DNA from: Verrucomicrobiota bacterium
Lineage (GTDB): Bacteria > Verrucomicrobiota > Verrucomicrobiia > Chthoniobacterales > UBA6821
Assembly: GCA_021413925.1 (NCBI GenBank)
Contig: JAIOPL010000026.1
Coordinates: 1-64,000, forward strand
DNA length: 64,000 bases
Direction of reading: 5' to 3'
The notes under the pieces were generated by a model. It saw only the letters and a program-made list of their open reading frames with translations. It was not told where the DNA came from and made no database searches. This document shows positions 1 through 64,000 of the stretch, piece after piece (position 1 is the first letter of the stretch; each line of letters opens with the position of its first letter). The translations under genes and the position numbers were made by a program.

Positions 1-126
1 AGTTCTTCCCAAACCGGTAGCTCTGGCTTAGCGCCAGCGCCCGAGCTGTGCGACTCGGGCTGCCGCTACCTTGCCCTTCCGGGCATTTGCGAATAACTCC
101 TTGAATCTCCATATTCCGAGACCTAC

Positions 127-262
127 AAGGCGCAGAGGCGCGGAGAAAAATTGAAGTTGAGTGAAGACAACTCCGACTGCACTGCTTTCGGTACAAATTT
201 GCTGAGACCAGTAATTGCATTCTCCTCTCAGCGCCCCTGCGCCTCTGCGCGAAATCTTTCCC
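127..262. repeat. Inverted pair of GCAGAGGCGCAGAG-family repeats
   Basis: The left arm (about 127-150) contains GGCGCAGAGGCGCGGAG, and the right arm (about 229-262) contains the opposite-strand form CCCCTGCGCCTCTGCGCGAA. About 80 bases separate them. The same paired layout recurs at 10119-10276 and a single arm at 52859-52887. The rest of bases 1-277 shows no convincing gene: the only reading frame there is short and composition-driven. Confidence 0.7.
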
Positions 263-277
263 TCTTCTCAGGGAGGT

Positions 278-1501
278 CTAAGACACCCCCAGGACCTTCT
301 TCAAGATCGCCAGGGCCTCATCAGCTTCCGCCTTTGTAATATTAAGCGGCGGCAGAAGCCGGATCGTCCGCTCACCGGAGGGAATCACCAGTAGACCTGC
401 GGCCATCAGAGCCTTGGTTGCGATGATCGAAGGAAGACCCTCCCCTGCGAGATCATTCAGCTCGATGCCAATCATGAGCCCGATACCCCTGACAAGTCGG
501 ATCGTGGGCAGATTCATCGCATCCAGCTCCCTGATAAGGTGATCGCCAAGCTTCCGAGCGTTCTCCAATAAACCCTCTTCTTGGATCGTCGAGAGCACAG
601 CGAGACCAGCCGCTGCCACAAGAGGATTGCCTCCGTAGGTTGTGCCATGAGTTCCCGGACCGAGCAGATCGCAGAGAGGAGCGGATTTTGTTGAACGGCT
701 TCCTGCCCAGAAGGACCCTAGCGGCACACCGCTGGCGATCCCCTTGGCCCAGCTGACCGCATCGGGTTCGACTCCGGAGGGGACGATTGTCCTCCAGGCA
801 CACCAGTCACCGGTCCTCCCGAAGCCGCACTGCACCTCGTCAAACATGAGAAGTAGGTCATGCTTGTCGCAGAGCTCACGCACTCCTTTTAGGAATTCCG
901 ACGTTGCCGGATTGATGCCACCCTCGCCCTGAACGGGTTCCAGCAGGATAGCGACAGTCCTTGAGTTGATCGCGGCCTCTGTTGCAGCCAGATCATTGAA
1001 GGGGACATGGACAAATCCCTCCACAAGCGGCGCAAAATCCATCTTCACCTTCTCCTGACCGGTGGCGCTGATGCCGCCGAGTGTCCTTCCGTGGAAGGAA
1101 TTCGTAAAGGTGATGATCTCGTAGCGACCTGTCGGCGCGCCGAATTTCCGGGCCAGCTTATAGAGACCCTCATTTGCCTCGGCTCCGCTGTTGCAGAAAA
1201 AGACCTTACCGCCGAGACCCACAAGATCGACGATCAACTTCGCGAGCTCACCCTGCGGACGGGTCAGGTAGAGATTCGAAGTATGGATCAGCGTGGCTGC
1301 CTGATCGGCCAGAACCTTCGCCAGTTTGGGGTGTGCATGACCGAGCGAGCAGACCGCAATCCCGGCCCCGAAGTCGAGATAGGCTTTACCCGCTTCGTCC
1401 CAAACGCGTGTCCCTTCGCCCCGACTCAAGGCAAGGTCAAACCGGCCGTAGGTGGGCATCACATAATCCCGGTAGAGCTCGGAGGTGGTTGAGGTAGGCA
1501 T
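278..1501 (-). CDS. argD: Acetylornithine aminotransferase (class III PLP aminotransferase)
   Basis: A 407-residue class III pyridoxal-phosphate aminotransferase. It is expected to convert N-acetylglutamate semialdehyde to N-acetylornithine in arginine synthesis, and in many bacteria it also serves N-succinyl-DAP formation. The fold is complete: the PLP-phosphate site FCNSGAEANE, the FHGRTLGG motif, the LLEPVQGEGG strand, FDEVQCGFGRTG, and the Schiff-base lysine (about K253) in SWAKGIASGVPLG. The length matches ArgD. ArgD and ornithine or 4-aminobutyrate aminotransferases are hard to separate by eye. The ArgD call is favoured by length, by the opening GTRVWDEAGKAYLDF, and by an argA-type gene at 22.7 kb in the same window. 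The gene stands alone; repeat-bearing DNA lies on both sides. Confidence 0.9.
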   Translation of the reverse strand: MPTSTTSELYRDYVMPTYGRFDLALSRGEGTRVWDEAGKAYLDFGAGIAVCSLGHAHPKLAKVLADQAATLIHTSNLYLTRPQGELAKLIVDLVGLGGKVFFCNSGAEANEGLYKLARKFGAPTGRYEIITFTNSFHGRTLGGISATGQEKVKMDFAPLVEGFVHVPFNDLAATEAAINSRTVAILLEPVQGEGGINPATSEFLKGVRELCDKHDLLLMFDEVQCGFGRTGDWCAWRTIVPSGVEPDAVSWAKGIASGVPLGSFWAGSRSTKSAPLCDLLGPGTHGTTYGGNPLVAAAGLAVLSTIQEEGLLENARKLGDHLIRELDAMNLPTIRLVRGIGLMIGIELNDLAGEGLPSIIATKALMAAGLLVIPSGERTIRLLPPLNITKAEADEALAILKKVLGVS

Positions 1502-1632
1502 CGGGAAATGTTGAAAGAAAGTGAATGAATATGGAACTCAGAATGCCGAGCCGTGGGAACGACTGGGATAGACTGTCGAAGGCAGCCCAGATAGGGGCGA
1601 GACGAACGGGAGTGAGAGAGTCAAACGCAAAG

Positions 1633-1758
1633 GTTTTTCACAGGGATGAAGGGGATAAAAGGGATGGGGCTAAGTCGTCGTCGAGTCAGTCATCACCTTA
1701 ATCCCCTTGGCTTGCCCGGCCGTTGCTTCGCAGCCGTTACGGATCCCTGTGAGTTCCA
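1633..1758. repeat. Inverted pair of CACAGGGATGAAGGGGAT-family repeats
   Basis: The left arm (1633-1666) reads TTTTTCACAGGGATGAAGGG and continues into GATAAAAGGGATG. The right arm (about 1691-1758) carries the complementary polarity and ends in TTACGGATCCCTGTGAGTTC. It also contains a GGCCGTTGCTTCGCAGCCG stretch that recurs at 4157. The pair fills most of the 259-base gap between argD and ligA. I see no gene in this gap. Confidence 0.75.
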
Positions 1759-1760
1759 TA

Positions 1761-3839
<2,079 letters not shown>

Positions 3840-3902
3840 TTAACTGCAGAAAGGGATTGCTGGCGATCTTTGAACAATGATTGCTGGTTGATGGAGTAAA
3901 TG

Positions 3903-4037
3903 AGCACTCCCGAGAGTTGGCACAGGGAGTGCTTTACTGAAGTTGGTTTGTGGTTGCAGCCCGGTCGTAAAAACTTTCGAGGTCTCGGGGGGGAACTCGG
4001 AAAACTCCGGCCGGGCTGCTCTTTTTTCTTCTTTTTC
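3903..4037 (+). ncRNA. Candidate small structured RNA ending in an intrinsic terminator
   Basis: On the plus strand, a perfect 9-bp hairpin (AGCACTCCC at 3903-3911 with GGGAGTGCT at 3925-3933) is followed by a larger one. GCAGCCCGG at 3956-3964 pairs with CCGGGCTGC at 4011-4019, enclosing a 46-base arm with a small CGGA/TCCG hairpin. A T-rich run follows (4020-4037, TCTTTTTTCTTCTTTTTC). A possible -35 (TTGAAC, 3870-3875) lies upstream, but no good -10 is visible. No known RNA family was recognised. The region could instead be a structured leader of ligA on the other strand, or simply a terminator. Confidence 0.4.
3956..4037 (+). terminator. Terminator-like hairpin with T tract
   Basis: A 9-bp perfect GC-rich stem (GCAGCCCGG with CCGGGCTGC) is followed at once by a run of T and C. 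The loop is long (46 bases) and partly self-paired. The T tract is on the plus strand, so it would end a rightward transcript, although no rightward gene precedes it. Confidence 0.5.
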
Positions 4038-4194
4038 TGACTCACAGAGATGAAGGGGATGGAAGGGATGCCCATTCTCTCGAAAGCCAGCTTTTGGAGT
4101 CCCACCCAAACTTTTTCGCTGTTTTCTAATTCAATTTTTCGATTCCCCATTTGCAGTGGCCGTTGCTGAGCATCCGTTACGGATCCCTGTGAAT
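4038..4194. repeat. Inverted pair of CACAGGGATGAAGGGGAT-family repeats
   Basis: The left arm (about 4038-4071) reads ACTCACAGAGATGAAGGGGA followed by TGGAAGGGATG. The right arm (about 4155-4194) contains GGCCGTTGCTGAGCATCCG and then TTACGGATCCCTGTGAATC, matching the right arm at 1691-1758. The pair sits between the RNA candidate and the phosphoesterase gene. A long minus-strand reading frame here is judged spurious because it covers repeat DNA. Confidence 0.75.
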
Positions 4195-4201
4195 CTCTTC
4201 T

Positions 4202-4231
4202 TTGGGAGACTCGGAAAAGTTGTGGTATAGT
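4202..4231 (+). promoter_or_regulatory. Possible sigma-70-like promoter of the phosphoesterase gene
   Basis: TTGGGA (4202-4207) and TATAGT (4226-4231) are separated by 18 bases and lie directly before the ATG at 4241. If this is used, the transcript would be almost leaderless. The match is suggestive only. Confidence 0.35.
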
Positions 4232-4240
4232 CCTTATCTG

Positions 4241-5203
4241 ATGACGACTTCTATCCCCCCCTCGATTCACGATCGATTGGGTAAGGAAAAGACGGACAGG
4301 CGGCTTCGGCTCCAGGAAAAGCTCAAGCAGCGAAAAGTCGCCCAAGGGCTTGGTCTCTTTGCCATGGAGCGCTTTTTCTCCGTAAATGCCTGCATCGGCG
4401 GAATTATTTCGCTTTGCGGGATGAAGGAAAGGGGGTTCCGAAATATCATGGATCTCAGGATCGAACAGCATGAGGTGATCCTGCCGTCACTGCCCGTTGC
4501 CTTCGAAGGGTTCCGCCTCTTGCAGTTGGCCGATCTGCACTGTGATCTCGATGCAAACATGATGACACGGATCCGTGAAGTGATGCTCACCGTCCCTCAC
4601 GACGCCGTGGTCCTGACGGGTGATTACCACAACAAGGTCTCGGAAACGTTCGAGCACTCGGTGAATGCCATGATCAGCCTGATCCCCCATCTCCATCCGC
4701 TCCGCTTCGCCGTTCTTGGAAATCATGACTTTTTGGAAAAAGTAGAACCTCTCGAGGCGGCAGGACTTCCCTTCCTGCTGAACGAATCCGCCGCCATTGA
4801 GCGTGATGGCTCACGCCTCTGGATCTGCGGAATCGATGACCCCCACTTCTTCCTGACCAATGATTTGGCGAAAGCGCGTTCAGGAGTGCCAGTCAACGAA
4901 ATCAGTATCCTGCTCTCGCACTCGCCGGAGACCTACCGGGAGGCAGCCTCGTTAGGCTATGATCTTCAGTTAAGCGGCCACACTCACGGAGGTCAGATCT
5001 GCGCTCCGGGAGGCATTCCCATATACCGGAATGCACCCGGTTGCCGCAGGGAACATCTTTCGGGTTCCTGGAGGGAGGGGAAGATGATCGGGTACACCTC
5101 GCGGGGGACAGGTTCAGCAGGCGTTGCCGCACGCTTCCACTGCCCTCCCGAAATCACGATCCACACCCTGCGCTCTTCACCATTGACCGGCGGACAGGGC
5201 TGA
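4241..5203 (+). CDS. Calcineurin-like metallophosphoesterase (YkuE type)
   Basis: A 320-residue protein of the metallophosphoesterase superfamily with the two-metal site in order: LADLHCD near residue 96, GDYHN near 127, GNHDF near 160, a LSHSPE motif near 225, and GHTHGGQI near 246. The overall pattern is that of YkuE-like enzymes, which act on phosphodiesters at the membrane; the substrate is unknown. The N-terminal 90 residues are basic and form no clear signal peptide, though a hydrophobic stretch (VNACIGGIISLCG) could anchor the protein. The ATG at 4241 was chosen over an in-frame TTG at 4202 because that TTG overlaps a promoter-like -35. The next gene starts 15 bases after the stop. Confidence 0.85.
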   Translation: MTTSIPPSIHDRLGKEKTDRRLRLQEKLKQRKVAQGLGLFAMERFFSVNACIGGIISLCGMKERGFRNIMDLRIEQHEVILPSLPVAFEGFRLLQLADLHCDLDANMMTRIREVMLTVPHDAVVLTGDYHNKVSETFEHSVNAMISLIPHLHPLRFAVLGNHDFLEKVEPLEAAGLPFLLNESAAIERDGSRLWICGIDDPHFFLTNDLAKARSGVPVNEISILLSHSPETYREAASLGYDLQLSGHTHGGQICAPGGIPIYRNAPGCRREHLSGSWREGKMIGYTSRGTGSAGVAARFHCPPEITIHTLRSSPLTGGQG

Positions 5204-5218
5204 TTTTGAATTCAACTC

Positions 5219-6301
5219 GTGAACTTACCCCCCAACAAGACCCCTCGCTCCGCTTTCTTTCTTGCGACCATCGTGTCCCTCCTCTGGGTGACGGTTACAA
5301 TATCTCAGGATTTACCTGTTCCACAAAACGCCACTGCGATTCTCAAGGAGTTGGACAAGGTCGACCAAGAGGCCAAGGCGAATGAAAACAACCGCCGTAG
5401 GGCCGCGATCTCCCAAATTCAGGCAGCGGCCAATTCCGGGTCTGTCGCCGTAGATTTGTACCTCAGGTCGCTTGAGAACACAAAATACCTAGAGAGCCAT
5501 CAGGACTATGTGGACTGGAGCCGCAAAAACCAGGAACTGCTCCACAGCCTCTCCTTCCAGAATGCCGCCCAACTCCAGATGCGTTATCTCTCCATGGCCC
5601 TTCAGCGCGATGAGAAGCATGATGCCTTTACCCAGATTCCGGAATGCCTCGCCTACCTGGAGGCCTTGGCATCGCAGAAGTCCCTGCGGTCGGCAGGTGC
5701 GTCTTCATCATCTTCCCAAATACAGAACCAGAAAACACCTATCAAAACCACTTCGACCGACAAACCCTACCCTGAGGCGCTTGCTCTAATCAACCAACCG
5801 GTGGACAAATCGAGCGTGGTTCAGTGGCTGCAAATTTCCGACCTTCTTCTGAACAAAGATTTCGAACCCTCTGCGGGAAATTACCAGTCCATCCTTGAGA
5901 AGAATATCCGTGGCCCCCTCAGAGCCAAGAACGATGCGCGAATCTTCCAGACATGGGATATGCAAATAGCCATGGAAACGGCAGCAGCCACCGAGAGCAA
6001 TTCCAAGCAGCAGGCCGATGCATTCAACCAGATCCGCCTCCCATACCTCCTTTTCAGCAAGGCCAAGGACACCGCAGCTATTGGCCAGCCCAACCGAGCC
6101 CTTGGTGAAGTCATGGTGCTCGTTAGTAACTATCCTCAGAATCCCTCGATGAAGGACTGGATCACAACGGCGCGGGGACTACTGACCAATCTGCCGACGC
6201 CGGTTACAGGTGTCCCGACCGCTACGAACTTAGCCACCACGCCGACGCCTACGAATTCCACAGCACCGGGAATCCCCATTGCCCCAGCCCCAGCACACTG
6301 A
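5219..6301 (+). CDS. Secreted or anchored protein of unknown function
   Basis: A 360-residue protein with a GTG start and a single hydrophobic N-terminal segment (about residues 12-29, FFLATIVSLLWVTVTIS) that reads as a signal peptide or anchor. The middle is helical, charged and glutamine-rich (residues 40-310), with no motif I recognise. The last 40 residues are a Pro/Thr/Ala-rich low-complexity tail (TPVTGVPTATNLATTPTPT). It lies 15 bases after the phosphoesterase and is probably co-transcribed with it. Its stop is 8 bases from the convergent lysA stop. Confidence 0.75.
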   Translation: MNLPPNKTPRSAFFLATIVSLLWVTVTISQDLPVPQNATAILKELDKVDQEAKANENNRRRAAISQIQAAANSGSVAVDLYLRSLENTKYLESHQDYVDWSRKNQELLHSLSFQNAAQLQMRYLSMALQRDEKHDAFTQIPECLAYLEALASQKSLRSAGASSSSSQIQNQKTPIKTTSTDKPYPEALALINQPVDKSSVVQWLQISDLLLNKDFEPSAGNYQSILEKNIRGPLRAKNDARIFQTWDMQIAMETAAATESNSKQQADAFNQIRLPYLLFSKAKDTAAIGQPNRALGEVMVLVSNYPQNPSMKDWITTARGLLTNLPTPVTGVPTATNLATTPTPTNSTAPGIPIAPAPAH

Positions 6302-6309
6302 TCCGCTGA

Positions 6310-7635
6310 TTAAGCAGGAAGCCGCTCACCCACGATCAGATCGTCCCAAGTCTGACGTGTGCGCACGACCGTCGCCTTCTCCCCCTCCACCAGCACTTCG
6401 GGCAGCAAGGGACGGGCATTGTAGGTCGAGGCCATGACAAAACCGTAGGCGCCGGAGCTCATCAGGGCAATGCGGTCGCCTGGTGCCAGCACCGGAACCT
6501 CTCGATCCTGAGCGAAGAAATCTCCGCTCTCGCAGACGGGCCCTACCACGTCGACTTTTTCCAACGCGCTTGAGGAGCATTGCTTTAGCGGCTCGATCTC
6601 ATGGTATCCCTCGTAAAGGGCAGGACGGATGAGGTCATTCATACCAGCGTCCACGATCACGAAGTTTTTAGTCGGAGTGGACTTCCTGTAGAGCACGGTC
6701 GAGAGCAGGACTCCGGCATTGCCGACAATGAAGCGGCCCGGCTCGAAGAGGATCCGGAGACCGAGCGCCTTCAGCGGCTCGATCACCTCGGCTGCATAGG
6801 TCTCGGGGGCTAGACGCTCTCCTTCCTTTTCCGAGTTGTTGTTATCACCCCCCTCTTCACTTCCCTTCCACCAGGCGGCGTCACCGCTGGAGAGAGCTCC
6901 GCGATAGACAATGCCGACGCCTCCACCGACGCTAAAAAACTCAAGGCCGTACTTTGCCTTCAACTCCAGGACCAGCGGAGTGAGCTTGCGGACCGCCTCG
7001 GCGAAGGGAGGGGCCTTGAGGATCTGCGAGCCGATGTGGGTCTGGAGACCGCGTATCTTCAGATTCGGAAGTGAGGCTGCTCGCTCATAGACGGCAGCCG
7101 CACGGTCGAGGCCGATGCCGAACTTGTTCTTGCTCTTGCCTGTCGAGATATACTTGTGCGTCGGTGCGTCGACATCGGGATTCACACGGATCGCGATCGG
7201 AGCCACCAGACCTGCCCGGCCCGCAACCTCATTGATCATTTCCAACTCCTCCTCTGACTCGACATTGAAGCTGTAGATCCCCTGACGCAGAGCGTAGTCG
7301 ATCTCAGCAGCCGTCTTGCCGACACCCGCAAAAGTGCAGCGATCCGCACGACCTCCAGCCTTCAGAACCTTGAAGAGCTCACCACCCGAGACGATGTCAA
7401 ATCCAGCCCCTTCCTTGGCAAGCAGGTTCAGCACGGAGAGATTCCCGTTTGCCTTCATCGCGTAGCAGATCATCCGGTCTCCCAGCGGAGCCAGCGCCGC
7501 ATCAAGTCGGCGGTAGTTGCCTCGGATCGTCTCGGAGGAATAGACATAGGCGGGCGTGCCCACCTCGGCGGCTAAAGTCTCCAGATCAACCCCCTCGCAC
7601 TTGAGCGAGCCATCGACATATCGGAAAGAATGCAT
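6310..7635 (-). CDS. lysA: Diaminopimelate decarboxylase
   Basis: A 441-residue fold-type III PLP enzyme that decarboxylates meso-diaminopimelate to L-lysine. Visible features are the PLP lysine K61 in YAMKANGN, the HIGSQI motif, the glycine loop SVGGGVGIVY, the EPGR phosphate-binding motif, the catalytic CESGDFFA segment and the closing YGFVMASTYNARP. The start is placed at MHSFRYVDG (7635). A 34-residue upstream extension is rejected because it is encoded by repeat DNA. A roughly 25-residue acidic, Asn/Ser-rich insertion (SEEGGDNNNSEKEG) lies after the glycine loop and is absent from typical family members. No Shine-Dalgarno is evident; instead five 7-base repeats end 10 bases upstream of the start. 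Confidence 0.94.
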   Translation of the reverse strand: MHSFRYVDGSLKCEGVDLETLAAEVGTPAYVYSSETIRGNYRRLDAALAPLGDRMICYAMKANGNLSVLNLLAKEGAGFDIVSGGELFKVLKAGGRADRCTFAGVGKTAAEIDYALRQGIYSFNVESEEELEMINEVAGRAGLVAPIAIRVNPDVDAPTHKYISTGKSKNKFGIGLDRAAAVYERAASLPNLKIRGLQTHIGSQILKAPPFAEAVRKLTPLVLELKAKYGLEFFSVGGGVGIVYRGALSSGDAAWWKGSEEGGDNNNSEKEGERLAPETYAAEVIEPLKALGLRILFEPGRFIVGNAGVLLSTVLYRKSTPTKNFVIVDAGMNDLIRPALYEGYHEIEPLKQCSSSALEKVDVVGPVCESGDFFAQDREVPVLAPGDRIALMSSGAYGFVMASTYNARPLLPEVLVEGEKATVVRTRQTWDDLIVGERLPA

Positions 7636-7645
7636 CGCGAGATTG

Positions 7646-7680
7646 TAAAAGGTGAAAAGTGAAAAGTGAAAGGTGAAAGG
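7646..7680. repeat. Five tandem 7-base repeats in the lysA leader
   Basis: TAAAAGG, TGAAAAG, TGAAAAG, TGAAAGG and TGAAAGG follow one another without gaps on the plus strand, ending 10 bases upstream of the lysA start codon on the minus strand. They occupy the place where a ribosome-binding site would be expected. Confidence 0.85.
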
Positions 7681-7712
7681 TAGTCGGGCACAGGGAACGG
7701 GACACGGGTCAG

Positions 7713-7752
7713 GACATAGGTGACACACGTGGTTCAAGACATAGGTAACACA
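7713..7752. repeat. Pair of 15-base direct repeats
   Basis: GACATAGGTGACACA (7713-7727) and GACATAGGTAACACA (7738-7752) differ at one base and lie 25 bases apart. They are in the divergent gap between lysA and the small membrane protein gene and could be a regulator site or decayed repeat DNA. Confidence 0.7.
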
Positions 7753-7827
7753 TGACGTGAGTGAAGATACGCAAATCCCTTACGCCTTAAGCCGTTCTTC
7801 CTGACCGGCAGAGTCGTAAAGTTAGTC

Positions 7828-8259
7828 ATGGAAACCATATTTTCCCTTCTGATAGGCGGTATCGCCGGCACAGCAGTGATGACTGTATTCTTACTGCTTC
7901 CACGCTGGATGGACTGGGGAAAGATTGATGTGGTTCGAGCGGTTGGGTCTCTGATGACGGGTCGCCGGGAGAGGATCTTTCGTCTGGGACTAATACTTCA
8001 TGGCGCGATGGGCCTTCTCTTCGCTTTTCTCTATGCGGGGTTTCTGAACCTCTCACGCCTCCCGTTTAATGCGATGACAGGCCTGCTGCTGGGCAGCCTG
8101 CACGGAGTGATCATCATGTTACTTGTCTGCGTCGTGATCATGGAACATCACCCGATTGCCGGGTACCATGAGAAGGGCTTGGGCACCGGTCTGGCTCAGC
8201 TTGTGGCCCACATGCTCTATGGTGCGACAGTCGGATGGATCGTCTCGATAATGCAGTGA
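7828..8259 (+). CDS. Small integral membrane protein of unknown function
   Basis: A 143-residue protein with four likely membrane segments: about 4-24 (FSLLIGGIAGTAVMTVFLLL), 52-72, 80-105 (including VIIMLLVCVVIM) and 122-141. A conserved-looking histidine-rich loop, MEHHPIAGYHEKGLG, sits between the last two. The start codon is ATG. No family is recognised with confidence. The gene is divergent from lysA and stands alone. Confidence 0.7.
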   Translation: METIFSLLIGGIAGTAVMTVFLLLPRWMDWGKIDVVRAVGSLMTGRRERIFRLGLILHGAMGLLFAFLYAGFLNLSRLPFNAMTGLLLGSLHGVIIMLLVCVVIMEHHPIAGYHEKGLGTGLAQLVAHMLYGATVGWIVSIMQ

Positions 8260-8352
8260 TCACACCACCGGTAGTGGCCCGAATCTTAAAAATGACTAAA
8301 CCGCCACAATTTTAAGGTTGTATTACGTTACCCGTACTGAAATACAGAGAAC

Positions 8353-8414
8353 GAGTTGAGCAACTCCCGCCACCAGATTGATTCGGTGTGGTTTAAGCAT
8401 CTCCGGTTGGAGAT
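8353..8414. promoter_or_regulatory. Two small hairpins upstream of phoH
   Basis: GAGTTG-AG-CAACTC (8353-8366) and ATCTCC-GGTT-GGAGAT (8399-8414) are perfect short inverted repeats within the 249-base gap before phoH. No known riboswitch was recognised; the rest of the gap holds nothing else I can support. Confidence 0.35.
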
Positions 8415-8508
8415 CGCACAGAGGCAGCTTCGTCGCCCCATGGTTTCGTCATCCCTTTTTTACGTCCACTTTCCGTCAATAAACTAACTCCATCATTAAA
8501 CACCCACC

Positions 8509-10065
8509 ATGCACCGAACCGCCCCGCTGGAAGCCTCCGAAGAACAGAGCATCCTCCTTCCAGTAGTTCCACCCAGTAAGGCCGCCGGTAAAAAGAAACT
8601 CAAAAAAGATGCGAGCCTGGTGAAGAACTTCGTCCTCGATACGAATGTCCTACTCCATGACCCATATTGCCTGAACCGGTTTGAGAACAACCATATCTTC
8701 ATTCCGGTCGAGGTCCTCGGTGAGATGGACAAGTTCAAGAACGAGCAGACCGAGCGCGGAGCCAATGCCCGGACCGTGCATCGCTTCCTGACACAGACCT
8801 TTGATCATCAGACCAACAAAGTGATCAGCGGCGTCCCGACCGCCGGGGGTGGCACCGTCCGCATCTTCATCAATGACGCGTTGAACACCGATCATCCTTC
8901 CGCCGCGATCCGGCGGTTCATCGAGATATTCCCGGACAAGAGCCAGGTCGATCACAAGATCATGGCAGCCTGCCTAGCCCTCCAGGAACAGGAGAAGACC
9001 CCTGCCGTCCTCATCACTAAGGACCTGAACATGCAGCTCAAGGCGATGGCCCTCGGGATCACCTGCCAGGATTACCTCAATGACAAGGTCTCCGCTGAGG
9101 ACGCCGAGGAGGGCGAGCTCCGGAAAATCCAGGTCGAGGCCCATGAACTCCAGCGCTTCGGCAGTGCCCAGAGCATCGATCTGGAAGAGAGCCGCACCGG
9201 TCAACTCGAGATCAACGAATATGTTCTCCTCGAGGCCTCCGAACAGAAGCTCATGCCTGCCCGCCATGTTGGCAATGGCCACTTCCAGCGGCTCAAGGTT
9301 CCTCAGAGCCTTCAGATGCCGCGCGGTATCGAGCTGCGTCCTGCGAATCTCGGGCAGCTCTGCTTCCTCGACGCCCTGCTCGATCCCTCCATCTCACTCA
9401 TCACCTGCTATGGCCAGGCCGGAACCGGCAAGACCCTCATGGCCGTTGCCGCAGGTCTCTACCTCACCGGTCAGCGCGACTACAATGGCATGACAGTCAG
9501 CCGCCCCGTTGTTGCCATGGGCGACACCCTCGGCTTCCTGCCCGGCACCCTGAACGAAAAACTCCACCCCTGGCTCCAGTCGATCTACGACGCCTTCGAG
9601 GTGCTCCTTCCCATCCATCCTCAGCGGAATGAAGGGCCTGGCACGCCCCATGCCTCCGAGCGGAAGAAGCAGAAGAAACAGTCCGTCCAGCAGCCGGAGA
9701 ATACTGGGGGAGGACAGACGACCCCCCTCAAGCCCTACGAGCAGCTCATCCAGCGGGGACTCCTGGAGATCGAGGCCCTCTGCTACATCCGCGGTCGCTC
9801 CATCCCGAACCGCTTCTTCGTCCTGGACGAGGCCCAGCAACTCACACCTCTCGAGGCCAAGACCGTCGTCACCCGCATGTCAAAGGGATCCAAACTCGTC
9901 ATGGTCGGAGACCCTGCCCAGATCGATAACCCCTATGTCGATCGCCGCTCCAACGGACTCGTCCACACCCGCAACAAACTGCGCGGCCATAAACTCACCG
10001 CCCACATCTCCCTCACCAAGGGAGAGAGGTCACCGCTGGCCGAGATGGGCGCGACCTTGATGTAG
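8509..10065 (+). CDS. PhoH family protein with N-terminal PIN domain (YlaK type)
   Basis: A 518-residue two-domain protein. Residues about 38-190 form a PIN-type nuclease domain (FVLDTNVLLHDP; acidic residues at the start, then DHKIMAACL and LITKDLNM). Residues about 275-515 form a PhoH ATPase with Walker A GQAGTGKT near 302 and Walker B FFVLDEAQQL near 438. PIN-PhoH proteins are thought to couple RNA unwinding to cleavage. The N-terminus is Lys-rich (AAGKKKLKKDA). A basic, glutamine-rich linker near 385-405 (RKKQKKQSVQQPENTGGG) interrupts the ATPase and is unusual. The gene stands alone. Confidence 0.92.
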   Translation: MHRTAPLEASEEQSILLPVVPPSKAAGKKKLKKDASLVKNFVLDTNVLLHDPYCLNRFENNHIFIPVEVLGEMDKFKNEQTERGANARTVHRFLTQTFDHQTNKVISGVPTAGGGTVRIFINDALNTDHPSAAIRRFIEIFPDKSQVDHKIMAACLALQEQEKTPAVLITKDLNMQLKAMALGITCQDYLNDKVSAEDAEEGELRKIQVEAHELQRFGSAQSIDLEESRTGQLEINEYVLLEASEQKLMPARHVGNGHFQRLKVPQSLQMPRGIELRPANLGQLCFLDALLDPSISLITCYGQAGTGKTLMAVAAGLYLTGQRDYNGMTVSRPVVAMGDTLGFLPGTLNEKLHPWLQSIYDAFEVLLPIHPQRNEGPGTPHASERKKQKKQSVQQPENTGGGQTTPLKPYEQLIQRGLLEIEALCYIRGRSIPNRFFVLDEAQQLTPLEAKTVVTRMSKGSKLVMVGDPAQIDNPYVDRRSNGLVHTRNKLRGHKLTAHISLTKGERSPLAEMGATLM

Positions 10066-10118
10066 GAAGAGAGGCTGTTAGCGGTTTAGGCTGTAGGCTA
10101 TTAGGAAAAGACTGAAAG

Positions 10119-10276
10119 ATCTCCCGCAGAGGCGCAGAGACGCAGAGATAAAAAGACAAAGGGTTAATTCGAAAATTATCCAGATGGTCACCCAAAATCA
10201 GAGAAGTCATTTAAGTATTTAAAAGTTACCATCAACCTAAAAACTCTGCGCCTCTGCCTCTCTGCGCGAGATTTTG
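10119..10276. repeat. Inverted pair of GCAGAGGCGCAGAG-family repeats
   Basis: The left arm (10119-10150) reads CCCGCAGAGGCGCAGAGACG and continues CAGAG. The right arm (10239-10276) reads CTCTGCGCCTCTGCCTCTCT and continues GCGCGAGA. They are separated by about 88 AT-rich bases. The pair fills the 222-base gap between phoH and metH, which run toward each other. A further TTAGGCTGTAGGCTATTAGG stretch lies at about 10086-10105. Confidence 0.75.
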
Positions 10277-10287
10277 TTAGTTCTGCT

Positions 10288-13200
10288 TTAGGAATTTAAA
10301 ACACCGGGCATACAAACTCCGACAAGCTCCGCATCTGGATCATATTGCAGGTAGGGGCCTAGCCACTTCTCCACTTCGGCTACGGGCATTCCCTTGCGTT
10401 TGGCATAATCCTCAATCTGGTCGCGACCGAGCTTGCCGACTGCAAAGTAGCGGGACTCGGGAGCCGCGAAGTAGAGGCCGGAAACCGAACTGGCGGGATT
10501 CATCGCAAGGCTCTCGGTGAGGGTGATCCCGGTGTGCTTGGTTGCATCGAGAAGGCGGAAGAGTTCCCACTTCTCGGTGTGGTCGGGACCAGCAGGGTAA
10601 CCAGCGGCAGGACGGATGCCGCGATACTTTTCCCGGATGAATTCTTCCTTGGTGAGGTTCTCGGTGCGGCCAAACCCCCAGAGATCGCGTGCCTGCTTGT
10701 GCAGCCACTCTGCAGCGGCCTCAGCGAAGCGGTCTCCGATCGCCTTCACCAGCAGGGAGGTGTAGTCGTCATGATTATTCTGAAAGGAATCGGCATACTC
10801 CCCGACCTCGGGACCCGCCGTGACGGCAAAGCCTCCCATGGTGTCGATCCGACCGGAATCACGTGGAGCAATGAAGTCGGCCAGAGAGTAGTTCGGTTGG
10901 CCGGCTGGCTTCTTGTTCTGCTGGCGGAGCATGTGAAACTTCCCGATCACTGAGGAGCGCTGCGTGTCGGCGTAGAGCTCGACATCATCACCCACTCTGT
11001 TTGCTGGCCAGAAGCCGCAGACTCCGCGCACGCGGAAGCGCTTCTCCTTCACGATAGTCTCCAGGACCTTCAGAGCATCCTGATGAAGCTCCGTGGCCTG
11101 CTCGCCGATCTCGGGATCCGAAAGCAGGCCGGGATAACGGCCGCGCATCTCCCATGCGGCAAAGAAGGGTGACCAGTCGAAGTACTCCACCAACTCGGCC
11201 AGCGGGATCTCGTCAAAGGTCAGCACGCCCGTCTTTTCAGGCACGGCAAGATCCGCCGTACTCCAATCGATCGGGGTCACGTTTTCACGGGCGACCTCGA
11301 GGGGCAGAAGCTCTCCCTTGGCCCGCTTGCCGGCATGCTCCTCGCGGAGTCGCTTGTGATTCGCCTCAACCTGGAGATGATAGGCCTCCTTGCGATCCTC
11401 AGAGAGAAGCTCCGCCGCGACTCCGACCACGCGGGAGGCATCGAGCACATGGACAACAGGGTGCTGGTATTCCCCTGCGATTTTTACCGCGGTGTGGGCC
11501 GGGCTCGTGGTGGCTCCCCCGATCAGCAGCGGGAGATCGAAATTGGCACGCTTCATCTCCCGGGCGACATGGACCATCTCGTCGAGGGAGGGGGTGATAA
11601 GGCCACTCAGTCCGATGATGTCGACCTTATGCTCCTTGGCCGCAGCGAGGATCTTGTCACAGGAAACCATGACACCGAGATCGACAACTTCGTAGCCGTT
11701 GCAGGCAAGAACGACGCCCACGATGTTCTTGCCGATGTCGTGGACATCACCTTTGACGGTAGCCATGAGAATCTTTGCCGCGGCGCTGGTATCGGAAGCG
11801 GCCGCTTTCTCGGCCTCCATGTAGGGGGTCAAATAGGCGACAGCCTTCTTCATCACGCGGGCACTCTTCACAACCTGGGGCAGGAACATCTTGCCGGCTC
11901 CGAAGAGATCACCGACGACGCGCATCCCGTCCATGAGAGGGCCCTCAATGACCAGCAGGGGACGCCCCAACTTGGTGCGTGCCTCCTCGGTGTCGCCGTC
12001 GATGTAGTCGACGATCCCCTTGATCAGGGCGTGCTGGAGGCGCTCCTCGACAGTGCCGGAACGCCAAGCCTGCTCGGCTTTCTGTTCCTTGGGATCTCCA
12101 CCCACGGCTTTCAGCCCCTCCGCATAATCCACCAGACGCTCCGTGGCATCGGGCCGACGATTCAGAAGCACATCCTCCACCATCGTGAGCAGCTCAGGCT
12201 TGATCTCCTCGTAGACCTCGAGCATGCCTGCATTCACGATGGCCATGTCGAGACCGGCCTGAATCGCATGGTAGAGGAAGGCCGAGTGCATCGCCTCGCG
12301 CACGGGGTTATTGCCCCGGAAGGAGAAGGAGATGTTGCTCAGGCCGCCGCTGCATTTGGCGCCCGGAAGTGTCGCCTTGATCTCCCGGACAGCCTCGATG
12401 AAGTCGACGGCGTAGTTGTTGTGCTCCTCGATGCCGGTGGCGACCGTCAGGATATTGGGATCGAAGATGATGTCTTCGGGATCAAAGCCGATCTTGTCCA
12501 CGAGTAGACGGTAGGCACGGGTGCAGATGCGGACCTTCTCATCCTTGGTGGCGGCCTGTCCCTCTTCGTCGAAGGCCATGACGATCACGGCAGCACCGTA
12601 GCGCTGGGCCAGACGGGCGCGCTTCAGGAAGGTCTCTTCTCCGTCTTTTAGACTGATCGAATTGAGGACGCATTTGCCCTGGAGACACTTCACTCCTTTC
12701 TCGAGGACCGACCACTTCGAGCTGTCGATCATGATCGGCACGCGACTGATCTCCGGATCCGCGGCAAGCAGGTTCAGGAAGGTCACCATCACCGCCTCGC
12801 TATCGAGCATTCCCTCATCGACGTTCACATCGAGGATATTGGCACCACTCTCCACCTGCTGACGGGCCACGGAGAGGGCCGTCTCGTAATCACCGGCAAT
12901 GATCAGCTTCGAGAACCGGGGCGAGCCGGTGACGTTCGTCCGCTCACCCACCATCATGAAGGAGCTTCCTTTGGCGATCGTGAGAGCCTCCAGTCCGCTC
13001 AGGCGCGTGGCGGCAGGAGGAATCGAGGGTTTGCGAGGGGGATGGAGGCGCACGGCCTCAGCAATCGCCGCGATATGCTCCGGCGTGGAACCGCAGCAAC
13101 CCCCCACCACATTGATCCAGCCCTCCGAGGCGAAGTCGGCAACGAGCGCCGCCATCTCTGAGGCCGACTGGTCGTAGCCGCCGAAGGCGTTGGGAAGGCC

Positions 13201-14043
13201 TGCATTCGGATAACAACTGATGAAACAATCGGCGATGTGGGAAAGCTCCTCGATGTAGGGACGCATCTCGGAGGCACCAAGGGCGCAGTTGATGCCCACC
13301 GCCAAGGGCTTGGAATGGCGGACGGAATTCCAGAAAGCCTCTACGGTCTGACCGGAGAGCGTTCGGCCCGAGGCGTCGGTGATGGTGACCGAGAGAATGA
13401 TCGGCCAGCGCATACCGCGTTTTTCAAAGACCTCCTCGCAGGCAAAGATCGCGGCCTTCAGATTCAGGGTGTCGAAGACGGTCTCAAGCAAGAGGAGATC
13501 AACTCCGCCAGTGAGCAATGCCTCGATCTGCTCGGCGTAGGAAATCACCAGCCCATCGAAGTTGACGGCTCGGTAGCCGGGATTGTTCACATCTGGCGAC
13601 ATGGAGGCCGTACGGTTGGTCGGCCCCACAGCTCCTGCCACAAAGACACGCCGTCCTGGATTTGCGGCCATGAACTCATCGGCGGCTTCGCGAGCCACCT
13701 TGGCCCCGGCAAGATTGATCTCCCTGACGGCATCTTCCAGCCCGTAGTCGGCCTGGGAGACCGTCGTGGTACTGAATGTGTTCGTCTCGACAATATCGCT
13801 TCCAGCATCGAAGTAGCCTCGGTGGATCCCCTTGATCACGTCGGGACGTGTGATGGAGAGGATATCGTTGTTTCCCTTCAGGTCATGCCCGTGATCCTTG
13901 AAGCGTTCTCCCCGGAAGTCCTCCTCGGTCAGCGGGTGGCGCTGGATCATCGTTCCCATCGCGCCGTCTAGCAGTGCGATACGGCGGGTGAAAAGCTCTC
14001 TCAGAAGGGCATCCGATTCGTGGTTGGGCAGCGTGGAGGTCAT
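10288..14043 (-). CDS. metH: Cobalamin-dependent methionine synthase
   Basis: A 1251-residue MetH that transfers the methyl group of 5-methyltetrahydrofolate to homocysteine through cobalamin. All four modules are present. The homocysteine domain (1-330) has zinc cysteines in GINCALG and [10 protein letters not shown]. The pterin domain (about 350-640) has [16 protein letters not shown]. The cobalamin cap and binding domain has the DVHDIGKNI motif near residue 760 and a downstream SGLITPS. The C-terminal SAM-dependent reactivation domain (about 920-1251) includes [16 protein letters not shown]. The start is set at [11 protein letters not shown] (14043); the upstream extension lies in the divergent gap. 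No cobalamin riboswitch is visible in the 55-base gap to the divergent esterase-like gene. Confidence 0.97.
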
Positions 14044-14098
14044 CAAGTGGGTGGCTTTACAGGTTGGAGAAGGAGTAGGGGAATGGTACGGATTAGGG

Positions 14099-14758
14099 AT
14101 GCTGGAATCCACCGAAACAATCACGGTAGCAGGAAAAGAAATCTCTGTTTTCCTGCCTGCTTCCTACAGCCAAACGCCTGGCCGGAAATTTCCCATTCTG
14201 CTGATGCTGACCCCGGGGTTGAAGGCCCAGGAAGCGATTGCCGAACTTCATGTGGAAGGGGTGTTGCCGGAGATGATCGTGGCTGAGATGCCTGCGTCGG
14301 AAACCCTGGGCGACACTCTCCCGATCATCAATACTCTCTCTGATTGCTTCCGATTGCTCGACTCTCCCACGGCACGTTGGATCGGAGGAACGGGTCATGC
14401 CGCGGTGACTGCTTTCCGAACCCTGCTTGGTCATCCAGAAATTTTCAGTGCCGCGTGCTGTCTCTCGACCTCGTTCGAGGGCGTGGAGGGTGCTCCTCCG
14501 CCCCACTCTCCGATGCTGCTCCATCTGGAGGAAAGGAAGTCCCTCCCCGCCGGCCGCCGAATCTATTTCGACTATGGCACAATCGGTCTGGATGAGTGCT
14601 ATGAGCCTTACCATCGGGATCTCGGAGCCATCCTGCGCGGCAGGGGCTGGAAGGACGGGGTGGACTTCCAAATCCATCGTCATCCAGGCGGATCCCAGGA
14701 GATCACTTCCTGGCAGCGGAGAATCGGACCCGCGCTCCGCTGGCTTGCGCGGCGATGA
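14099..14758 (+). CDS. Esterase-like alpha/beta-hydrolase fold protein lacking the usual triad
   Basis: A 219-residue protein that aligns by eye with the putative-esterase (enterochelin-esterase-like) branch: a start like [20 protein letters not shown], a middle [10 protein letters not shown] strand, and a C-terminal [20 protein letters not shown] block. Where the nucleophile elbow should read G-x-S-x-G there is GGTGHAA, with no serine. Where the catalytic histidine is expected (GGSHE in relatives) there is GGSQE. It may be a non-catalytic relative or use other residues. It starts 55 bases from the divergent metH, and its stop is 2 bases from the convergent DUF6580 gene. Confidence 0.7.
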
Positions 14759-14760
14759 CA

Positions 14761-15351
14761 TCAGGCCGGAATGCTTCGGCTAAATTCCGAGCGGATCATC
14801 ACACGCTCCATAGCGACAAAGAAGGCAGCAAAGAGGAGATCGCTCACGAGGCTATTGCGGAAGAAGACCCAGGTGGGAGGATAGCCGGGTAGACCGATGG
14901 TCAGCGACTGGATCCAGCCCGCGAAGTTCCGGGGATAGGCAACAAGCCCGAGCCAGCTCCCCGTATTGGTGATCAGATAAAAAAGGACGGAAGCAACCAA
15001 GGTTCCTCCTAGGATCGCCAGAAGACCACCGCGGCGTTCACGGATCATCCAGCCAAGCCCGACGGCGATCAGGTAGCCCGGCAAGGTCCAGAGAAGCTGG
15101 GAGGAGACCACGGGCACTCCATAGTGGACATTGAGCAGGGCATCTGAAACCAAAAGGGCCACAATAGGCACCACTAATCCCAGCCAACCCGGGATGAAAA
15201 CCGCTCCGCAAAGGGCCGCAGCCATGAGGGGCGCAAAATTCGGTAAGCTCTCAGGAGCCAAATCAACCCGGATCAGCCGGAAGAAGATCCCTGTAAGCAG
15301 AAGGATCAACGTGAGAAGCATCGAAAATGGAGCAGTGTGAGGAATTTTCAT
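14761..15351 (-). CDS. DUF6580-type integral membrane protein
   Basis: A 196-residue membrane protein with about five hydrophobic segments: 9-28, 39-70 (NFAPLMAAALCGAVFIPGWL), 85-103, 110-128 and 163-183. The PNFAPLMAAALCGA and LLVSDALLNVHYG signatures match a membrane family, often named DUF6580, whose shape recalls transporter substrate-binding (S) components. The cargo is unknown. It ends within 2 bases of the convergent esterase-like gene. It follows the pilin-like gene with no gap (that stop is at 15352), so these genes are probably co-transcribed. Confidence 0.75.
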   Translation of the reverse strand: MKIPHTAPFSMLLTLILLLTGIFFRLIRVDLAPESLPNFAPLMAAALCGAVFIPGWLGLVVPIVALLVSDALLNVHYGVPVVSSQLLWTLPGYLIAVGLGWMIRERRGGLLAILGGTLVASVLFYLITNTGSWLGLVAYPRNFAGWIQSLTIGLPGYPPTWVFFRNSLVSDLLFAAFFVAMERVMIRSEFSRSIPA

Positions 15352-16119
15352 TTACTGAGGCGTGATAAGAGAGGGGTCTAGCCTGCCAATATTGGCACCA
15401 GGCATCCGGGAATCAAGCGTTCCGGCCATCATCGGAAGATATCCCGCCGATCCGTCGGCATACCCCACCATCGCCTGCCCCCCCACGCGGAAGTGGACGG
15501 TTCTTTCGGTGGTGTTGAAATAGTAGAATTCCTCCACCATGGGCTTTCTTGCCGAGGCGGGTGCTTGGAAAGTGTTCACCTGGGCACAGGTGGCGAAAAC
15601 AGGGGTCTTCCCGGAGCGCACGAGTGCCAATTGGTTCTTTCTCTGAAGAAGAAGATTGTAGCCGTAGGCAAAATGAGTGGAGCCGTATTTCGGCTTGTAA
15701 GTGTTCCCTGCGCGCGCAAACGAAGGGTCTTTGGACATTCCCCCGGAGGCAGCAATGTAAGGGCCAAGCGGGCCTTGATTGAGATCGAGCCAACGCTTCC
15801 CTTCCGGCGCACTCATGCTAGCCGTTGACTCAAAACCGAACCACCACTGGGTGCCGCCGTTAGTGCTGACCCTGTAAGGCCAGAAGGTCATGTTGTTCTC
15901 TGCCAAGTAGGACTGAGCGGCGGCATTGAGCTGAGAGATGCAATGAGCGCTCGTTGCCCCTGTCGAGGAGGCAAAAACGCTTTGCGCTGCAGGGATCAAC
16001 AGGGCGGCAAGGAAAAGGATGACGGTTAATCCAACCAGCAGTTCCGTCAGCGTAAAAGCGCGATGGCGCGTGGCATTCAATTCTGCTCTTTGGTTGAAGA
16101 CTTCCGTCGAAATGCCCAC
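15352..16119 (-). CDS. Prepilin-like protein with N-terminal methylation motif
   Basis: A 255-residue protein. A short leader ends in RHRA and is followed by FTLTELLVGLTVILFLAALL, a type IV pilin / type II pseudopilin segment with glutamate at position +5 of the mature form. The globular part is Gly/Ser/Trp-rich (WWFGFESTASMSAPEGKRW). Near the C-terminus, VGGQAMVGYADGSAGYL resembles the H-X9-DG tail common in Verrucomicrobiota and Planctomycetota pilin-like proteins, but the histidine is replaced by valine. No other secretion or pilus gene lies nearby, so it is probably an orphan processed elsewhere. Its start overlaps the end of the PEP-CTERM gene by 43 bases. Confidence 0.8.
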   Translation of the reverse strand: MGISTEVFNQRAELNATRHRAFTLTELLVGLTVILFLAALLIPAAQSVFASSTGATSAHCISQLNAAAQSYLAENNMTFWPYRVSTNGGTQWWFGFESTASMSAPEGKRWLDLNQGPLGPYIAASGGMSKDPSFARAGNTYKPKYGSTHFAYGYNLLLQRKNQLALVRSGKTPVFATCAQVNTFQAPASARKPMVEEFYYFNTTERTVHFRVGGQAMVGYADGSAGYLPMMAGTLDSRMPGANIGRLDPSLITPQ

Positions 16120-16757
16120 ACAAAAAACAATCCAGCAACAATGACCAGAAAAGTAGTCGAAGGCTCGGGCACCAGAGAAACGGACGGCACCGAATCCAAC
16201 GTTGTTAAGCCCCCGTCGATGTAAGAACTAATCGTCCACCCATCCCAGGAGCCGGGTGCTATTAGGCGGGCATCTAATCCTGTCTGTGCATAACTCCAAA
16301 TGCCAGCTTTAAGAGGAGTAAACCCATCCTCTGCAACCCCTGCAACATAGTAGGACCAGTAAATTCCGGAATCATTGTCTGCACTGAATGGCGTGCCCTG
16401 AACCGTACTCCCATGAAAACTGAAGGAATCGAGTAAGTATGTTCTCCTACCCCCAAAATAGGTAGTACCGACACCGACACTTAATCCCGACAAAGCATCA
16501 CTTGTGATGGAGCGCAATAAATCCAAGCCCGTGAGTGGGTTGTTGCTATCATAGGAGTAGTGGTATGCAAATTTCAGAGGAGATGACGAAAGCCCCGAGT
16601 CATCAATCACCAGAAAGGAAACATCGGGTCCATTACCCAGATCCAACAGCAAAGGCTCCCGCCCAGTCAGAACCGCTGCCTTTAGAGAGCTGATGGAAAC
16701 GAGGAAAGCAAGGGCTGAAGAACAAAGAAAGCGCTTTGAAATTCTTTTAATCAACAC
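16077..16757 (-). CDS. PEP-CTERM sorting-domain protein
   Basis: A 226-residue exported protein with a basic N-terminus and hydrophobic signal (FLCSSALAFLVSISSLKA). The body is rich in Ser, Gly and Tyr with no recognised enzyme motif. The C-terminus has the motif VPEPSTTFLVIVAG, a short membrane helix, and a basic RRKS tail. Such tails are cleaved by an exosortase, and the proteins typically go to the surface or matrix of exopolysaccharide-making Gram-negatives. No exosortase gene is in the window. Base composition is more AT-rich than in neighbouring genes. It probably heads an operon with the pilin-like and DUF6580 genes. Confidence 0.85.
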   Translation of the reverse strand: MLIKRISKRFLCSSALAFLVSISSLKAAVLTGREPLLLDLGNGPDVSFLVIDDSGLSSSPLKFAYHYSYDSNNPLTGLDLLRSITSDALSGLSVGVGTTYFGGRRTYLLDSFSFHGSTVQGTPFSADNDSGIYWSYYVAGVAEDGFTPLKAGIWSYAQTGLDARLIAPGSWDGWTISSYIDGGLTTLDSVPSVSLVPEPSTTFLVIVAGLFFVWAFRRKSSTKEQN

Positions 16758-16822
16758 ATCTGTATTTGATGGTATGTTTTAGCCCAAGTCAACACCTTTT
16801 CATCTTTTTTAGAAGAAACCCC

Positions 16823-17284
16823 CTATCTCCCCTGATCCAGAACCCGATTCGGCTTCCGGATCACTTCGATCGGTTTTAGGACCTCGGCCCTTACGGGAAT
16901 GATCCCGTCACTGATCATATCGAGTTTTCTAGCTGCCACGACACTGAGGTCGAGGATGCGCCCCTTGGCATAGGGGCCGCGGTTATTGATCCGGACGATG
17001 ACACTCTTCCTATTTCTGAGGTTGGTAACACGAACCATTGTGTTGAACGGCAGATGCTTATGAGCGGCCGTGCAATCTCCGGAATGGTAGTGCTCCCCAT
17101 TGGCTGTCAGCCTTCCGATCCATCGTCCCCCGTAATAGGAGGCCTTGCCGGTCTCGATGGAACGAGGCACAGGGTCGTACAGAGCCACTACGCGAGAGGA
17201 AGATGAAACCAAGGAAGAACAACCCGTCGCGAGTAACAATACCGGGAGTAATAAAAGCCGGGCCGGCGCAGGTGGGAAGCGCAT
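16823..17284 (-). CDS. rlpA: RlpA-like septal lipoprotein (double-psi beta-barrel)
   Basis: A short RlpA-family lipoprotein of 153 residues from the chosen start; ATG codons at 17305 and 17323 would add 7 or 13 residues. A signal with lipobox LLLATGC leads to a Ser-rich linker and the double-psi beta-barrel (ETGKASYYGGRWIGRLTANG, TAAHKHLPFNTMVRVTN, VRINNRGPYAKGRILDLS). RlpA proteins are lytic transglycosylases or septal glycan-binding proteins. Here there is no C-terminal SPOR domain, so targeting to the division site would need another signal. The upstream start codons face the start of the divergent methyltransferase gene (ATG 17365). Confidence 0.88.
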   Translation of the reverse strand: MRFPPAPARLLLLPVLLLATGCSSLVSSSSRVVALYDPVPRSIETGKASYYGGRWIGRLTANGEHYHSGDCTAAHKHLPFNTMVRVTNLRNRKSVIVRINNRGPYAKGRILDLSVVAARKLDMISDGIIPVRAEVLKPIEVIRKPNRVLDQGR

Positions 17285-17364
17285 CGGGGTATGAAGCACT
17301 GCCATGGAAAGGCGTGCAAGCACGGATGCGCATGATACTATGCATCCATTCCAATCGCCAAAGC

Positions 17365-18033
17365 ATGAGCAATCATTCCAAAAAAGGGCACCCTTCCAGT
17401 GCGCAGTCTCGCAAAGAGTCGAAGAAGGTGACCGAAAACCTGGCCGAAGCGATTTCCTTCATCACCAGATTTGCTTCCGCCCCGAGCAATATCGGTGCGG
17501 TCTTCCCGAGTTCCCGCGACCTCGCAGAGGCGATGTTGCACGGAATCGAGTTTGAACCAGGAGATATCGTGGTCGAGTATGGCCCCGGAACAGGTGCCTT
17601 CACGGAACTGCTCCTGGAACGTCTACCCGAGGGGGCCGAATATCTGGGCATCGAGCTTGACACACATTTCCATGGTCATTTGACCCGACGTTTTCCAGGC
17701 CGCCATTTCCATCATGGCTCTGCAGCGGAAGTAGAGGCTCTTCTTGAGGGAAAAGGTCTAGGGAAAGCGCGGTTGATTCTCTCCGGGTTGCCTTTCGCCA
17801 GTATGCCCCACTCGGTTCAAGAAATGATCCTGACGGCGACGCGAGAGGCGCTTCATGATGATGGAATCTTCAGGACTTTCACGTATCCGATCTGCTGGTA
17901 CACGACGGGAAGTCAGCGTTTCCGTAAAGTTGCCCTCGATCATTTCGATAGTCATCACAAAAGCAGAACCGTTCATCGAAACCTTCCTCCCGCGAAGGTA
18001 CTCAGCTACTCGAAGCCGGTCAGAAAAAAATAA
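17365..18033 (+). CDS. PmtA-like class I SAM-dependent methyltransferase
   Basis: A 222-residue SAM-dependent methyltransferase of the family that includes Rhodobacter-type phospholipid N-methyltransferase and is often misnamed rRNA adenine dimethylase. The N-terminal ISFITRFASAPSNIGAVFPS region precedes motif I VEYGPGTGAF near residue 71, then YLGIELD and LILSGLPFASMP. The likely substrate is phosphatidylethanolamine, but this is a family inference. The start is the ATG at 17365 (MSNHSKKGHPSS), preferred over a frame extending back into the divergent rlpA. The stop lies at the far end of the terminator of the convergent tRNA gene. Confidence 0.8.
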   Translation: MSNHSKKGHPSSAQSRKESKKVTENLAEAISFITRFASAPSNIGAVFPSSRDLAEAMLHGIEFEPGDIVVEYGPGTGAFTELLLERLPEGAEYLGIELDTHFHGHLTRRFPGRHFHHGSAAEVEALLEGKGLGKARLILSGLPFASMPHSVQEMILTATREALHDDGIFRTFTYPICWYTTGSQRFRKVALDHFDSHHKSRTVHRNLPPAKVLSYSKPVRKK

Positions 18034-18050
18034 GCCACTTGAAAAGTGGC
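18022..18050 (-). terminator. Intrinsic terminator overlapping the tRNA 3' end
   Basis: Read on the minus strand, GCCACTT-TTC-AAGTGGC forms a 7-bp hairpin and is followed by TTATTTTTTTC. Its first four bases are the discriminator G and the CCA end of the tRNA, so folding of the terminator and maturation of the 3' end compete for the same bases. Confidence 0.85.
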
Positions 18051-18120
18051 TGCCTCGCATGGATTCGAACCATGACAAGCAGATCCAGAAACTGCTGTGC
18101 TACCGTTACACCACAAGGCA
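18047..18120 (-). tRNA. tRNA-Gln (anticodon CTG)
   Basis: On the minus strand a 74-base cloverleaf is clear: acceptor TGCCTTG with CGAGGCA, D arm GTGTAACGGTAGCAC, anticodon arm GCAGT-TTCTGGA-TCTGC with anticodon CTG, a 4-base variable loop, and T arm CATGG-TTCGAAT-CCATG. Discriminator G73 suits glutamine, and CCA is encoded (18047-18049). The closing pair of the anticodon stem is T-T. Confidence 0.9.
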
Positions 18121-18166
18121 GTGGTAAAAACTGAGTTGGAGAGAGTGCCTGACCGGGAGCAGGGTT

Positions 18167-18799
18167 TCAAGCCTTTGCTTCACGGCGACCATCTAAGAGG
18201 CTCGGAAAGCTGAAGGATTCCGAGACCGATCCGAACTTCGTATAGACATGGCGGGCCGCCACGGTCCTGTCACGGGTAATCCCGCTCGCTCTTGTCAGGC
18301 CACGTTCCTGAAGCGCCGCAAGGGATGCATGCAGAAGACGGGAGCCGATACCCCTGTTTCGGTACTCCGTGGTCACCATGGGACCGCTGACAAGCTGATG
18401 CACCGCTTCGGGATCAGGATCCAGAAGTGAGGCGGCGATGAGCCTGTTCCCTTTCTGAATGACGAGGCAGAGAGGTTCAGTCTCGTTGAAAAGCCTACCG
18501 ACCATGGAGGTCAAATAATGCTCCGCCATGGCATAGGAATCGTTCCAAGAGGAATCCATCGACAGTGAAAGAAGAACTGTCTGCAGGACATCCTCCCCCT
18601 CCTCCCGTCTTGCCAAGCGGATCAAATCACTATTCTGAGAAGAGGGCTCAATGGATAAAACGGATTCCAGTGACCAAGAGAAGCATCTCCAGAAGGAGTC
18701 ATGACGCCGAATCATCGGACCCCCTGCAACAGCCGCATCAGCTGAAAAAACCATGGGGAGGCTGGGAAGAGAGGAAGTCGCGGACATACGGAAAGCCAT
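18167..18799 (-). CDS. GNAT family N-acetyltransferase
   Basis: A protein of up to 210 residues with the GNAT acetyl-CoA fold in its second half. Strand LCLVIQKGNRLIAASLL and strand QLVSGPMVTTEYRNRGIGSR carry the R-x-x-G-x-G/S pyrophosphate-binding motif (near 141-147). A helix and a closing ARHVYTKFGSVSES segment follow. The first 28 residues are Ser/Ala/Met-rich, and an internal ATG at 18715 (MIRRHDSFW) may be the true start, giving 182 residues. The acyl acceptor is unknown. The gene is divergent from purF with about 95 bases between. Confidence 0.75.
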   Translation of the reverse strand: MAFRMSATSSLPSLPMVFSADAAVAGGPMIRRHDSFWRCFSWSLESVLSIEPSSQNSDLIRLARREEGEDVLQTVLLSLSMDSSWNDSYAMAEHYLTSMVGRLFNETEPLCLVIQKGNRLIAASLLDPDPEAVHQLVSGPMVTTEYRNRGIGSRLLHASLAALQERGLTRASGITRDRTVAARHVYTKFGSVSESFSFPSLLDGRREAKA

Positions 18800-18895
18800 C
18801 GGAGAGGGCGAGAGCGAACGGCAAAAATCTCCTCAGGTCAACGGATTTATCGCAATCGCAGAGTTTCCTCCGATTCATTTTCCAAATCATGTTTG

Positions 18896-20446
18896 ATGAT
18901 AAAGGCAAAAGATGAAAAGTTTGTTGCTTCCAGTCCTCCACCTGACCGAACCATCCTGTTGAACTTCCAAACCACGCCTCCCTTGTCCGAGTCCCATCGT
19001 CCCAAACATGAATGCGGCGTCTTCGCCGTCTTCGGTCATAAGGACGCCCCACTGCTAACCTACTACGGACTCTTTGCCCTTCAACATCGCGGTCAGGAAA
19101 GCGCTGGCATCGCCTCGAGTAACGGCGACGGAAAAGTATTCTGCCTCCATAAAGGAATGGGCCTTGTCTCCCAGGTCTTCGATCCGGAGAACCTTGAATC
19201 GCTCAAGGGCACGCGGGCCATCGGCCATGTCCGTTATTCTACAACCGGATCGAGCACTCTCCTGAACTCTCAGCCCCTGGGTGTCGACACGGCGCGGGGG
19301 CAGATCGCTGTGGCCCATAACGGAAACCTCGTCAATGCGGCGGCTCTCCGGGATGAGCTTGAAAACCGCGGCTCCATTTTCCAGACGACGGTCGATAGCG
19401 AGATCGTCCTCCATCTCCTTGCCCAGCCGGATCACACGATGGGAGGACCGATTGGGTCACTGCGTCGTCTCGAAGGGGCATTTTCCATTGTCGTCATGGG
19501 GGAGAATGAGATTATTGGCGTCCGGGATCCCAACGGCCTGCGCCCCCTTTCGCTCGGAAAGCTCGGTGATGCCTGGGTGCTCTCCTCGGAGACCTGTGCC
19601 TTCGACCTGATCGGCGCCACATTCATCCGCGATCTCGAACCGGGAGAGGTTGTGGTTATCAATGATCAGGGTCTGCGCTCGGAGTTTCCCTTCGTTCCGG
19701 CCCGGGAAGCCTTCTGCATCTTCGAGTATGTCTATTTCGCCCGCCCTGACAGCCGCCTGCGCGGAGTGACTGTGAGCAAGGCCCGTGTGAACATGGGTAG
19801 GGAACTGGCACGCCTCCACCCCGTCGAGGCCGATGTCGTCATTCCGGTACCGGATTCGGGAATTTATGCGGCGCTCGGTTTCGCCGAGGAGCTTGGAATT
19901 CCCTACGACCCTGCCTTCGTCCGCAATCACTACATCGGCCGCACCTTCATCCAACCAAACCAACTCATCAGGGATTTCAACGTCCGCGTGAAACTCAACC
20001 TCATCGGCGATGCGGTGAAGGGGAAGCGTGTCGTCGTCGTCGATGATTCGGTCGTCCGCGGCACCACGGCTAAGGCCCGCGTGGTAAATCTCCGTGAGGC
20101 TGGAGCCAAGGAGGTTCACCTCCGCATTAGTTGCCCCCCTCACCGACACGCCTGCTACTACGGCATCGACTTCCCCGATCCTGAGAAGCTCATCGCCAAC
20201 CAGCACACCCATCAGGAGATCTGCGATTATCTGGGCGCAGACAGTATCGGCTACCTGGACGTCGACGGCATGGTCCGGGCAACCGGCCTAGAGAAAAACT
20301 CTTTCTGCATGGCCTGCTTCACCGGGGAATACCCCGTGCCCTTCGACGCGGCCTTCGACAAGCTGATCATGGAACGACGCAAGGATAGCGCCCAACTTCT
20401 TGCTGACCAAAGCGCCCAGCCCACACTCATCACCGCCCGATCCTGA
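18896..20446 (+). CDS. purF: Amidophosphoribosyltransferase
   Basis: A 516-residue enzyme for the first committed step of purine synthesis (PRPP plus glutamine to phosphoribosylamine). The N-terminal Ntn-glutaminase has catalytic Cys40 in KHECGVFAVFG, then LQHRGQESAGIA and HNGNLVNAAALRDEL. The C-terminal phosphoribosyltransferase has the PRPP loop VVVVDDSVVRGTT near residue 380, and CCxxC-type remnants are absent. A leader of 39 residues before the catalytic cysteine would have to be removed; known propeptides in this family are about 11 residues. The start is ATG 18896; an adjacent TTG at 18893 is also possible. purM follows after 27 bases. Confidence 0.96.
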   Translation: MIKAKDEKFVASSPPPDRTILLNFQTTPPLSESHRPKHECGVFAVFGHKDAPLLTYYGLFALQHRGQESAGIASSNGDGKVFCLHKGMGLVSQVFDPENLESLKGTRAIGHVRYSTTGSSTLLNSQPLGVDTARGQIAVAHNGNLVNAAALRDELENRGSIFQTTVDSEIVLHLLAQPDHTMGGPIGSLRRLEGAFSIVVMGENEIIGVRDPNGLRPLSLGKLGDAWVLSSETCAFDLIGATFIRDLEPGEVVVINDQGLRSEFPFVPAREAFCIFEYVYFARPDSRLRGVTVSKARVNMGRELARLHPVEADVVIPVPDSGIYAALGFAEELGIPYDPAFVRNHYIGRTFIQPNQLIRDFNVRVKLNLIGDAVKGKRVVVVDDSVVRGTTAKARVVNLREAGAKEVHLRISCPPHRHACYYGIDFPDPEKLIANQHTHQEICDYLGADSIGYLDVDGMVRATGLEKNSFCMACFTGEYPVPFDAAFDKLIMERRKDSAQLLADQSAQPTLITARS

Positions 20447-20473
20447 TTTGCAGAACCACTCAACACCCTTGTC

Positions 20474-21613
20474 ATGACCACCAAGAAAAAAGCCTCCAAA
20501 GCTCCCAAAGCCCAAGAAACCTCCAAGAAGAAGCCCGCCGGAACTGCCGCAAAAACGAAATCCTCGAAACCCGCCAAGAGTTCCTATGCGCGCGCGGGAG
20601 TTGATGTGGCGCTCGGCAACCGGCTCAAGTCCGGCATCGGGGACCTCGTTCGCCCCACGCACGGGGCCGAGGTACTGGGAGGCATCGGCGGCTTCGGCGG
20701 CCTCTTCCGTCCCGATTTCAAGAAACGCGGGATCAAGGATCCCGTCCTGGTCGCAAGCGTCGATGGTGTCGGCACGAAACTCAAAATCGCCTTTGCCACG
20801 GACAAGCACGACACGATCGGGGCCGATCTTGTGAACCACTGCGTCAACGACATCGCCGTGACGGGCGCCCGTCCCCTTTTCTTCCTCGATTACATTGCGG
20901 CCGCCAAGCTCGACCCCCGTGTGCTCAAAGAAATTATCACTGGCCTCTCCCGTGCCTGCAAGGAAGCGGGCTGCGCCCTAATCGGTGGGGAGACAGCACA
21001 GATGCCCGGGCTTTACAGCGAGGGGGAATATGATCTGGCAGGCTCCATCACCGGTATTGTTGACCGGAAGGACCTGCTCGACGGGAGTCGGGTGAAGGTG
21101 GGAGATGCCCTCATCGGACTCTCCTCCAACGGCCTTCACACCAACGGATACTCGCTGGCCCGGAAGGTTCTCTTGGATCTTCTCGGGCTCAAACTCAGCG
21201 ACCGCCCAGCCGGACTTGGTACGACCGTCGGCGCCGAGCTTCTCAAGGTTCACCGCAGCTACCTGCCGGCCTTCGAGAAGATTCACAAGATGAAGGGCAA
21301 ACCGCTCCATGCCGCGGCACACATCACCGGCGGCGGACTGATCGACAACCTCCCTCGCATCCTTCCCAAGGGGTGCGACGCGGTGATCGATCCCCATTCC
21401 TGGAAAGTGCCGGCGATTTTCGGAATCATCGGGCGTGGTGGAAACGTCGATCCGCTCGAGATGTATCAAGTCTTCAACATGGGTATTGGCATGGTGCTTG
21501 TGGTTCCCGGCAAAGAGGGCTCCTCCATTGCGAAGAAACTCGGGGGAAAAATCATCGGCCAGGTCACCAAGGGAAGCGGTATCGTCCGCTTCGTCCCCGA
21601 ACCCGGGAAATAA
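20474..21613 (+). CDS. purM: Phosphoribosylformylglycinamidine cyclo-ligase with Lys-rich N-terminal tail
   Basis: The catalytic core (about residues 38-379) is a standard PurM (AIR synthetase): YARAGVDVALGNRLK, GGFGGLFRPD, DGVGTKLKIA near 96, NDIAVTGARPLFFLDY, GGETAQMPGLY, and HITGGGLIDNLPRILP. The first 37 residues are a low-complexity tail with 12 lysines plus Ala, Ser and Pro (KKKASKAPKAQETSKKKPAG), resembling histone-H1-like tails. Ordinary PurM starts near where this tail ends. It follows purF in the same direction and very likely shares its transcript. The next gene starts 11 bases beyond the stop. Confidence 0.95.
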   Translation: MTTKKKASKAPKAQETSKKKPAGTAAKTKSSKPAKSSYARAGVDVALGNRLKSGIGDLVRPTHGAEVLGGIGGFGGLFRPDFKKRGIKDPVLVASVDGVGTKLKIAFATDKHDTIGADLVNHCVNDIAVTGARPLFFLDYIAAAKLDPRVLKEIITGLSRACKEAGCALIGGETAQMPGLYSEGEYDLAGSITGIVDRKDLLDGSRVKVGDALIGLSSNGLHTNGYSLARKVLLDLLGLKLSDRPAGLGTTVGAELLKVHRSYLPAFEKIHKMKGKPLHAAAHITGGGLIDNLPRILPKGCDAVIDPHSWKVPAIFGIIGRGGNVDPLEMYQVFNMGIGMVLVVPGKEGSSIAKKLGGKIIGQVTKGSGIVRFVPEPGK

Positions 21614-21624
21614 GAAGTCCCGGT

Positions 21625-22650
21625 ATGAACGAGGAATCCCAAAACCAGCCAAGTCGTCGGAAGGCTCTAGGCGTGGGATTGGGAGCAGGCCTCCTCGGCG
21701 CCGTCGCACTGGCAGTGCGATACGGCTGGCGCAATACCCTGCGCAGTATCATACCGGATGCCATCTCGCCGGCGGTCTTCGCAACCCGCGTGGCCGACAC
21801 CTCGGCCGGTGAGATCGTCTACCATACCGCCGATAGCCAGTTTCCAGGACAGCCTCTCCTCTTTCTCCACGGCGTCTTCCCCGGCGCCTCTTCCTTCGAG
21901 TGGTCGAAGATCTACCCCCGCTTTGCCGAGAAGTGGAGGGTGCTCGTGCCCGATATGATCGGGTTCGGAGAATCGCAGCGCCCCTCACCTTCGCCGACGG
22001 CGGAGGAGCAGGTCCGCTCGATCGCAGAATTTCTGGATGCCACCGTCCCAGGTCAGGCGTCCGTGATTATCGCCTCGGGATTAAGCGCGAACATCGCCCT
22101 GCTTTTTGCAGCGCGTCATCCGGAGAAAACCGTGAAACTTGTTCTCTGGATGCCGGATGTGGCACTGGGGAAGGCCAATCCCTCGCGGGGATGGCACCGT
22201 CTCAGCTGGTTCCCTAGAATGGCGCGTCTTGTCTACCGCTACCAACTCTCCACCGATTCCTTCCTGAGGGCCTGGTTGCTACGCTCGGGATTCGTCGCGG
22301 AGGGTCCCGGATTCGAGGAGTCGGTCAGCGTCATCACCTCGACCGCCCAACAGTACGGCGCGGAACATGCCTTCCTGGCCCAATCGTCAAAAGCCTATTG
22401 GCGCAGCATGCGCACGGGACTTCGCAACCTAGCCTCGCCTGTATCCGTACTCCTGGCCAACAGGTCGGACAAGGATTCCTCCGCGGCAATTAATGACCTG
22501 CGCCCACTTGTGACGCGGTTTTCCATCGTCGAGGTGACCGCTCTCGGCGCCCTGGCCCCGCTTTCCGAACCCGAGAGCGTGGCGGTCGCACTTGAGAGGG
22601 AACTGGAAACACCGACTCAGTCAGAAACCGCGGGCGGCAACATAAATTGA
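21625..22650 (+). CDS. Membrane-anchored alpha/beta hydrolase-like protein with altered active site
   Basis: A 341-residue protein with a twin-arginine-like or anchor N-terminus (SRRKALGVGLGAGLLGAVAL) and an alpha/beta-hydrolase core: FLHGVFPGASSFEW (oxyanion region), VLVPDMIGFGES, and a nucleophile elbow reading SGLSANIALLF with serine present but asparagine replacing the usual glycine. The acid is possible in LLANRSDKD. At the normal catalytic-histidine position (relatives have a GH followed by an E-x-P helix) the sequence is LGALAPLSEPESVA, with no histidine. Activity is therefore doubtful. It follows purM by 11 bases and precedes argA by 40. Confidence 0.75.
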   Translation: MNEESQNQPSRRKALGVGLGAGLLGAVALAVRYGWRNTLRSIIPDAISPAVFATRVADTSAGEIVYHTADSQFPGQPLLFLHGVFPGASSFEWSKIYPRFAEKWRVLVPDMIGFGESQRPSPSPTAEEQVRSIAEFLDATVPGQASVIIASGLSANIALLFAARHPEKTVKLVLWMPDVALGKANPSRGWHRLSWFPRMARLVYRYQLSTDSFLRAWLLRSGFVAEGPGFEESVSVITSTAQQYGAEHAFLAQSSKAYWRSMRTGLRNLASPVSVLLANRSDKDSSAAINDLRPLVTRFSIVEVTALGALAPLSEPESVAVALERELETPTQSETAGGNIN

Positions 22651-22690
22651 TTGCACCATCGGGAGGCGAAACCTCACCATTCCTAATTAA

Positions 22691-23986
22691 GTGAACGTTT
22701 CCGATCTCAGAGAAATCCTTCAGTATGTACCCCGCTTCCGGGAGAGAATTTTCGTGATTGCGGTCGACGGGGCCGTGGTGGCTTCGGACAACTTCCCGAA
22801 CATCCTTCTCGACCTTGCCGTGCTACGCTCTCTCAGCGTTCGGGTGGTCCTTGTCCACGGGGCAAGCCACCAGATCGAGGAGCTTGCAAGAAAGCGCGGC
22901 ATCGCCGTTACCAACAGTGATGGCACCGGCATCACCAACGACTCCACCCTGGAGATTGCCATCGACGCGGCCATCAGGCTGACCAATGGGATCATGGAGG
23001 GACTTTCGGCTGTCGACCTGCGGGCTGCCTATGCCAACGCGATTATCGCTCATCCGGCCGGCATTCTCGGGGGGACAGATCAGCTCTTTACCGGACGAGT
23101 GGAGAGGATCGACAAGCACGCCCTCGAGCTTCTCCTCAAGGAAGGGATCATTCCCGTCATCCCTCCCCTCGGCTTTGATGGTGAGGGGCGGACCTACCGG
23201 GTGAATTCCGACGGCATTGCGCTGGAAGTGGCAGAAGCACTCCATGCCGCCAAGATCATCTTTCTTGGAGAGGACGAAGTGGTGGGAGGAACCAATCCCT
23301 TACCAAGACAGCTTTCCATCGACGAGTCGGAGGAGCTGATCAAGAAACTAAAGACTGCTAATGGCCCCTCGGGACTCATTTCCAAAATCGAATGCGCCGC
23401 GCGCGCCTGCCGTGGCGGCGTCCCGAGGACACACTTGCTCGACGGCAGGATCAACGAGGCCTTGCTGACCGAGATCTTCAGTCACGAGGGCTCTGGAACG
23501 ATGATCTACTCCAATGAGTACCAGCAGATCAGACGCATCTTCAAAAAAGATGTCCGGGCCGTCATGTCGCTCATCCGGCAGTCGGTTGAGGACGAAGAGA
23601 TCTCTCGTAGGACTCGGGCCGATATCCTCTCGATGATCGAGGATTACTGGATTCTGGAAATCGACCGGACACCGATCGCCTGCGTGGCCCTCCATGTGGA
23701 CAAGGAGAACTCCCTTGCGGAAATGGCCTGTCTTTATGTCAGCAAGGCTCATGAAAACAAGGGGTTCGGGAAGAAATTAATGGCCTTTGTAGAAAACCTA
23801 GCCAAAGAAAAGGGAGTCAAGCGGATCTATGCCCTCTCGACCCGTGCGATGAATTATCTTCAGCAGAAGGGTGGCTACACCGAGACCGATCCCGTCATCC
23901 TGCCCGAGGAACGACGCCTCCGGTATGAGGGAAGCGGCCGTAACTCCAAGATCCTGGTAAAGCAGCTTCGCCCGAAAGGCGCCTGA
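22691..23986 (+). CDS. argA: Amino-acid N-acetyltransferase (N-acetylglutamate synthase)
   Basis: A 431-residue ArgA: an N-terminal amino-acid-kinase-like domain (about 1-290; VRVVLVHGASHQIEELARKRGI, EGIIPVIPPLGFD) joined to a C-terminal GNAT domain (about 295-431; EMACLYVSKAHENKGFGKKL with the acetyl-CoA loop). It makes N-acetylglutamate from glutamate and acetyl-CoA, the first arginine step. The kinase-like half normally binds arginine as feedback inhibitor. The start is GTG (22691). The length and fusion match the ArgA family rather than ArgB. argD is at the left end of the window, so arginine genes are dispersed. Confidence 0.93.
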   Translation: MNVSDLREILQYVPRFRERIFVIAVDGAVVASDNFPNILLDLAVLRSLSVRVVLVHGASHQIEELARKRGIAVTNSDGTGITNDSTLEIAIDAAIRLTNGIMEGLSAVDLRAAYANAIIAHPAGILGGTDQLFTGRVERIDKHALELLLKEGIIPVIPPLGFDGEGRTYRVNSDGIALEVAEALHAAKIIFLGEDEVVGGTNPLPRQLSIDESEELIKKLKTANGPSGLISKIECAARACRGGVPRTHLLDGRINEALLTEIFSHEGSGTMIYSNEYQQIRRIFKKDVRAVMSLIRQSVEDEEISRRTRADILSMIEDYWILEIDRTPIACVALHVDKENSLAEMACLYVSKAHENKGFGKKLMAFVENLAKEKGVKRIYALSTRAMNYLQQKGGYTETDPVILPEERRLRYEGSGRNSKILVKQLRPKGA

Positions 23987-24057
23987 TTCCCGGGGACCTC
24001 GGCCTGGTGATCCCTTCCCATCTTACAGCTTTTGCATCGGCCAATGCTTCCTGCAGC

Positions 24058-25683
24058 ATGGCTCGCCTGCCCGCCTCATTCCTTATCGACGCGGTCGTTA
24101 TCCTGATCTACTTCGGAGCGATCATCGGTATCGGTCTTCGGGCGGGTCGAGGAAATACCAGCCTCAAGGAGTTCGCGCTCGGGGGCCGCTCAATTCCTTG
24201 GTGGGCGGTACTGGCCTCAATCGTGGCCGCTGAAACCAGTGCCGCAACCTTTCTTGGTACCCCGGCAGAGGGATATAAGACGCATGCCTTTTTCTATGGT
24301 CAACTGGCGATCGGCACGGTTATCGCGCGCGTGGTGATCGCCTTCACCTTCATCGGTCCCTATTACAAGTATGGAGTCGAGAGCATCTACGAGTTCCTGA
24401 TGGTTCGCTTCGGCCCATGGACAAAGAATATGGCTAGCGGCATCTTCCTCTTCACGCGCGTGCTGGGGATCGGGGTTCGTCTGTATCTCGGCGGCGTAAT
24501 CCTGGTCGTGCTTCAGCGCCACCTCTTCCCAGACATCCCGGTGACACTCGCAACCTACTTCTGGGGAATCCTGTTCGTGACGTTGGTCACCACGGCCTAC
24601 ACGATGGTGGGGGGTATCAAGGCCGTGATCTGGACCGACCTGATCCAGGCCACCCTGATGATCGGTTCCGTGGGATTCGTCCTTTGGTTCCTTCTTCACC
24701 AACTAGGAGGGGTAGGTGCGACAGGACATCTGCTCGGCGGTTGGGATAATCTTCGCTGGATCCAGGTAGGCTGGGATAGTTCCCTCCCCTTCGGTAAGGC
24801 GCTGGCCGTAATGCTAGAAGAGCCCTACACGATTTTTGCCGCGGTGATCGGCTCCACTTTTTTGACGATGGCCACGCACGGCACTGACCAGGATATGGTC
24901 CAGCGCCTTCTGACCGCACCTGATCCCCAACGCTCCCGCCTTTCGCTGATCGTAAGTGGTCTGGCAGACATTCCTATTGCCCTGGCCTTCTTGGGAGTCG
25001 GCATCCTGCTGGCGCTCTACTATGCCGGACCAGGAGGTGGAGCTCCGCATATCCCTGACAATGAGATTTTTGCGGATTTCATTGTGGGAAATCTACCGAC
25101 CGGACTCCGGGGACTCATCATTGCGGGGGTCTTTGCCACCATGATGGGGTCCACCTCGGCTGCGCTCAACGCACTCGCCACAAGTTTCACCGCCGATTTC
25201 TATCTCCCATACTTCAATCCCGGAGCCGACGATCGGACAGCGGTACGCGCCGCCCGGATCGCCACTCTTTTCTTTGGATTGCTGATGGTCCTGATCGGAA
25301 CCATGGCAGCCTACTCGGTGCTCCATGATCCACGCCTTACCATCATACCGATCGCGATTGGCATTCTCGGTTATACCTACGGAGCCCTCCTAGGGATCTT
25401 CCTGCTCGGAATGCTCTCCAAGAAACGGGGAAATGATCGGATGAATATCCTAGCCATGGCCGGGGGCATCCTAGCCGTGTTTTTTATGGGCAAGGTTCAT
25501 CTCCCAGGCATCATCGATTTTGGACGCTGGATGCCAGCATGGTGGCCGGAGATCGCCTGGCCATGGTACGTCCTGATCGGCTGTACCGCGACCCTTGCGT
25601 TAGCCATTCCCTTTCGCCAACCACGAGAAAATGGAACCAAGCAGTTGACCTCAAGCCCGGGTCAAGGTTTTTCAGGTAGCTAG
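24058..25683 (+). CDS. Sodium:solute symporter family transporter
   Basis: A 541-residue SSS-family transporter with about 13 hydrophobic segments. Family marks are ALGGRSIPWWAVLASIVAAE near residue 45, GTPAEGYKTHAFFYGQL, GGIKAVIWTDLIQA, and GTDQDMVQRLLTA. It should co-import Na+ with an organic solute; sugar, proline or vitamin-type substrates are all possible. The ATG at 24058 (MARLPASFLIDAV) is preferred to a GTG at 24007, which would add a 17-residue Ser/Ala stretch. It follows argA by about 70 bases. The gap to dnaA (143 bases) contains only a G-run and short AT-rich DNA. Confidence 0.87.
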   Translation: MARLPASFLIDAVVILIYFGAIIGIGLRAGRGNTSLKEFALGGRSIPWWAVLASIVAAETSAATFLGTPAEGYKTHAFFYGQLAIGTVIARVVIAFTFIGPYYKYGVESIYEFLMVRFGPWTKNMASGIFLFTRVLGIGVRLYLGGVILVVLQRHLFPDIPVTLATYFWGILFVTLVTTAYTMVGGIKAVIWTDLIQATLMIGSVGFVLWFLLHQLGGVGATGHLLGGWDNLRWIQVGWDSSLPFGKALAVMLEEPYTIFAAVIGSTFLTMATHGTDQDMVQRLLTAPDPQRSRLSLIVSGLADIPIALAFLGVGILLALYYAGPGGGAPHIPDNEIFADFIVGNLPTGLRGLIIAGVFATMMGSTSAALNALATSFTADFYLPYFNPGADDRTAVRAARIATLFFGLLMVLIGTMAAYSVLHDPRLTIIPIAIGILGYTYGALLGIFLLGMLSKKRGNDRMNILAMAGGILAVFFMGKVHLPGIIDFGRWMPAWWPEIAWPWYVLIGCTATLALAIPFRQPRENGTKQLTSSPGQGFSGS

Positions 25684-25826
25684 AAAAAATAAAAAGGGCC
25701 CATGGCAGGATTTCTGCTTGAGGGGGGGGAAGGGTGGCTTGCTAATCTGCTCCTCCCCCAAAATCTTTTCCCCTTACTTTGAACGCCCCTTTAACCAACA
25801 ACTCGGAGGAATCTCTTCTTCCGACA

Positions 25827-27200
25827 ATGCCTCCCCTCACCAAGCTCTGGAAGAGCCTTTCCGATGTGATCCGCAGTCGTGTGAGCGCAGACAGCTTCGA
25901 CCGTTGGTTCAGCAATGTCTCGGTGATTGCCGCATCGGCAAATTCCGTGACTCTCGAAGTTCCTAATCCGATCCATCAGTTTTTCATCGAGAGCAACTAC
26001 TCGAGCCTTCTCTCCTCCGCCCTAGAGGAAGTGCATGGCGGACCACGGGAGCTCCTGCTGGAATGCACTCAGGAATCCAGCCAGGCAACTGTGGAAACGG
26101 TGGAAAAGGAACTGCCTCAGGCTCCTGACAGATCCTCCGCAGCGATTTCTCAGCGCTCTCCTTCCGCAACCCCGGCAGCAGCAGGAATGAATCCCTCCTA
26201 CACCTTCGAGAGCTTCATTGTCGGAGCAAATAATCAGTTTGCCCACGCCGCTTCGCAGGCCGTCGCCAACTCACCGGCCAGGACCTATAATCCTCTCTTT
26301 ATCTATGGTGGAAGCGGCCTGGGAAAAACCCACCTACTCCAGTCGATCGGTCACCACATCCTCTCTGTTAAGAAGAATGCCCGTGTCGTTTACCTTCGAA
26401 GCGAGCAGTTCACCAACGAGTTCATCGATGCGATCCAGAACAATGCACTCGTGGCGTTCCGCAAGCGCTACCGTCAGGCCGATATCCTGATGATCGATGA
26501 TATTCAGTTCTTTGCCGGAAAAGAGCGCTCCCAGGAGGAGTTTTTCCACACGTTCGGAGCCCTCCATGACGGGCATAAGCAAATTATTCTCTCCAGCGAC
26601 AGGCCCGCCAGCGAGATCTCAAACCTGGAACAGCGTCTTGTCTCCCGTTTCGAGTGGGGCATGACGGCGGAGATCCAACCACCTGACATGGAGACCCGTA
26701 TTGCGATTCTTCAGGGAAAGGCTTCGCGGATGCATATCGAGATCGAGCAATGGGTCCTCGAATTCCTAGCCGACAAGATCCGCAGCGACATCCGCCGTCT
26801 CGAGGGTGCGCTTATGCGCGTCGCCGCTTATAAGTCACTGAGCGGTCAATCGCTCACCACCGATGCCTTGGAACACCTCCTGCGCGATGTCCTTCAGGAG
26901 CAGGCTCGCAAGGCGGTCACCATCGATCAAATTCAGAAGAAGGTGGCGGAGCACTTCGATATTCGTCTGGCCGATATGACCAGCAAGAAGCGAACCGCCA
27001 GCATTGCCTACCCGCGCCAAGTCGCCATGTATCTGGCTAGGGAGATGACCCCCTCTACGTTGGTGGAGATCGGTGGCGCTTTCGGAGGAAAGGATCACGG
27101 CACCGTTATCCATGCCTGCAAGCTTGTGAAGGCCCAGATGGAGAAAGACTCCAAGACCCGACATCTTGTGCGTCTTCTGGACCAACAGCTCCAGCGGTAG
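25827..27200 (+). CDS. dnaA: Chromosomal replication initiator DnaA
   Basis: A 457-residue DnaA. Domain I (TKLWKSLSDVIRSRVSADSF) is followed by a Ser/Pro/Gln-rich linker. The AAA+ core begins at YTFESFIVGANNQFAHAAS and holds Walker A GGSGLGKTHLLQ near 161 and Walker B ILMIDDIQFF near 220. The C-terminal domain IV has the DnaA-box reader GGKDHGTVIHACK near 420. The start is uncertain. ATG 25827 is used, with GGAGGA ending 16 bases upstream; a TTG at 25779 would add 16 residues including the same GGAGGA. dnaN follows after 113 bases, the usual arrangement near an origin. Confidence 0.97.
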   Translation: MPPLTKLWKSLSDVIRSRVSADSFDRWFSNVSVIAASANSVTLEVPNPIHQFFIESNYSSLLSSALEEVHGGPRELLLECTQESSQATVETVEKELPQAPDRSSAAISQRSPSATPAAAGMNPSYTFESFIVGANNQFAHAASQAVANSPARTYNPLFIYGGSGLGKTHLLQSIGHHILSVKKNARVVYLRSEQFTNEFIDAIQNNALVAFRKRYRQADILMIDDIQFFAGKERSQEEFFHTFGALHDGHKQIILSSDRPASEISNLEQRLVSRFEWGMTAEIQPPDMETRIAILQGKASRMHIEIEQWVLEFLADKIRSDIRRLEGALMRVAAYKSLSGQSLTTDALEHLLRDVLQEQARKAVTIDQIQKKVAEHFDIRLADMTSKKRTASIAYPRQVAMYLAREMTPSTLVEIGGAFGGKDHGTVIHACKLVKAQMEKDSKTRHLVRLLDQQLQR

Positions 27201-27313
27201 TGGTTTTAGGGTATTATTCGGGCTTTTCTTCAGAGAATCGCTTTGACAGGTGACCCCTTCGGAAACTATGCATTGGTTTTGCCATTAGTGGCCCCTCACC
27301 CATCACTTTATCC

Positions 27314-28426
27314 ATGAAACTAACGGTCACCAAGCAAGCCCTTCTCGATGGCCTCCAGCGCATCCAGAACATCGTCTCCAACAAGGTTACTCTGCCTGTT
27401 CTCTCCAATGTGCTGCTCGAAACGACCGAGACCGGCCTTCGCCTCACGGCCACGGATCTCGACGTGAGCGTTCGTACGGAAACTCCTGCCTCCATCGAGA
27501 AGGCCGGAGCCACCACACTGCCTGCCAAGCGCCTCCTCTCTATCATTCGTGAACTTCCCGCCGAAGAGATCGAACTGGAAACCGATTCCAAGAACATCAC
27601 TTCAATCCGCAGCGGCGCCAGCTTCTTCAAGGTATTCGGTCTCTCCAAGGAGGAATATCCTGCTTTTCCATCGCTGGAGGAATCCCGAGGCTTTTCGATG
27701 AAACAGGGCGATCTCAAGGAAGGCCTCAAAAAGACCTCCTATGCCATCTCGCTCGACGAAACCCGCTATGTCCTCAACGGCATCCTCTTCTCCTTCCGCG
27801 ACGGACGTCTGACGCTGGTTGCCACCGATGGCCGTCGCCTTGCACTCTGCGATGCGGAACTCGGTGAAATCAAGTACCCAGCCGGCCACGAGCGCGACTT
27901 TATCGTGCCAACCAAGGCGATCGGGGAACTTCAGCGCCTGCTCGTCGACGACAAGGAGGTTCGTTTGCACATCGGGGACAACCTCGTGGCCTTCGATCTC
28001 GGCACCACAGTCTTGGCCACCAAACTCGTGGATGGAACCTATCCGAATTACCGTCAGGTCATTCCCGGTGAGGCCAAGGAGCGCGTCTCCCTTGAGCGTG
28101 AAACCCTTCTCCAGTCGGTACGTCGTGTCGCCCTCCTCAGCAGCGACAAGAGCGGTTCCGTCCGGCTCAACTTCACCAAGAACAACCTCGACATCACCTC
28201 CAACACCCCCGAAGTCGGAGAGGCCAAAGAGTCTCTTGCTGTCGCCTACAAGGGACGCGATCTCTCGATCGCCTTCAATCCCGAGTTTGTCATCGACCCG
28301 CTCCGCAATCTCTCCGACGACACGATCGCTCTCGAGTTGATCGACGAGATGAGCCCAGGCGTCATCAAGATCAACTCGGCTCAACGTTTCCTCTACGTCA
28401 TCATGCCGATGCGCGTCTCCGTCTGA
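27314..28426 (+). CDS. dnaN: DNA polymerase III beta subunit (sliding clamp)
   Basis: A 370-residue beta clamp with the three repeated clamp folds. It starts MKLTVTKQALLDGLQRIQNI with VTLPVLSNVLLE, then KRLLSIIRELP, LTLVATDGRRLALCD, and the closing FLYVIMPMRVSV, which matches the family's C-terminal M-P-M/V-R end. It tethers polymerase to DNA and recruits ligase and repair proteins. A TTATCCATG, 7 of 9 to a DnaA box, overlaps its start. The lipoprotein gene downstream begins one base after the stop, suggesting translational coupling. Confidence 0.97.
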   Translation: MKLTVTKQALLDGLQRIQNIVSNKVTLPVLSNVLLETTETGLRLTATDLDVSVRTETPASIEKAGATTLPAKRLLSIIRELPAEEIELETDSKNITSIRSGASFFKVFGLSKEEYPAFPSLEESRGFSMKQGDLKEGLKKTSYAISLDETRYVLNGILFSFRDGRLTLVATDGRRLALCDAELGEIKYPAGHERDFIVPTKAIGELQRLLVDDKEVRLHIGDNLVAFDLGTTVLATKLVDGTYPNYRQVIPGEAKERVSLERETLLQSVRRVALLSSDKSGSVRLNFTKNNLDITSNTPEVGEAKESLAVAYKGRDLSIAFNPEFVIDPLRNLSDDTIALELIDEMSPGVIKINSAQRFLYVIMPMRVSV

Positions 28427-28427
28427 G

Positions 28428-28946
28428 GTGACTGTGAAGCTCGTTCTCACCGACACCGCAGCGCGTGTGGGAGTCCTAATTCCGCGCTTCACACTCTGTA
28501 TCCTCCTGCTGGCGATCGCCGGTTGCGAGACTCCGATCGTCTATCAATCATCTCAGGATCGGGCGACCATCACAGCGGCGATCGCCAAGGAAACCCCTGG
28601 AAATTACTTCATCGGAAGACGCTTCTACAAGGTCGACTACAAAATGTGGGGATGGGTCAGAAAGCCTGGTGAACCCTGGAAGCAGTCACAGCTCGTCATG
28701 TTCAACGAGCAGAAGAAGCTCGCGCCCGACCGGGAGCATAACGCCATCGGCTCCGACAACAACCATGAGTACCGGCTAAACGGCTATTTCTCGGGCGAGA
28801 AGGTCTATGAACCCGCCAGCGACAGCTTCTATCCTGAGTTCGTGCTGACGAGTTCCACTCTCATCTCGACCAACGCACCACTCATCTTTCCAGACCAGCG
28901 CTCGATTGATCCAGCGATGCGTCTAATCGGGCCTCCGCAGTATTAA
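28428..28946 (+). CDS. Putative lipoprotein of unknown function, coupled to dnaN
   Basis: A 172-residue protein with GTG start, hydrophobic signal and lipobox (FTLCILLLAIAGCET; cysteine near residue 33). The mature part has an aromatic, positively charged core (NYFIGRRFYKVDYKMWGWVR) and no domain I recognise. It begins one base after the dnaN stop, so it is likely translated from the same message. It faces the convergent nucleotidyltransferase gene 17 bases away. Confidence 0.7.
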   Translation: MTVKLVLTDTAARVGVLIPRFTLCILLLAIAGCETPIVYQSSQDRATITAAIAKETPGNYFIGRRFYKVDYKMWGWVRKPGEPWKQSQLVMFNEQKKLAPDREHNAIGSDNNHEYRLNGYFSGEKVYEPASDSFYPEFVLTSSTLISTNAPLIFPDQRSIDPAMRLIGPPQY

Positions 28947-28956
28947 CCCGAGAGGA

Positions 28957-28974
28957 AGTCTTCTCAGGAAGACT
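28957..28974. terminator. Hairpin between convergent genes
   Basis: AGTCTTC-TCAG-GAAGACT is a perfect 7-bp inverted repeat that overlaps the stop codon of the leftward gene. Neither side has a good T tract, so termination is only suggested by its position between two convergent genes. Confidence 0.35.
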
Positions 28975-29443
28975 GCTTCATCCTTTCAAGGATGCCCGTC
29001 GTGGAACGTCCGGGCACCAGTTGTAGCAGATGGATCTCTGCACCTGTCTCTTCCAGCGCGGCGCGCTCGCCGGAATCAAGCGTCTCGAGGGTGTAGTCCC
29101 CTCCCTTGGCATAGATGGCGGGCCGTAAGGAGCGGATCACCTCGGTCACCCGCTTGCCGGAGAAAATCGTCACGTGGTCGACACAGCGAAGAGCCGCCAG
29201 CACCTCGGCACGATCCAGTTCCCCATTGAGTGGACGGTCGAGTCCTTTGAGTTCACGCACCGAGGCATCGCTGTTCACGGCCACGATCAACGCGTCACCA
29301 CAACCGCGAGCCTGCTCGAGGTAACGGACATGGCCTGTGTGCAAGAGATCGAAACATCCGTTGGTGAGCACAAGTTTCTTACCCTGAGCGGCATACTCCG
29401 CACCAAGGGCCGCCAGTTTATCGGAAGAAATAAGTCGATCCAT
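28964..29443 (-). CDS. Heptose-1-phosphate adenylyltransferase-like protein (HldE C-domain type)
   Basis: A 159-residue single-domain nucleotidyltransferase resembling the C-terminal (RfaE domain II) half of HldE. LVLTNGCFDLLHTGHVRYLE holds the HxGH active site; then ALIVAVNSDASVRELKG, RAEVLAALRCVDHVTIF and YAKGGDYTLETL. In the pathway it would form ADP-glycero-manno-heptose from heptose-1-phosphate and ATP. The kinase half is not adjacent, so the enzyme is split, as in HldA/HldC systems. Related cytidylyltransferases of the same fold cannot be fully excluded. Confidence 0.85.
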   Translation of the reverse strand: MDRLISSDKLAALGAEYAAQGKKLVLTNGCFDLLHTGHVRYLEQARGCGDALIVAVNSDASVRELKGLDRPLNGELDRAEVLAALRCVDHVTIFSGKRVTEVIRSLRPAIYAKGGDYTLETLDSGERAALEETGAEIHLLQLVPGRSTTGILERMKQSS

Positions 29444-29509
29444 CAGACTATGGGAGACTTAGCCTAAGACTGAGGAAAGAAGATTCTCAACTTTTCATTA
29501 TCCGAAGCC

Positions 29510-29533
29510 TAAAAATTCCCTGAAGGGGAAATT
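29510..29533 (-). terminator. Probable intrinsic terminator of the glycine-rich lipoprotein gene
   Basis: On the minus strand AATTTCCC-CTTCA-GGGAATT, with one bulged T, is followed by TTTA. It lies 4 bases beyond the stop of the gene it would end. Confidence 0.5.
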
Positions 29534-29537
29534 CAGG

Positions 29538-29987
29538 TCAGTTGGCAGGAGAGAAAGAGCCGTTTGGCATCATCCGGAAGAGCTGCTTACCCCTCGGGTA
29601 AACGGGGGCGTAGCTACCATCGGGCTGCTGAATATAGCTTGTTTTGGCAGGAATGAAGCTATCGCCCGAGCGGACATAGAGCTGCTGATTGGTCTGCTGA
29701 GGTGCTCCACCACCAGACCCGCTGGATTTAGGAATAAAGGCATTAATCGCCTGCGAGCCAATGCTGCCCGCTCCGGCGGAGATGGCTCCGGCGGCCACCG
29801 GATTCACCCCAGGCATGAGCGCGCCAGTTCCCGCACCGATTGCCGCGGCAGACAAGCCCTGAACCACGGCAGCTCCAGTCGGAGTCATGACCTGACGGGT
29901 TTGTCCATTGGGACCGACTTCGGTTGTGCAGCCACTGACAAAGAATGCGGTGATGATAGCAGCAGGGAGGAGTGGGAAGGTTTTCAT
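29538..29987 (-). CDS. Small lipoprotein with glycine/alanine-rich segment
   Basis: A 149-residue protein with a signal and lipobox (ITAFFVSGCTT; cysteine near residue 20). An Ala/Gly-rich segment follows (AAAIGAGTGALMPGVNPVAA, AISAGAGSIGSQAIN) that resembles glycine-zipper membrane helices. The tail is Gln/Tyr/Pro-rich (QQPDGSYAPVYPRGKQLF). Such lipoproteins usually sit in the outer membrane. No precise function is inferred. A terminator-like hairpin follows the gene, and its upstream neighbour is the GT-C-like operon 67 bases away. Confidence 0.7.
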   Translation of the reverse strand: MKTFPLLPAAIITAFFVSGCTTEVGPNGQTRQVMTPTGAAVVQGLSAAAIGAGTGALMPGVNPVAAGAISAGAGSIGSQAINAFIPKSSGSGGGAPQQTNQQLYVRSGDSFIPAKTSYIQQPDGSYAPVYPRGKQLFRMMPNGSFSPAN

Positions 29988-30054
29988 GTGACTTAATTAT
30001 CAAACAGCGCTTTCAAAATGCAATCGGGTTTATGGCTTAGACCCTCTGAGATTT

Positions 30055-31710
30055 TCACTCCACCGGGTGAATCGAGGGAGTCGTCTCCCTAGCCCAAGGT
30101 AGCTTTGAGTCAGGCCAGCGCTTCGCCTCCAGATCACTCCAGTAGAGATGCGAAATTCCAAGAGAGCGGGCTTTTTCAGACCAGCCAAGCTCTCCCATCA
30201 TGATGCTGTTCAGTGAGGCCAAACGACTTTTGTAATCCAACCCATGGCTCCAGAGATGGCCTTCATAGCCACAGACAACAGGATGTCCGAGCATCAGCAC
30301 CGGGTGATTGTATTCAGGGGCGCAGGCGATAACCGCATCGGGAACAACCCTCCGCAAGATCCATGCAGTCTGATCCAACGTGCTTCGCTTGATGAGTTCG
30401 TAGCTCTGGCGCCCATCCAAACCCGCGAGCAGAGTTGCAGCACCAGATCCGAATAAAAAGACTAGCACAGGAAGCCGTACCCAGAAAGGGCTAGAGCGCA
30501 GCAATGCACTCCAGAGATAGGGAATTATCACAAGCCATGACCAGAGCATCAGCTTCATGTTGTCCCAGGGCCACGGGGCGAACCGGATGAGAATGCAGAG
30601 TAGGAAGACAAAGGCTGCGGGCCAGACAAAGGCTCTTGCCTCCTCATTCCCTCCTCTCTTCACAAGCACGAGAGAGAGGAAAATACAGAGAGGCAGGCTG
30701 ATGCCGAAGTTCCAAAACCAGAATCCGACCGTTCCGTCTCCCATCCATCCCGGGGCCCACCCAAGTGAGTGAAGCGCCGAAGGACCTCCGGCCCCGCTGG
30801 TGACCAGCCATCCAAAGAAGGCCATCACGGGCCAGGCGAGAAAAGCTAGACGAATGATCCGGGGGCGCGAGGCAGGAGAGAAAAGGGCAAGTCCCGTCAT
30901 GGCCAGGCCCAGAAACAGGCCGGCATGGATGCTGAAGAGTGGGATCGCACCAAGAAGAAGAGCTTGGACAGATAGAGGCAGGATTATATTTCCGGGCTTT
31001 GCGAATGTCTCCTCCCTCCATGCAGCCAGAAGGATCAGTCCCGCTGGAAGGGCAAAAAGAAATCCCCGTTGAGTGACAAAGAGGGTGAGGAAGAGGTTCT
31101 TCCATTCACTCACAGCATCGGGATCGGCAACCCGCAGAAGCACTATTGCGGCAAAGCCACCGTTGAAGAGGAGGGCGGCCAGCGCCACAGCGCCCCCCCA
31201 GCGCCAGAGGGCGTAGCCCGTCAGCGCAGCGCCTCCGATTCCGCACCAGAGAAGCCCCTGCTCCACAGGCATCCCGCCGTGGAAAAGGAGCGCGTTGAAG
31301 AGATCGCTTCCCGGTGGATAGCGGAGGGGGTCACCCGCGAGGATCGGGCTTGCTGGCCACCAATGGGGGGAAACAGCAAGCCACCGGATCACGGAAAGAT
31401 GAAGGGAGAGATCCCCGAGATTGTTCGGGGAGAGAATTTTCCACGCATCGCCGTCCGGATAGATCAGCCAGAAAAAAGCGCGGGCAGAGGCGCAGGCAAA
31501 GATGGCAACCATAAGCCAATCCCAGAGTGTCACGGGTCGTTGCGCCGGGGATAAGGGCGTGATCGCGAAAGCCGTGCCAGCCACCACGAGTCCCAGCAGG
31601 AGCGCTGCCCACGAATTCCACGGATGAAGTCCGGCACCGATCCATGCCAGCGGCAGAGCCGTAACGACGGAGGCGGCCACTCCCGAAAGAATCGCAACGG
31701 GAAGCTTCAT
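30055..31710 (-). CDS. Multi-spanning membrane protein, candidate GT-C-type glycosyltransferase
   Basis: A 551-residue protein with about 12 membrane segments and a C-terminal soluble part (about 450-551). An early loop reads NNLGDLSLHLSVIRWLA, and DPLRYPPGSDLFNALL follows. This is the acidic first-loop layout of GT-C enzymes that use polyprenyl-phosphate sugars on the outer face of the membrane. The identity is inferred from layout and context, not from a recognised family. Its ATG overlaps the stop of the preceding gene by 4 bases, so the two membrane proteins are translationally coupled. Confidence 0.6.
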   Translation of the reverse strand: MKLPVAILSGVAASVVTALPLAWIGAGLHPWNSWAALLLGLVVAGTAFAITPLSPAQRPVTLWDWLMVAIFACASARAFFWLIYPDGDAWKILSPNNLGDLSLHLSVIRWLAVSPHWWPASPILAGDPLRYPPGSDLFNALLFHGGMPVEQGLLWCGIGGAALTGYALWRWGGAVALAALLFNGGFAAIVLLRVADPDAVSEWKNLFLTLFVTQRGFLFALPAGLILLAAWREETFAKPGNIILPLSVQALLLGAIPLFSIHAGLFLGLAMTGLALFSPASRPRIIRLAFLAWPVMAFFGWLVTSGAGGPSALHSLGWAPGWMGDGTVGFWFWNFGISLPLCIFLSLVLVKRGGNEEARAFVWPAAFVFLLCILIRFAPWPWDNMKLMLWSWLVIIPYLWSALLRSSPFWVRLPVLVFLFGSGAATLLAGLDGRQSYELIKRSTLDQTAWILRRVVPDAVIACAPEYNHPVLMLGHPVVCGYEGHLWSHGLDYKSRLASLNSIMMGELGWSEKARSLGISHLYWSDLEAKRWPDSKLPWARETTPSIHPVE

Positions 31711-33326
31711 GACTTTACTCCCTTCTTATCCTGTGTAGAGCCTTGCTCGGGCACGACTCTCTCGACACTCCCATGGGCCTTCTCTGCAAACCATGGCGCA
31801 AACAGGGCCTCTCGAAACCAGATGGTGCATTCCTCCATAGAGTCACGCAGTTGAAAACTCCGCCGCAGATACGGCTCCCGAAGCTTCTTTTCGACCTCAC
31901 CCTTCTGAGCGCTCATCGCAATGATGAAATCACTCGTTAGTTCAGTCGCGGTGTGGTCTTTTCCGTAGTAGCCGATGCGCGTGAACTCCCCGAAAATCCA
32001 CGGAAGCGGATAGTAGCTCTCGATCAGGACATCTCCCGACATGGCATGATTGCGGGGGTCGCGTGCAGCCATCCCGAGCACAGGCTCAGTCACCACGGCC
32101 ATGCCGGGCTGGGTCTGGACATAGACATACGGCTCCTTGGGGTCGGTGCAGTGACGGAAATTCAACCTCAGGGTGACTAGGAGCGATGCCGCGAGAAGCA
32201 CCGCCGTTAGTAAAGCCACCACCAGGCGAAATCGGGTTTTCTGCCATAGTTCCTCAACAACACATCCGAAGAGCAGGAGAAGAGGCCCGAGGATTGAAAT
32301 AATACACCAAGGCGTCTTGTAGGGGACGATCGAGTAGGCGATCAGAACCCCCAGACCATAGATCGCCAGATAACGCTGCTGGGCCGGGGCAGGCCAGGCC
32401 AACCGGACTGCATAGAGCAAGCCCATAAGGGTCGGCCACTCGTAACGAGCCATCAAGGCAAGCCAGTACCAATTCAGGAAAGCGAATTGACCAATCTGAC
32501 AGTCCGTCTTCACATGGCCACCGGCACTGGTTCCAGTCTGGAACCACTTGATATAGGCCTTGAAGAAATCGATGGCACCATGCCAGTTCATGAACGTGCC
32601 CGAATAGAAAAAAACCAATACCAGAACCGAAGCTGCGTAACACGTGAGCAGATCTCGGCTACTCCATCCCTGCTTGGCAAGGGGCATTGCCGGACGCGAA
32701 GGAACAATCCTCTGCCAAAGCGCCAGACATCCTGCCGCGAGCACAAAACAAACTAGATGGATCACCGCCGTCTCCTTGAGCAGCAGTAACAACGTTACCC
32801 CCGAAGACGTGATTGCAAGATCACGCCTGCGACCATCCTTCCAAAGCCCAAGAAGCCCAAAGACCGTAATCATCAGGGAAGCAACGAACAACGACTCATG
32901 GATCGCATAGCGCCCATAGAAAACGGCTGCGGGTGAGACTGCTAAAGCCAGCGCTCCTAGGCGCGCGGCAGTTGATCCGAAGAAGCGGTCGAAGCGAAGC
33001 GCCATCCAGACCGAGGCAATGCTTGCGAGTAAAGCGGGTAGACGGAGCGCCCAAAGATTCCTGCCCAAAAGCGAAAGGAAAACAAACAGCACGTAGAAGT
33101 AGAGGGGACCGTGATAATTCTCCGGATCGTAGCGGTAGAATCCAGACACCTTCATCTGATCGACAAACCACCCGTTGATCCCCTCGTCAAAATGAGCCGG
33201 CTTCAGATCAAGTGCCCAGAGCCTCAGGAGCGTTGCCAGAAGAATGATGAGCGCCTCGAGAAGAACTCCACTGCCAACAAGAGCAAGGAGTGTCTTGACG
33301 CTGGAGTCACTTCGGCGAATCTGCAT
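31707..33326 (-). CDS. GT39/TIGR03663-like membrane glycosyltransferase
   Basis: A 539-residue membrane protein with about 11 hydrophobic segments. The first periplasmic loop has AHFDEGINGWFVDQM followed by ENYHGPLYFYVLF, which are marks of the TIGR03663 / glycosyltransferase 39 group; the Asp-Glu pair is the expected catalytic acid. A C-terminal soluble part (about 400-539) is predicted to be outside the membrane. It should move a sugar from a lipid carrier to an unknown acceptor. It overlaps the next membrane gene by 4 bases and is divergent from the GT2 gene, 27 bases away. Confidence 0.75.
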   Translation of the reverse strand: MQIRRSDSSVKTLLALVGSGVLLEALIILLATLLRLWALDLKPAHFDEGINGWFVDQMKVSGFYRYDPENYHGPLYFYVLFVFLSLLGRNLWALRLPALLASIASVWMALRFDRFFGSTAARLGALALAVSPAAVFYGRYAIHESLFVASLMITVFGLLGLWKDGRRRDLAITSSGVTLLLLLKETAVIHLVCFVLAAGCLALWQRIVPSRPAMPLAKQGWSSRDLLTCYAASVLVLVFFYSGTFMNWHGAIDFFKAYIKWFQTGTSAGGHVKTDCQIGQFAFLNWYWLALMARYEWPTLMGLLYAVRLAWPAPAQQRYLAIYGLGVLIAYSIVPYKTPWCIISILGPLLLLFGCVVEELWQKTRFRLVVALLTAVLLAASLLVTLRLNFRHCTDPKEPYVYVQTQPGMAVVTEPVLGMAARDPRNHAMSGDVLIESYYPLPWIFGEFTRIGYYGKDHTATELTSDFIIAMSAQKGEVEKKLREPYLRRSFQLRDSMEECTIWFREALFAPWFAEKAHGSVERVVPEQGSTQDKKGVKS

Positions 33327-33353
33327 TCAGACCAAGTAAACGTACCCTGAGGA

Positions 33354-34076
33354 ATGAATCAAGATCGCCCAGCCCTCTCCATTGTCATTCCTGCAAGGAA
33401 CGAGGAGAAACGTCTCCCCAGGACACTGGAAATGATCCGGGATTGGACTCTTAAATCGGGGCGACGGACGGAGGTGATCCCGGTAGTCCAGGGCAATGAC
33501 CGCACCGCCGAAATCGTCGAGGCGGCCGCAGCGAACGATCCGGACTTGCTTCCGATCATCCAGCATTCCGGCCAGGGTAAAGGTATGGCCGTCCGTCTCG
33601 GTATCACGGCGGCACGGGGATCGATCATTCTCTTTACCGATGCCGACTTGAGCGTTCCCGTGGAGTGCCTCGAGGAGCTTGTCTCCATGATGGAGCGGCA
33701 GCCACAACTCGACGGGATCCTCGGCAGCCGACGCCTTCCCGGAAGCAACATCGTGATCCGACAGCCCCCGATGAGACGCCTCTCCGGATGGGCCTTCAAC
33801 AGGGCCCTGAAGCTCGGCGGCCTAACCGGCTACGCAGACACCCAGTGCGGATGCAAACTCTTCCGGCACGACGCGGCCAAGGCGATCTTCGCCCGATCCG
33901 AACTCGATGGATTCGCCTTCGATGTGGAGATCCTCAAACTCGCGGAAGTGCTCGGCTGCCGAATGAAGGAAGCGCCCGTCACATGGGCGGATGCCGGCGG
34001 ATCACGCGTCTGGCTTCCTCGCGACGGATTCCGAGCCCTACGGGATGCCTGGTCGCTCAGGAAGCGGTTTTCCTAG
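33354..34076 (+). CDS. Polyprenyl-phosphate glycosyltransferase family 2
   Basis: A 240-residue GT2 enzyme of the dolichyl-phosphate-beta-glucosyltransferase (ALG5-like) type. LSIVIPARNEEKRLPRTLEM is followed by HSGQGKGMAVRLGI, the DXD-like FTDADLSVPVE near residue 95, GSRRLPGSNIV and YADTQCGCKLFRHDAA. It would load a sugar from a nucleotide donor onto undecaprenyl phosphate, supplying the GT-C-like proteins encoded divergently. No membrane helices are present. A decayed MetE-like gene ends 25 bases beyond its stop. Confidence 0.85.
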   Translation: MNQDRPALSIVIPARNEEKRLPRTLEMIRDWTLKSGRRTEVIPVVQGNDRTAEIVEAAAANDPDLLPIIQHSGQGKGMAVRLGITAARGSIILFTDADLSVPVECLEELVSMMERQPQLDGILGSRRLPGSNIVIRQPPMRRLSGWAFNRALKLGGLTGYADTQCGCKLFRHDAAKAIFARSELDGFAFDVEILKLAEVLGCRMKEAPVTWADAGGSRVWLPRDGFRALRDAWSLRKRFS

Positions 34077-34101
34077 CGTTCGAGATACCTGTCGCGCCCC
34101 T

Positions 34102-34925
34102 TCACGAGGCCTCGATCTTGCGGTCGGCGACGGAGCGCTTGAGCATCCAGAATCCGCAGTCGGGACGGTGTGCCAGTTCCAGCACGAGATGATCGGAGTG
34201 CAGGCCGTTAAGGAATTTCAGGAGGGCGCTCCATTCCCCCTTCTGGATGGTCTGCCCACGGTAGTTGCCGAAGCAGAAGTGGACGGACTTCTCCACGCGC
34301 ACGGCGTCGAGGATGCGGTTGATGGCTGCCTGGGCGAAGGGGGCTCCCTCGGGGCTTCCGGGAATGTTAGCTTCGTCGACCTAGATGCAGGCCGCTAGAA
34401 GGTCCCCAACTTGGGCGGCCAGAACATCGGCGATGGCCATCGTCAGTTCCTCATAATTCCCGTAGTGGGTGTCCAGAAGCGTGCGGGCCAGCATGTAGGG
34501 GCTGGTGAGTGTGAACTTGAAGGAACCTCCGTCGATGGAGGCGGAACGGGCGGAGTCCTCCTGTAGGTCAAGCACTTCCTCAGAAATGGGGCCGCGGACG
34601 ACTCCGGCCGGCTTGCGGAGGAAGCTCATCTCCTGCTTGGCACGAAAGGCCTTCGCATCCGTGAGTCCCACGGCCGTGGAGATGCCACCCATACGCGAGA
34701 TGAAATATTCGATCATCCCGTTGGTGTCTGTATGATTCACGTCGAAGCGGTAGAGTTCACCGTCGGTGGCAGATCGATCCCCGCCCGGCGCTGCGTGCTT
34801 ATGACGACTTCGGTGGCATCAAGGACGGCCTGCTCGCTTGGGAGGACGGCGAGCCAGTCGATCGGGGAATAGGAGCTGACGGTGGTGGTGAGGATCTAGG
34901 GGGAGGTGGGGATGGTGGTGTTCAT
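34102..34925 (-). pseudogene. MetE-like (cobalamin-independent methionine synthase II-type) pseudogene
   Basis: Three segments of one MetE C-domain-like protein can be followed on the minus strand: an N-terminus opening MNTTIPTSP and then ILTTTVSSYSP; DGELYRFDVNHTDTNGMIEY through SPYMLARTLLDTHYGNYEEL; and VDEANIPGSPEGAPFA through VHFCFGNYRGQTIQKGEWSA. It is broken by TAG in place of codon 10 (34896-34898), by a one-base deletion near 34764-34771 (GIDLP in one frame, DGELYRFD in the next), and by TAG at 34381-34383 where relatives have glutamine (IQxDE). The C-terminal roughly 90 residues of the family are also missing. It sits 42 bases downstream of the Rieske gene in the same direction. Confidence 0.88.
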
Positions 34926-34967
34926 GAATTGGGTTGATTTGATTGATCGGGAGTTTTCCGGGTGAGT

Positions 34968-36038
34968 CTATGAGAGTAGGGATGCATCCGCAGTGTCGAT
35001 CAGCCAGCGGCGGAATGTTTTCTGGAAGGTGTTAGCAAGGGTGTCGCCGGGGGTCACCAGAATGCCCCATCCGCCCTTGGCCGGAGTGACTGGGACTTCG
35101 TATGGAATCTGGTTCTCGCACATTTCGCGGTCCTCGTTGAGCACCGCCGTGGCGAATTCCATCTGCGATTCGGGAGAGGGGCCGCGGAAGCCGGGTGAGA
35201 TGGCTAGGGCCCAAAAGACATTACATTCCTCGGGACCGACCGGGCTGGGAATGTGCACCAGCACGCGCTCATCACCATCCTCGAAGCTCTGCCGGATCGT
35301 CGTGAAATTGGGTAGATGGCAACGCTGGCGCCTGCGATGGGCCTGCTGGAGTTTACCCGGTTGGTCATGGGGGCTCTCCAGCGCGGGAAAGGGAGCGTCC
35401 ATGAGAAAACCATCCCGGTATTCCTCGATATGCATGGGAGGGACAACCGGCTTGGCCGCCACCCCGAGGGTCGTCTTGTGGGCAAAGGCGAAGTGGGTCA
35501 TGTCGAGGTAGTTTTCGATCTCGCAACGGAAACCGGCCGCAAAGCGCATCGGCGGGGCCACGACGAAGGTCCAATTGGGATCCTCGAACTCGGGCACCTC
35601 GGGCAGGGGCACCGACTCATGCTCGTCGAGGCGCACCCAGATCATCCCGTAGCGTTCCTTCACGGCGAAGTTCCGGAGGTGCGAGAGTTCGAGTTTGTTC
35701 TTGGGGGGATTGACGAGCGAGGGGATGTTCTGGCATTCCCCGGAGCTGTTGAAGCGCCAGCCGTGGTAACCGCACTGAAGAACCCCGTTGCAAATCGAGC
35801 TTTTGCTAAGGTCAAACCCCTTGTGGGGACAGGCGTTCGGCGCGGCCAGCAGGGAACCGTCCGGGAAACGGGCCACCACCAGACGCTCTCCCAGCAGCGT
35901 CACCCCCGAGACCTTGCCCGGCGGCAGATCCGAGGCATTGATCACGGGTTGCCAGGTCGATCGGAGCAACTTGAATGGGAGATCCTCGGTCAGGACTGAA
36001 GGACAGGTCGGCAATTCGGGCGTGACGGATGATTTCAT
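34968..36038 (-). CDS. Rieske non-heme iron oxygenase (VanA-like)
   Basis: A 356-residue oxygenase alpha subunit. The Rieske [2Fe-2S] ligands are CPHKG (near residue 68) and CGYHGW (near 88). The mononuclear iron ligands are in NYLDMTHFAFAH (two histidines near 180 and 185), with an acidic third ligand likely near the C-terminus (NEDREMCENQ). The size and single-subunit style resemble vanillate O-demethylase and related demethylating monooxygenases; the substrate is unknown. A reductase partner is not in the window. An AraC-type regulator is divergent, and a decayed MetE-like gene follows, so this may be an inducible demethylation cassette. Confidence 0.9.
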   Translation of the reverse strand: MKSSVTPELPTCPSVLTEDLPFKLLRSTWQPVINASDLPPGKVSGVTLLGERLVVARFPDGSLLAAPNACPHKGFDLSKSSICNGVLQCGYHGWRFNSSGECQNIPSLVNPPKNKLELSHLRNFAVKERYGMIWVRLDEHESVPLPEVPEFEDPNWTFVVAPPMRFAAGFRCEIENYLDMTHFAFAHKTTLGVAAKPVVPPMHIEEYRDGFLMDAPFPALESPHDQPGKLQQAHRRRQRCHLPNFTTIRQSFEDGDERVLVHIPSPVGPEECNVFWALAISPGFRGPSPESQMEFATAVLNEDREMCENQIPYEVPVTPAKGGWGILVTPGDTLANTFQKTFRRWLIDTADASLLS

Positions 36039-36141
36039 TGGTTCTGAGGTAGCGCTTCTGCTTCATCTGATGGTGATCCCGCTTTGTCTCCACACCAGAA
36101 AAGAAGATTTGCAGATCGGGCATATTTGTGGATCTTCGGTC

Positions 36142-37023
36142 ATGCGAACCACCCGTGCGTCAAAGGGTTCTTGCGTCACCGGCCCGTTGAATCCGCAATT
36201 TTCGGAGCCCGGACTGGCCCTCATCGAAAGCCATCACGGCGAGGGTTTTTTTATGGAGTGGAGGCGAGACGATTTCTACAAGCTGGTTCTGGTGCTGGAA
36301 GGCGAGGGCTCCTTTCAGACAAGGGATGTCGGGGCGGAAATCACTTTAATCGCCGCCCCAATGCTTCTCTCCGTTCCACGAGGGACCGAGCACCGCTTTG
36401 TCGACGCCACGGGCAGCCCCATGACGCTTTATCTGCTCTGTCTCAGGCCCTTGGTTTTTCCAGGATCGGGACTTCTGGATCACTCCCTGGGTCGCATCCG
36501 TTTTCTGGATGAAAGCATGCTGGTTGAGAGATCGCTCGCCATGCTTCGGCAGATCCTGTTTGAAAAACGCAATCCCGGCCCCTGCTCCGAGGAACTCTCG
36601 CTGGCCCTCGCCATGCAGCTCCTGGTCGCCCTCACGCGCTCTCACGGAGACTCGTCGACGGAGACCGGGGCGGAGGCGCGTGTCCTGGCATACGGCTGCG
36701 AACTCGAACACTCTTTCTGGGTCGGGGAGAGCATGGACCATGTTGCCGCGAGGTTGGGGATCAGCAGGAGGAACTTCTCATCGCGATTCCACCGGCTCTT
36801 CGGCACCACCTGGCTTGACCGGATCCATGAGCTTCGACTCGCCCACGCCTCACGCCTTCTCATCGAGACATCCCTGCCCGTCAAGTCGATCGCCTTCGAG
36901 TGCGGCTACAACGATCTCTCTCATTTTCACCGCCGCTTCCTGGCCGCCATGGGAACCACCCCGGGAACATGGCGTGAGTCCCGGCGCAGCGGTTCACCAG
37001 AGATACCTAGTGTGAAGAACTGA
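36142..37023 (+). CDS. AraC family transcriptional regulator with cupin-like sensor
   Basis: A 293-residue regulator. The N-terminal half is a cupin-like sensor (FYKLVLVLEGEGSF, MLLSVPRGTEHRFVDA). The C-terminal half holds two helix-turn-helix motifs of the AraC type (VGESMDHVAARLGISRRNFS near 190, then LPVKSIAFECGYNDLSHFHR near 255). The start ATG at 36142 (MRTTRASKG) was chosen; another at 36070 would add a Cys/His-containing 24-residue leader. It is divergent from the Rieske gene with a 103-base shared gap and very likely controls it. The 3' end overlaps the convergent oxidoreductase gene by 17 bases. Confidence 0.88.
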   Translation: MRTTRASKGSCVTGPLNPQFSEPGLALIESHHGEGFFMEWRRDDFYKLVLVLEGEGSFQTRDVGAEITLIAAPMLLSVPRGTEHRFVDATGSPMTLYLLCLRPLVFPGSGLLDHSLGRIRFLDESMLVERSLAMLRQILFEKRNPGPCSEELSLALAMQLLVALTRSHGDSSTETGAEARVLAYGCELEHSFWVGESMDHVAARLGISRRNFSSRFHRLFGTTWLDRIHELRLAHASRLLIETSLPVKSIAFECGYNDLSHFHRRFLAAMGTTPGTWRESRRSGSPEIPSVKN

Positions 37024-38065
37024 TCAGGAAGTCCTCGGCGGCGGCGATCCCGGAGAGCCATGCGCCCTCCACCCGTCCGCCATTGAGCCCGTCACCGATG
37101 AGATAGAGTGGGCTTGCGGTCTCAGCCTTGAGGAATCCGCCGGGGGCATTGGGCCCCTCCGGATGGGCGTAACGCCAGCGATGGACCCAAAACTCAACGG
37201 GCGCACTCATCCATGCCCCTGCGATCATCGCCGCCTCGTCGAGCAACTCCCTGCCGGCCATGGTGAGTTCCTCCTTGGATGCATCAAGCCACCTGCGACT
37301 GAAACCAGCCGATCCGTGCAGGACGGCGATCCCCGCAGTGGAGATGGTCTTTGCCCGCCGGGAGGAATCCCAGGCCATCCATGAGAGCCTGAATTCGGGA
37401 TCCCTCACCTGGATACCGCGCCAGGGAGGAGGCTCGGTCCCCTCGGGATAACGCGCAATGACCGCGACGCAGGGTTCGCAGGAGATCCGTTCGACGAGCG
37501 CCCGCTGCTCGGCGGAGAGATATTCCCCCGCCAGCTTGAGCGCCTGAGGGGGCGGTGCAGAGAGGAACAGGGCACGGGCCGCGACGGGTGCCGCCGGATG
37601 TTCCGGCATGGCCGCCAGCGCCCAGTGGTCATCCTCCCGAACGACAGAGTCGACCTGGAATTCCCGGATCACCTCGATTCCCACAGCAAGATGCTTGCCA
37701 AGGCGACTCATCCCCTCGCGGCAGGCATAGCGGGTCTCGTTCCATTGAGGGTCGGGGGAGTGAAGCCTTCCTTGCTTCCATGTCCAGAAACCCTCCGACC
37801 ACGGGAAGCAAATTCCCTCCTGCTCCCACCGCTCGACCTGTCGTTGAAACCGGATGTCCCGGGCGGTGAAGAACTGAGCGCCGTGATCCACCGGCACCTG
37901 CACCCCGGGGGCGATTTCTACGCGCCGTGTGGCGGTACGCCCGCCGACGCCCCTGCTTTTTTCAAGCATGACAACCTGGAGACCCGCCTTGCGGAGTCGC
38001 CCGGCGGCTGCAAGCCCGCTGATACCGGCTCCGATCACCGCCACATCGTGAATGGGTGAATTCAT
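37007..38065 (-). CDS. FAD-dependent amine oxidase-like (renalase-type) oxidoreductase
   Basis: A 352-residue flavoprotein with the N-terminal dinucleotide fold VAVIGAGISGLAAAGRLRKA, a second FAD motif LEKSRGVGGRTATRR, and a C-terminal YLIGDGLNGGRVEGAWLSG FAD loop. This matches the renalase-like branch that oxidises aberrant reduced nicotinamides or amines; the true substrate is unknown. The start codon overlaps the stop of rnhC by 4 bases (ATGA), so the genes are translationally coupled. It is not obviously connected with the neighbouring regulator despite the 17-base 3' overlap. Confidence 0.82.
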   Translation of the reverse strand: MNSPIHDVAVIGAGISGLAAAGRLRKAGLQVVMLEKSRGVGGRTATRRVEIAPGVQVPVDHGAQFFTARDIRFQRQVERWEQEGICFPWSEGFWTWKQGRLHSPDPQWNETRYACREGMSRLGKHLAVGIEVIREFQVDSVVREDDHWALAAMPEHPAAPVAARALFLSAPPPQALKLAGEYLSAEQRALVERISCEPCVAVIARYPEGTEPPPWRGIQVRDPEFRLSWMAWDSSRRAKTISTAGIAVLHGSAGFSRRWLDASKEELTMAGRELLDEAAMIAGAWMSAPVEFWVHRWRYAHPEGPNAPGGFLKAETASPLYLIGDGLNGGRVEGAWLSGIAAAEDFLISSSH

Positions 38066-38988
38066 CGTGATCCGGCGGCGTCCAGCACCTCCGAGGCCGT
38101 CTTGAAGTGCATTTTCGCGACTTTCGGCAACATGGACGGGCCGTATTGGGCGATGATCTCCGCGGCGGCGGACTTCACTTTAGCCGAGACACCTTTAGCC
38201 AGAGTGATCTCAAGATCCTTGCCATGCTTGTCTAGCCAGTCGATGAAACCCTCGCGGGCCAGGATCGATGCAGCTGCAACGGCGTAGTCGCTCTCGGCCT
38301 TCGTGCGCTGATCGAGCTGAATTTTACTGCCTTTTTCAAGCAGCGCTTTCTCTAGCACCCGCGCATCGGCGAATTTATCGGAAAGCGCACGGCGGCACTC
38401 CGGAACCCGGGTGCAAAGATTCTCGATAATGCGGGCATGGCCCCAGGCGAGGAGACGGTTCAGGTTCCCGATCTTTATGTAGAGCTGGTTGTACTTTTCA
38501 GGGCCGATCACAATAATTTCCGAGGGTGCTCCCGAATTCCGAATCACCTGGGCAAGTTCCCGGATCTTCTTGTCCGTTCCGATCCCCTTGCTGTCACGGA
38601 TGCCCGCATCGCGCAGATGCCGCGCTAAATCACCGTCAACATAGACCCCCGCAATCACCAGAGGCCCAAAGAGATCCCCTTTGCCGCTCTCATCGATGCC
38701 AAAGTGGGGGGCGAATTGCTCAGGCTCATGCACCTCCTCATAGCCCAGACGGGCCTCTCCGAGAATCTCAGGCTCCATGACGAAGGTAATGAAATCCTCC
38801 AGCCCGCGCCCCTGCAAGAGAGCCTTCGGCCCCTTCTCATAGACTGCGATGTTGAGCTTCTCCTTGGTGGCCGCGTAGAGGGTGTACGGCTTCTCGACGA
38901 ACGTGAATCCTCGCTCGCGAAGAAGAGTCTGCAACTTTGCCGCCTGCTCTTGTGTCAGCGGATAGGTCTGGGAGTGAAGAGGGGGCAT
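38062..38988 (-). CDS. rnhC: Ribonuclease HIII
   Basis: A 308-residue RNase HIII that removes RNA from RNA-DNA hybrids. The N-terminal domain (about 1-90) is the TBP-like substrate-binding part typical of HIII. The catalytic part opens with the DESGKGDLFGPLVIAG motif near residue 97, then DSKGIGTDKKI, KYNQLYIKIGNLNRLLAWGH and KAESDYAVAAASILAREGF. The GKG form of the first motif marks HIII rather than HII. The start is set at MPPLHSQTY (38988); an upstream extension of 15 residues is unlikely. mutY is divergent, 46 bases away. Confidence 0.94.
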   Translation of the reverse strand: MPPLHSQTYPLTQEQAAKLQTLLRERGFTFVEKPYTLYAATKEKLNIAVYEKGPKALLQGRGLEDFITFVMEPEILGEARLGYEEVHEPEQFAPHFGIDESGKGDLFGPLVIAGVYVDGDLARHLRDAGIRDSKGIGTDKKIRELAQVIRNSGAPSEIIVIGPEKYNQLYIKIGNLNRLLAWGHARIIENLCTRVPECRRALSDKFADARVLEKALLEKGSKIQLDQRTKAESDYAVAAASILAREGFIDWLDKHGKDLEITLAKGVSAKVKSAAAEIIAQYGPSMLPKVAKMHFKTASEVLDAAGSR

Positions 38989-39034
38989 GAAAAATGGAAA
39001 AAGGTAGGCGGAGCGGCTTGATGTTTTTCTCACC

Positions 39035-40084
39035 GTGCCCTACGAGCCTACTGTGGACAAGCAGAAGAGACCCGCAGCCAGAGTGAAATCATCGCACTTA
39101 ACAAAGCGTTTAGGCAATGCGCGTGAAGAGCTTCTGAAATGGCATAAACTCCACGGCAGGCATGAACTCCCGTGGCGAAAGGAGCACAATCCCTACGCCG
39201 TCCTTGTCTCGGAGTTCATGCTTCAGCAGACCACTGTCACTACGGTGATGCCGCGGTTCCATGCCTGGATGGGCCGCTTCCCAACCATCAGCGACTTGGC
39301 TAAGGCGGAGGAGCAGGAGGTCCTCGCGGCTTGGGAAGGCCTCGGATACTACTCCAGGGCACGAAGGCTTCATGCGGCGGCGCGAACTGTGATGGAGCGC
39401 CATGGAGGAGATATCCCGGTCGAGGAATCAGACCTGCTATCACTGCCGGGAATAGGAGCCTATACGGCGGCGGCGATCCGTGCCTTTGCCCATGATCAAC
39501 GCGCCGTGGTACTAGACACGAACATCATCCGGGTCCTGGCTCGGTGGGGAAACATGCTCGATCCCATCGATAAGGCTCTTGGGAAAAACAACCTTGCCGC
39601 AATCGCCGCCGGTTTTTTCCCTTCAACCGAATGCCGTGCTATGGCATCTGCCTTGATGGACCTTGGAGCAACGATCTGCAAGTCGGGTGAGCCCGACTGT
39701 ACATCCTGCCCTCTCGAGAAAACATGCGTAGCGAGTAATCCGAAAAAACTCCCTAACAAATCCCCCCGCTCCGTAACAACCAAACTTGTCGAACACCGCG
39801 CCTGGTTCTGGAAAGCGAATCGGCTCTATCTTGAGCAGTCGCAAGGGCCTCGCTGGCGGGGTCTCTGGATTCTTCCAGAACTGGGAAACGCTCAATCGAG
39901 CGGACGCATACTCTCGGAGATCACCTATCCCGTCACACGCTATAGAATCAAGATGAAGGTTCACCGGGTGATTGGAAAGATCCCAGCCCTACTGAAAGGC
40001 TTCACTTTGGATGAACTGGTGGCGCTGCCGATGCCTTCGCCCTTCCGCAAAGTCATCGCGAAGCTCGCCTCAAACTCTTGGTAG
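39035..40084 (+). CDS. mutY: A/G-specific adenine DNA glycosylase
   Basis: A 349-residue MutY that removes adenine opposite 8-oxoguanine. Visible are LPWRKEHNPYAVLVSEFMLQ with the catalytic glutamate, the helix-hairpin-helix LPGIGAYTAAAI near 137, the catalytic aspartate in VLDTNIIRVLARW near 159, and the four-cysteine cluster loop (CKSGEPDCTSCPLEKTC; C-x6-C-x2-C-x5-C). The NUDIX-like C-terminal 8-oxoG domain follows (about 245-349). The start is GTG. trpB starts 56 bases downstream in the same direction. Confidence 0.94.
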   Translation: MPYEPTVDKQKRPAARVKSSHLTKRLGNAREELLKWHKLHGRHELPWRKEHNPYAVLVSEFMLQQTTVTTVMPRFHAWMGRFPTISDLAKAEEQEVLAAWEGLGYYSRARRLHAAARTVMERHGGDIPVEESDLLSLPGIGAYTAAAIRAFAHDQRAVVLDTNIIRVLARWGNMLDPIDKALGKNNLAAIAAGFFPSTECRAMASALMDLGATICKSGEPDCTSCPLEKTCVASNPKKLPNKSPRSVTTKLVEHRAWFWKANRLYLEQSQGPRWRGLWILPELGNAQSSGRILSEITYPVTRYRIKMKVHRVIGKIPALLKGFTLDELVALPMPSPFRKVIAKLASNSW

Positions 40085-40140
40085 AATAGCTGCATCTTTT
40101 GGATGATGGGCGATTGCCGCGGATTGACTTCCAAGTCATA

Positions 40141-41373
40141 ATGAGTGCGATGGCATCCGAGTCGCCCACCACCAGCAACCTCACCAGCTTTCCCGACCAA
40201 TACGGCCACTTCGGTCCTTACGGAGGGCGTTTTGTTCCGGAGACCTTAATGACCGCCCTGCTCGAACTTGAGCGGCAGTATGATGAGGCCAAGAAAGATC
40301 CCGCCTTCCGGAATGAGCTGGCCTCCCTACTCCAGGAATTTGCAGGTCGTCCCACCCCTCTTTATTTCGCCGAGCGCCTGACTAAGGAGCTTGGAGGAGC
40401 CAAGATTTACCTGAAGCGCGAAGACCTGCTTCATACCGGCGCTCACAAGATCAATAATGCCCTCGGCCAGATCTTGCTAGCGCGACGCATGGGCAAAAAG
40501 CGAATCATAGCCGAGACCGGGGCTGGGCAGCACGGCGTCGCGACGGCCACGGCGGCAGCGCGCTTTGGCTTCCAATGTCGCATTTACATGGGAGCGGTTG
40601 ATATGGAACGCCAGGCGCTGAATGTCGCGCGCATGCGCTTTCTTGGGGCTGAGGTGATTGGTGTCACCGCCGGTCAGGCCACCCTGAAGGAAGCAATCAA
40701 CGAGGCGATGCGTGATTGGGTTACCAATGTCCGCGACACCCACTACATTCTCGGTTCGGCCCTGGGGGCTCATCCCTATCCGATGATCGTGCGCGATTTT
40801 CACCGGATCATCGGGGATGAGGCCCGGAAGCAGATCCTCCAGCGCGAGGAACGACTACCTGATCTTCTGGTGGCCTGCGTCGGCGGCGGAAGCAATGCCA
40901 TCGGCCTCTTCTATGCCTTCCTTAACGACGAGAATGTCAGGATGACCGGAGTCGAGGCCGGTGGTGGCGGCATTTTTCGGGGCAAGCATGCCGCACGTTT
41001 CCAAGGAGGCAAACTAGGTGTTCTTCAGGGAACTAAGACCTGGCTTCTGGCTGATGACGATGGACAAATCGAACTGACCCACTCGGTCTCTGCGGGACTT
41101 GATTATGCGGCGATCGGACCTGAGCATAGCTTCCTGAAGGACGTAGGTCGCGTTGATTACTCCTATGCCACTGATGACGAGGCTCTTGCAGCCTTCCACA
41201 AACTTGCCTCGATCGAAGGGATCATACCCGCACTCGAGACCGCCCATGCAATCGCTGAGGTGATTAAGATCGCTCCGACGATGACCCCCGATCAGCTCAT
41301 CGTGGTGAATCTCTCCGGCAGAGGTGACAAGGATGTGCAGCAGGTGGCAGCTCTTGAGGCTGAGAGGGCCTGA
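40141..41373 (+). CDS. trpB: Tryptophan synthase beta subunit
   Basis: A 410-residue TrpB that joins indole and serine to tryptophan. Marks are [29 protein letters not shown], the PLP lysine (about K103) in [30 protein letters not shown], the phosphate loop [13 protein letters not shown], and the closing [12 protein letters not shown]. This is the TrpB1 type, which partners TrpA; no trpA or other trp gene is adjacent, unlike in many genomes. The start at 40141 (MSAMASES) or 40150 is likely. It follows mutY and is convergent with the exopolysaccharide block. Confidence 0.97.
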
Positions 41374-41397
41374 AGCTTTTCTGATCGGGATCTGATC

Positions 41398-41979
41398 CTA
41401 CCAGAAACTTCTTGGAACGGAGATCTTGTCACCAGGCTCCACGGCAGGGTCCGGATCGATATTTTGACGGACTCTTTTGACATTCACAAAGGTTCTGCTG
41501 CCATTTCTAGTAATCGTTACCTTGGTCTGATCGGCATAATCGGTGAATCCGCCGCAGGCAGTGATGGCGCCGAGAATCGTCAGATCAGATGTGTACTTCA
41601 CCCGCTGGGGGGCTCTAACATCCCCCTCGACGTCGACAAACCTGTCGAATTGCACAGAGACAGTAACGATAGGGGATGAATAGATGCCCTTGGTTTTGAA
41701 ACTTGTTTCAATGCTGTTCTGGACTTCGGCTTGCTTGAGTCCTGTGGCACGAATTTTTCCGATATAGGGAATATTGATGTCACCAGCTCCATCAATTGTA
41801 TAGGCCCCCGAAACCTGACTGATTTCTTCGGATGGAACACCGGCCAGACGAACACTCAACATATCACCAGAGTGCAGTGCCACTTCTTTGGCCTTTAGTG
41901 AAATTCCCCCACAGAGAAGGAAAATCAGAAGCAGCGCATGCCGGATCAAGGGCTTCATCATGGATTTAATATTCACCAT
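41398..41979 (-). CDS. Short polysaccharide export (OPX) protein
   Basis: About 193 residues: a signal peptide (LIRHALLLIFLLCGGISLKA), then the Poly_export domain (HSGDMLSVRLAGVPSEEIS, GAGDINIPYIGKIRATGLKQ) and one SLBB-like domain (DVEGDVRAPQRVKYTSDLTI, LGAITACGGFTDYADQTKV). It ends at PGDKISVPRSFW. The C-terminal outer-membrane helix of Wza is absent, so it cannot by itself cross the outer membrane, and it lacks a clear lipobox. The start at 41979 overlaps the kinase gene by 14 bases; an ATG at 41961 is an alternative. It probably guides polymer to the beta-barrel encoded nearby. Confidence 0.88.
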   Translation of the reverse strand: MVNIKSMMKPLIRHALLLIFLLCGGISLKAKEVALHSGDMLSVRLAGVPSEEISQVSGAYTIDGAGDINIPYIGKIRATGLKQAEVQNSIETSFKTKGIYSSPIVTVSVQFDRFVDVEGDVRAPQRVKYTSDLTILGAITACGGFTDYADQTKVTITRNGSRTFVNVKRVRQNIDPDPAVEPGDKISVPRSFW

Positions 41980-44110
41980 CCGCCTCCTTCTTGGAAGACA
42001 CATCCTTTTTAGGGGTTTTCTCAGGAGTATTCTTGGACTGATGTGGGCTATAGTACTGGTAGTAGCTCGTGTAGTATTCGTAATATTCGTCGTGTCGGAT
42101 ATCCGTGTTGTTGAGGACGCATCCCACAATGTTGGCCCCGACATTCTGCAAAGTTTGCTTCACACGTATCAGCATCGCTTTGGGGAAGCGACGATGCTGT
42201 ACCACGACCAACGTGAGATCCACCGAACTGGCGATGACAGAGGCATCACTGACTCCTAGGATGGGGGGGGAGTCAAAGAAAATCATGTCGTATGATGCTT
42301 TGAGCTGCTGGATCAAATCGATCATCCGTTGCGAATTAAGAATTCCCACGGCATCAATAGGCAACCTGCCGCTCGGCATAAGCCAGAGGTTGTCAATAGG
42401 GGTACTCAAAACGAGAGGTTCAAATGGAATATCTGTGGTGAGGAAGTCCGTGAGCCCTCGATCGTTGGCAACTCCAAAAAACCTGTGTTGAGAAGGTCTC
42501 CTTAAATCCGCATCGACAATGAGCGTGCGGTAGCCACCCTTCGCAAAGGTAAAAGCGAGGTTATTGAGGGTCGTGGATTTTCCCTCACCGACTCCACCAC
42601 TGACGAGCGTTACGGTATTTGCATCCGGAGACTTACGGTTGAATTCGATATTGGTCCGCATGATGCGATATCCTTCCGCATCTGAGCAGTCGGCGGGGGC
42701 ATCCTTGAGGACTGCTATATCACGCGGAATAACTGCCAGAACCGGAACTCCAAGCGCAGCCTCAATGTCCTGCATGGTCTTCACGCTAGTATCAAGGTAC
42801 TCGATCAGAAAGGCTAACCCGATGCCGAGAGCCAATCCCACAGCCACGGCAATAGCCATATTCTGGCCCACCTTGGGTTTGGCCGGGAAATCGGATACCT
42901 CGGCTTTTTCCCAGATGGTGGCGGGACTCTGGGGCATCGTACGCTGCATCGCCTCGGTGGAGTAACGTGTCTCGGCAGACTCTAGGATGCGCTTGGCCTT
43001 GAGATATTCGTTTTTGGCCTCTTGGTAATGAAGCGCTTTTGATTTGGAATCCTGCTCACCTGTTCGGGCCTCGCTCAGCTTAAGCTCCATGGCCTCAAGG
43101 GCTTTCTGGTTAATCTCCAGATTTGCAGCCAGGGACTTACGCAGAATGCCGATCTGATTTTTCAGTTGTTCGGCGTAGACTTTTTTCGTGGCCTGCAATG
43201 ACTGGACGGAAGGGTGATTCGCACCAAGCCCAGAACTGAGCATATGGGCCTCCTGAGAAACACAGGCCTCGTACTGGGGCAGGATCTGAGAGATCATCGC
43301 ATCATCCATCTCGAAGGTTTTCAGACTCCGGATAATCTGGTCATCCGTCATTCCCTTGATCTGTTCCTGCTTGGAACGCAGGGTCGCCACCCGGATCCGA
43401 GCATCGTTCACCTGACTCTCGACGCTGACTAGGATGTTCTTCTCAGCAAGGCTGAGGTCCTCCACACTCTCGGGATTCAAATCATTGATCTTAGCCTCGA
43501 CCCTCATCTTCGTCATCGCATCCCTGAGTGCTTCGGTCTTGATGCGCTGCTTATTGACCTCGTCCTCAAGCTGGACCAAGGAACGTGCCACCCATCCCTG
43601 CTGCTCGTCGATACGCTTTCTCTGGTATTCCAGCGCGATCGTATTCGCTAGGTCGGCAGCTTCTTGGCGATCCTTATCCAGGATAGAGATCTGGATGAGG
43701 TCGGTCCCTCTAACCTCGGAAACACTCATCATTCCGCGCAGCTTCATGAAGGCGATATCCCTTGATCGAAGATCCCATTTCTGGAGGAGCTTCATCGTGT
43801 CGATGACCGGATAGAGGATCTCCTTGCGCTGGAGAATCTGGAACTGAGTGGTTGAGAAGCGAGGATCGATACCCCGTCCTCCATCCGAACCGAAAATGTG
43901 CATGTTGTTGTTATCCTCCTTCACCTGCATTGTGACAGAGGACTGGTACTGCCTGGGGGTCAGATAGGTGGCCACACCAGCCGTGATAACGACCAGCAGG
44001 AAGACAAGGATGATGAGCGGCAGGCGGACGCGGATGACCCTCCAGTAGTCCAGCATGTGGAGATTGATTTCCCCGGTATCGCCGCTCCCCTCGTTATGTT
44101 GATACTGCAT
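41966..44110 (-). CDS. Polysaccharide co-polymerase / BY-type tyrosine autokinase (Wzc-like)
   Basis: A 714-residue fusion. An N-terminal Wzz-type chain-length domain has a membrane segment near 30-52 (LPLIILVFLLVVITAGVATY), a long coiled-coil periplasmic region (about 190-400) and a second segment near 420-440. The cytoplasmic kinase has Walker A SGGVGEGKSTT near 507, A' LIVDADLRRPS near 530 and Walker B FFDSPPI near 612. The tail is rich in tyrosine (YYEYYTSYYQYY plus a final Y), as expected for autophosphorylation sites. It controls polymer length and export with the OPX protein encoded just downstream. Confidence 0.94.
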   Translation of the reverse strand: MQYQHNEGSGDTGEINLHMLDYWRVIRVRLPLIILVFLLVVITAGVATYLTPRQYQSSVTMQVKEDNNNMHIFGSDGGRGIDPRFSTTQFQILQRKEILYPVIDTMKLLQKWDLRSRDIAFMKLRGMMSVSEVRGTDLIQISILDKDRQEAADLANTIALEYQRKRIDEQQGWVARSLVQLEDEVNKQRIKTEALRDAMTKMRVEAKINDLNPESVEDLSLAEKNILVSVESQVNDARIRVATLRSKQEQIKGMTDDQIIRSLKTFEMDDAMISQILPQYEACVSQEAHMLSSGLGANHPSVQSLQATKKVYAEQLKNQIGILRKSLAANLEINQKALEAMELKLSEARTGEQDSKSKALHYQEAKNEYLKAKRILESAETRYSTEAMQRTMPQSPATIWEKAEVSDFPAKPKVGQNMAIAVAVGLALGIGLAFLIEYLDTSVKTMQDIEAALGVPVLAVIPRDIAVLKDAPADCSDAEGYRIMRTNIEFNRKSPDANTVTLVSGGVGEGKSTTLNNLAFTFAKGGYRTLIVDADLRRPSQHRFFGVANDRGLTDFLTTDIPFEPLVLSTPIDNLWLMPSGRLPIDAVGILNSQRMIDLIQQLKASYDMIFFDSPPILGVSDASVIASSVDLTLVVVQHRRFPKAMLIRVKQTLQNVGANIVGCVLNNTDIRHDEYYEYYTSYYQYYSPHQSKNTPEKTPKKDVSSKKEADGEY

Positions 44111-44214
44111 GAAAAATTAGATCTGTTGAATGACTTGGATCCGCATGTTCAAGAAATCGGAACCATTTTCATAAAAAGTAAGCCAACCCTTCACAATTGT
44201 CCAAGGGATGACGC

Positions 44215-45858
44215 TCAAAAAGCTCCATTGAGTTGGAGGTAACTGATGCCACGTGTGTACTCTTGGGACGAGGTTGCTGAACCTCCCGAGGTGATGGAGG
44301 TCATATATTGGTACCCGGCTGCGATTTGGAAGATTCGGTTTAGCTCATACGTGAGGGCGGCATTGCCTTGGATGCTCTCCTGGTTGTAGTTGATAAGACC
44401 CGGCTGTCCGTTGGCTTGGACGGGCCCATAAGATGAATTCTTGTAATTCTGAATCAGATAGAAGATGCCGGCATTGGCTCTCAACTTGGCCGTAATGCCC
44501 TGTGAGTAATTCAGACCGGTCCTGGCAGCGGCGCTATAACTGACATTATTCTGGCCGGAGGGTTGAGTTCCCACATGGGCGGTCCAGTTAATCGAGGAGG
44601 TCTGTCCTAGAGCCCAAGACAGGTTGCTGTCGACATAGGGGCCGATATAGGTGCCAGAGCCGCTTGCGCTATTGTCATAAGTTCGAAATTCGGCACCGGC
44701 GCGAAAGTTCCAGAACCATTTAGGATTGAAGGTGTGGTCGAATCCTGCGGATAAGCTCTGCCCCCAGCTGGTGTTACCCTGCTGGGCATATCCATAGTAG
44801 TCTGTGTTGTAGTCCAGGACCGCAGTAGTCGTCGGCTTGACAAGCCAGCGGAAAGACTGAGAGAAGGCGGGTTGATTGAATCCCTGACCACTGGTATTGA
44901 GAACATTATCCAAATAGAAATTGGAGGTGAAGCTGAGGCGCGTGATGGTGGTGAAGAGATCCGACCATTGATAGGCACCTGAGAAACTATTGGCAGTGTA
45001 GATGTAGGATCCATTCTGGTTCTGCGAACTGCCGATAAGCGACGGATTAGGCTGTTGTTGATAGGAGCTAGAAGTATTGAACGTCAGGATCAGCCGGGGG
45101 GTGTAGCGGTACTCGGTCGAGACCCCCAAGCCGACAGTTCCCTGAACCTGCTGGTTTGGGGGCGGGTTCTGATACCAAGTGAGCCCTCCCGTGAGGTTGG
45201 CATTCACATTGAGTCGCGGAGCTCCGAATCGGTAATTGACCCCGCCGTTCAGGTTGCCGAACCAACTTCCCAAAGCATTGGTATTCGCGCTGTTGACATT
45301 GTTGTCATAGCCGCTGCGCACAGCGGCGTTGAAACGGAGCTTCTTGGCCCAGTCAAACATGCCGCCTAGAGGGCCTGGTCCGGGGCCTATAGCGCCCTCA
45401 CCTGGATTCGAATCATCCAATTTCATGCTGGGCATCCCCACCGAAGCGGGGGCGAACTGTGGATTTCCAGCGGGTTGTGCGCTGGGGAGATTAAGACTTT
45501 CAGCCGTTGGGGGATTAAATTCAGGCGGAGCAACAGTAGGCGGCGTTGGCTGTGACTGCCCCTCCGAGGGAGAGGGGGAGGGCGTCGCCTCTTGGAGCGG
45601 AGGGGGCAAGGGAAGAGGTGGCGTCGGAAGTGTGGCCGAAGGAGGGGAAACCTGAAGAGCGTTGTTTACTGACGATGACTGAGTCGCCGGCTGTTGCGAT
45701 GAAGCGGCACTTCCGGAATCTCCACTTGCCTCACTTCCTCCCTGGGAAGACCCTCCTCCGCTTTGATTCTCCTGAGCATGGAGGAACGCAGCTTGGACGC
45801 TCAGGACGAGCGCCAAAAGCCATGTCTTCCATGCAAAACTGTACGATCTTAAAAACAC
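44215..45858 (-). CDS. Outer-membrane beta-barrel protein with proline-rich N-terminal region
   Basis: About 547 residues from a GTG at 45858, which gives a clean signal peptide (TWLLALVLSVQAAFLHAQ); a TTG at 45927 would add 23 residues. After the signal come a Ser/Gly/Gln stretch and a Pro-rich region (PTPPLPLPPPLQEATPSPSP, about 80-150). About 370 residues of alternating aromatic and polar strands typical of a beta-barrel then end in YLQLNGAF with a terminal phenylalanine. It resembles the barrel proteins found in exopolysaccharide loci and is a good candidate for the outer-membrane exit of this system. It lies between the polymerase-like and kinase genes, all on the same strand. Confidence 0.8.
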   Translation of the reverse strand: MFLRSYSFAWKTWLLALVLSVQAAFLHAQENQSGGGSSQGGSEASGDSGSAASSQQPATQSSSVNNALQVSPPSATLPTPPLPLPPPLQEATPSPSPSEGQSQPTPPTVAPPEFNPPTAESLNLPSAQPAGNPQFAPASVGMPSMKLDDSNPGEGAIGPGPGPLGGMFDWAKKLRFNAAVRSGYDNNVNSANTNALGSWFGNLNGGVNYRFGAPRLNVNANLTGGLTWYQNPPPNQQVQGTVGLGVSTEYRYTPRLILTFNTSSSYQQQPNPSLIGSSQNQNGSYIYTANSFSGAYQWSDLFTTITRLSFTSNFYLDNVLNTSGQGFNQPAFSQSFRWLVKPTTTAVLDYNTDYYGYAQQGNTSWGQSLSAGFDHTFNPKWFWNFRAGAEFRTYDNSASGSGTYIGPYVDSNLSWALGQTSSINWTAHVGTQPSGQNNVSYSAAARTGLNYSQGITAKLRANAGIFYLIQNYKNSSYGPVQANGQPGLINYNQESIQGNAALTYELNRIFQIAAGYQYMTSITSGGSATSSQEYTRGISYLQLNGAF

Positions 45859-46031
45859 GTAGCTGGGATGAGAAAAGATTAATAAAAATCGGTTGATAAA
45901 ACCACACTGAATCAGCCGAAATGACAAGAATTGGTTTGTGTCAAAAGCGTCTCATAAATCTCAAAAGAGCTTCAAATCTCCCCCGCTTTTCTTAACGCCG
46001 AAAAACTTACGTTAGCTGATTTCTCCATTCC

Positions 46032-47894
46032 TTATTGAGAAAGCCTCTCTCCACGATCATGGGCATCCTGAAACCGCTTGGAGAGTCGAAAATAATGAGC
46101 TGATTCCTCATCAGCCCCCTCCTTCCCAAGGAAAATAGCAAATTCCTCATAGGGCAGTGCAAAAAGCGGAAGTCTCTGCATGGCCAGAAGAAAGGACTTG
46201 TTGGCTCGGTTTTCATCTCCAAGAGCAGCCCAAAGTTGAGCCAACCTCATCGACGGATACCAGGCGCCGGGATCTCCCGCCTCCACCTTCTCCAACACTC
46301 GCAAGCGAAGATCCAAGGCTTCCGGCACAGTCATTCCTGCAATTGGACCGCTGCGGACAAGAAGGTCCTCAAGCACCCTGGCATTCCTAGCGCTCATCGG
46401 CGAAGCGTCACAGGCTCGAACTGCCGCCGCAACGAGTTGCGCCGTATTTTCGGCACCCTCTGGAGACGCGATGCCCAGGCTCATCATATCCGCATGAAAA
46501 ACCTCCCTCTCGGTTTTCCAATTTCTCAAGCAAAGCAGCGTCAGTAACAGGCAGAGAGCAATCTGGATCAATCCTATAACGGGGCCAAACCACGCCCTTC
46601 CCTGCTTATTTTCTCTCCTTTGGAGACATGGGTTCGCAAGCATCCCGAGACAGGCCCCGGCAAGGAGAACATTGGCACCGAGATGCATGTTGAAATCAAA
46701 AAAAGAATGGATTATCTCGGCCAAGACCACGGCGAGACACCCCACCAGAATTGCTCGAGAATCACTGAAACGAATACCATTCTCACCACTGTCCAATGAT
46801 AGGCGCGAGAAGCCTGTAACGCATTTCAAACCATAAAAAAAATGAGCAGACAGAGTGGCGGTAACAAGCAGGAAGCCAATCAGCCCATACTCGGAAAGCA
46901 ATTGTGCAAAATCATTGTGAGCAAGCAGGGACTCCGAGGGCATCATCAGTCGGGCGGACCACTGGAAACTGCCTGCGCCCATCCCAAAAAACGGAGCCCT
47001 CCCGAAATCATGCGCCGCCGCCCGCCACAGATCCTCCCTGAAGGTATCCATCCAAACACCCTGAAGACGAGATGCCACACTTGCATCCGCAAGAAGAAAG
47101 CAAGTTAACGCGACCCCGAGAGTCCCGATGGCGCCTGCCGCAATAACCCCGGAGATCAATGCGGATCGGTTTCCCGATAAAAAAAGCAGCATGAGGGAAC
47201 AAAGACCGAAGAGCACCAATCCGATGACGAGGGAGACGGAACCTCCCCTGCTTAGGCTTAGAAAAACCCCCATGGAGAAAAAGAGCCAGAAGTAGAGCAA
47301 GGCGCTTCGGGTAGTCCATTTTAAGCGCCCCCAGCAAGCCACTGATAGCGAGAAAAGGGCCGCTGCACACAACAACCAGGCAAGATGGTTCTTGTTGGCA
47401 TATGTGCCCACCGTTTGCGGGTAGCAGGCTTTTAACTCCGGAAAATACATGGAAAGCGGTTGCCATGACGGATCGCAATAAATCTGGTATATCTCTGCGG
47501 CAGTTTGAAAAACCGCTGATACGCCTATCAGAAAGATCAAAAGGAGGCGCGGTCCCTTGTCGACAAGGGAAACCGAGAGGATCATATACGTCAGAAACAG
47601 CCCACCCATCCGCAACAACTCATAACTCCTGAGCCCCGGATCACCTCCCACCATGGTCCTTGGGATCAGATAAAGGGCTGCAATCATCATGAAAAGAAAG
47701 GCCTGCTCTGGAAGTCGCGAACGATTCCCCAATGTTCCGGGCAGTGAAAGAAATCCAGCCAGGAGGATCGGAATATAGCAGGCCAGCAAGGGGAACATCG
47801 GCCTCCCCCCCCCGCCGATCATCTCCATTCCGATGATCCCGAGAGCAAGTAGCATCGAGGCAAGCCAAGGAAGCGATAAAAGAACCGGTCTCAT
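46032..47894 (-). CDS. O-antigen ligase / Wzy-like polymerase with C-terminal TPR-like region
   Basis: A 620-residue membrane protein with about 12 hydrophobic segments and the Wzy_C/O-antigen-ligase signature region: a large periplasmic loop with FGRAPFFGMGAGSFQW, then LLAHNDFAQLLSEYGLIGF near residue 325. Residues 460-620 are soluble and helical, with TPR-like spacing (LRLAQLWAALGDENRANKSF). The upstream position in an operon with the barrel, co-polymerase and OPX protein points to exopolysaccharide polymerisation rather than lipopolysaccharide ligation; the two are not separable by sequence alone. It is divergent from moeB. Confidence 0.85.
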   Translation of the reverse strand: MRPVLLSLPWLASMLLALGIIGMEMIGGGGRPMFPLLACYIPILLAGFLSLPGTLGNRSRLPEQAFLFMMIAALYLIPRTMVGGDPGLRSYELLRMGGLFLTYMILSVSLVDKGPRLLLIFLIGVSAVFQTAAEIYQIYCDPSWQPLSMYFPELKACYPQTVGTYANKNHLAWLLCAAALFSLSVACWGRLKWTTRSALLYFWLFFSMGVFLSLSRGGSVSLVIGLVLFGLCSLMLLFLSGNRSALISGVIAAGAIGTLGVALTCFLLADASVASRLQGVWMDTFREDLWRAAAHDFGRAPFFGMGAGSFQWSARLMMPSESLLAHNDFAQLLSEYGLIGFLLVTATLSAHFFYGLKCVTGFSRLSLDSGENGIRFSDSRAILVGCLAVVLAEIIHSFFDFNMHLGANVLLAGACLGMLANPCLQRRENKQGRAWFGPVIGLIQIALCLLLTLLCLRNWKTEREVFHADMMSLGIASPEGAENTAQLVAAAVRACDASPMSARNARVLEDLLVRSGPIAGMTVPEALDLRLRVLEKVEAGDPGAWYPSMRLAQLWAALGDENRANKSFLLAMQRLPLFALPYEEFAIFLGKEGADEESAHYFRLSKRFQDAHDRGERLSQ

Positions 47895-47995
47895 TCCTGA
47901 TCCTCAATGATAGCGGAAAGCGTGTCTTAAAGTCACGGGGAAGCCTCTTTCCCTTGAACCATCGGGAGCGAAAGGTTACCAATAACACCCTTTTT

Positions 47996-49186
47996 ATGAG
48001 CAATAGCATTCTGGACCCGGCCCGCACGGCGGCTGTCGAACTGAGCAACGACGAGATCGCGCGCTATTCGCGCCACCTCATCATGCCCGAGGTTACCCTC
48101 GAGGGGCAGAAGCGGATCAAGGCGGCCAGCGTTCTCTGCATCGGAACCGGTGGGCTCGGTTCCCCGATCGCCCTTTATCTCGCCGCTGCCGGCATCGGAC
48201 GGATCGGCCTGGTCGATTTCGATACGGTTGATTTTTCCAACCTCCAGCGCCAGATCCTGCATGGCACCCGCGATGTGGGTCGCAAGAAGATCAACAGTGC
48301 TAGGGACACCATCAAGGAGATCAACCCCAACGTGCAGGTTGACCTGCACGACTGCTTCTTCACCTCCGAGAACGCCGCGCAGATCGTCGCACCCTACGAC
48401 ATCGTGATCGATGGGACGGATAATTTCCCGACGCGTTACCTCTCCAACGACATCTGCGTCTTCCAGAAGAAGCCGAACATCTACGGATCCATCTTCCGGT
48501 TCGATGGTCAGTGCACTGTCTTCGCCCCCCATCTCGGAGGTCCATGCTACCGCTGCCTTTATCCGGAGCCCCCTCCGCCAGGCATGGTCCCGAGTTGTGC
48601 CGAGGGAGGTGTTCTGGGCGTGCTGCCCGGTATTATCGGCGTGATGCAGGCGATCGAAGCGATCAAGCTGATCGTCGGCATCGGCGATCCTCTGATCGGA
48701 CGCCTTGTCCACTTCGATGCACTGAAGATGAAGTTCCGTGAATTCAAGATCCGCAAGGATCCCAAGTGCCCGGTCTGCGGTGAGCATCCGACCGTCACAG
48801 AGCTCATCGACTACGACACCTTCTGCGGCATCCCGCAGGCCGCGGCTGCCGAAGAAGCCGAGGTTCCCGTTCCCGAGATCACGGTCGAGGAGCTTCAGGC
48901 AAAGCTCCAGAGTGGAGAAAAGGTGGCCTTGATCGACGTGCGCGAGCAGTTCGAGTGGGATATCGCCCGTATCCCCGGAGCCAAACTCATCCCTCTTGGA
49001 GACCTTCACTCGCGCATGAGCGAACTCGACAGTGCCGACACGATCTATCTCCAGTGTAAGTCTGGCGTCCGCTCCGCAAACGCTCTGCGCGAACTCCAAG
49101 GAGCCGGCTTCTCAAAGCTCTTCAATGTGCAGGGAGGCATTCTGGCTTGGGCTGACAGAATCGACCCCTCCGTCGCAAAATACTGA
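47996..49186 (+). CDS. moeB: ThiF/MoeB-type sulfur-carrier adenylyltransferase fused to rhodanese
   Basis: A 396-residue E1-like enzyme with a C-terminal rhodanese domain (MoeBR type). The ATP site is IGTGGLGSPIALYLAAAGIG near 50, then VDFDTVDFSNLQRQI. The zinc cysteines include CPVCGEHP. The rhodanese part (about 293-396) holds the active loop CKSGVRS near 354. It adenylates the C-terminal glycine of ubiquitin-like sulfur carriers (MoaD, ThiS or similar) and supplies sulfur; which carrier is served cannot be told. The start is ATG 47996, preferred over 47954. The Trm112-like gene starts 3 bases after the stop. Confidence 0.92.
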   Translation: MSNSILDPARTAAVELSNDEIARYSRHLIMPEVTLEGQKRIKAASVLCIGTGGLGSPIALYLAAAGIGRIGLVDFDTVDFSNLQRQILHGTRDVGRKKINSARDTIKEINPNVQVDLHDCFFTSENAAQIVAPYDIVIDGTDNFPTRYLSNDICVFQKKPNIYGSIFRFDGQCTVFAPHLGGPCYRCLYPEPPPPGMVPSCAEGGVLGVLPGIIGVMQAIEAIKLIVGIGDPLIGRLVHFDALKMKFREFKIRKDPKCPVCGEHPTVTELIDYDTFCGIPQAAAAEEAEVPVPEITVEELQAKLQSGEKVALIDVREQFEWDIARIPGAKLIPLGDLHSRMSELDSADTIYLQCKSGVRSANALRELQGAGFSKLFNVQGGILAWADRIDPSVAKY

Positions 49187-49189
49187 CCG

Positions 49190-49417
49190 ATGGCAGACGT
49201 GCTGACTGAGCTCGCCTCACTGCTTCGTTGCCCCATTACGGGACAGCAGCTGCATCTGGCAACACCTGAGGAATTCCGCTCACTCGCCTCCCATGATGCG
49301 GACGGCTTTCTTGTCCGTGAAGATGGCACTGCAGCTTATCCCGTCGAGAAAGGCATCCCCTCACTTCTCCCCGAGTCGCTGATTCCGATCGGTTCTACCC
49401 CATCTCCGATCTCCTAG
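49190..49417 (+). CDS. Trm112-like small protein (UPF0434/YcaR type)
   Basis: A 75-residue protein with the family pattern LLRCPITGQQLHL near the N-terminus and AYPVEKGIPSLLPESLIPI toward the C-terminus. Trm112-like proteins are zinc-ribbon-like partners that stabilise methyltransferases. This one has only one cysteine, so metal binding is doubtful. It sits 3 bases after moeB and 18 bases before thrS in the same direction and is probably co-transcribed. Confidence 0.85.
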   Translation: MADVLTELASLLRCPITGQQLHLATPEEFRSLASHDADGFLVREDGTAAYPVEKGIPSLLPESLIPIGSTPSPIS

Positions 49418-49435
49418 CTCCCATCTCCCATTTTC

Positions 49436-51358
49436 ATGACCGAACTCGAAACGACCCGCCACTCCTGCGCCCATATTCTGGCCAATGCGATCCTTCGGAT
49501 CTGGCCTGAGGCCCAGTTTGCCGCAGGGCCTCCGGTCGAGAATGGTTTCTACTACGACGTCGAGCTGTCCCACCGGATCAGTCCTGAGGATTTCGAGCGA
49601 ATCGAAAAAGAAATGGCCGCCATCATCGCAGAGGCACAGCCTTTTCAGCGGGAGGTCATCAGCCGGGACGAGGCCCTTGTCATGGGTGAGCGGGGCGAGC
49701 TGGCCGGTCTGACACCGCGCACGGACGCGAGCAAGTTCAAGCTCGATATCATCACCCGCATTCCCGAGGGAGAAGAGATCACACTCTACCGCAACGGCGC
49801 TTTCACCGACCTCTGCGCTGGGCCCCATGTCGCAGATACCTCTAAGGTTGCGGCCTTCCGCCTCACCCACGTGGCAAGCGCCTTCTACCAGGGCGATGAG
49901 AAGAACCCCCAGCTCCAGCGCATCTATGGAACAGCCTTCTCGTCCACGGAGGAGATGGAGAACTGGTTTGCCATGCTGGAAGAGGCGAAGAAGCGTGATC
50001 ACCGCAAGATCGGCAAAGAGCAGGGCCTCTTTCACATCGACGATGCAGTCGGCCAGGGTCTGATTCTCTGGACCCCGAAGGGAGCGATCATCCGCCAGGA
50101 GCTTCAGAATTTCATCAGCGGTGAGCTTGCCAAGCAAGGCTACTCCCAGGTCTTCACGCCGCACATTGGCAAGATCGGTCTCTACAAGACCTCGGGCCAT
50201 TTCCCTTACTACAAGGAGTCCCAGTTCCCTGCGATTCCCGAACCGGATCAACTCGAACGGATCGCCTCGGAGGGATGCGGATGCGCGGAGATGACTGCAC
50301 GTCTGGAAGCGGTCTCCGAATCCTTTGCCAACTCGCTGAACGAGCGGGCAGGCAAGGAAATCGTCTCATCCGAACGCGTGATGGATCCCACACGTCTGCT
50401 GGATGGCTTCATGCTGAAGCCGATGAACTGCCCCCATCACATCAAAATCTTCGCCTCCCAGCCTCACAGCTACCGTGATCTGCCGGTGCGTCTGGCGGAG
50501 TTCGGAACTGTCTACCGCTGGGAGCAGTCGGGAGAGCTGAACGGCATGACCCGCGTGCGCGGCTTCACTCAGGATGACGCGCATCTCTTCTGCACCGAGG
50601 AGCAGGTAGCCGCGGAGGTGCAGGGATGTCTCGAACTCGTGAAGAAAGTGCTCACCACGCTCGGCATGTCTGACTACCGGGTACGCGTCGGACTCCGCGA
50701 TCCCGATAGTAGCAAGTTCACCGGCAATCCAGCCCAGTGGGATCTTGCCGAACAGGCCTGTCGCGATGCGGCCGCTACCCTCGGAGTCCCCTTCTCGGAG
50801 GAACCTGGCGAAGCGGCTTTCTACGGGCCCAAGATCGACTTTGTGGTCAAGGATGTCCTCGGACGTGAGTGGCAGCTCGGAACCGTCCAGGTCGATTACG
50901 TCCTTCCCGTCCGCTTCGACCTCTCCTACACGGGTGCGGACGGCAAGCCCCATGTCCCCGTAATGATCCACCGGGCTCCCTTCGGATCACTCGAACGGTT
51001 CACTGGCGTCCTGATCGAGCACTTCGCCGGAGACTTCCCAGTCTGGCTTGCTCCCGAGCAGGCCCGCATCCTGCCAGTCTCCGAAAAAGTTGCCGAGTAC
51101 GCACAAAAGATGGTCACCGAAATGAAAGCTAAAGGCATCCGCGCAACCGCCGATCTCTCACCCGAAAAGCTCGCCTCCAAGATTCGCCTTGCCCAGCTTG
51201 ATAAGGTTCCCTACATGATCGTTGTCGGACCCAAGGAAGAGGCCGCCGGCCAGCTCTCCATTCGCAGCCGTCAACACGGCGACGAAGGGGCCATCGCAGC
51301 AGATGCATTCATCCAACGAATCGAATCCGAAATCCGCGACCGCACGCTCACCGTATGA
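49436..51358 (+). CDS. thrS: Threonyl-tRNA synthetase lacking the TGS domain and with a catalytic insertion
   Basis: A 640-residue ThrRS. It begins directly at the editing domain (RHSCAHILANAI with the HxxxH metal-like site, and DLCAGPHV), so the usual N-terminal TGS domain of about 60 residues is absent; the upstream gene leaves no room for it. The catalytic core has TSGHFPYYKESQFP, the zinc/active-site KPMNCPHH, RVRGFTQDDAHLFC (motif 2) and MIHRAPFGSLERF (motif 3), followed by the anticodon-binding domain. A roughly 60-residue insertion (about 266-325; includes GCGCAEMTARLEA) lies between the first two. Downstream is infC, a classical partner. Confidence 0.93.
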   Translation: MTELETTRHSCAHILANAILRIWPEAQFAAGPPVENGFYYDVELSHRISPEDFERIEKEMAAIIAEAQPFQREVISRDEALVMGERGELAGLTPRTDASKFKLDIITRIPEGEEITLYRNGAFTDLCAGPHVADTSKVAAFRLTHVASAFYQGDEKNPQLQRIYGTAFSSTEEMENWFAMLEEAKKRDHRKIGKEQGLFHIDDAVGQGLILWTPKGAIIRQELQNFISGELAKQGYSQVFTPHIGKIGLYKTSGHFPYYKESQFPAIPEPDQLERIASEGCGCAEMTARLEAVSESFANSLNERAGKEIVSSERVMDPTRLLDGFMLKPMNCPHHIKIFASQPHSYRDLPVRLAEFGTVYRWEQSGELNGMTRVRGFTQDDAHLFCTEEQVAAEVQGCLELVKKVLTTLGMSDYRVRVGLRDPDSSKFTGNPAQWDLAEQACRDAAATLGVPFSEEPGEAAFYGPKIDFVVKDVLGREWQLGTVQVDYVLPVRFDLSYTGADGKPHVPVMIHRAPFGSLERFTGVLIEHFAGDFPVWLAPEQARILPVSEKVAEYAQKMVTEMKAKGIRATADLSPEKLASKIRLAQLDKVPYMIVVGPKEEAAGQLSIRSRQHGDEGAIAADAFIQRIESEIRDRTLTV

Positions 51359-51456
51359 GCGGGTTGATCATTCCGTTGCCTGATCCTTTTGATTCCTTTG
51401 GTTTCCTTGTTCCAGCAGTCAGCCACCAGCCGGCATCCACATGCCGTCACAACCCC

Positions 51457-51479
51457 GTGCCTCCGCAAGACGGAGGCGC
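51457..51479 (+). promoter_or_regulatory. Hairpin enclosing the infC Shine-Dalgarno
   Basis: GTGCCTCCG-CAAGA-CGGAGGCGC forms a 9-bp stem (one G-T) with a 5-base loop. The GGAGG (51472-51476) is in the right-hand arm. It lies 11 bases before the first in-frame ATT candidate start of infC. It could hide the ribosome-binding site or act as a structured leader. Confidence 0.6.
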
Positions 51480-51490
51480 ATTAAAGTCCC

Positions 51491-52138
51491 ATTAATCCAG
51501 CATTCATTCGTATTAACGACCGCATTCGCTCCCGCGAAGTGCGCGTCATCATCGGCTCCACAGGCCAGCAACTCGGTATCCTGAACACCGACGAGGCCAT
51601 ACGCCGCGCCAAGTCCTACGGCCTCGACCTGATCGAGGTGGCGCCGACCGCCAATCCTCCCGTCTGTCGGATCGCCGATTTCGGAAAGTTCAAGTATGAG
51701 CTCACCAAGAAGGAGAAGGAGAGCAAGCACAGCGCAACCAAGATCAAGGAGATCAAGTTCCGCGTGAAGATCGGCGCCCATGATTACGAGACCAAGCTTC
51801 GTCATGCCGAGGAGTTCATTGAGAAGGGGAACAAACTTAAGATTGTTCTCCAATTCCGTGGCCGTGAGAACGCTCACAAGGATCTCGGCTTGGCGATGAT
51901 GTACAAGATCAAGCAGGACCTCGAGACCATGGCCCTGGTGGACATGCCCCCGAAAATCGTGGGTCGTGCCGTCGGCATGACTATGAGCCCTCTCCCCGCC
52001 GCCAAACGGAAGCGAAAATACGCCAAGATCGAGGAGGAATATGTCGAGGACGTTGATTCCGACGAAGATGAGGAAGAGACTGACGAGACAGCCGAGACAG
52101 TTACAGCCGAAGGCAAGGAAGAGAATCATGCCGGTTGA
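51491..52138 (+). CDS. infC: Translation initiation factor IF-3, with likely ATT start
   Basis: A 215-residue IF-3 from the proposed start. The N-terminal domain reads INDRIRSREVRVIIGSTGQQLGI (conserved INxxIR...VRVI), the linker is Lys-rich (KKEKESKHSATKIKEIKFR), and the C-terminal domain contains FRGRENAHKDLG. The last 40 residues are strongly acidic (EEYVEDVDSDEDEEETDETAE), an unusual extension. No ATG, GTG or TTG lies in frame between the upstream stop codon at 51482-51484 and a GTG at 51539 that would delete the conserved IR-rich start. ATT codons at 51491, 51506 and 51512 are in frame; ATT is the known start in several infC genes, used for autoregulation. Confidence 0.92.
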   Translation: MNPAFIRINDRIRSREVRVIIGSTGQQLGILNTDEAIRRAKSYGLDLIEVAPTANPPVCRIADFGKFKYELTKKEKESKHSATKIKEIKFRVKIGAHDYETKLRHAEEFIEKGNKLKIVLQFRGRENAHKDLGLAMMYKIKQDLETMALVDMPPKIVGRAVGMTMSPLPAAKRKRKYAKIEEEYVEDVDSDEDEEETDETAETVTAEGKEENHAG

Positions 52139-52856
52139 TTCCGATCATTCACCGGCTATACCCGCCAGCAAGCGTCTCTACCTCTTCGACATCGACGGCA
52201 CCCTGATCACCTCGGGGGGTGCCGGGGAGAGTGCTTTTCACGAGGCCGTCGAGGAAATCTGCGGGGGACTCTCACCTCTGGAAGGGGTTAATTTCGCAGG
52301 CAATACCGACACGGGGATCGCCCGCAGCGTCCTCTTGGCGGCCGGCATGGAGCCGACTCAGGAAAACGTCATGGCCCTGCTCGACGCCTATCTCTCGAGG
52401 CTTGCCGACCGGATGCACCGCCATCAGGGCCGCCTCCTGCCGGGAATCATCCCCCTGCTTGACCGGATGATGGAACGCCCCGACTGCCTCCTTGCACTCC
52501 TCACAGGGAATCTCGCCGCGGGAGCCGAGGTGAAGCTCTCCCACTATGGCGTCTGGCACTACTTTGGCTTCGGCGCCTATGCCGACGACCATCATCTCCG
52601 GAACGAACTGGGGCCCGTCGCGCAGGCGCGAGCTTTCCAGGAGCACGGGGAGGAATTTACCCCTGATCGGATCTACGTGATCGGAGACACCCCCCGCGAC
52701 ATCGAGTGCGGGAAGGCTTTCGGCGCGGTCACCGTCGCCGTTGCCACGGGCAAATACGCACGGGAGGAACTTGCTTCACACCAACCCGACTTCCTCTTCG
52801 ACGACTTCTCCGATCCCGCCGCCGTCATGGCAGCGATCGCGCCGAACCAAGACTGA
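52128..52856 (+). CDS. HAD-superfamily hydrolase (phosphoglycolate-phosphatase-like)
   Basis: A 242-residue HAD phosphatase with motif I LFDIDGTLI (nucleophile Asp near residue 20), motif II LLALLTGN near 125, a helical cap domain between them, and motif IV GDTPRDIECGKAFGA near 185. It is closest in layout to phosphoglycolate-phosphatase-like and beta-phosphoglucomutase-like enzymes; the substrate is uncertain. Its ATG lies inside the last codons of infC (11-base overlap), so it is probably translated by coupling. The stop is followed by repeat DNA. Confidence 0.85.
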   Translation: MPVDSDHSPAIPASKRLYLFDIDGTLITSGGAGESAFHEAVEEICGGLSPLEGVNFAGNTDTGIARSVLLAAGMEPTQENVMALLDAYLSRLADRMHRHQGRLLPGIIPLLDRMMERPDCLLALLTGNLAAGAEVKLSHYGVWHYFGFGAYADDHHLRNELGPVAQARAFQEHGEEFTPDRIYVIGDTPRDIECGKAFGAVTVAVATGKYAREELASHQPDFLFDDFSDPAAVMAAIAPNQD

Positions 52857-52858
52857 AA

Positions 52859-53058
52859 TATCTCGCGCGGAGGCGCAGAGAGTTTTTGAATTTGGAACTC
52901 AGGAAGACAGGAAACTGAAGAAACTCACAGAGGTGAAGGGGATAAATGGGATCCCGAAAAACAAAACCACAGTAATCTTAGGGCGTAAGATTTTAGGGAA
53001 ATTGGCCATCACTTCTTCCATCCATCTCCTTCATCCCTTGCATCCCTGTGAGTTTTTC
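52859..53058. repeat. Composite repeat block: one GCAGAGG-family arm plus an inverted CACAGGGATG-family pair
   Basis: A single arm of the first family (52859-52887, TCTCGCGCGGAGGCGCAGAG) is followed by an inverted pair of the second: ACTCACAGAGGTGAAGGGGA with TAAATGGGAT at 52920-52952, and CATCTCCTTCATCCCTTGCA with TCCCTGTGAGTTTTT at about 53010-53058. Between the pair is a perfect hairpin AATCTTA-GGGCG-TAAGATT (52974-52992). This fills the gap between the convergent HAD and rlmI-like genes. Confidence 0.75.
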
Positions 53059-53064
53059 TCCCCC

Positions 53065-54234
53065 CTAAAACGAGGCCGTCATCCCGTAGAGGAAACCCTT
53101 GAGGTATTCGCTCTCGGAGAAGCCGACAAGGATCGGATGGTCGGGACTCTGTCCGAAGGTCTGCAACTGACGTGCCGTCCTGCGTGCATCGCCGAAAGCC
53201 TCGGCCACGCTACTGCCGAATTCTTCAGCAGAGACATGATGTGAGCAGGAGAAGGTGGCGAGCAGTCCGTCTCTGGAAAGCAACTGTGCGGCCTTCAGAT
53301 GAAGCTCGCGGTAACCGCGCAAAGCATCGGCGATTCCCTTGCGCGTGCGAGTGAAGGGAGGGGGGTCGAGGATGATCAGATCGTACTCCTCCTCGCGTCT
53401 TGCCGCCGAGGAGAGAAACTCAAAGACATCCGCACCGACAACTTTGATGGTGACGTTGTTGAGAAGGGCATTCGCCTCGATCCGGGGCAGGTTTTCTTTT
53501 CCGGATTCCACAGCGGTGACTTCCGTGGCTCCAGCCTGAGCGGAGGCAATGGCAAAAGCGCCCTGATTGGAGAAACAGTCGAGCACCCGGCGGCCCTTCG
53601 CCCATGCAGCCACTTGACGGTAGCTGGTGCTCTGGTCGAGATAGAAACCGGTCTTCTGCCCGTGGATCGGGTCAAGTTGGAATTTCATTCCCGCGACCAT
53701 GATCTCGAAGGGACTCGGCTCTGGTCCTAGCAGCGTTCCTGTCCTGACCTCGAGCCCTTCCAGCTTACGGGATGAGGAGTCATTGCGCTCGACAACGCTC
53801 TCAACGCCGAGCTCTTCCTTGAGAGCAGAAGCAATCAGATCACGCCGCAGATCCATGGCCATCGTGAGGGTCTGCAAGGTCGCCACCGGGCCGAAACGGT
53901 CGACGATCACTCCGGGAAGCCCATCACTCTCGCTCCAGAGAACGCGCCGCACGAGCGGATCGATGCCTAGGTTGTCCCGGTATTCCTGTGCCCGCTGGAT
54001 GCGACGCTGAAAGAAATCCGCATCCAGGTCCTGCCTCCGGCGCGAGAAGCGACGGGCGACGATCTGTGACTTGGAGTTGTAGACGGCACTTCCGAGCATG
54101 CGGTCACGGCCATCCTTGACCGAGATGACATCGCCATCCTCGGGGCTTCCGAAGGTTTTGAGCACCTCGGTGCCATAGACCCAGTCATGACCGTGCAGGA
54201 TGCGTGCCCGAGGGCGTACGATGATTCCTCCCAT
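53065..54234 (-). CDS. Class I rRNA methyltransferase (RlmI-like) with PUA domain
   Basis: A 389-residue SAM-dependent methyltransferase with an N-terminal PUA domain (about 1-75: GGIIVRPRARILHGHDWVYG, GDVISVKDGRDRMLGSAVY). A central part follows with QKTGFYLDQSTSYRQVAAWA, SAM motif I RVLDCFSNQGAFAIASAQAG near 210, and the catalytic-type LDPPPFTRTRKG near 285. This is the 23S rRNA (cytosine-C5) RlmI family layout. The start ATG is set by MGGIIVRP. It lies 6 bases downstream of kamA in the same direction and is probably in its transcript. Confidence 0.88.
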   Translation of the reverse strand: MGGIIVRPRARILHGHDWVYGTEVLKTFGSPEDGDVISVKDGRDRMLGSAVYNSKSQIVARRFSRRRQDLDADFFQRRIQRAQEYRDNLGIDPLVRRVLWSESDGLPGVIVDRFGPVATLQTLTMAMDLRRDLIASALKEELGVESVVERNDSSSRKLEGLEVRTGTLLGPEPSPFEIMVAGMKFQLDPIHGQKTGFYLDQSTSYRQVAAWAKGRRVLDCFSNQGAFAIASAQAGATEVTAVESGKENLPRIEANALLNNVTIKVVGADVFEFLSSAARREEEYDLIILDPPPFTRTRKGIADALRGYRELHLKAAQLLSRDGLLATFSCSHHVSAEEFGSSVAEAFGDARRTARQLQTFGQSPDHPILVGFSESEYLKGFLYGMTASF

Positions 54235-54240
54235 AAAAAA

Positions 54241-55449
54241 TTAGGAAACGTAGGCTTCCTCGTTGCGAGAGGCCCGAATGATTTCTTCCCCCTCGCATTG
54301 CTCCTGAACCTCGGGATATTCGAAAACCTTCCCCTCGAAGTTCCGAAAGACGACCTTCTCCCTGTCATGGAAGAAGACATAGCCCGGATTGATCGGCACC
54401 TTCCCACCGCCACCCGGGGCATCGATGACGAACTGCGGAACCGCATATCCGGTGGTATGCCCCCGTAATCCCTCGATAATCTCGATTCCCTTGCGGACAG
54501 GTGCCCGAAGGTGAGAGGACCCTTGGATCAGATCGCACTGGTAGAGGTAGTAGGGGCGGACTCGGCAGCGAAGTAGTTTATGAATCAACGATTTCATCAC
54601 TGGGAGCGAATCATTCACTCCGGCCAGCAAGACACTCTGGTTGCCCAGTGGCACGCCGTGGTTGGCAAGCATCGCCAGGGCATCCCTCACCTCAGTGGTG
54701 AGTTCGCGGGGATGATTCGTATGGATGCTCATCCAGAGGGGGTGATGTTTCTGCAGCATCCTGCATAACTCAGGCGTAATGCGCTGCGGCAGAAAGATAG
54801 GCACGCGGGTTCCAAGGCGAAGGAACTCGATGTGTGGGATCGCCCGGAGTCTTGTCAGGAGGGCATCCAGCTTGTCGTCCGAAAAAAGCAAGGGATCCCC
54901 TCCCGAGAGCAGAACGTCGCGAATCTCCGTGTGTGCCTGCAGGTAGGCGATCGCCTCATCGAAGTCGGTGTGCAGTTCCTGCTCGCCTGCCCCGCTGACA
55001 ACGCGCGATCGCGTGCAGTAGCGGCAGTAGGCGGCGCACCGGTCGGTGATGAGAAAGAGTACACGGTCGGGATAACGATGGACCAATCCGGGAACAGGCA
55101 TATGACTGTCCTCGCCGCAGGGATCAGCCATCTCCGCAGGCGAGACTGTTCCCTCCCCAACATGGGGAATGACCTGTCGGCGGATGGGGCAACCAGGATT
55201 CGCCGGTTCGATCAGATTGAAATAATGGGGTGTGATCGCAAGGGCGAGTTTGTTGCCTGAGAGGATGACCCCAGCCCGTTCCTCGGGAGTCAGTTGGAGA
55301 TACTTCTCCAATCCCTCCAGCGTTGTGACCCTGTTCTTGAGTTGCCATTTCCAGTCGTTCCACTGGTCCGGCGGCACATCGGGCCAATATCCGGGAGCGG
55401 AGGAAAGGAACTCCGCCTCGACGCGCGGTTCGGTGATTAAGGAATCCAT
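54241..55449 (-). CDS. kamA: Lysine 2,3-aminomutase-type radical SAM enzyme
   Basis: A 402-residue radical SAM / PLP enzyme. The [4Fe-4S] motif C-x3-C-x2-C is CAAYCRYC near residue 140, DVLLSGGDPLLF follows, and the PLP lysine is in GGGGKVP near 347. The N-terminal region (WKWQLKNRVTTLEGLEKYLQ) is also typical. It converts L-lysine to beta-lysine. The C-terminal zinc/dimerisation-like tail (residues 355-402) is present, favouring KamA over the shorter EpmB of EF-P modification. No acetyltransferase for an N-acetyl-beta-lysine osmolyte is adjacent. It is divergent from a hydrolase gene, with 78 bases between. Confidence 0.9.
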   Translation of the reverse strand: MDSLITEPRVEAEFLSSAPGYWPDVPPDQWNDWKWQLKNRVTTLEGLEKYLQLTPEERAGVILSGNKLALAITPHYFNLIEPANPGCPIRRQVIPHVGEGTVSPAEMADPCGEDSHMPVPGLVHRYPDRVLFLITDRCAAYCRYCTRSRVVSGAGEQELHTDFDEAIAYLQAHTEIRDVLLSGGDPLLFSDDKLDALLTRLRAIPHIEFLRLGTRVPIFLPQRITPELCRMLQKHHPLWMSIHTNHPRELTTEVRDALAMLANHGVPLGNQSVLLAGVNDSLPVMKSLIHKLLRCRVRPYYLYQCDLIQGSSHLRAPVRKGIEIIEGLRGHTTGYAVPQFVIDAPGGGGKVPINPGYVFFHDREKVVFRNFEGKVFEYPEVQEQCEGEEIIRASRNEEAYVS

Positions 55450-55527
55450 CGGCTAATCAAAAAGAGCCTAGGATGGGGGGTGAAATTGTCAACGACGAGG
55501 CCCCTGACTTACGCTTAGGATCCAAGT

Positions 55528-56538
55528 ATGAGATGGAGGTTTCTTTTGATTTTCGCCGTTTGCGTTGCTGTGGTAGACCATGCATCAGCAATCCAGGAGC
55601 AGGGTTATGGGCCAAACTACGCAGGGACAGTTCTTCCCTTCCTGAGTTCGGGAGAGAGATTCAGCTTCCGGAGTGCGGACGGAGTCACAAACCTCCAGGG
55701 CATCCGCTTTCTTCATCCTGTTGCGAAAGGGATGATCGTGGTTCTGAACGGGAGCACTGAGTCCTGGCTGAAGTATGGAGAGCTCTTTTACGACCTCTAC
55801 CATCACGGTTACAGCGTGATTTCCTATGACCATCGGGGGCAGGGACTCTCCCCCCACTTAGTCCGTGCCAACTCCCAGATCGCTCAGATCGATAACTTCG
55901 ACCTCTACGCGGCGGACCTCAATGCCCTTATCCAGCAGGTGATCATGCCGGGAAACCATGAGAAACTCTACCTGCTTGCCCACTCCATGGGTGGAGGCGT
56001 CGCCCTTGATTATCTGGAACGCTATTCATCGCCGTTTCAGGCCGTGGTCCTGAGCGCCCCGATGCTCAGGATCAACACAGCTCCCTATCCCGAATCATTG
56101 GCTCATCTGGTTGTGAAACTTTCCTGCATCATGGGCCTGGGAGACCGCTACTCGATCGGCATGCATGATCACGATCCCAAGGAACCTTTTGAAGGGAACA
56201 AGATCACCTCCAGCAAGGAACGTTGGGAGGCTATCCAACATGTCTGGCAGAATCATCCCGAGGCCGTTCTGGGAGGTCCTTCCAACGACTGGGTCGATCA
56301 GACAATGAACCGCACACCGACCATCAGAAAACATCTTTCCACAATCGACAGCAGAATCCTCATCCTGCAGGCCGGCAGGGATCAGTTCGTGATGAATCCT
56401 GATCAGGTGGTGGCCAGCACACAAATCCCACGGGCCCGTCTGGTGACTTTTCCAGATTCCAAACACGAGATCCTGACAGAACGCGACCCAATCCGGGACC
56501 GCGCCATCGGGCAGATCCTGGAGTTCTTTAACAACTGA
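55528..56538 (+). CDS. Secreted alpha/beta hydrolase (lysophospholipase L2-like)
   Basis: A 336-residue hydrolase with a signal peptide (FLLIFAVCVAVVDHASA) and the Hydrolase_4 / serine-aminopeptidase-like fold. VISYDHRGQGLSPHL is followed by the nucleophile elbow LLAHSMGGGVALDYL near residue 150, the acid in LILQAGRDQFV near 285 and the histidine in FPDSKHEILTERD near 312. The triad is complete, unlike in the other two hydrolase-like proteins of the window. Close relatives of this layout include PldB-type lysophospholipases and monoglyceride lipases; the true lipid is unknown. Confidence 0.85.
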   Translation: MRWRFLLIFAVCVAVVDHASAIQEQGYGPNYAGTVLPFLSSGERFSFRSADGVTNLQGIRFLHPVAKGMIVVLNGSTESWLKYGELFYDLYHHGYSVISYDHRGQGLSPHLVRANSQIAQIDNFDLYAADLNALIQQVIMPGNHEKLYLLAHSMGGGVALDYLERYSSPFQAVVLSAPMLRINTAPYPESLAHLVVKLSCIMGLGDRYSIGMHDHDPKEPFEGNKITSSKERWEAIQHVWQNHPEAVLGGPSNDWVDQTMNRTPTIRKHLSTIDSRILILQAGRDQFVMNPDQVVASTQIPRARLVTFPDSKHEILTERDPIRDRAIGQILEFFNN

Positions 56539-56581
56539 TCCCTTGACCGAACCGCGGGGAAAAGAGACACCTACAACTTAA

Positions 56582-56620
56582 GAATCCACATTTTGGATCC
56601 AATTCTCGGATCCAATCCTC
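56582..56620. repeat. Three 13-base direct repeats upstream of the ROK kinase gene
   Basis: GAATCCACATTTT, GGATCCAATTCTC and GGATCCAATCCTC lie end to end; the last two differ by one base. An A/T-rich stretch and TTATCCACT, 8 of 9 to the DnaA-box consensus, follow at about 56640-56657, directly before the gene. They may be an operator. Confidence 0.6.
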
Positions 56621-56659
56621 ACGGACTCGACTTCATAAAAAAAATATTTATCCACTCCC

Positions 56660-57421
56660 ATGAATGTTCTCACCATCGATATCGGCGGCACCCACGTAAA
56701 AATTCTTCTGAGCGGTGAGAAAGAGCCCCGCAAGATGCCATCGGGATCTGGCTTCACCCCCCTTCAAATGGTCAAGGACGTCAAGATGCTAGCCGAGGGA
56801 TGGAACTTCGCTGTGGTGTCGATTGGCTTCCCTGCCCCAGTCCATAATAACCAACCGGTTGCCGAGCCCTTCAATCTCGGCGGAGGCTGGGTCGATTTTA
56901 ACTACGAGAAGGCCTTTGGATGCCCAGTCAAGATGATCAATGATGCCGCCATGCAGGCCCTCGGCAGCTATAAGGGGGGAACGATGCTTTTCCTCGGTTT
57001 GGGAACAGGACTAGGTAGCGCCGTGGTGAATGACAGTGCCATCCTGCCCATGGAACTGGGTCATCTTCCCTTCAAGAAGAAAACTTTTGAGGATTATGTC
57101 GGCAACCACGGACTAGAGGAAAACGGAAAGGGAAAGTGGAAGAAACATGTCTTCCAGACCGTCGAACTGCTTACGGCGGCCATCCTTCCCGACTATGTGG
57201 TACTGGGTGGTGGCAACGCCAGGCTCCTGAAGGAGCTCCCTCCTGCCTGCATCGCCGGTGATAATGCGAATGCCTTTGAAGGAGGATTCCGGATGTGGTC
57301 AGGACCTGCGGACAGGGCAGTGCTTCAAGATCCCGCCATACACAAGGCATCGCGTGCAACTCGTAAGAAAAAAGCAGCTGCACCGAAGGCTAGAAAAGCG
57401 ATCAAAAGCAGAGGCAAGTAG
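56660..57421 (+). CDS. ROK-family polyphosphate-glucokinase-like protein with basic tail
   Basis: A 253-residue sugar kinase of the ROK/hexokinase fold: ATP loop LTIDIGGTHVKIL, VSIGFPAPV, NDAAMQALGSYKG, the second phosphate loop FLGLGTGLGSA near 113, and then MELGHLPFKKKTFEDYVGN and VVLGGGNARLLKELPP. The ELGHL and EDYVG segments match the polyphosphate-glucokinase branch, which phosphorylates glucose using polyphosphate or ATP. The last 22 residues hold 11 Lys/Arg (RKKKAAAPKARKAIKS), an extension that could contact polyphosphate or nucleic acid. Three direct repeats lie upstream. Confidence 0.8.
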   Translation: MNVLTIDIGGTHVKILLSGEKEPRKMPSGSGFTPLQMVKDVKMLAEGWNFAVVSIGFPAPVHNNQPVAEPFNLGGGWVDFNYEKAFGCPVKMINDAAMQALGSYKGGTMLFLGLGTGLGSAVVNDSAILPMELGHLPFKKKTFEDYVGNHGLEENGKGKWKKHVFQTVELLTAAILPDYVVLGGGNARLLKELPPACIAGDNANAFEGGFRMWSGPADRAVLQDPAIHKASRATRKKKAAAPKARKAIKSRGK

Positions 57422-57502
57422 AAAGCCACAAGCGCTCTGAAGCCGACAGGGCCGACTGGGTCGAGGGGCTGATCAGCCGGGCTCGACAGCACTCAGAAAC
57501 AC

Positions 57503-57910
57503 TTATTCCAGCCTCAGGAGATACACTTCCGGGGAGACGACAAGTTTCGGCAGATGCTCAAGCAGCCGCTGATCGCAGCTCACCATGGGAACGCTTAGTT
57601 GCTGAGAGAGTGCTAGGTATTGGGCCTCTGATCCGGAAACCCCTAAATCAATGGCCATCCTAAGTGCACGCATCGGATCAGGAATTTGCTGACGGCTTCC
57701 TAGACGCATCCTGATCTCCTTCCAGAGTTCTTCCATTGCCAAGGCCGTGTCATCCGCTCTCCCAACCGCAGCCAAGATGTTCAGCATTTCGTGATTGAGA
57801 ATCGGAGGGGTTACCCAGTCAGTATCCCTTCGATAGAGCTCCCTCACAGTTCCCGACACCTCTCCCTCCAGAAAAAGGAAGCTCACCAGTGAAGCGTCAG
57901 CGATGATCAT
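57503..57910 (-). CDS. VapC-like PIN-domain toxin
   Basis: A 135-residue PIN-domain protein: MIIADASLVSFLFLEGE with the first catalytic Asp at residue 4, an acidic NHEMLNIL segment near 47, and GSEAQYLALSQQLSVPMVSC with D-Q at the C-terminal acidic site. It should be a site-specific ribonuclease toxin. Its ATG overlaps the stop codon of the upstream antitoxin gene by one base (TGATG), the classic toxin-antitoxin coupling. Target RNA is unknown. Confidence 0.88.
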   Translation of the reverse strand: MIIADASLVSFLFLEGEVSGTVRELYRRDTDWVTPPILNHEMLNILAAVGRADDTALAMEELWKEIRMRLGSRQQIPDPMRALRMAIDLGVSGSEAQYLALSQQLSVPMVSCDQRLLEHLPKLVVSPEVYLLRLE

Positions 57911-58131
57911 CAGCGCGCCTCCCTTCTGATTTCGGAAATCCAGCCGCGCCCTATCGATCCTCTGGATCGATAGATCGGCGGCAAGGGATTCTGCCTTGTT
58001 GGCACTGCTCTTGCCTTGAGTCCATTCCTTAACAGTTCTCCGATGAGATCCTTGAGGCTGGATCTCTCCTGTGCAGCAAGAATCTTGATTTCTGTAACTA
58101 GCTCATCGGGAAGGTCTAGCGTGGTTCGCAT
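57910..58131 (-). CDS. VapB-like ribbon-helix-helix antitoxin
   Basis: About 73 residues from the chosen ATG (58131; an ATG at 58155 would add 8 residues). The start MRTTLDLPDELVTEIKILAA is a ribbon-helix-helix DNA-binding motif, and the C-terminal part is basic, flexible and likely to bind the toxin. Antitoxin precedes toxin, with one-base overlap, and probably autoregulates the pair. It is unrelated in composition to its neighbours, suggesting the module could be mobile, but no mobile-element ends are visible. Confidence 0.85.
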   Translation of the reverse strand: MRTTLDLPDELVTEIKILAAQERSSLKDLIGELLRNGLKARAVPTRQNPLPPIYRSRGSIGRGWISEIRREAR

Positions 58132-58188
58132 ATTTATGTTTTCGCATTTTACCATATTTATGTCAATGAATTTCCGATTCCAGTCATA

Positions 58189-58401
58189 TCAAAGGCATGA
58201 CCTAAACACCCAAAGCGACCTTGTCTGCATAAGAGAGAGATTTTCATGAGGTGGCAGTGGAGGTATATTCCCTTGGCAGTGAGCAGTCCCTCCAGCAGTC
58301 CCTCCTTCTCCTGCGGAAAAGTCCCACGGAGAAGTCTTGAGGGCGAGAGCCAGGACAAGAAGAAAACCAGTCATCAGTAGATATCTGTACGACCTACGCA
58401 T
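58189..58401 (-). CDS. Possible small secreted protein (doubtful)
   Basis: A 70-residue ATG frame in the 330-base gap before the RND genes. It opens with a basic, hydrophobic segment (RRSYRYLLMTGFLLVLALAL) that looks like a signal peptide, then a Gly/Thr-rich part. A 12-base tandem duplication (AGCAGTCCCTCC twice, 58282-58305) lies inside. No ribosome-binding site is seen. It may be a real orphan or chance. Confidence 0.25.
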   Translation of the reverse strand: MRRSYRYLLMTGFLLVLALALKTSPWDFSAGEGGTAGGTAHCQGNIPPLPPHENLSLMQTRSLWVFRSCL

Positions 58402-58489
58402 CAGGAAGTGACTTGCTAGGAAAAGAAGAATGGTCTTTTTTTGTTAATGGCATTAAGTATTTATGTTCTTACTGCCTCTTTTTTATTCC

Positions 58490-59722
58490 ATGAGCGACGA
58501 TTCTCCCTCTTTCCCCCATCCCACCGATCTGCCAATCCCGGCACCTTTGCCCGGCACCCTTGCCCTGCATGAGGAGCCGACCCCGCCAAAGCGGCCTAAG
58601 CTCATCGTGTTTTTGGCAATTCTGGGAATGATCCTTTTGATAGCCGGCATCGCGGGATGGAAGACCATGCAGATCTCAAAAGCCATCGCGATGGGAAAAG
58701 CCTTCAAGATGCCGCCCGACGCCATCACCTCGCTGAAGGTGAAACAGGAAACGGTCTCCCCTGTTCTCGAAACAGTTGGCTCTCTCGCTTCCCTTCAAGG
58801 TGTGATGCTCAGCGCCGATCTGCCCGGGATCGTGACGTCCATCAATTTCGAATCGGGTTCCCATGCGACCAACGGTCAGTTGCTGGTCCAGCTCGATACC
58901 CGTCAAGAAGAGGCCCAGCTTCGCACGGCGAAAGCCAAACTGGACCTCGCCAAGCACAACCTCGAACGCAATACCGGACTGAGGCAGGGACAGGTCATCG
59001 CGGAGTACGCCCTCGAGGAGAGCAAGAGCCAGTACGACGCAGCCCGGGCCTCAGTTGACGAGACACAGGCCACGATTGACAGGAAGACCATCCGGGCCCC
59101 TTTCGAGGGCTTTATTGGAATCCGTCAGATCAATGCCGGGCAGTACCTTAAGAGCGGCGATCCCATCGTGCAGCTCGAGTCCCTTGACCCCATCTATGTG
59201 AACTTCGCCCTCCCCCAGCAACACCTCTCGAAGTTGCATGTCGGACAGCAGATCCGCCTGCAAGCCGACGGACTTCCGGATAAAGTCTACAAGGGTGTTG
59301 TCAGCGCGATCAATTCCATGGTCGATACCTCCACGCGCAACATCCAGATTCAGGCAACCGTTCCGAATCCTGAACATCTACTTCGCTCAGGCATGTTCTC
59401 GGGAATCCAGGTGCTTCTTCCGAACAAGGAAAGCGCCATCATGATTCCGGCGACCTGTATTCAATACGCTCCCTATGGTGATTCCGTCTATGTGATCGGA
59501 ACCATGAAGGATCCTGAAGGCAAGGAGTACCTTGGTGTGAAGGAGCAAGCGGTCACGCTGGGAAAGACGCTTGGCGATCAGGTTGAGGTGCTCAAGGGGC
59601 TCAAGGAGAACGACGAGATAGCCACCTCGGGGATCTTCAAGCTGCACCAAGCAGGCGCTGTTAAGATCGAGAATAGCGTCCAACCGGGGAACAGCCCGGC
59701 CCCCAAACCCTCGGACAGCTAA
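58490..59722 (+). CDS. RND efflux periplasmic adaptor (membrane fusion protein)
   Basis: A 410-residue HlyD/AcrA-type adaptor. A Pro-rich N-terminus is followed by one membrane segment (LIVFLAILGMILLIAGIAGW, near 36-56), a lipoyl-like domain (LPGIVTSINFESGSHATNGQ), a helical hairpin (LRTAKAKLDLAKHNLERNTG), and beta-barrel and membrane-proximal domains (TIRAPFEGFIGIRQINAGQY). It links the inner-membrane pump encoded 25 bases downstream to an outer-membrane channel, which is not in the window. The start is set at MSDDSPSFP (58490); an upstream ATG at 58463 is possible. Confidence 0.92.
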   Translation: MSDDSPSFPHPTDLPIPAPLPGTLALHEEPTPPKRPKLIVFLAILGMILLIAGIAGWKTMQISKAIAMGKAFKMPPDAITSLKVKQETVSPVLETVGSLASLQGVMLSADLPGIVTSINFESGSHATNGQLLVQLDTRQEEAQLRTAKAKLDLAKHNLERNTGLRQGQVIAEYALEESKSQYDAARASVDETQATIDRKTIRAPFEGFIGIRQINAGQYLKSGDPIVQLESLDPIYVNFALPQQHLSKLHVGQQIRLQADGLPDKVYKGVVSAINSMVDTSTRNIQIQATVPNPEHLLRSGMFSGIQVLLPNKESAIMIPATCIQYAPYGDSVYVIGTMKDPEGKEYLGVKEQAVTLGKTLGDQVEVLKGLKENDEIATSGIFKLHQAGAVKIENSVQPGNSPAPKPSDS

Positions 59723-59747
59723 GCCCGGAAGCCCCGAGCCGTTCCCG

Positions 59748-62700
59748 ATGAAAATCACTGATCTCTTCATCAAGCGCCCCGTCCTGGCGCTTGTGGTCAA
59801 CCTTGTCATTCTGCTGGCCGGCTTTCAGTCGATCCATGTCTTGAATGTCCGGCAGTACCCCCGCAGCGACATTGCCGTCATCAAGGTCACGACCAACTAT
59901 GTCGGGGCCAACGCGGATCTGGTGCGCGGCTACATCACCACCCCGCTGGAGCGGGTCATCGCAGCAGCCGAGGGGATCGACTATATCGAGAGCACCAGCT
60001 CACAGGGGGTGAGCGCCATCACGGTTCACCTGAAGCTGAATTACGATCCGAATGCCGCCCTGACACAGATCCAGGCGAAGCTGGCTCAGGTACGCAATGA
60101 TCTCCCGCCGGAGTCGGAGACGCCGATTATCGAGTTGCAGAATGCGGACGAGCTCCGTGCAGCCATGTATATCGGGTTTGCGGCGAACGATCTTCAGCCG
60201 AATCAGGTGACCGATTTCCTGACGCGCGTCATCCAGCCCAAGCTCACTGCCATCACAGGGGTACAGCGCGCTGACATCCTGGGTGCCCGAGTCATCGCGA
60301 TGCGCATCTGGCTCAAGGCTGACCGTCTTGCCGCCCTCGGCATCTCCGCCACCGATGTCCGCAAGGCGCTCCAAGCGAACAACTATCTCGCCGCCATCGG
60401 AAAAACCAAGGGGACCATGACGTCCATCAACCTGATCGCGAACACCAACCTGACTTCACCGGAGGAATTCCGTCAGCTTGTCGTCAAGGCAAAGAACGGC
60501 GTTCTCGTGCGCCTTCAGGATATCGCCGATGTCGAGATGGGGGCTGAGGATTATGATTCGGACGTCCGCTTCGACGGGCAAAACGCCAAGTTCATCGGCA
60601 TCTGGTGCCTACCAACTGCGAACACCCTTGATGTCTGCAAGAGCGTGCGGGATCAGCTTCCTGAACTCCGCAAGCTGCTTCCTCCGGGAATGACCCTCGA
60701 TGTCCCTTACGACTCGACCGACTTCATCCGCGAAGCGATCCACGAAGTCTTCAAGACACTCTCCGAGACACTCCTGATTGTCGTCGTGGTCATCTTCCTA
60801 TTTTTGGGCTCAATCCGATCCGTGCTCATCCCGCTCGTGGCAATCCCGATCTCGCTGATCGGAGCAGCGTTCATCATGGCCATCTTCGGATTCACTATCA
60901 ATCTACTGACTCTTCTGGCGGTCGTGCTGGCGGTGGGACTTGTCGTCGATGATGCCATTGTTGTGGTCGAGAATGTCGAACGTCACTTGCACGAGGGCCT
61001 CTCTCCTCTCAATGCGGCTCTCCAGAGCGGACGGGAACTCTTCGGTCCGATCATCGCCATGACGATCACCCTGGCGGCGGTCTACACGCCGATTGGCATC
61101 CAGGGCGGCCTGACCGGAGCGCTGTTCCGTGAGTTCGCCTTCACGCTGGCGGGGGCGGTCATCATCTCCGGCATCGTAGCCCTTACCCTCTCCCCGATGA
61201 TGGCCTCGCGACTTCTGCGGCGAGGGGATGACACGCGTGGCTATGCCGGATGGGTGAACCGACGCTTCACCTCGCTCCAGCACGGCTATGTCACCCTGCT
61301 CGCCTCGATGCTCCGCCACCGCGGGGCGGTGCTGACCGTCGCCGGCTTCTGGGTCCTCATCCTGCCACTCCTCTACCTCCTCTCCCCCAAGGAACTCTCA
61401 CCGAAGGAGGATCAGGGGATCGTCTTCACCATCTTCCAGGCATCCCCCTTCTCCACGCTCGAGCAGACACTTCTCTACTCTTCACTTGTCCGAGACACGT
61501 TCCTGGAATTGCCCGAGACCGGTCACACCTTCCAGATCATGAATCCCACGGGAGGATTCGGTGGCATCAGGACAAAGCCCTGGAGTGAAAGGAAGCGTAG
61601 TTGTGAAGAAATCGCGGCTGCCTTGGGCAAGAAAACTGCCGGCATCCCTGGGCTTCGGATTATCGCCACGACACCGCCGGCGCTTCCGGGTGGCAGCAAT
61701 TTCCCCGTCGAGTTCGTCATCTCCTCCACACTGGAACCCCGCCAGCTTCTGGATGCGGCCAACGATCTTGTCAGGACAGCCTTCGGAAGCGGCATCTTCA
61801 TCTTTGCCGACAGTGATCTGAAGTACGACCAGCCTCAGGTCGAAATCGCCTTCGACCGCAACAAGGTCTCTGCCCTGGGTCTCGATCTCCAGCAGGTCGG
61901 CTCCGATCTCTCCACAATGCTGGGAGGCAACTATGTGAACCGCTTCAGCATCCAGGGACGCAGCTACAAGGTGATCCCGGAACTCAAGCGCGGAGACCGC
62001 CTGGACCCTGACTCTCTGGGCAAGATCTATGTCAGCGGACCCGGCGGCCAGCTCATCCAGCTTTCCACCTTCGCTGAGCTGAAGCGCAGCACCGTGCCGC
62101 GTCAGATCAACCGATTTCAGCAGCTCAACTCGGCTAAGATTTCCGCCATCCTCCCTCCCGGCATCACCATCGACCAGGCACTCAAGGTGCTGGAGAAGCG
62201 TGCCGATCAGATCCTCCCGCGCGGCTTCGTGATCGACTACGCAGGCGAGTCCCGCCAGCTCCGTCAGGAAGGCAACAGCCTTGTCATGACGATGGTGCTC
62301 TCGTTCGTTCTGATCTTCCTGGTACTTGCGGCTCAGTTCGAGAGCTTCCGCGACCCCTTCATTATCCTCTTCGGATCGGTGCCACTGGCCCTCTCCGGAG
62401 CCCTTCTCTTCACCTTCTTGGGCGCCACCACCATCAACATCTACAGTCAAGTGGGGTTGATTACCCTTGTCGGCCTAGTGGCCAAGAACGGCATTCTGAT
62501 CGTCGAGTTCGCGAACAATCTCCAGGAGGGGGGCCTCGACAAGTGGCACGCGATTCTGACCGCCGCCGGAACTCGTTTGCGCCCGGTCCTCATGACCACG
62601 GTGGCCACCGTGGTCGGTCACACGCCCCTGATTCTCGCCAGCGGACCCGGCGCCGGTGCGCGCAATAGCATCGGCATCGTCCTTGTCTCGGGAATGATCA

Positions 62701-62834
62701 TCGGAACTCTCTTCACCCTCTTTGTCGTCCCCTCTATCTATTTACTGGTCTCCAGGACCAAGCGCCCCAATCCCTCCCGCGAGGCCCATCACGCCATACT
62801 CGGGGATAGCCCGGCAAAGCTCTCGCTGGCCTGA
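59748..62834 (+). CDS. RND efflux permease (HAE-1/MexB-like)
   Basis: A 1028-residue RND pump. It opens MKITDLFIKRPVLALVVNLV with IYVNYVGANA-type spacing (TTNYVGANADLVRGYITTPL), has an early periplasmic porter domain, then transmembrane helices with the proton-relay aspartates in VGLVVDDAIVVVENVERHL, a second periplasmic domain and a second helix bundle (GLITLVGLVAKNGILIVEFA). Twelve membrane segments are expected. Substrate specificity cannot be told. It is coupled to the adaptor gene. An outer-membrane factor gene is missing here. Confidence 0.94.
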   Translation: MKITDLFIKRPVLALVVNLVILLAGFQSIHVLNVRQYPRSDIAVIKVTTNYVGANADLVRGYITTPLERVIAAAEGIDYIESTSSQGVSAITVHLKLNYDPNAALTQIQAKLAQVRNDLPPESETPIIELQNADELRAAMYIGFAANDLQPNQVTDFLTRVIQPKLTAITGVQRADILGARVIAMRIWLKADRLAALGISATDVRKALQANNYLAAIGKTKGTMTSINLIANTNLTSPEEFRQLVVKAKNGVLVRLQDIADVEMGAEDYDSDVRFDGQNAKFIGIWCLPTANTLDVCKSVRDQLPELRKLLPPGMTLDVPYDSTDFIREAIHEVFKTLSETLLIVVVVIFLFLGSIRSVLIPLVAIPISLIGAAFIMAIFGFTINLLTLLAVVLAVGLVVDDAIVVVENVERHLHEGLSPLNAALQSGRELFGPIIAMTITLAAVYTPIGIQGGLTGALFREFAFTLAGAVIISGIVALTLSPMMASRLLRRGDDTRGYAGWVNRRFTSLQHGYVTLLASMLRHRGAVLTVAGFWVLILPLLYLLSPKELSPKEDQGIVFTIFQASPFSTLEQTLLYSSLVRDTFLELPETGHTFQIMNPTGGFGGIRTKPWSERKRSCEEIAAALGKKTAGIPGLRIIATTPPALPGGSNFPVEFVISSTLEPRQLLDAANDLVRTAFGSGIFIFADSDLKYDQPQVEIAFDRNKVSALGLDLQQVGSDLSTMLGGNYVNRFSIQGRSYKVIPELKRGDRLDPDSLGKIYVSGPGGQLIQLSTFAELKRSTVPRQINRFQQLNSAKISAILPPGITIDQALKVLEKRADQILPRGFVIDYAGESRQLRQEGNSLVMTMVLSFVLIFLVLAAQFESFRDPFIILFGSVPLALSGALLFTFLGATTINIYSQVGLITLVGLVAKNGILIVEFANNLQEGGLDKWHAILTAAGTRLRPVLMTTVATVVGHTPLILASGPGAGARNSIGIVLVSGMIIGTLFTLFVVPSIYLLVSRTKRPNPSREAHHAILGDSPAKLSLA

Positions 62835-62858
62835 AAACTTGGTTGGAAATACACGGAA

Positions 62859-63273
62859 GTTTTTACAGGGATGAAGGGATTGAAAGAAAGGTGTGGAAGA
62901 AGTTGCTGCCACGCAGAACCTCGGTGCCGTTCTCCTTGGTCTCACTCTTGCAAGTGAGCTTGCAAAGTGATTCCAGAGGCAATCTGCTTTGTGTTGCAGA
63001 GCACATGCCGGCTGGATCAGTCAACCTCAAGATCAGCCCTTATACCATTTACGCGATTAGTCTGGTGGAATTTGCGAAGGAATTTTGGTGATGGGCTAGG
63101 CGGAAGACCGAGGGCTATCTGAAGATAACCCGAGGGATGACAACAACGCCCATCGCCGAAAGACCCAGCTGATTCTGCCGGAATAAGAGTGGAGATGGTA
63201 TTAGATCGCCCTCGGGAATAAGGACTCGGTGGTTAACATCCCTTTTATCCCCTTCATCCCTGTAAAACTTCTA
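62859..63273. repeat. Distant inverted pair of CACAGGGATG-family repeats around a 345-base core
   Basis: GTTTTTACAGGGATGAAGGG and ATTGAAAG at about 62859-62890 are mirrored by AACATCCCTTTTATCCCCTT and CATCCCTGTAAAACTT at about 63236-63273. The core has no gene I can support. It contains a strong hairpin at 62942-62970 made of TCACT, TTGCAAG, loop TGAG, CTTGCAA and AGTGA, with one bulged base. Confidence 0.7.
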
Positions 63274-63283
63274 GGCTTTCCCG

Positions 63284-63739
63284 CTACAACCGGAATTTGA
63301 TCACCACCTTCTGAACAAGAGCGGGAGAGTCGATCATGACTCCGGGTTGGTGTCCGTCTCGGGGCAGGAAGATGGCGAAGGAGCCGGCATTCAATTCCAG
63401 AAGTGTCGAGGAGCAGGTCGGAGCCTGATAAAACTCGGCATCCTTCTCGGGATTATAGGGGGTCTTCACGGCTAGTATGTCACGCTCCGCATAACCGATC
63501 CTCTCGGCACCCTCGACCAGGTACTGGATATCGCCGTGCACTCGATGAGTCTCCCATTTCTTTGACTCGGCAGGCGCCGTGTCATAACGCTGGACTATCG
63601 CGATCAGGGAGTCATCGCCGATCGTATAGCGCCCGTCCGGTGTTGCCGGATCGTAAGAGGCAAGCCACGCAAAGGCGCGACTGAAGGAAGAATGCAGCTT
63701 CTCGTAGGTAGAAGCATTGCCGAGCGTATCGAGGATCAT
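63284..63739 (-). CDS. YhcH/YiaL-type (DUF386) protein
   Basis: A 151-residue cupin-like protein of the YhcH/YjgK/YiaL family: an early AFAWLASYD segment and YTIGDDSLIAIVQRYDT, then the metal-binding HRVHGDIQYLVEGAERIGY with two histidines, and a C-terminal FAIFLPRDGHQPGVMI with a further histidine. Members assist sugar (sialic acid, gluconate) or beta-galactoside catabolism, but the reaction is poorly defined. It follows the queD-like gene by 5 bases in the same direction and may share its transcript. Confidence 0.82.
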   Translation of the reverse strand: MILDTLGNASTYEKLHSSFSRAFAWLASYDPATPDGRYTIGDDSLIAIVQRYDTAPAESKKWETHRVHGDIQYLVEGAERIGYAERDILAVKTPYNPEKDAEFYQAPTCSSTLLELNAGSFAIFLPRDGHQPGVMIDSPALVQKVVIKFRL

Positions 63740-63744
63740 TTGCT

Positions 63745-64000
63745 CTATTTGCCTTTATAGCTACAGCGCGCCGTGGGGGTCTCGTGGATGACGATCTCAG
63801 AAAGACCGGGTAGTTGATGCTCGAGCTTTTCCCAGAGCCACCGGCACATATTCTCAATAGTCGGGTTGTCGAGGCCCGGAATGTCGTTCAGATAGGAATG
63901 GTCGAGCAACTCCAGGAGCGGATCCATCGCCCGACTGATACGGGAATGGTCGTAAAGCCATCCAGACGCCGGATCGACCTCCCCCTCCACAGAGATCTCG
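63745..64000 (-). CDS. queD: 6-carboxytetrahydropterin synthase (partial, runs off the window)
   Basis: The C-terminal part of a QueD/PTPS family protein; the frame is open to base 64000, so the start lies outside. Visible are VEGEVDPASGWLYD, LDHSYLNDIPGLDNPTIENM (zinc and catalytic His/Asp region), LWEKLEHQLPGL and VIHETPTARCSYKGK. QueD makes 6-carboxy-tetrahydropterin for queuosine. The N-terminal zinc histidines and catalytic cysteine are beyond the window and could not be checked. Confidence 0.85.
   Translation of the reverse strand, partial: EISVEGEVDPASGWLYDHSRISRAMDPLLELLDHSYLNDIPGLDNPTIENMCRWLWEKLEHQLPGLSEIVIHETPTARCSYKGK

Follow-up and report, generated by a model that had tools for sequence, protein, structure and literature searches.

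Paired 9-mer repeats of a Verrucomicrobiota bacterium probably form a large family of small mobile elements and share their arms with GxxExxY nuclease genes

Short intergenic repeats that are dispersed as inverted pairs with a short spacer are best known from the REPIN/RAYT systems (PMC3116915), in which one dedicated gene lies near its cognate repeats, repeat and enzyme co-diversify, and a genome carries several repeat families, each with a gene of its own. The repeats described here share all of these traits. However, their likely enzyme belongs to the PD-(D/E)XK superfamily, whereas that of REPINs is a Y1/HUH transposase, their arms are tandem 8-10-mers and not REP hairpins, and their gene lies inside the arm pair. 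Since both enzyme and repeats are unrelated to those of RAYT/REPIN, the present system is not a member of that class but analogous to it in logic. BIME/REP sequences are likewise short, paired and extragenic, but the arms studied here lack the REP hairpin and have no Y1 partner nearby. The closest described architecture is that of Geobacter metallireducens, for which PMC2700814 describes paired tandem 7-8-mers on opposite strands at variable distance, sorted into classes 1-3 and interpreted as global-regulator or IHF/HU sites; further multicopy repeat families are known from G. bemidjiensis (PMC2996986). Judged by that published description, the arms analysed here (three 9-mers, convergent) are arranged in the same way, with tandem units of 7-9 nt facing each other from the two strands over a spacer of changing length. 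Class 2 (TCTCCGTS) resembles the CACGGAG-type arms and class 3 (MTYCTGA) the B-type arms discussed below, and no GxxExxY gene is named together with these sites in the relevant passages of the paper.

The first-pass annotation of the window (the whole stretch of 64,000 nucleotides that was analysed) had listed a repeat in opposed pairs at four loci, and in all four the arms were present at the coordinates given there (Table 1). A dispersed arm was confirmed, and its description can be refined: the arm, hereafter the A arm, is no unique sequence but consists of three tandem 9-mers with a free ninth base, TCACAGGGAT-N-AAGGGGAT-N-AAAGGGAT-N. An 18-mer search allowing at most three mismatches gave 6 matches in the window, where shuffled sequence leads one to expect 0.07. 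The right arms at 1691 and 4155 do share a GGCCGTTGCT...GGATCCCTGTGA block, as reported; it represents an A arm broken after its first unit by a palindromic element of about 34 bp (CCGTAACGGCTGCGAAGCAACGGCCGGGCAAGCC). The same element also breaks C-type (L029, L174) and B-type (L028) arms and was found in a non-A arm in L170; as a guess, the position after the first unit may be a preferred break point in arms. The intergenic position of the four loci holds by gene ends, but for the copies elsewhere in the genome a start-codon-blind ORF screen did not settle every case. The C-type arms of the two window pairs at 129-251 and 10123-10268 read CGCAGAGGCGCAGAG and have the architecture of the A family. 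Among Rfam families only a tRNA matched the window, and no GxxExxY gene lies inside it.

Table 1. Paired-repeat features of the window, with positions counted from its first nucleotide.
Feature	Position	Strand	Remarks
Locus 1, left A arm	1638..1666	+	three 9-mer units
Locus 1, right A arm	1692..1752	-	interrupted; unit 1 at 1743-1752, inner units at 1692-1708
34-bp palindromic element	1709..1742	-	between units 1 and 2 of the locus 1 right arm
Outer remnant of a B-type arm, ATGGAACTCAG	1531..1541	+	counterpart TGAGTTCCAT at 1750-1759; B-type pair here in G012 and G002
Locus 2, left A arm	4042..4070	+	
Locus 2, right arm	4158..4192	-	unit 1 at 4183-4192; shorter copy of the inserted element at 4158-4182; inner units decayed
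Locus 3, left A arm	52925..52952	+	just outside: B-type arm 52894-52913, C-type arm 52863-52880
Locus 3, right A arm	53024..53051	-	
Locus 4, left A arm	62863..62888	+	
Locus 4, right A arm	63238..63265	-	
165-bp repeat with ATACCAT ends	63039..63204	.	unrelated; nested in the locus 4 core
Convergent C-type pair (GGCGCAGAGGCGCGGAG)	129..251	.	same architecture; absent from the first-pass annotation
Second convergent C-type pair (CCCGCAGAGGCGCAGAG)	10123..10268	.	

The host is represented by a 2.4-Mb draft genome, and some of its relatives in the genus are MAGs labelled Spartobacteria or Chthoniobacterales; all genome-wide counts rest on pattern searches and on fetched stretches. The genome-wide scan for arms proposed earlier, run with the 18-mer and at most two mismatches, returned 72 matches, while the reversed control pattern returned none. 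The fetched stretches of the genome contain 81 A arms, of which 50 form convergent pairs; where neighbouring A arms were less than 700 bp apart, they were oriented +- in 25 cases, -- in 4, ++ in 2 and -+ in 1 (25/32 convergent). Arms are thus not mostly unpaired or placed at random, and the idea of a paired element survives; as MAG contigs are short, some arms that lack a partner may come from pairs split by a contig end. The cores of the 25 convergent pairs measured 19-485 bp, mostly 19-158 bp. The long core of locus 4 owes its length to an unrelated repeat of 165 bp nested within it.

The two A arms of a pair were no more alike than A arms of different pairs, which speaks against compensatory pairing and indicates that what is conserved is the arm consensus and not base pairing between the two arms. 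That the pairs fold as hairpins follows from the fit of both arms to a single consensus. With regard to a left/right polarity of the arms, the third units of the two arms differed beyond expectation in G000; relatives and other phyla did not repeat this difference, and no polarity is claimed. Replication slippage or template switching at low-complexity 9-mers, with hairpin-primed copying and no dedicated enzyme, would be in keeping with the simple units, which are sometimes expanded (one A arm, L032 958-1055 in G000:C7, has grown to about 11 tandem 9-mer units), and with the absence of target-site duplications reported below. We consider this origin very improbable, as it is at odds with the convergent order of the neighbours, with arms that are no more alike within than between pairs, and with the strong enclosure of one gene family.

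When the 25 cores were compared all against all, a single substantial match emerged, linking locus 4 to an element of a different contig. These two and a copy in the sister genome G006 have arms and core in common, with boundaries at the arm tips, showing that at least one core has been copied and that arm-to-arm units do get copied. Target-site duplications, for which the first-pass annotation had suggested looking, were not detected: flanking direct repeats of the 25 pairs did not exceed those of shuffles, and no intermediate was observed either. The earlier view of a non-autonomous mobile or structural element holds in kind, but its MITE- or BIME-like label does not, since there is no target-site duplication, most cores are unrelated and the arms are not REPs. 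A pairs resemble MITEs in being short, gene-less, intergenic and dispersed and in having inverted paired ends, and the locus 4 core that recurs in other copies would also suit MITEs of the classical kind, dependent on a DDE insertion sequence. That they are such MITEs is nevertheless extremely unlikely given the missing duplications, cores that are unrelated save for this kind of small subfamily, and the failure to find a DDE transposase inside the A arms of the examined loci. The gene found between the same ends as the gene-less pairs, the place of the autonomous relative in a MITE family, codes for a GxxExxY nuclease. Most gene-less cores bear no relation to one another or to the gene-bearing element, so that they cannot be simple derivatives of it by internal deletion.

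Sister species were examined at nine orthologous sites, and A-pair sites were found to be filled, empty or core-swapped among them. Empty sites, which the first-pass annotation had proposed to look for in relatives, do occur, and its view that the pairing is no coincidence agrees with real, dispersed pairs that are polymorphic between sister species. G000 and G012 have the element at L138:7055-7175, which G002, G009 and G001 lack; G001 also lacks the one at 2805-2915. The site at 2165-2275 holds A arms with a different core in G002 and TTCACAGGCTGTGAA alone in G009. At locus 1 of the window, G012 and G002 hold a pair of the B family (ATGGAACTCAGGAA...) instead, the outermost bases of which still frame the A element in G000, and at locus 3 the relatives have a C-type pair. 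A further copy of the 2165-2275 site of L138 was seen in G006 (L171), where the element and the first 60 bp or so of the next gene are near-identical to G000 while the wider flanks are 72-80% identical; this patch looks like a short transferred or converted stretch.

The sister-species data also bear on whether the arms are operators or architectural sites, that is, sites for a regulator or an IHF/HU-like protein, bound by GxxExxY or another protein without any movement. The same architecture was so interpreted in PMC2700814, and intergenic arms whose consensus is kept without pairing covariation would be compatible with protein binding. Purely regulatory sites are, however, hard to reconcile with gain, loss and core swapping of sites between close relatives and with a core copied arm to arm into other places. 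Considering in addition that the pair encloses the GxxExxY gene itself in genome after genome, and that the conserved nuclease for which this gene codes shows no variation at any catalytic position (see below), we regard the operator interpretation as improbable. The four pairs of the window are members of a large family of small DNA elements, probably mobile, with inverted ends of 9-letter repeats.

The likely autonomous partner of the gene-less A pairs lies on another contig and was therefore not visible in the window: the A pair at C23:45181-45676 encloses one intact ORF, which codes for a GxxExxY protein (TIGR04256, 135.4 bits, cut-off 35; PF13366, PDDEXK_3, 137.3 bits, cut-off 22). The host genome has three GxxExxY genes, the second of which is located between D-type arms (ACCATGAAGAGCATGGAG...) and the third of which is truncated and located between C-type arms, the right one being interrupted. 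Among 102 proteins the G, E and Y of GxxExxY, the D, E and K of D-ExK and one tyrosine were invariant, which argues for an active site under selection. The PD-(D/E)XK fold is assigned by Pfam (PF13366); a sequence search of solved structures returned no convincing PDB homologue, an AlphaFold model built from three alignment rows reached a pLDDT of 47, too low for use, and PADLOC reported a weak Cas4-like similarity. GxxExxY genes were present in 105 of the 195 sampled Verrucomicrobiota genomes and in 44 of 48 Geobacteraceae genomes. Relatives were found on plasmids (eight records), and none was found on the viral contigs and phages searched, so that a viral or phage origin of the nuclease was set aside. 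In G009 the A-type GxxExxY element lies in pieces on two contigs (L166, L168), with unrelated sequence following the left arm, and may have been interrupted by an insertion.

To quantify enclosure, the 260 bp preceding the domain were scored for inverted repeats with the 290 bp following it, with a threshold of at least 28. The sample comprised the relatives, the 195 Verrucomicrobiota genomes and seven genomes reached via A-arm contigs named as other groups; from each genome it takes the genes with the highest scores, and close relatives of the same genus do not count as independent. Sixty-eight of the 80 full-length GxxExxY genes scored at least 28, compared with 11 of 1369 random placements drawn with the same geometry from the same loci. 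A replicate in Geobacteraceae gave 28/29, and when Verrucomicrobiota, Geobacteraceae and Acidobacteriota were pooled, 96 of 109 full-length genes lay in convergent arms, the remaining 13 having no clear arms, while only 2 of 153 neighbouring control genes (100-400 aa, same loci) were enclosed. Among the eight plasmid genes, which come from other groups, three were enclosed (Sphingomonas, Bacteroides and Bernardetia) and five were not. The enclosing arms belong to many families, including CACAGAG, CACGGAG, CGCAAAG, CACGAAA, CACGAAT and ACAGGAT, with a tandem period of 9 in 86 of 166 arms, of 8 in 45 and of 10 in 24; a few high-scoring repeats (e.g. L253 and L259) were palindromes of another kind, and the tree described below omits them. 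That arms enclose almost every GxxExxY gene tested suggests that this nuclease is the enzyme on which the elements depend.

Arm sequence and protein phylogeny were coupled. Protein identity correlated with arm similarity (Mantel r 0.52; highest value of 2000 permutations 0.15), and in a maximum-likelihood tree of 65 proteins, which is based on a short alignment (116 columns) and has many unresolved forks, the six A-arm proteins (three from Spartobacteria, one from Geomonas and two from Acidobacteriota MAGs) formed one group (99/92) with a single other member, L222, the arms of which are CGCGGATT. The four B-arm proteins (100/99) and six of the eight C-arm proteins (100/94) likewise grouped together. 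Genomes with an A-arm gene also carried dispersed A arms: 97 in Geomonas paludis, 49 in SS_bin_40 and 23 in LA_ACB_2, the latter two counts including the arms that enclose the gene. Within the genus, where genomes were sorted by hand, A-arm counts were 7-68 when an A-type gene was seen, intact or broken, and 0-16 elsewhere (p 0.003). In line with these data, GxxExxY is very likely the cognate gene of the arms.

The coupling would also be expected if the gene were a fixed passenger, since tight linkage alone would produce it; the arms would then be moved by another enzyme encoded elsewhere, and the nuclease could serve, for example, in defence or repair, as might be hinted by the PADLOC similarity and by the frequent presence of PD-(D/E)XK domains in proteins of defence systems. 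We consider such a passenger role unlikely: elements of 500-650 bp leave no room for another ORF, the arms around the gene represent many families, across three phyla, and no other candidate enzyme was found. A Y1 transposase of the RAYT type was considered as partner and rejected, as the genome has a single Y1_Tnp match with no A arm within the surrounding 4 kb.

The reading that we prefer, and hold to be reasonably likely, is that these are short mobile elements with a PD-(D/E)XK nuclease cognate to their arms, and that the gene-less pairs are non-autonomous and are cut and moved in trans. From sequence we infer arm binding, cleavage and its site, and transposition or mobilisation in trans. 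The gene-bearing element would be the minimal mobile unit, consisting of the arms and one GxxExxY nuclease gene. The nuclease would recognise arms of the sequence typical of its own clade and cut within them or at their edge, perhaps where the first unit meets the second, and the cut would lead to repair or copying by which the arm-to-arm segment is excised, copied, moved or exchanged. Action of the nuclease in trans on gene-less pairs would explain why the arms are all that is conserved; insertion without target-site duplication combined with frequent core replacement would have the same outcome. We also lean, somewhat less firmly, towards GxxExxY being the sole enzyme of an unrecognised class of mobile elements that spans phyla and has dozens of gene-less derivatives per genome.

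This pairing of enzyme and element matches no known family compared here. In the open-access literature we found no paper linking GxxExxY to paired arms, though an earlier description may exist elsewhere; the A-arm string and the CACAGAG, CACGGAG and CGCAAAG arm strings were not found there, and papers naming GxxExxY, PF13366 or TIGR04256 were, by title, not on repeats. If GxxExxY serves the arms that enclose it, one nuclease family without assigned function and many intergenic repeat families would be explained together, including the short repeats that occur in pairs in Verrucomicrobiota, Geobacteraceae and Acidobacteriota, and the system would be an independently evolved counterpart of RAYT/REPIN; if the protein does not act on the arms, the repeats lose their standing as a wholly new kind. 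The coupling of arm and protein would offer a direct read-out of recognition specificity, and with an enzyme of about 125 aa and a candidate substrate of 27 bp the system is small enough for in vitro testing.

Several other repeats were observed alongside the paired elements. A stretch of about 110 bp adjoining locus 1 (window 1515-1627) has several copies of about 80% identity in G002, G001 and G015 and represents a further repeat family. In the single Y1 transposase-like gene that the genome has (L009 1393-2658), the long frame runs through proline-rich repeats that short DNA repeats encode. The 165-bp repeat with inverted ATACCAT ends, which accounts for the length of locus 4, is present in G006 in more than 10 copies with 91-98% identity (L315-L323), the fetched copies being without A arms, and this degree of identity indicates that it was probably active recently.
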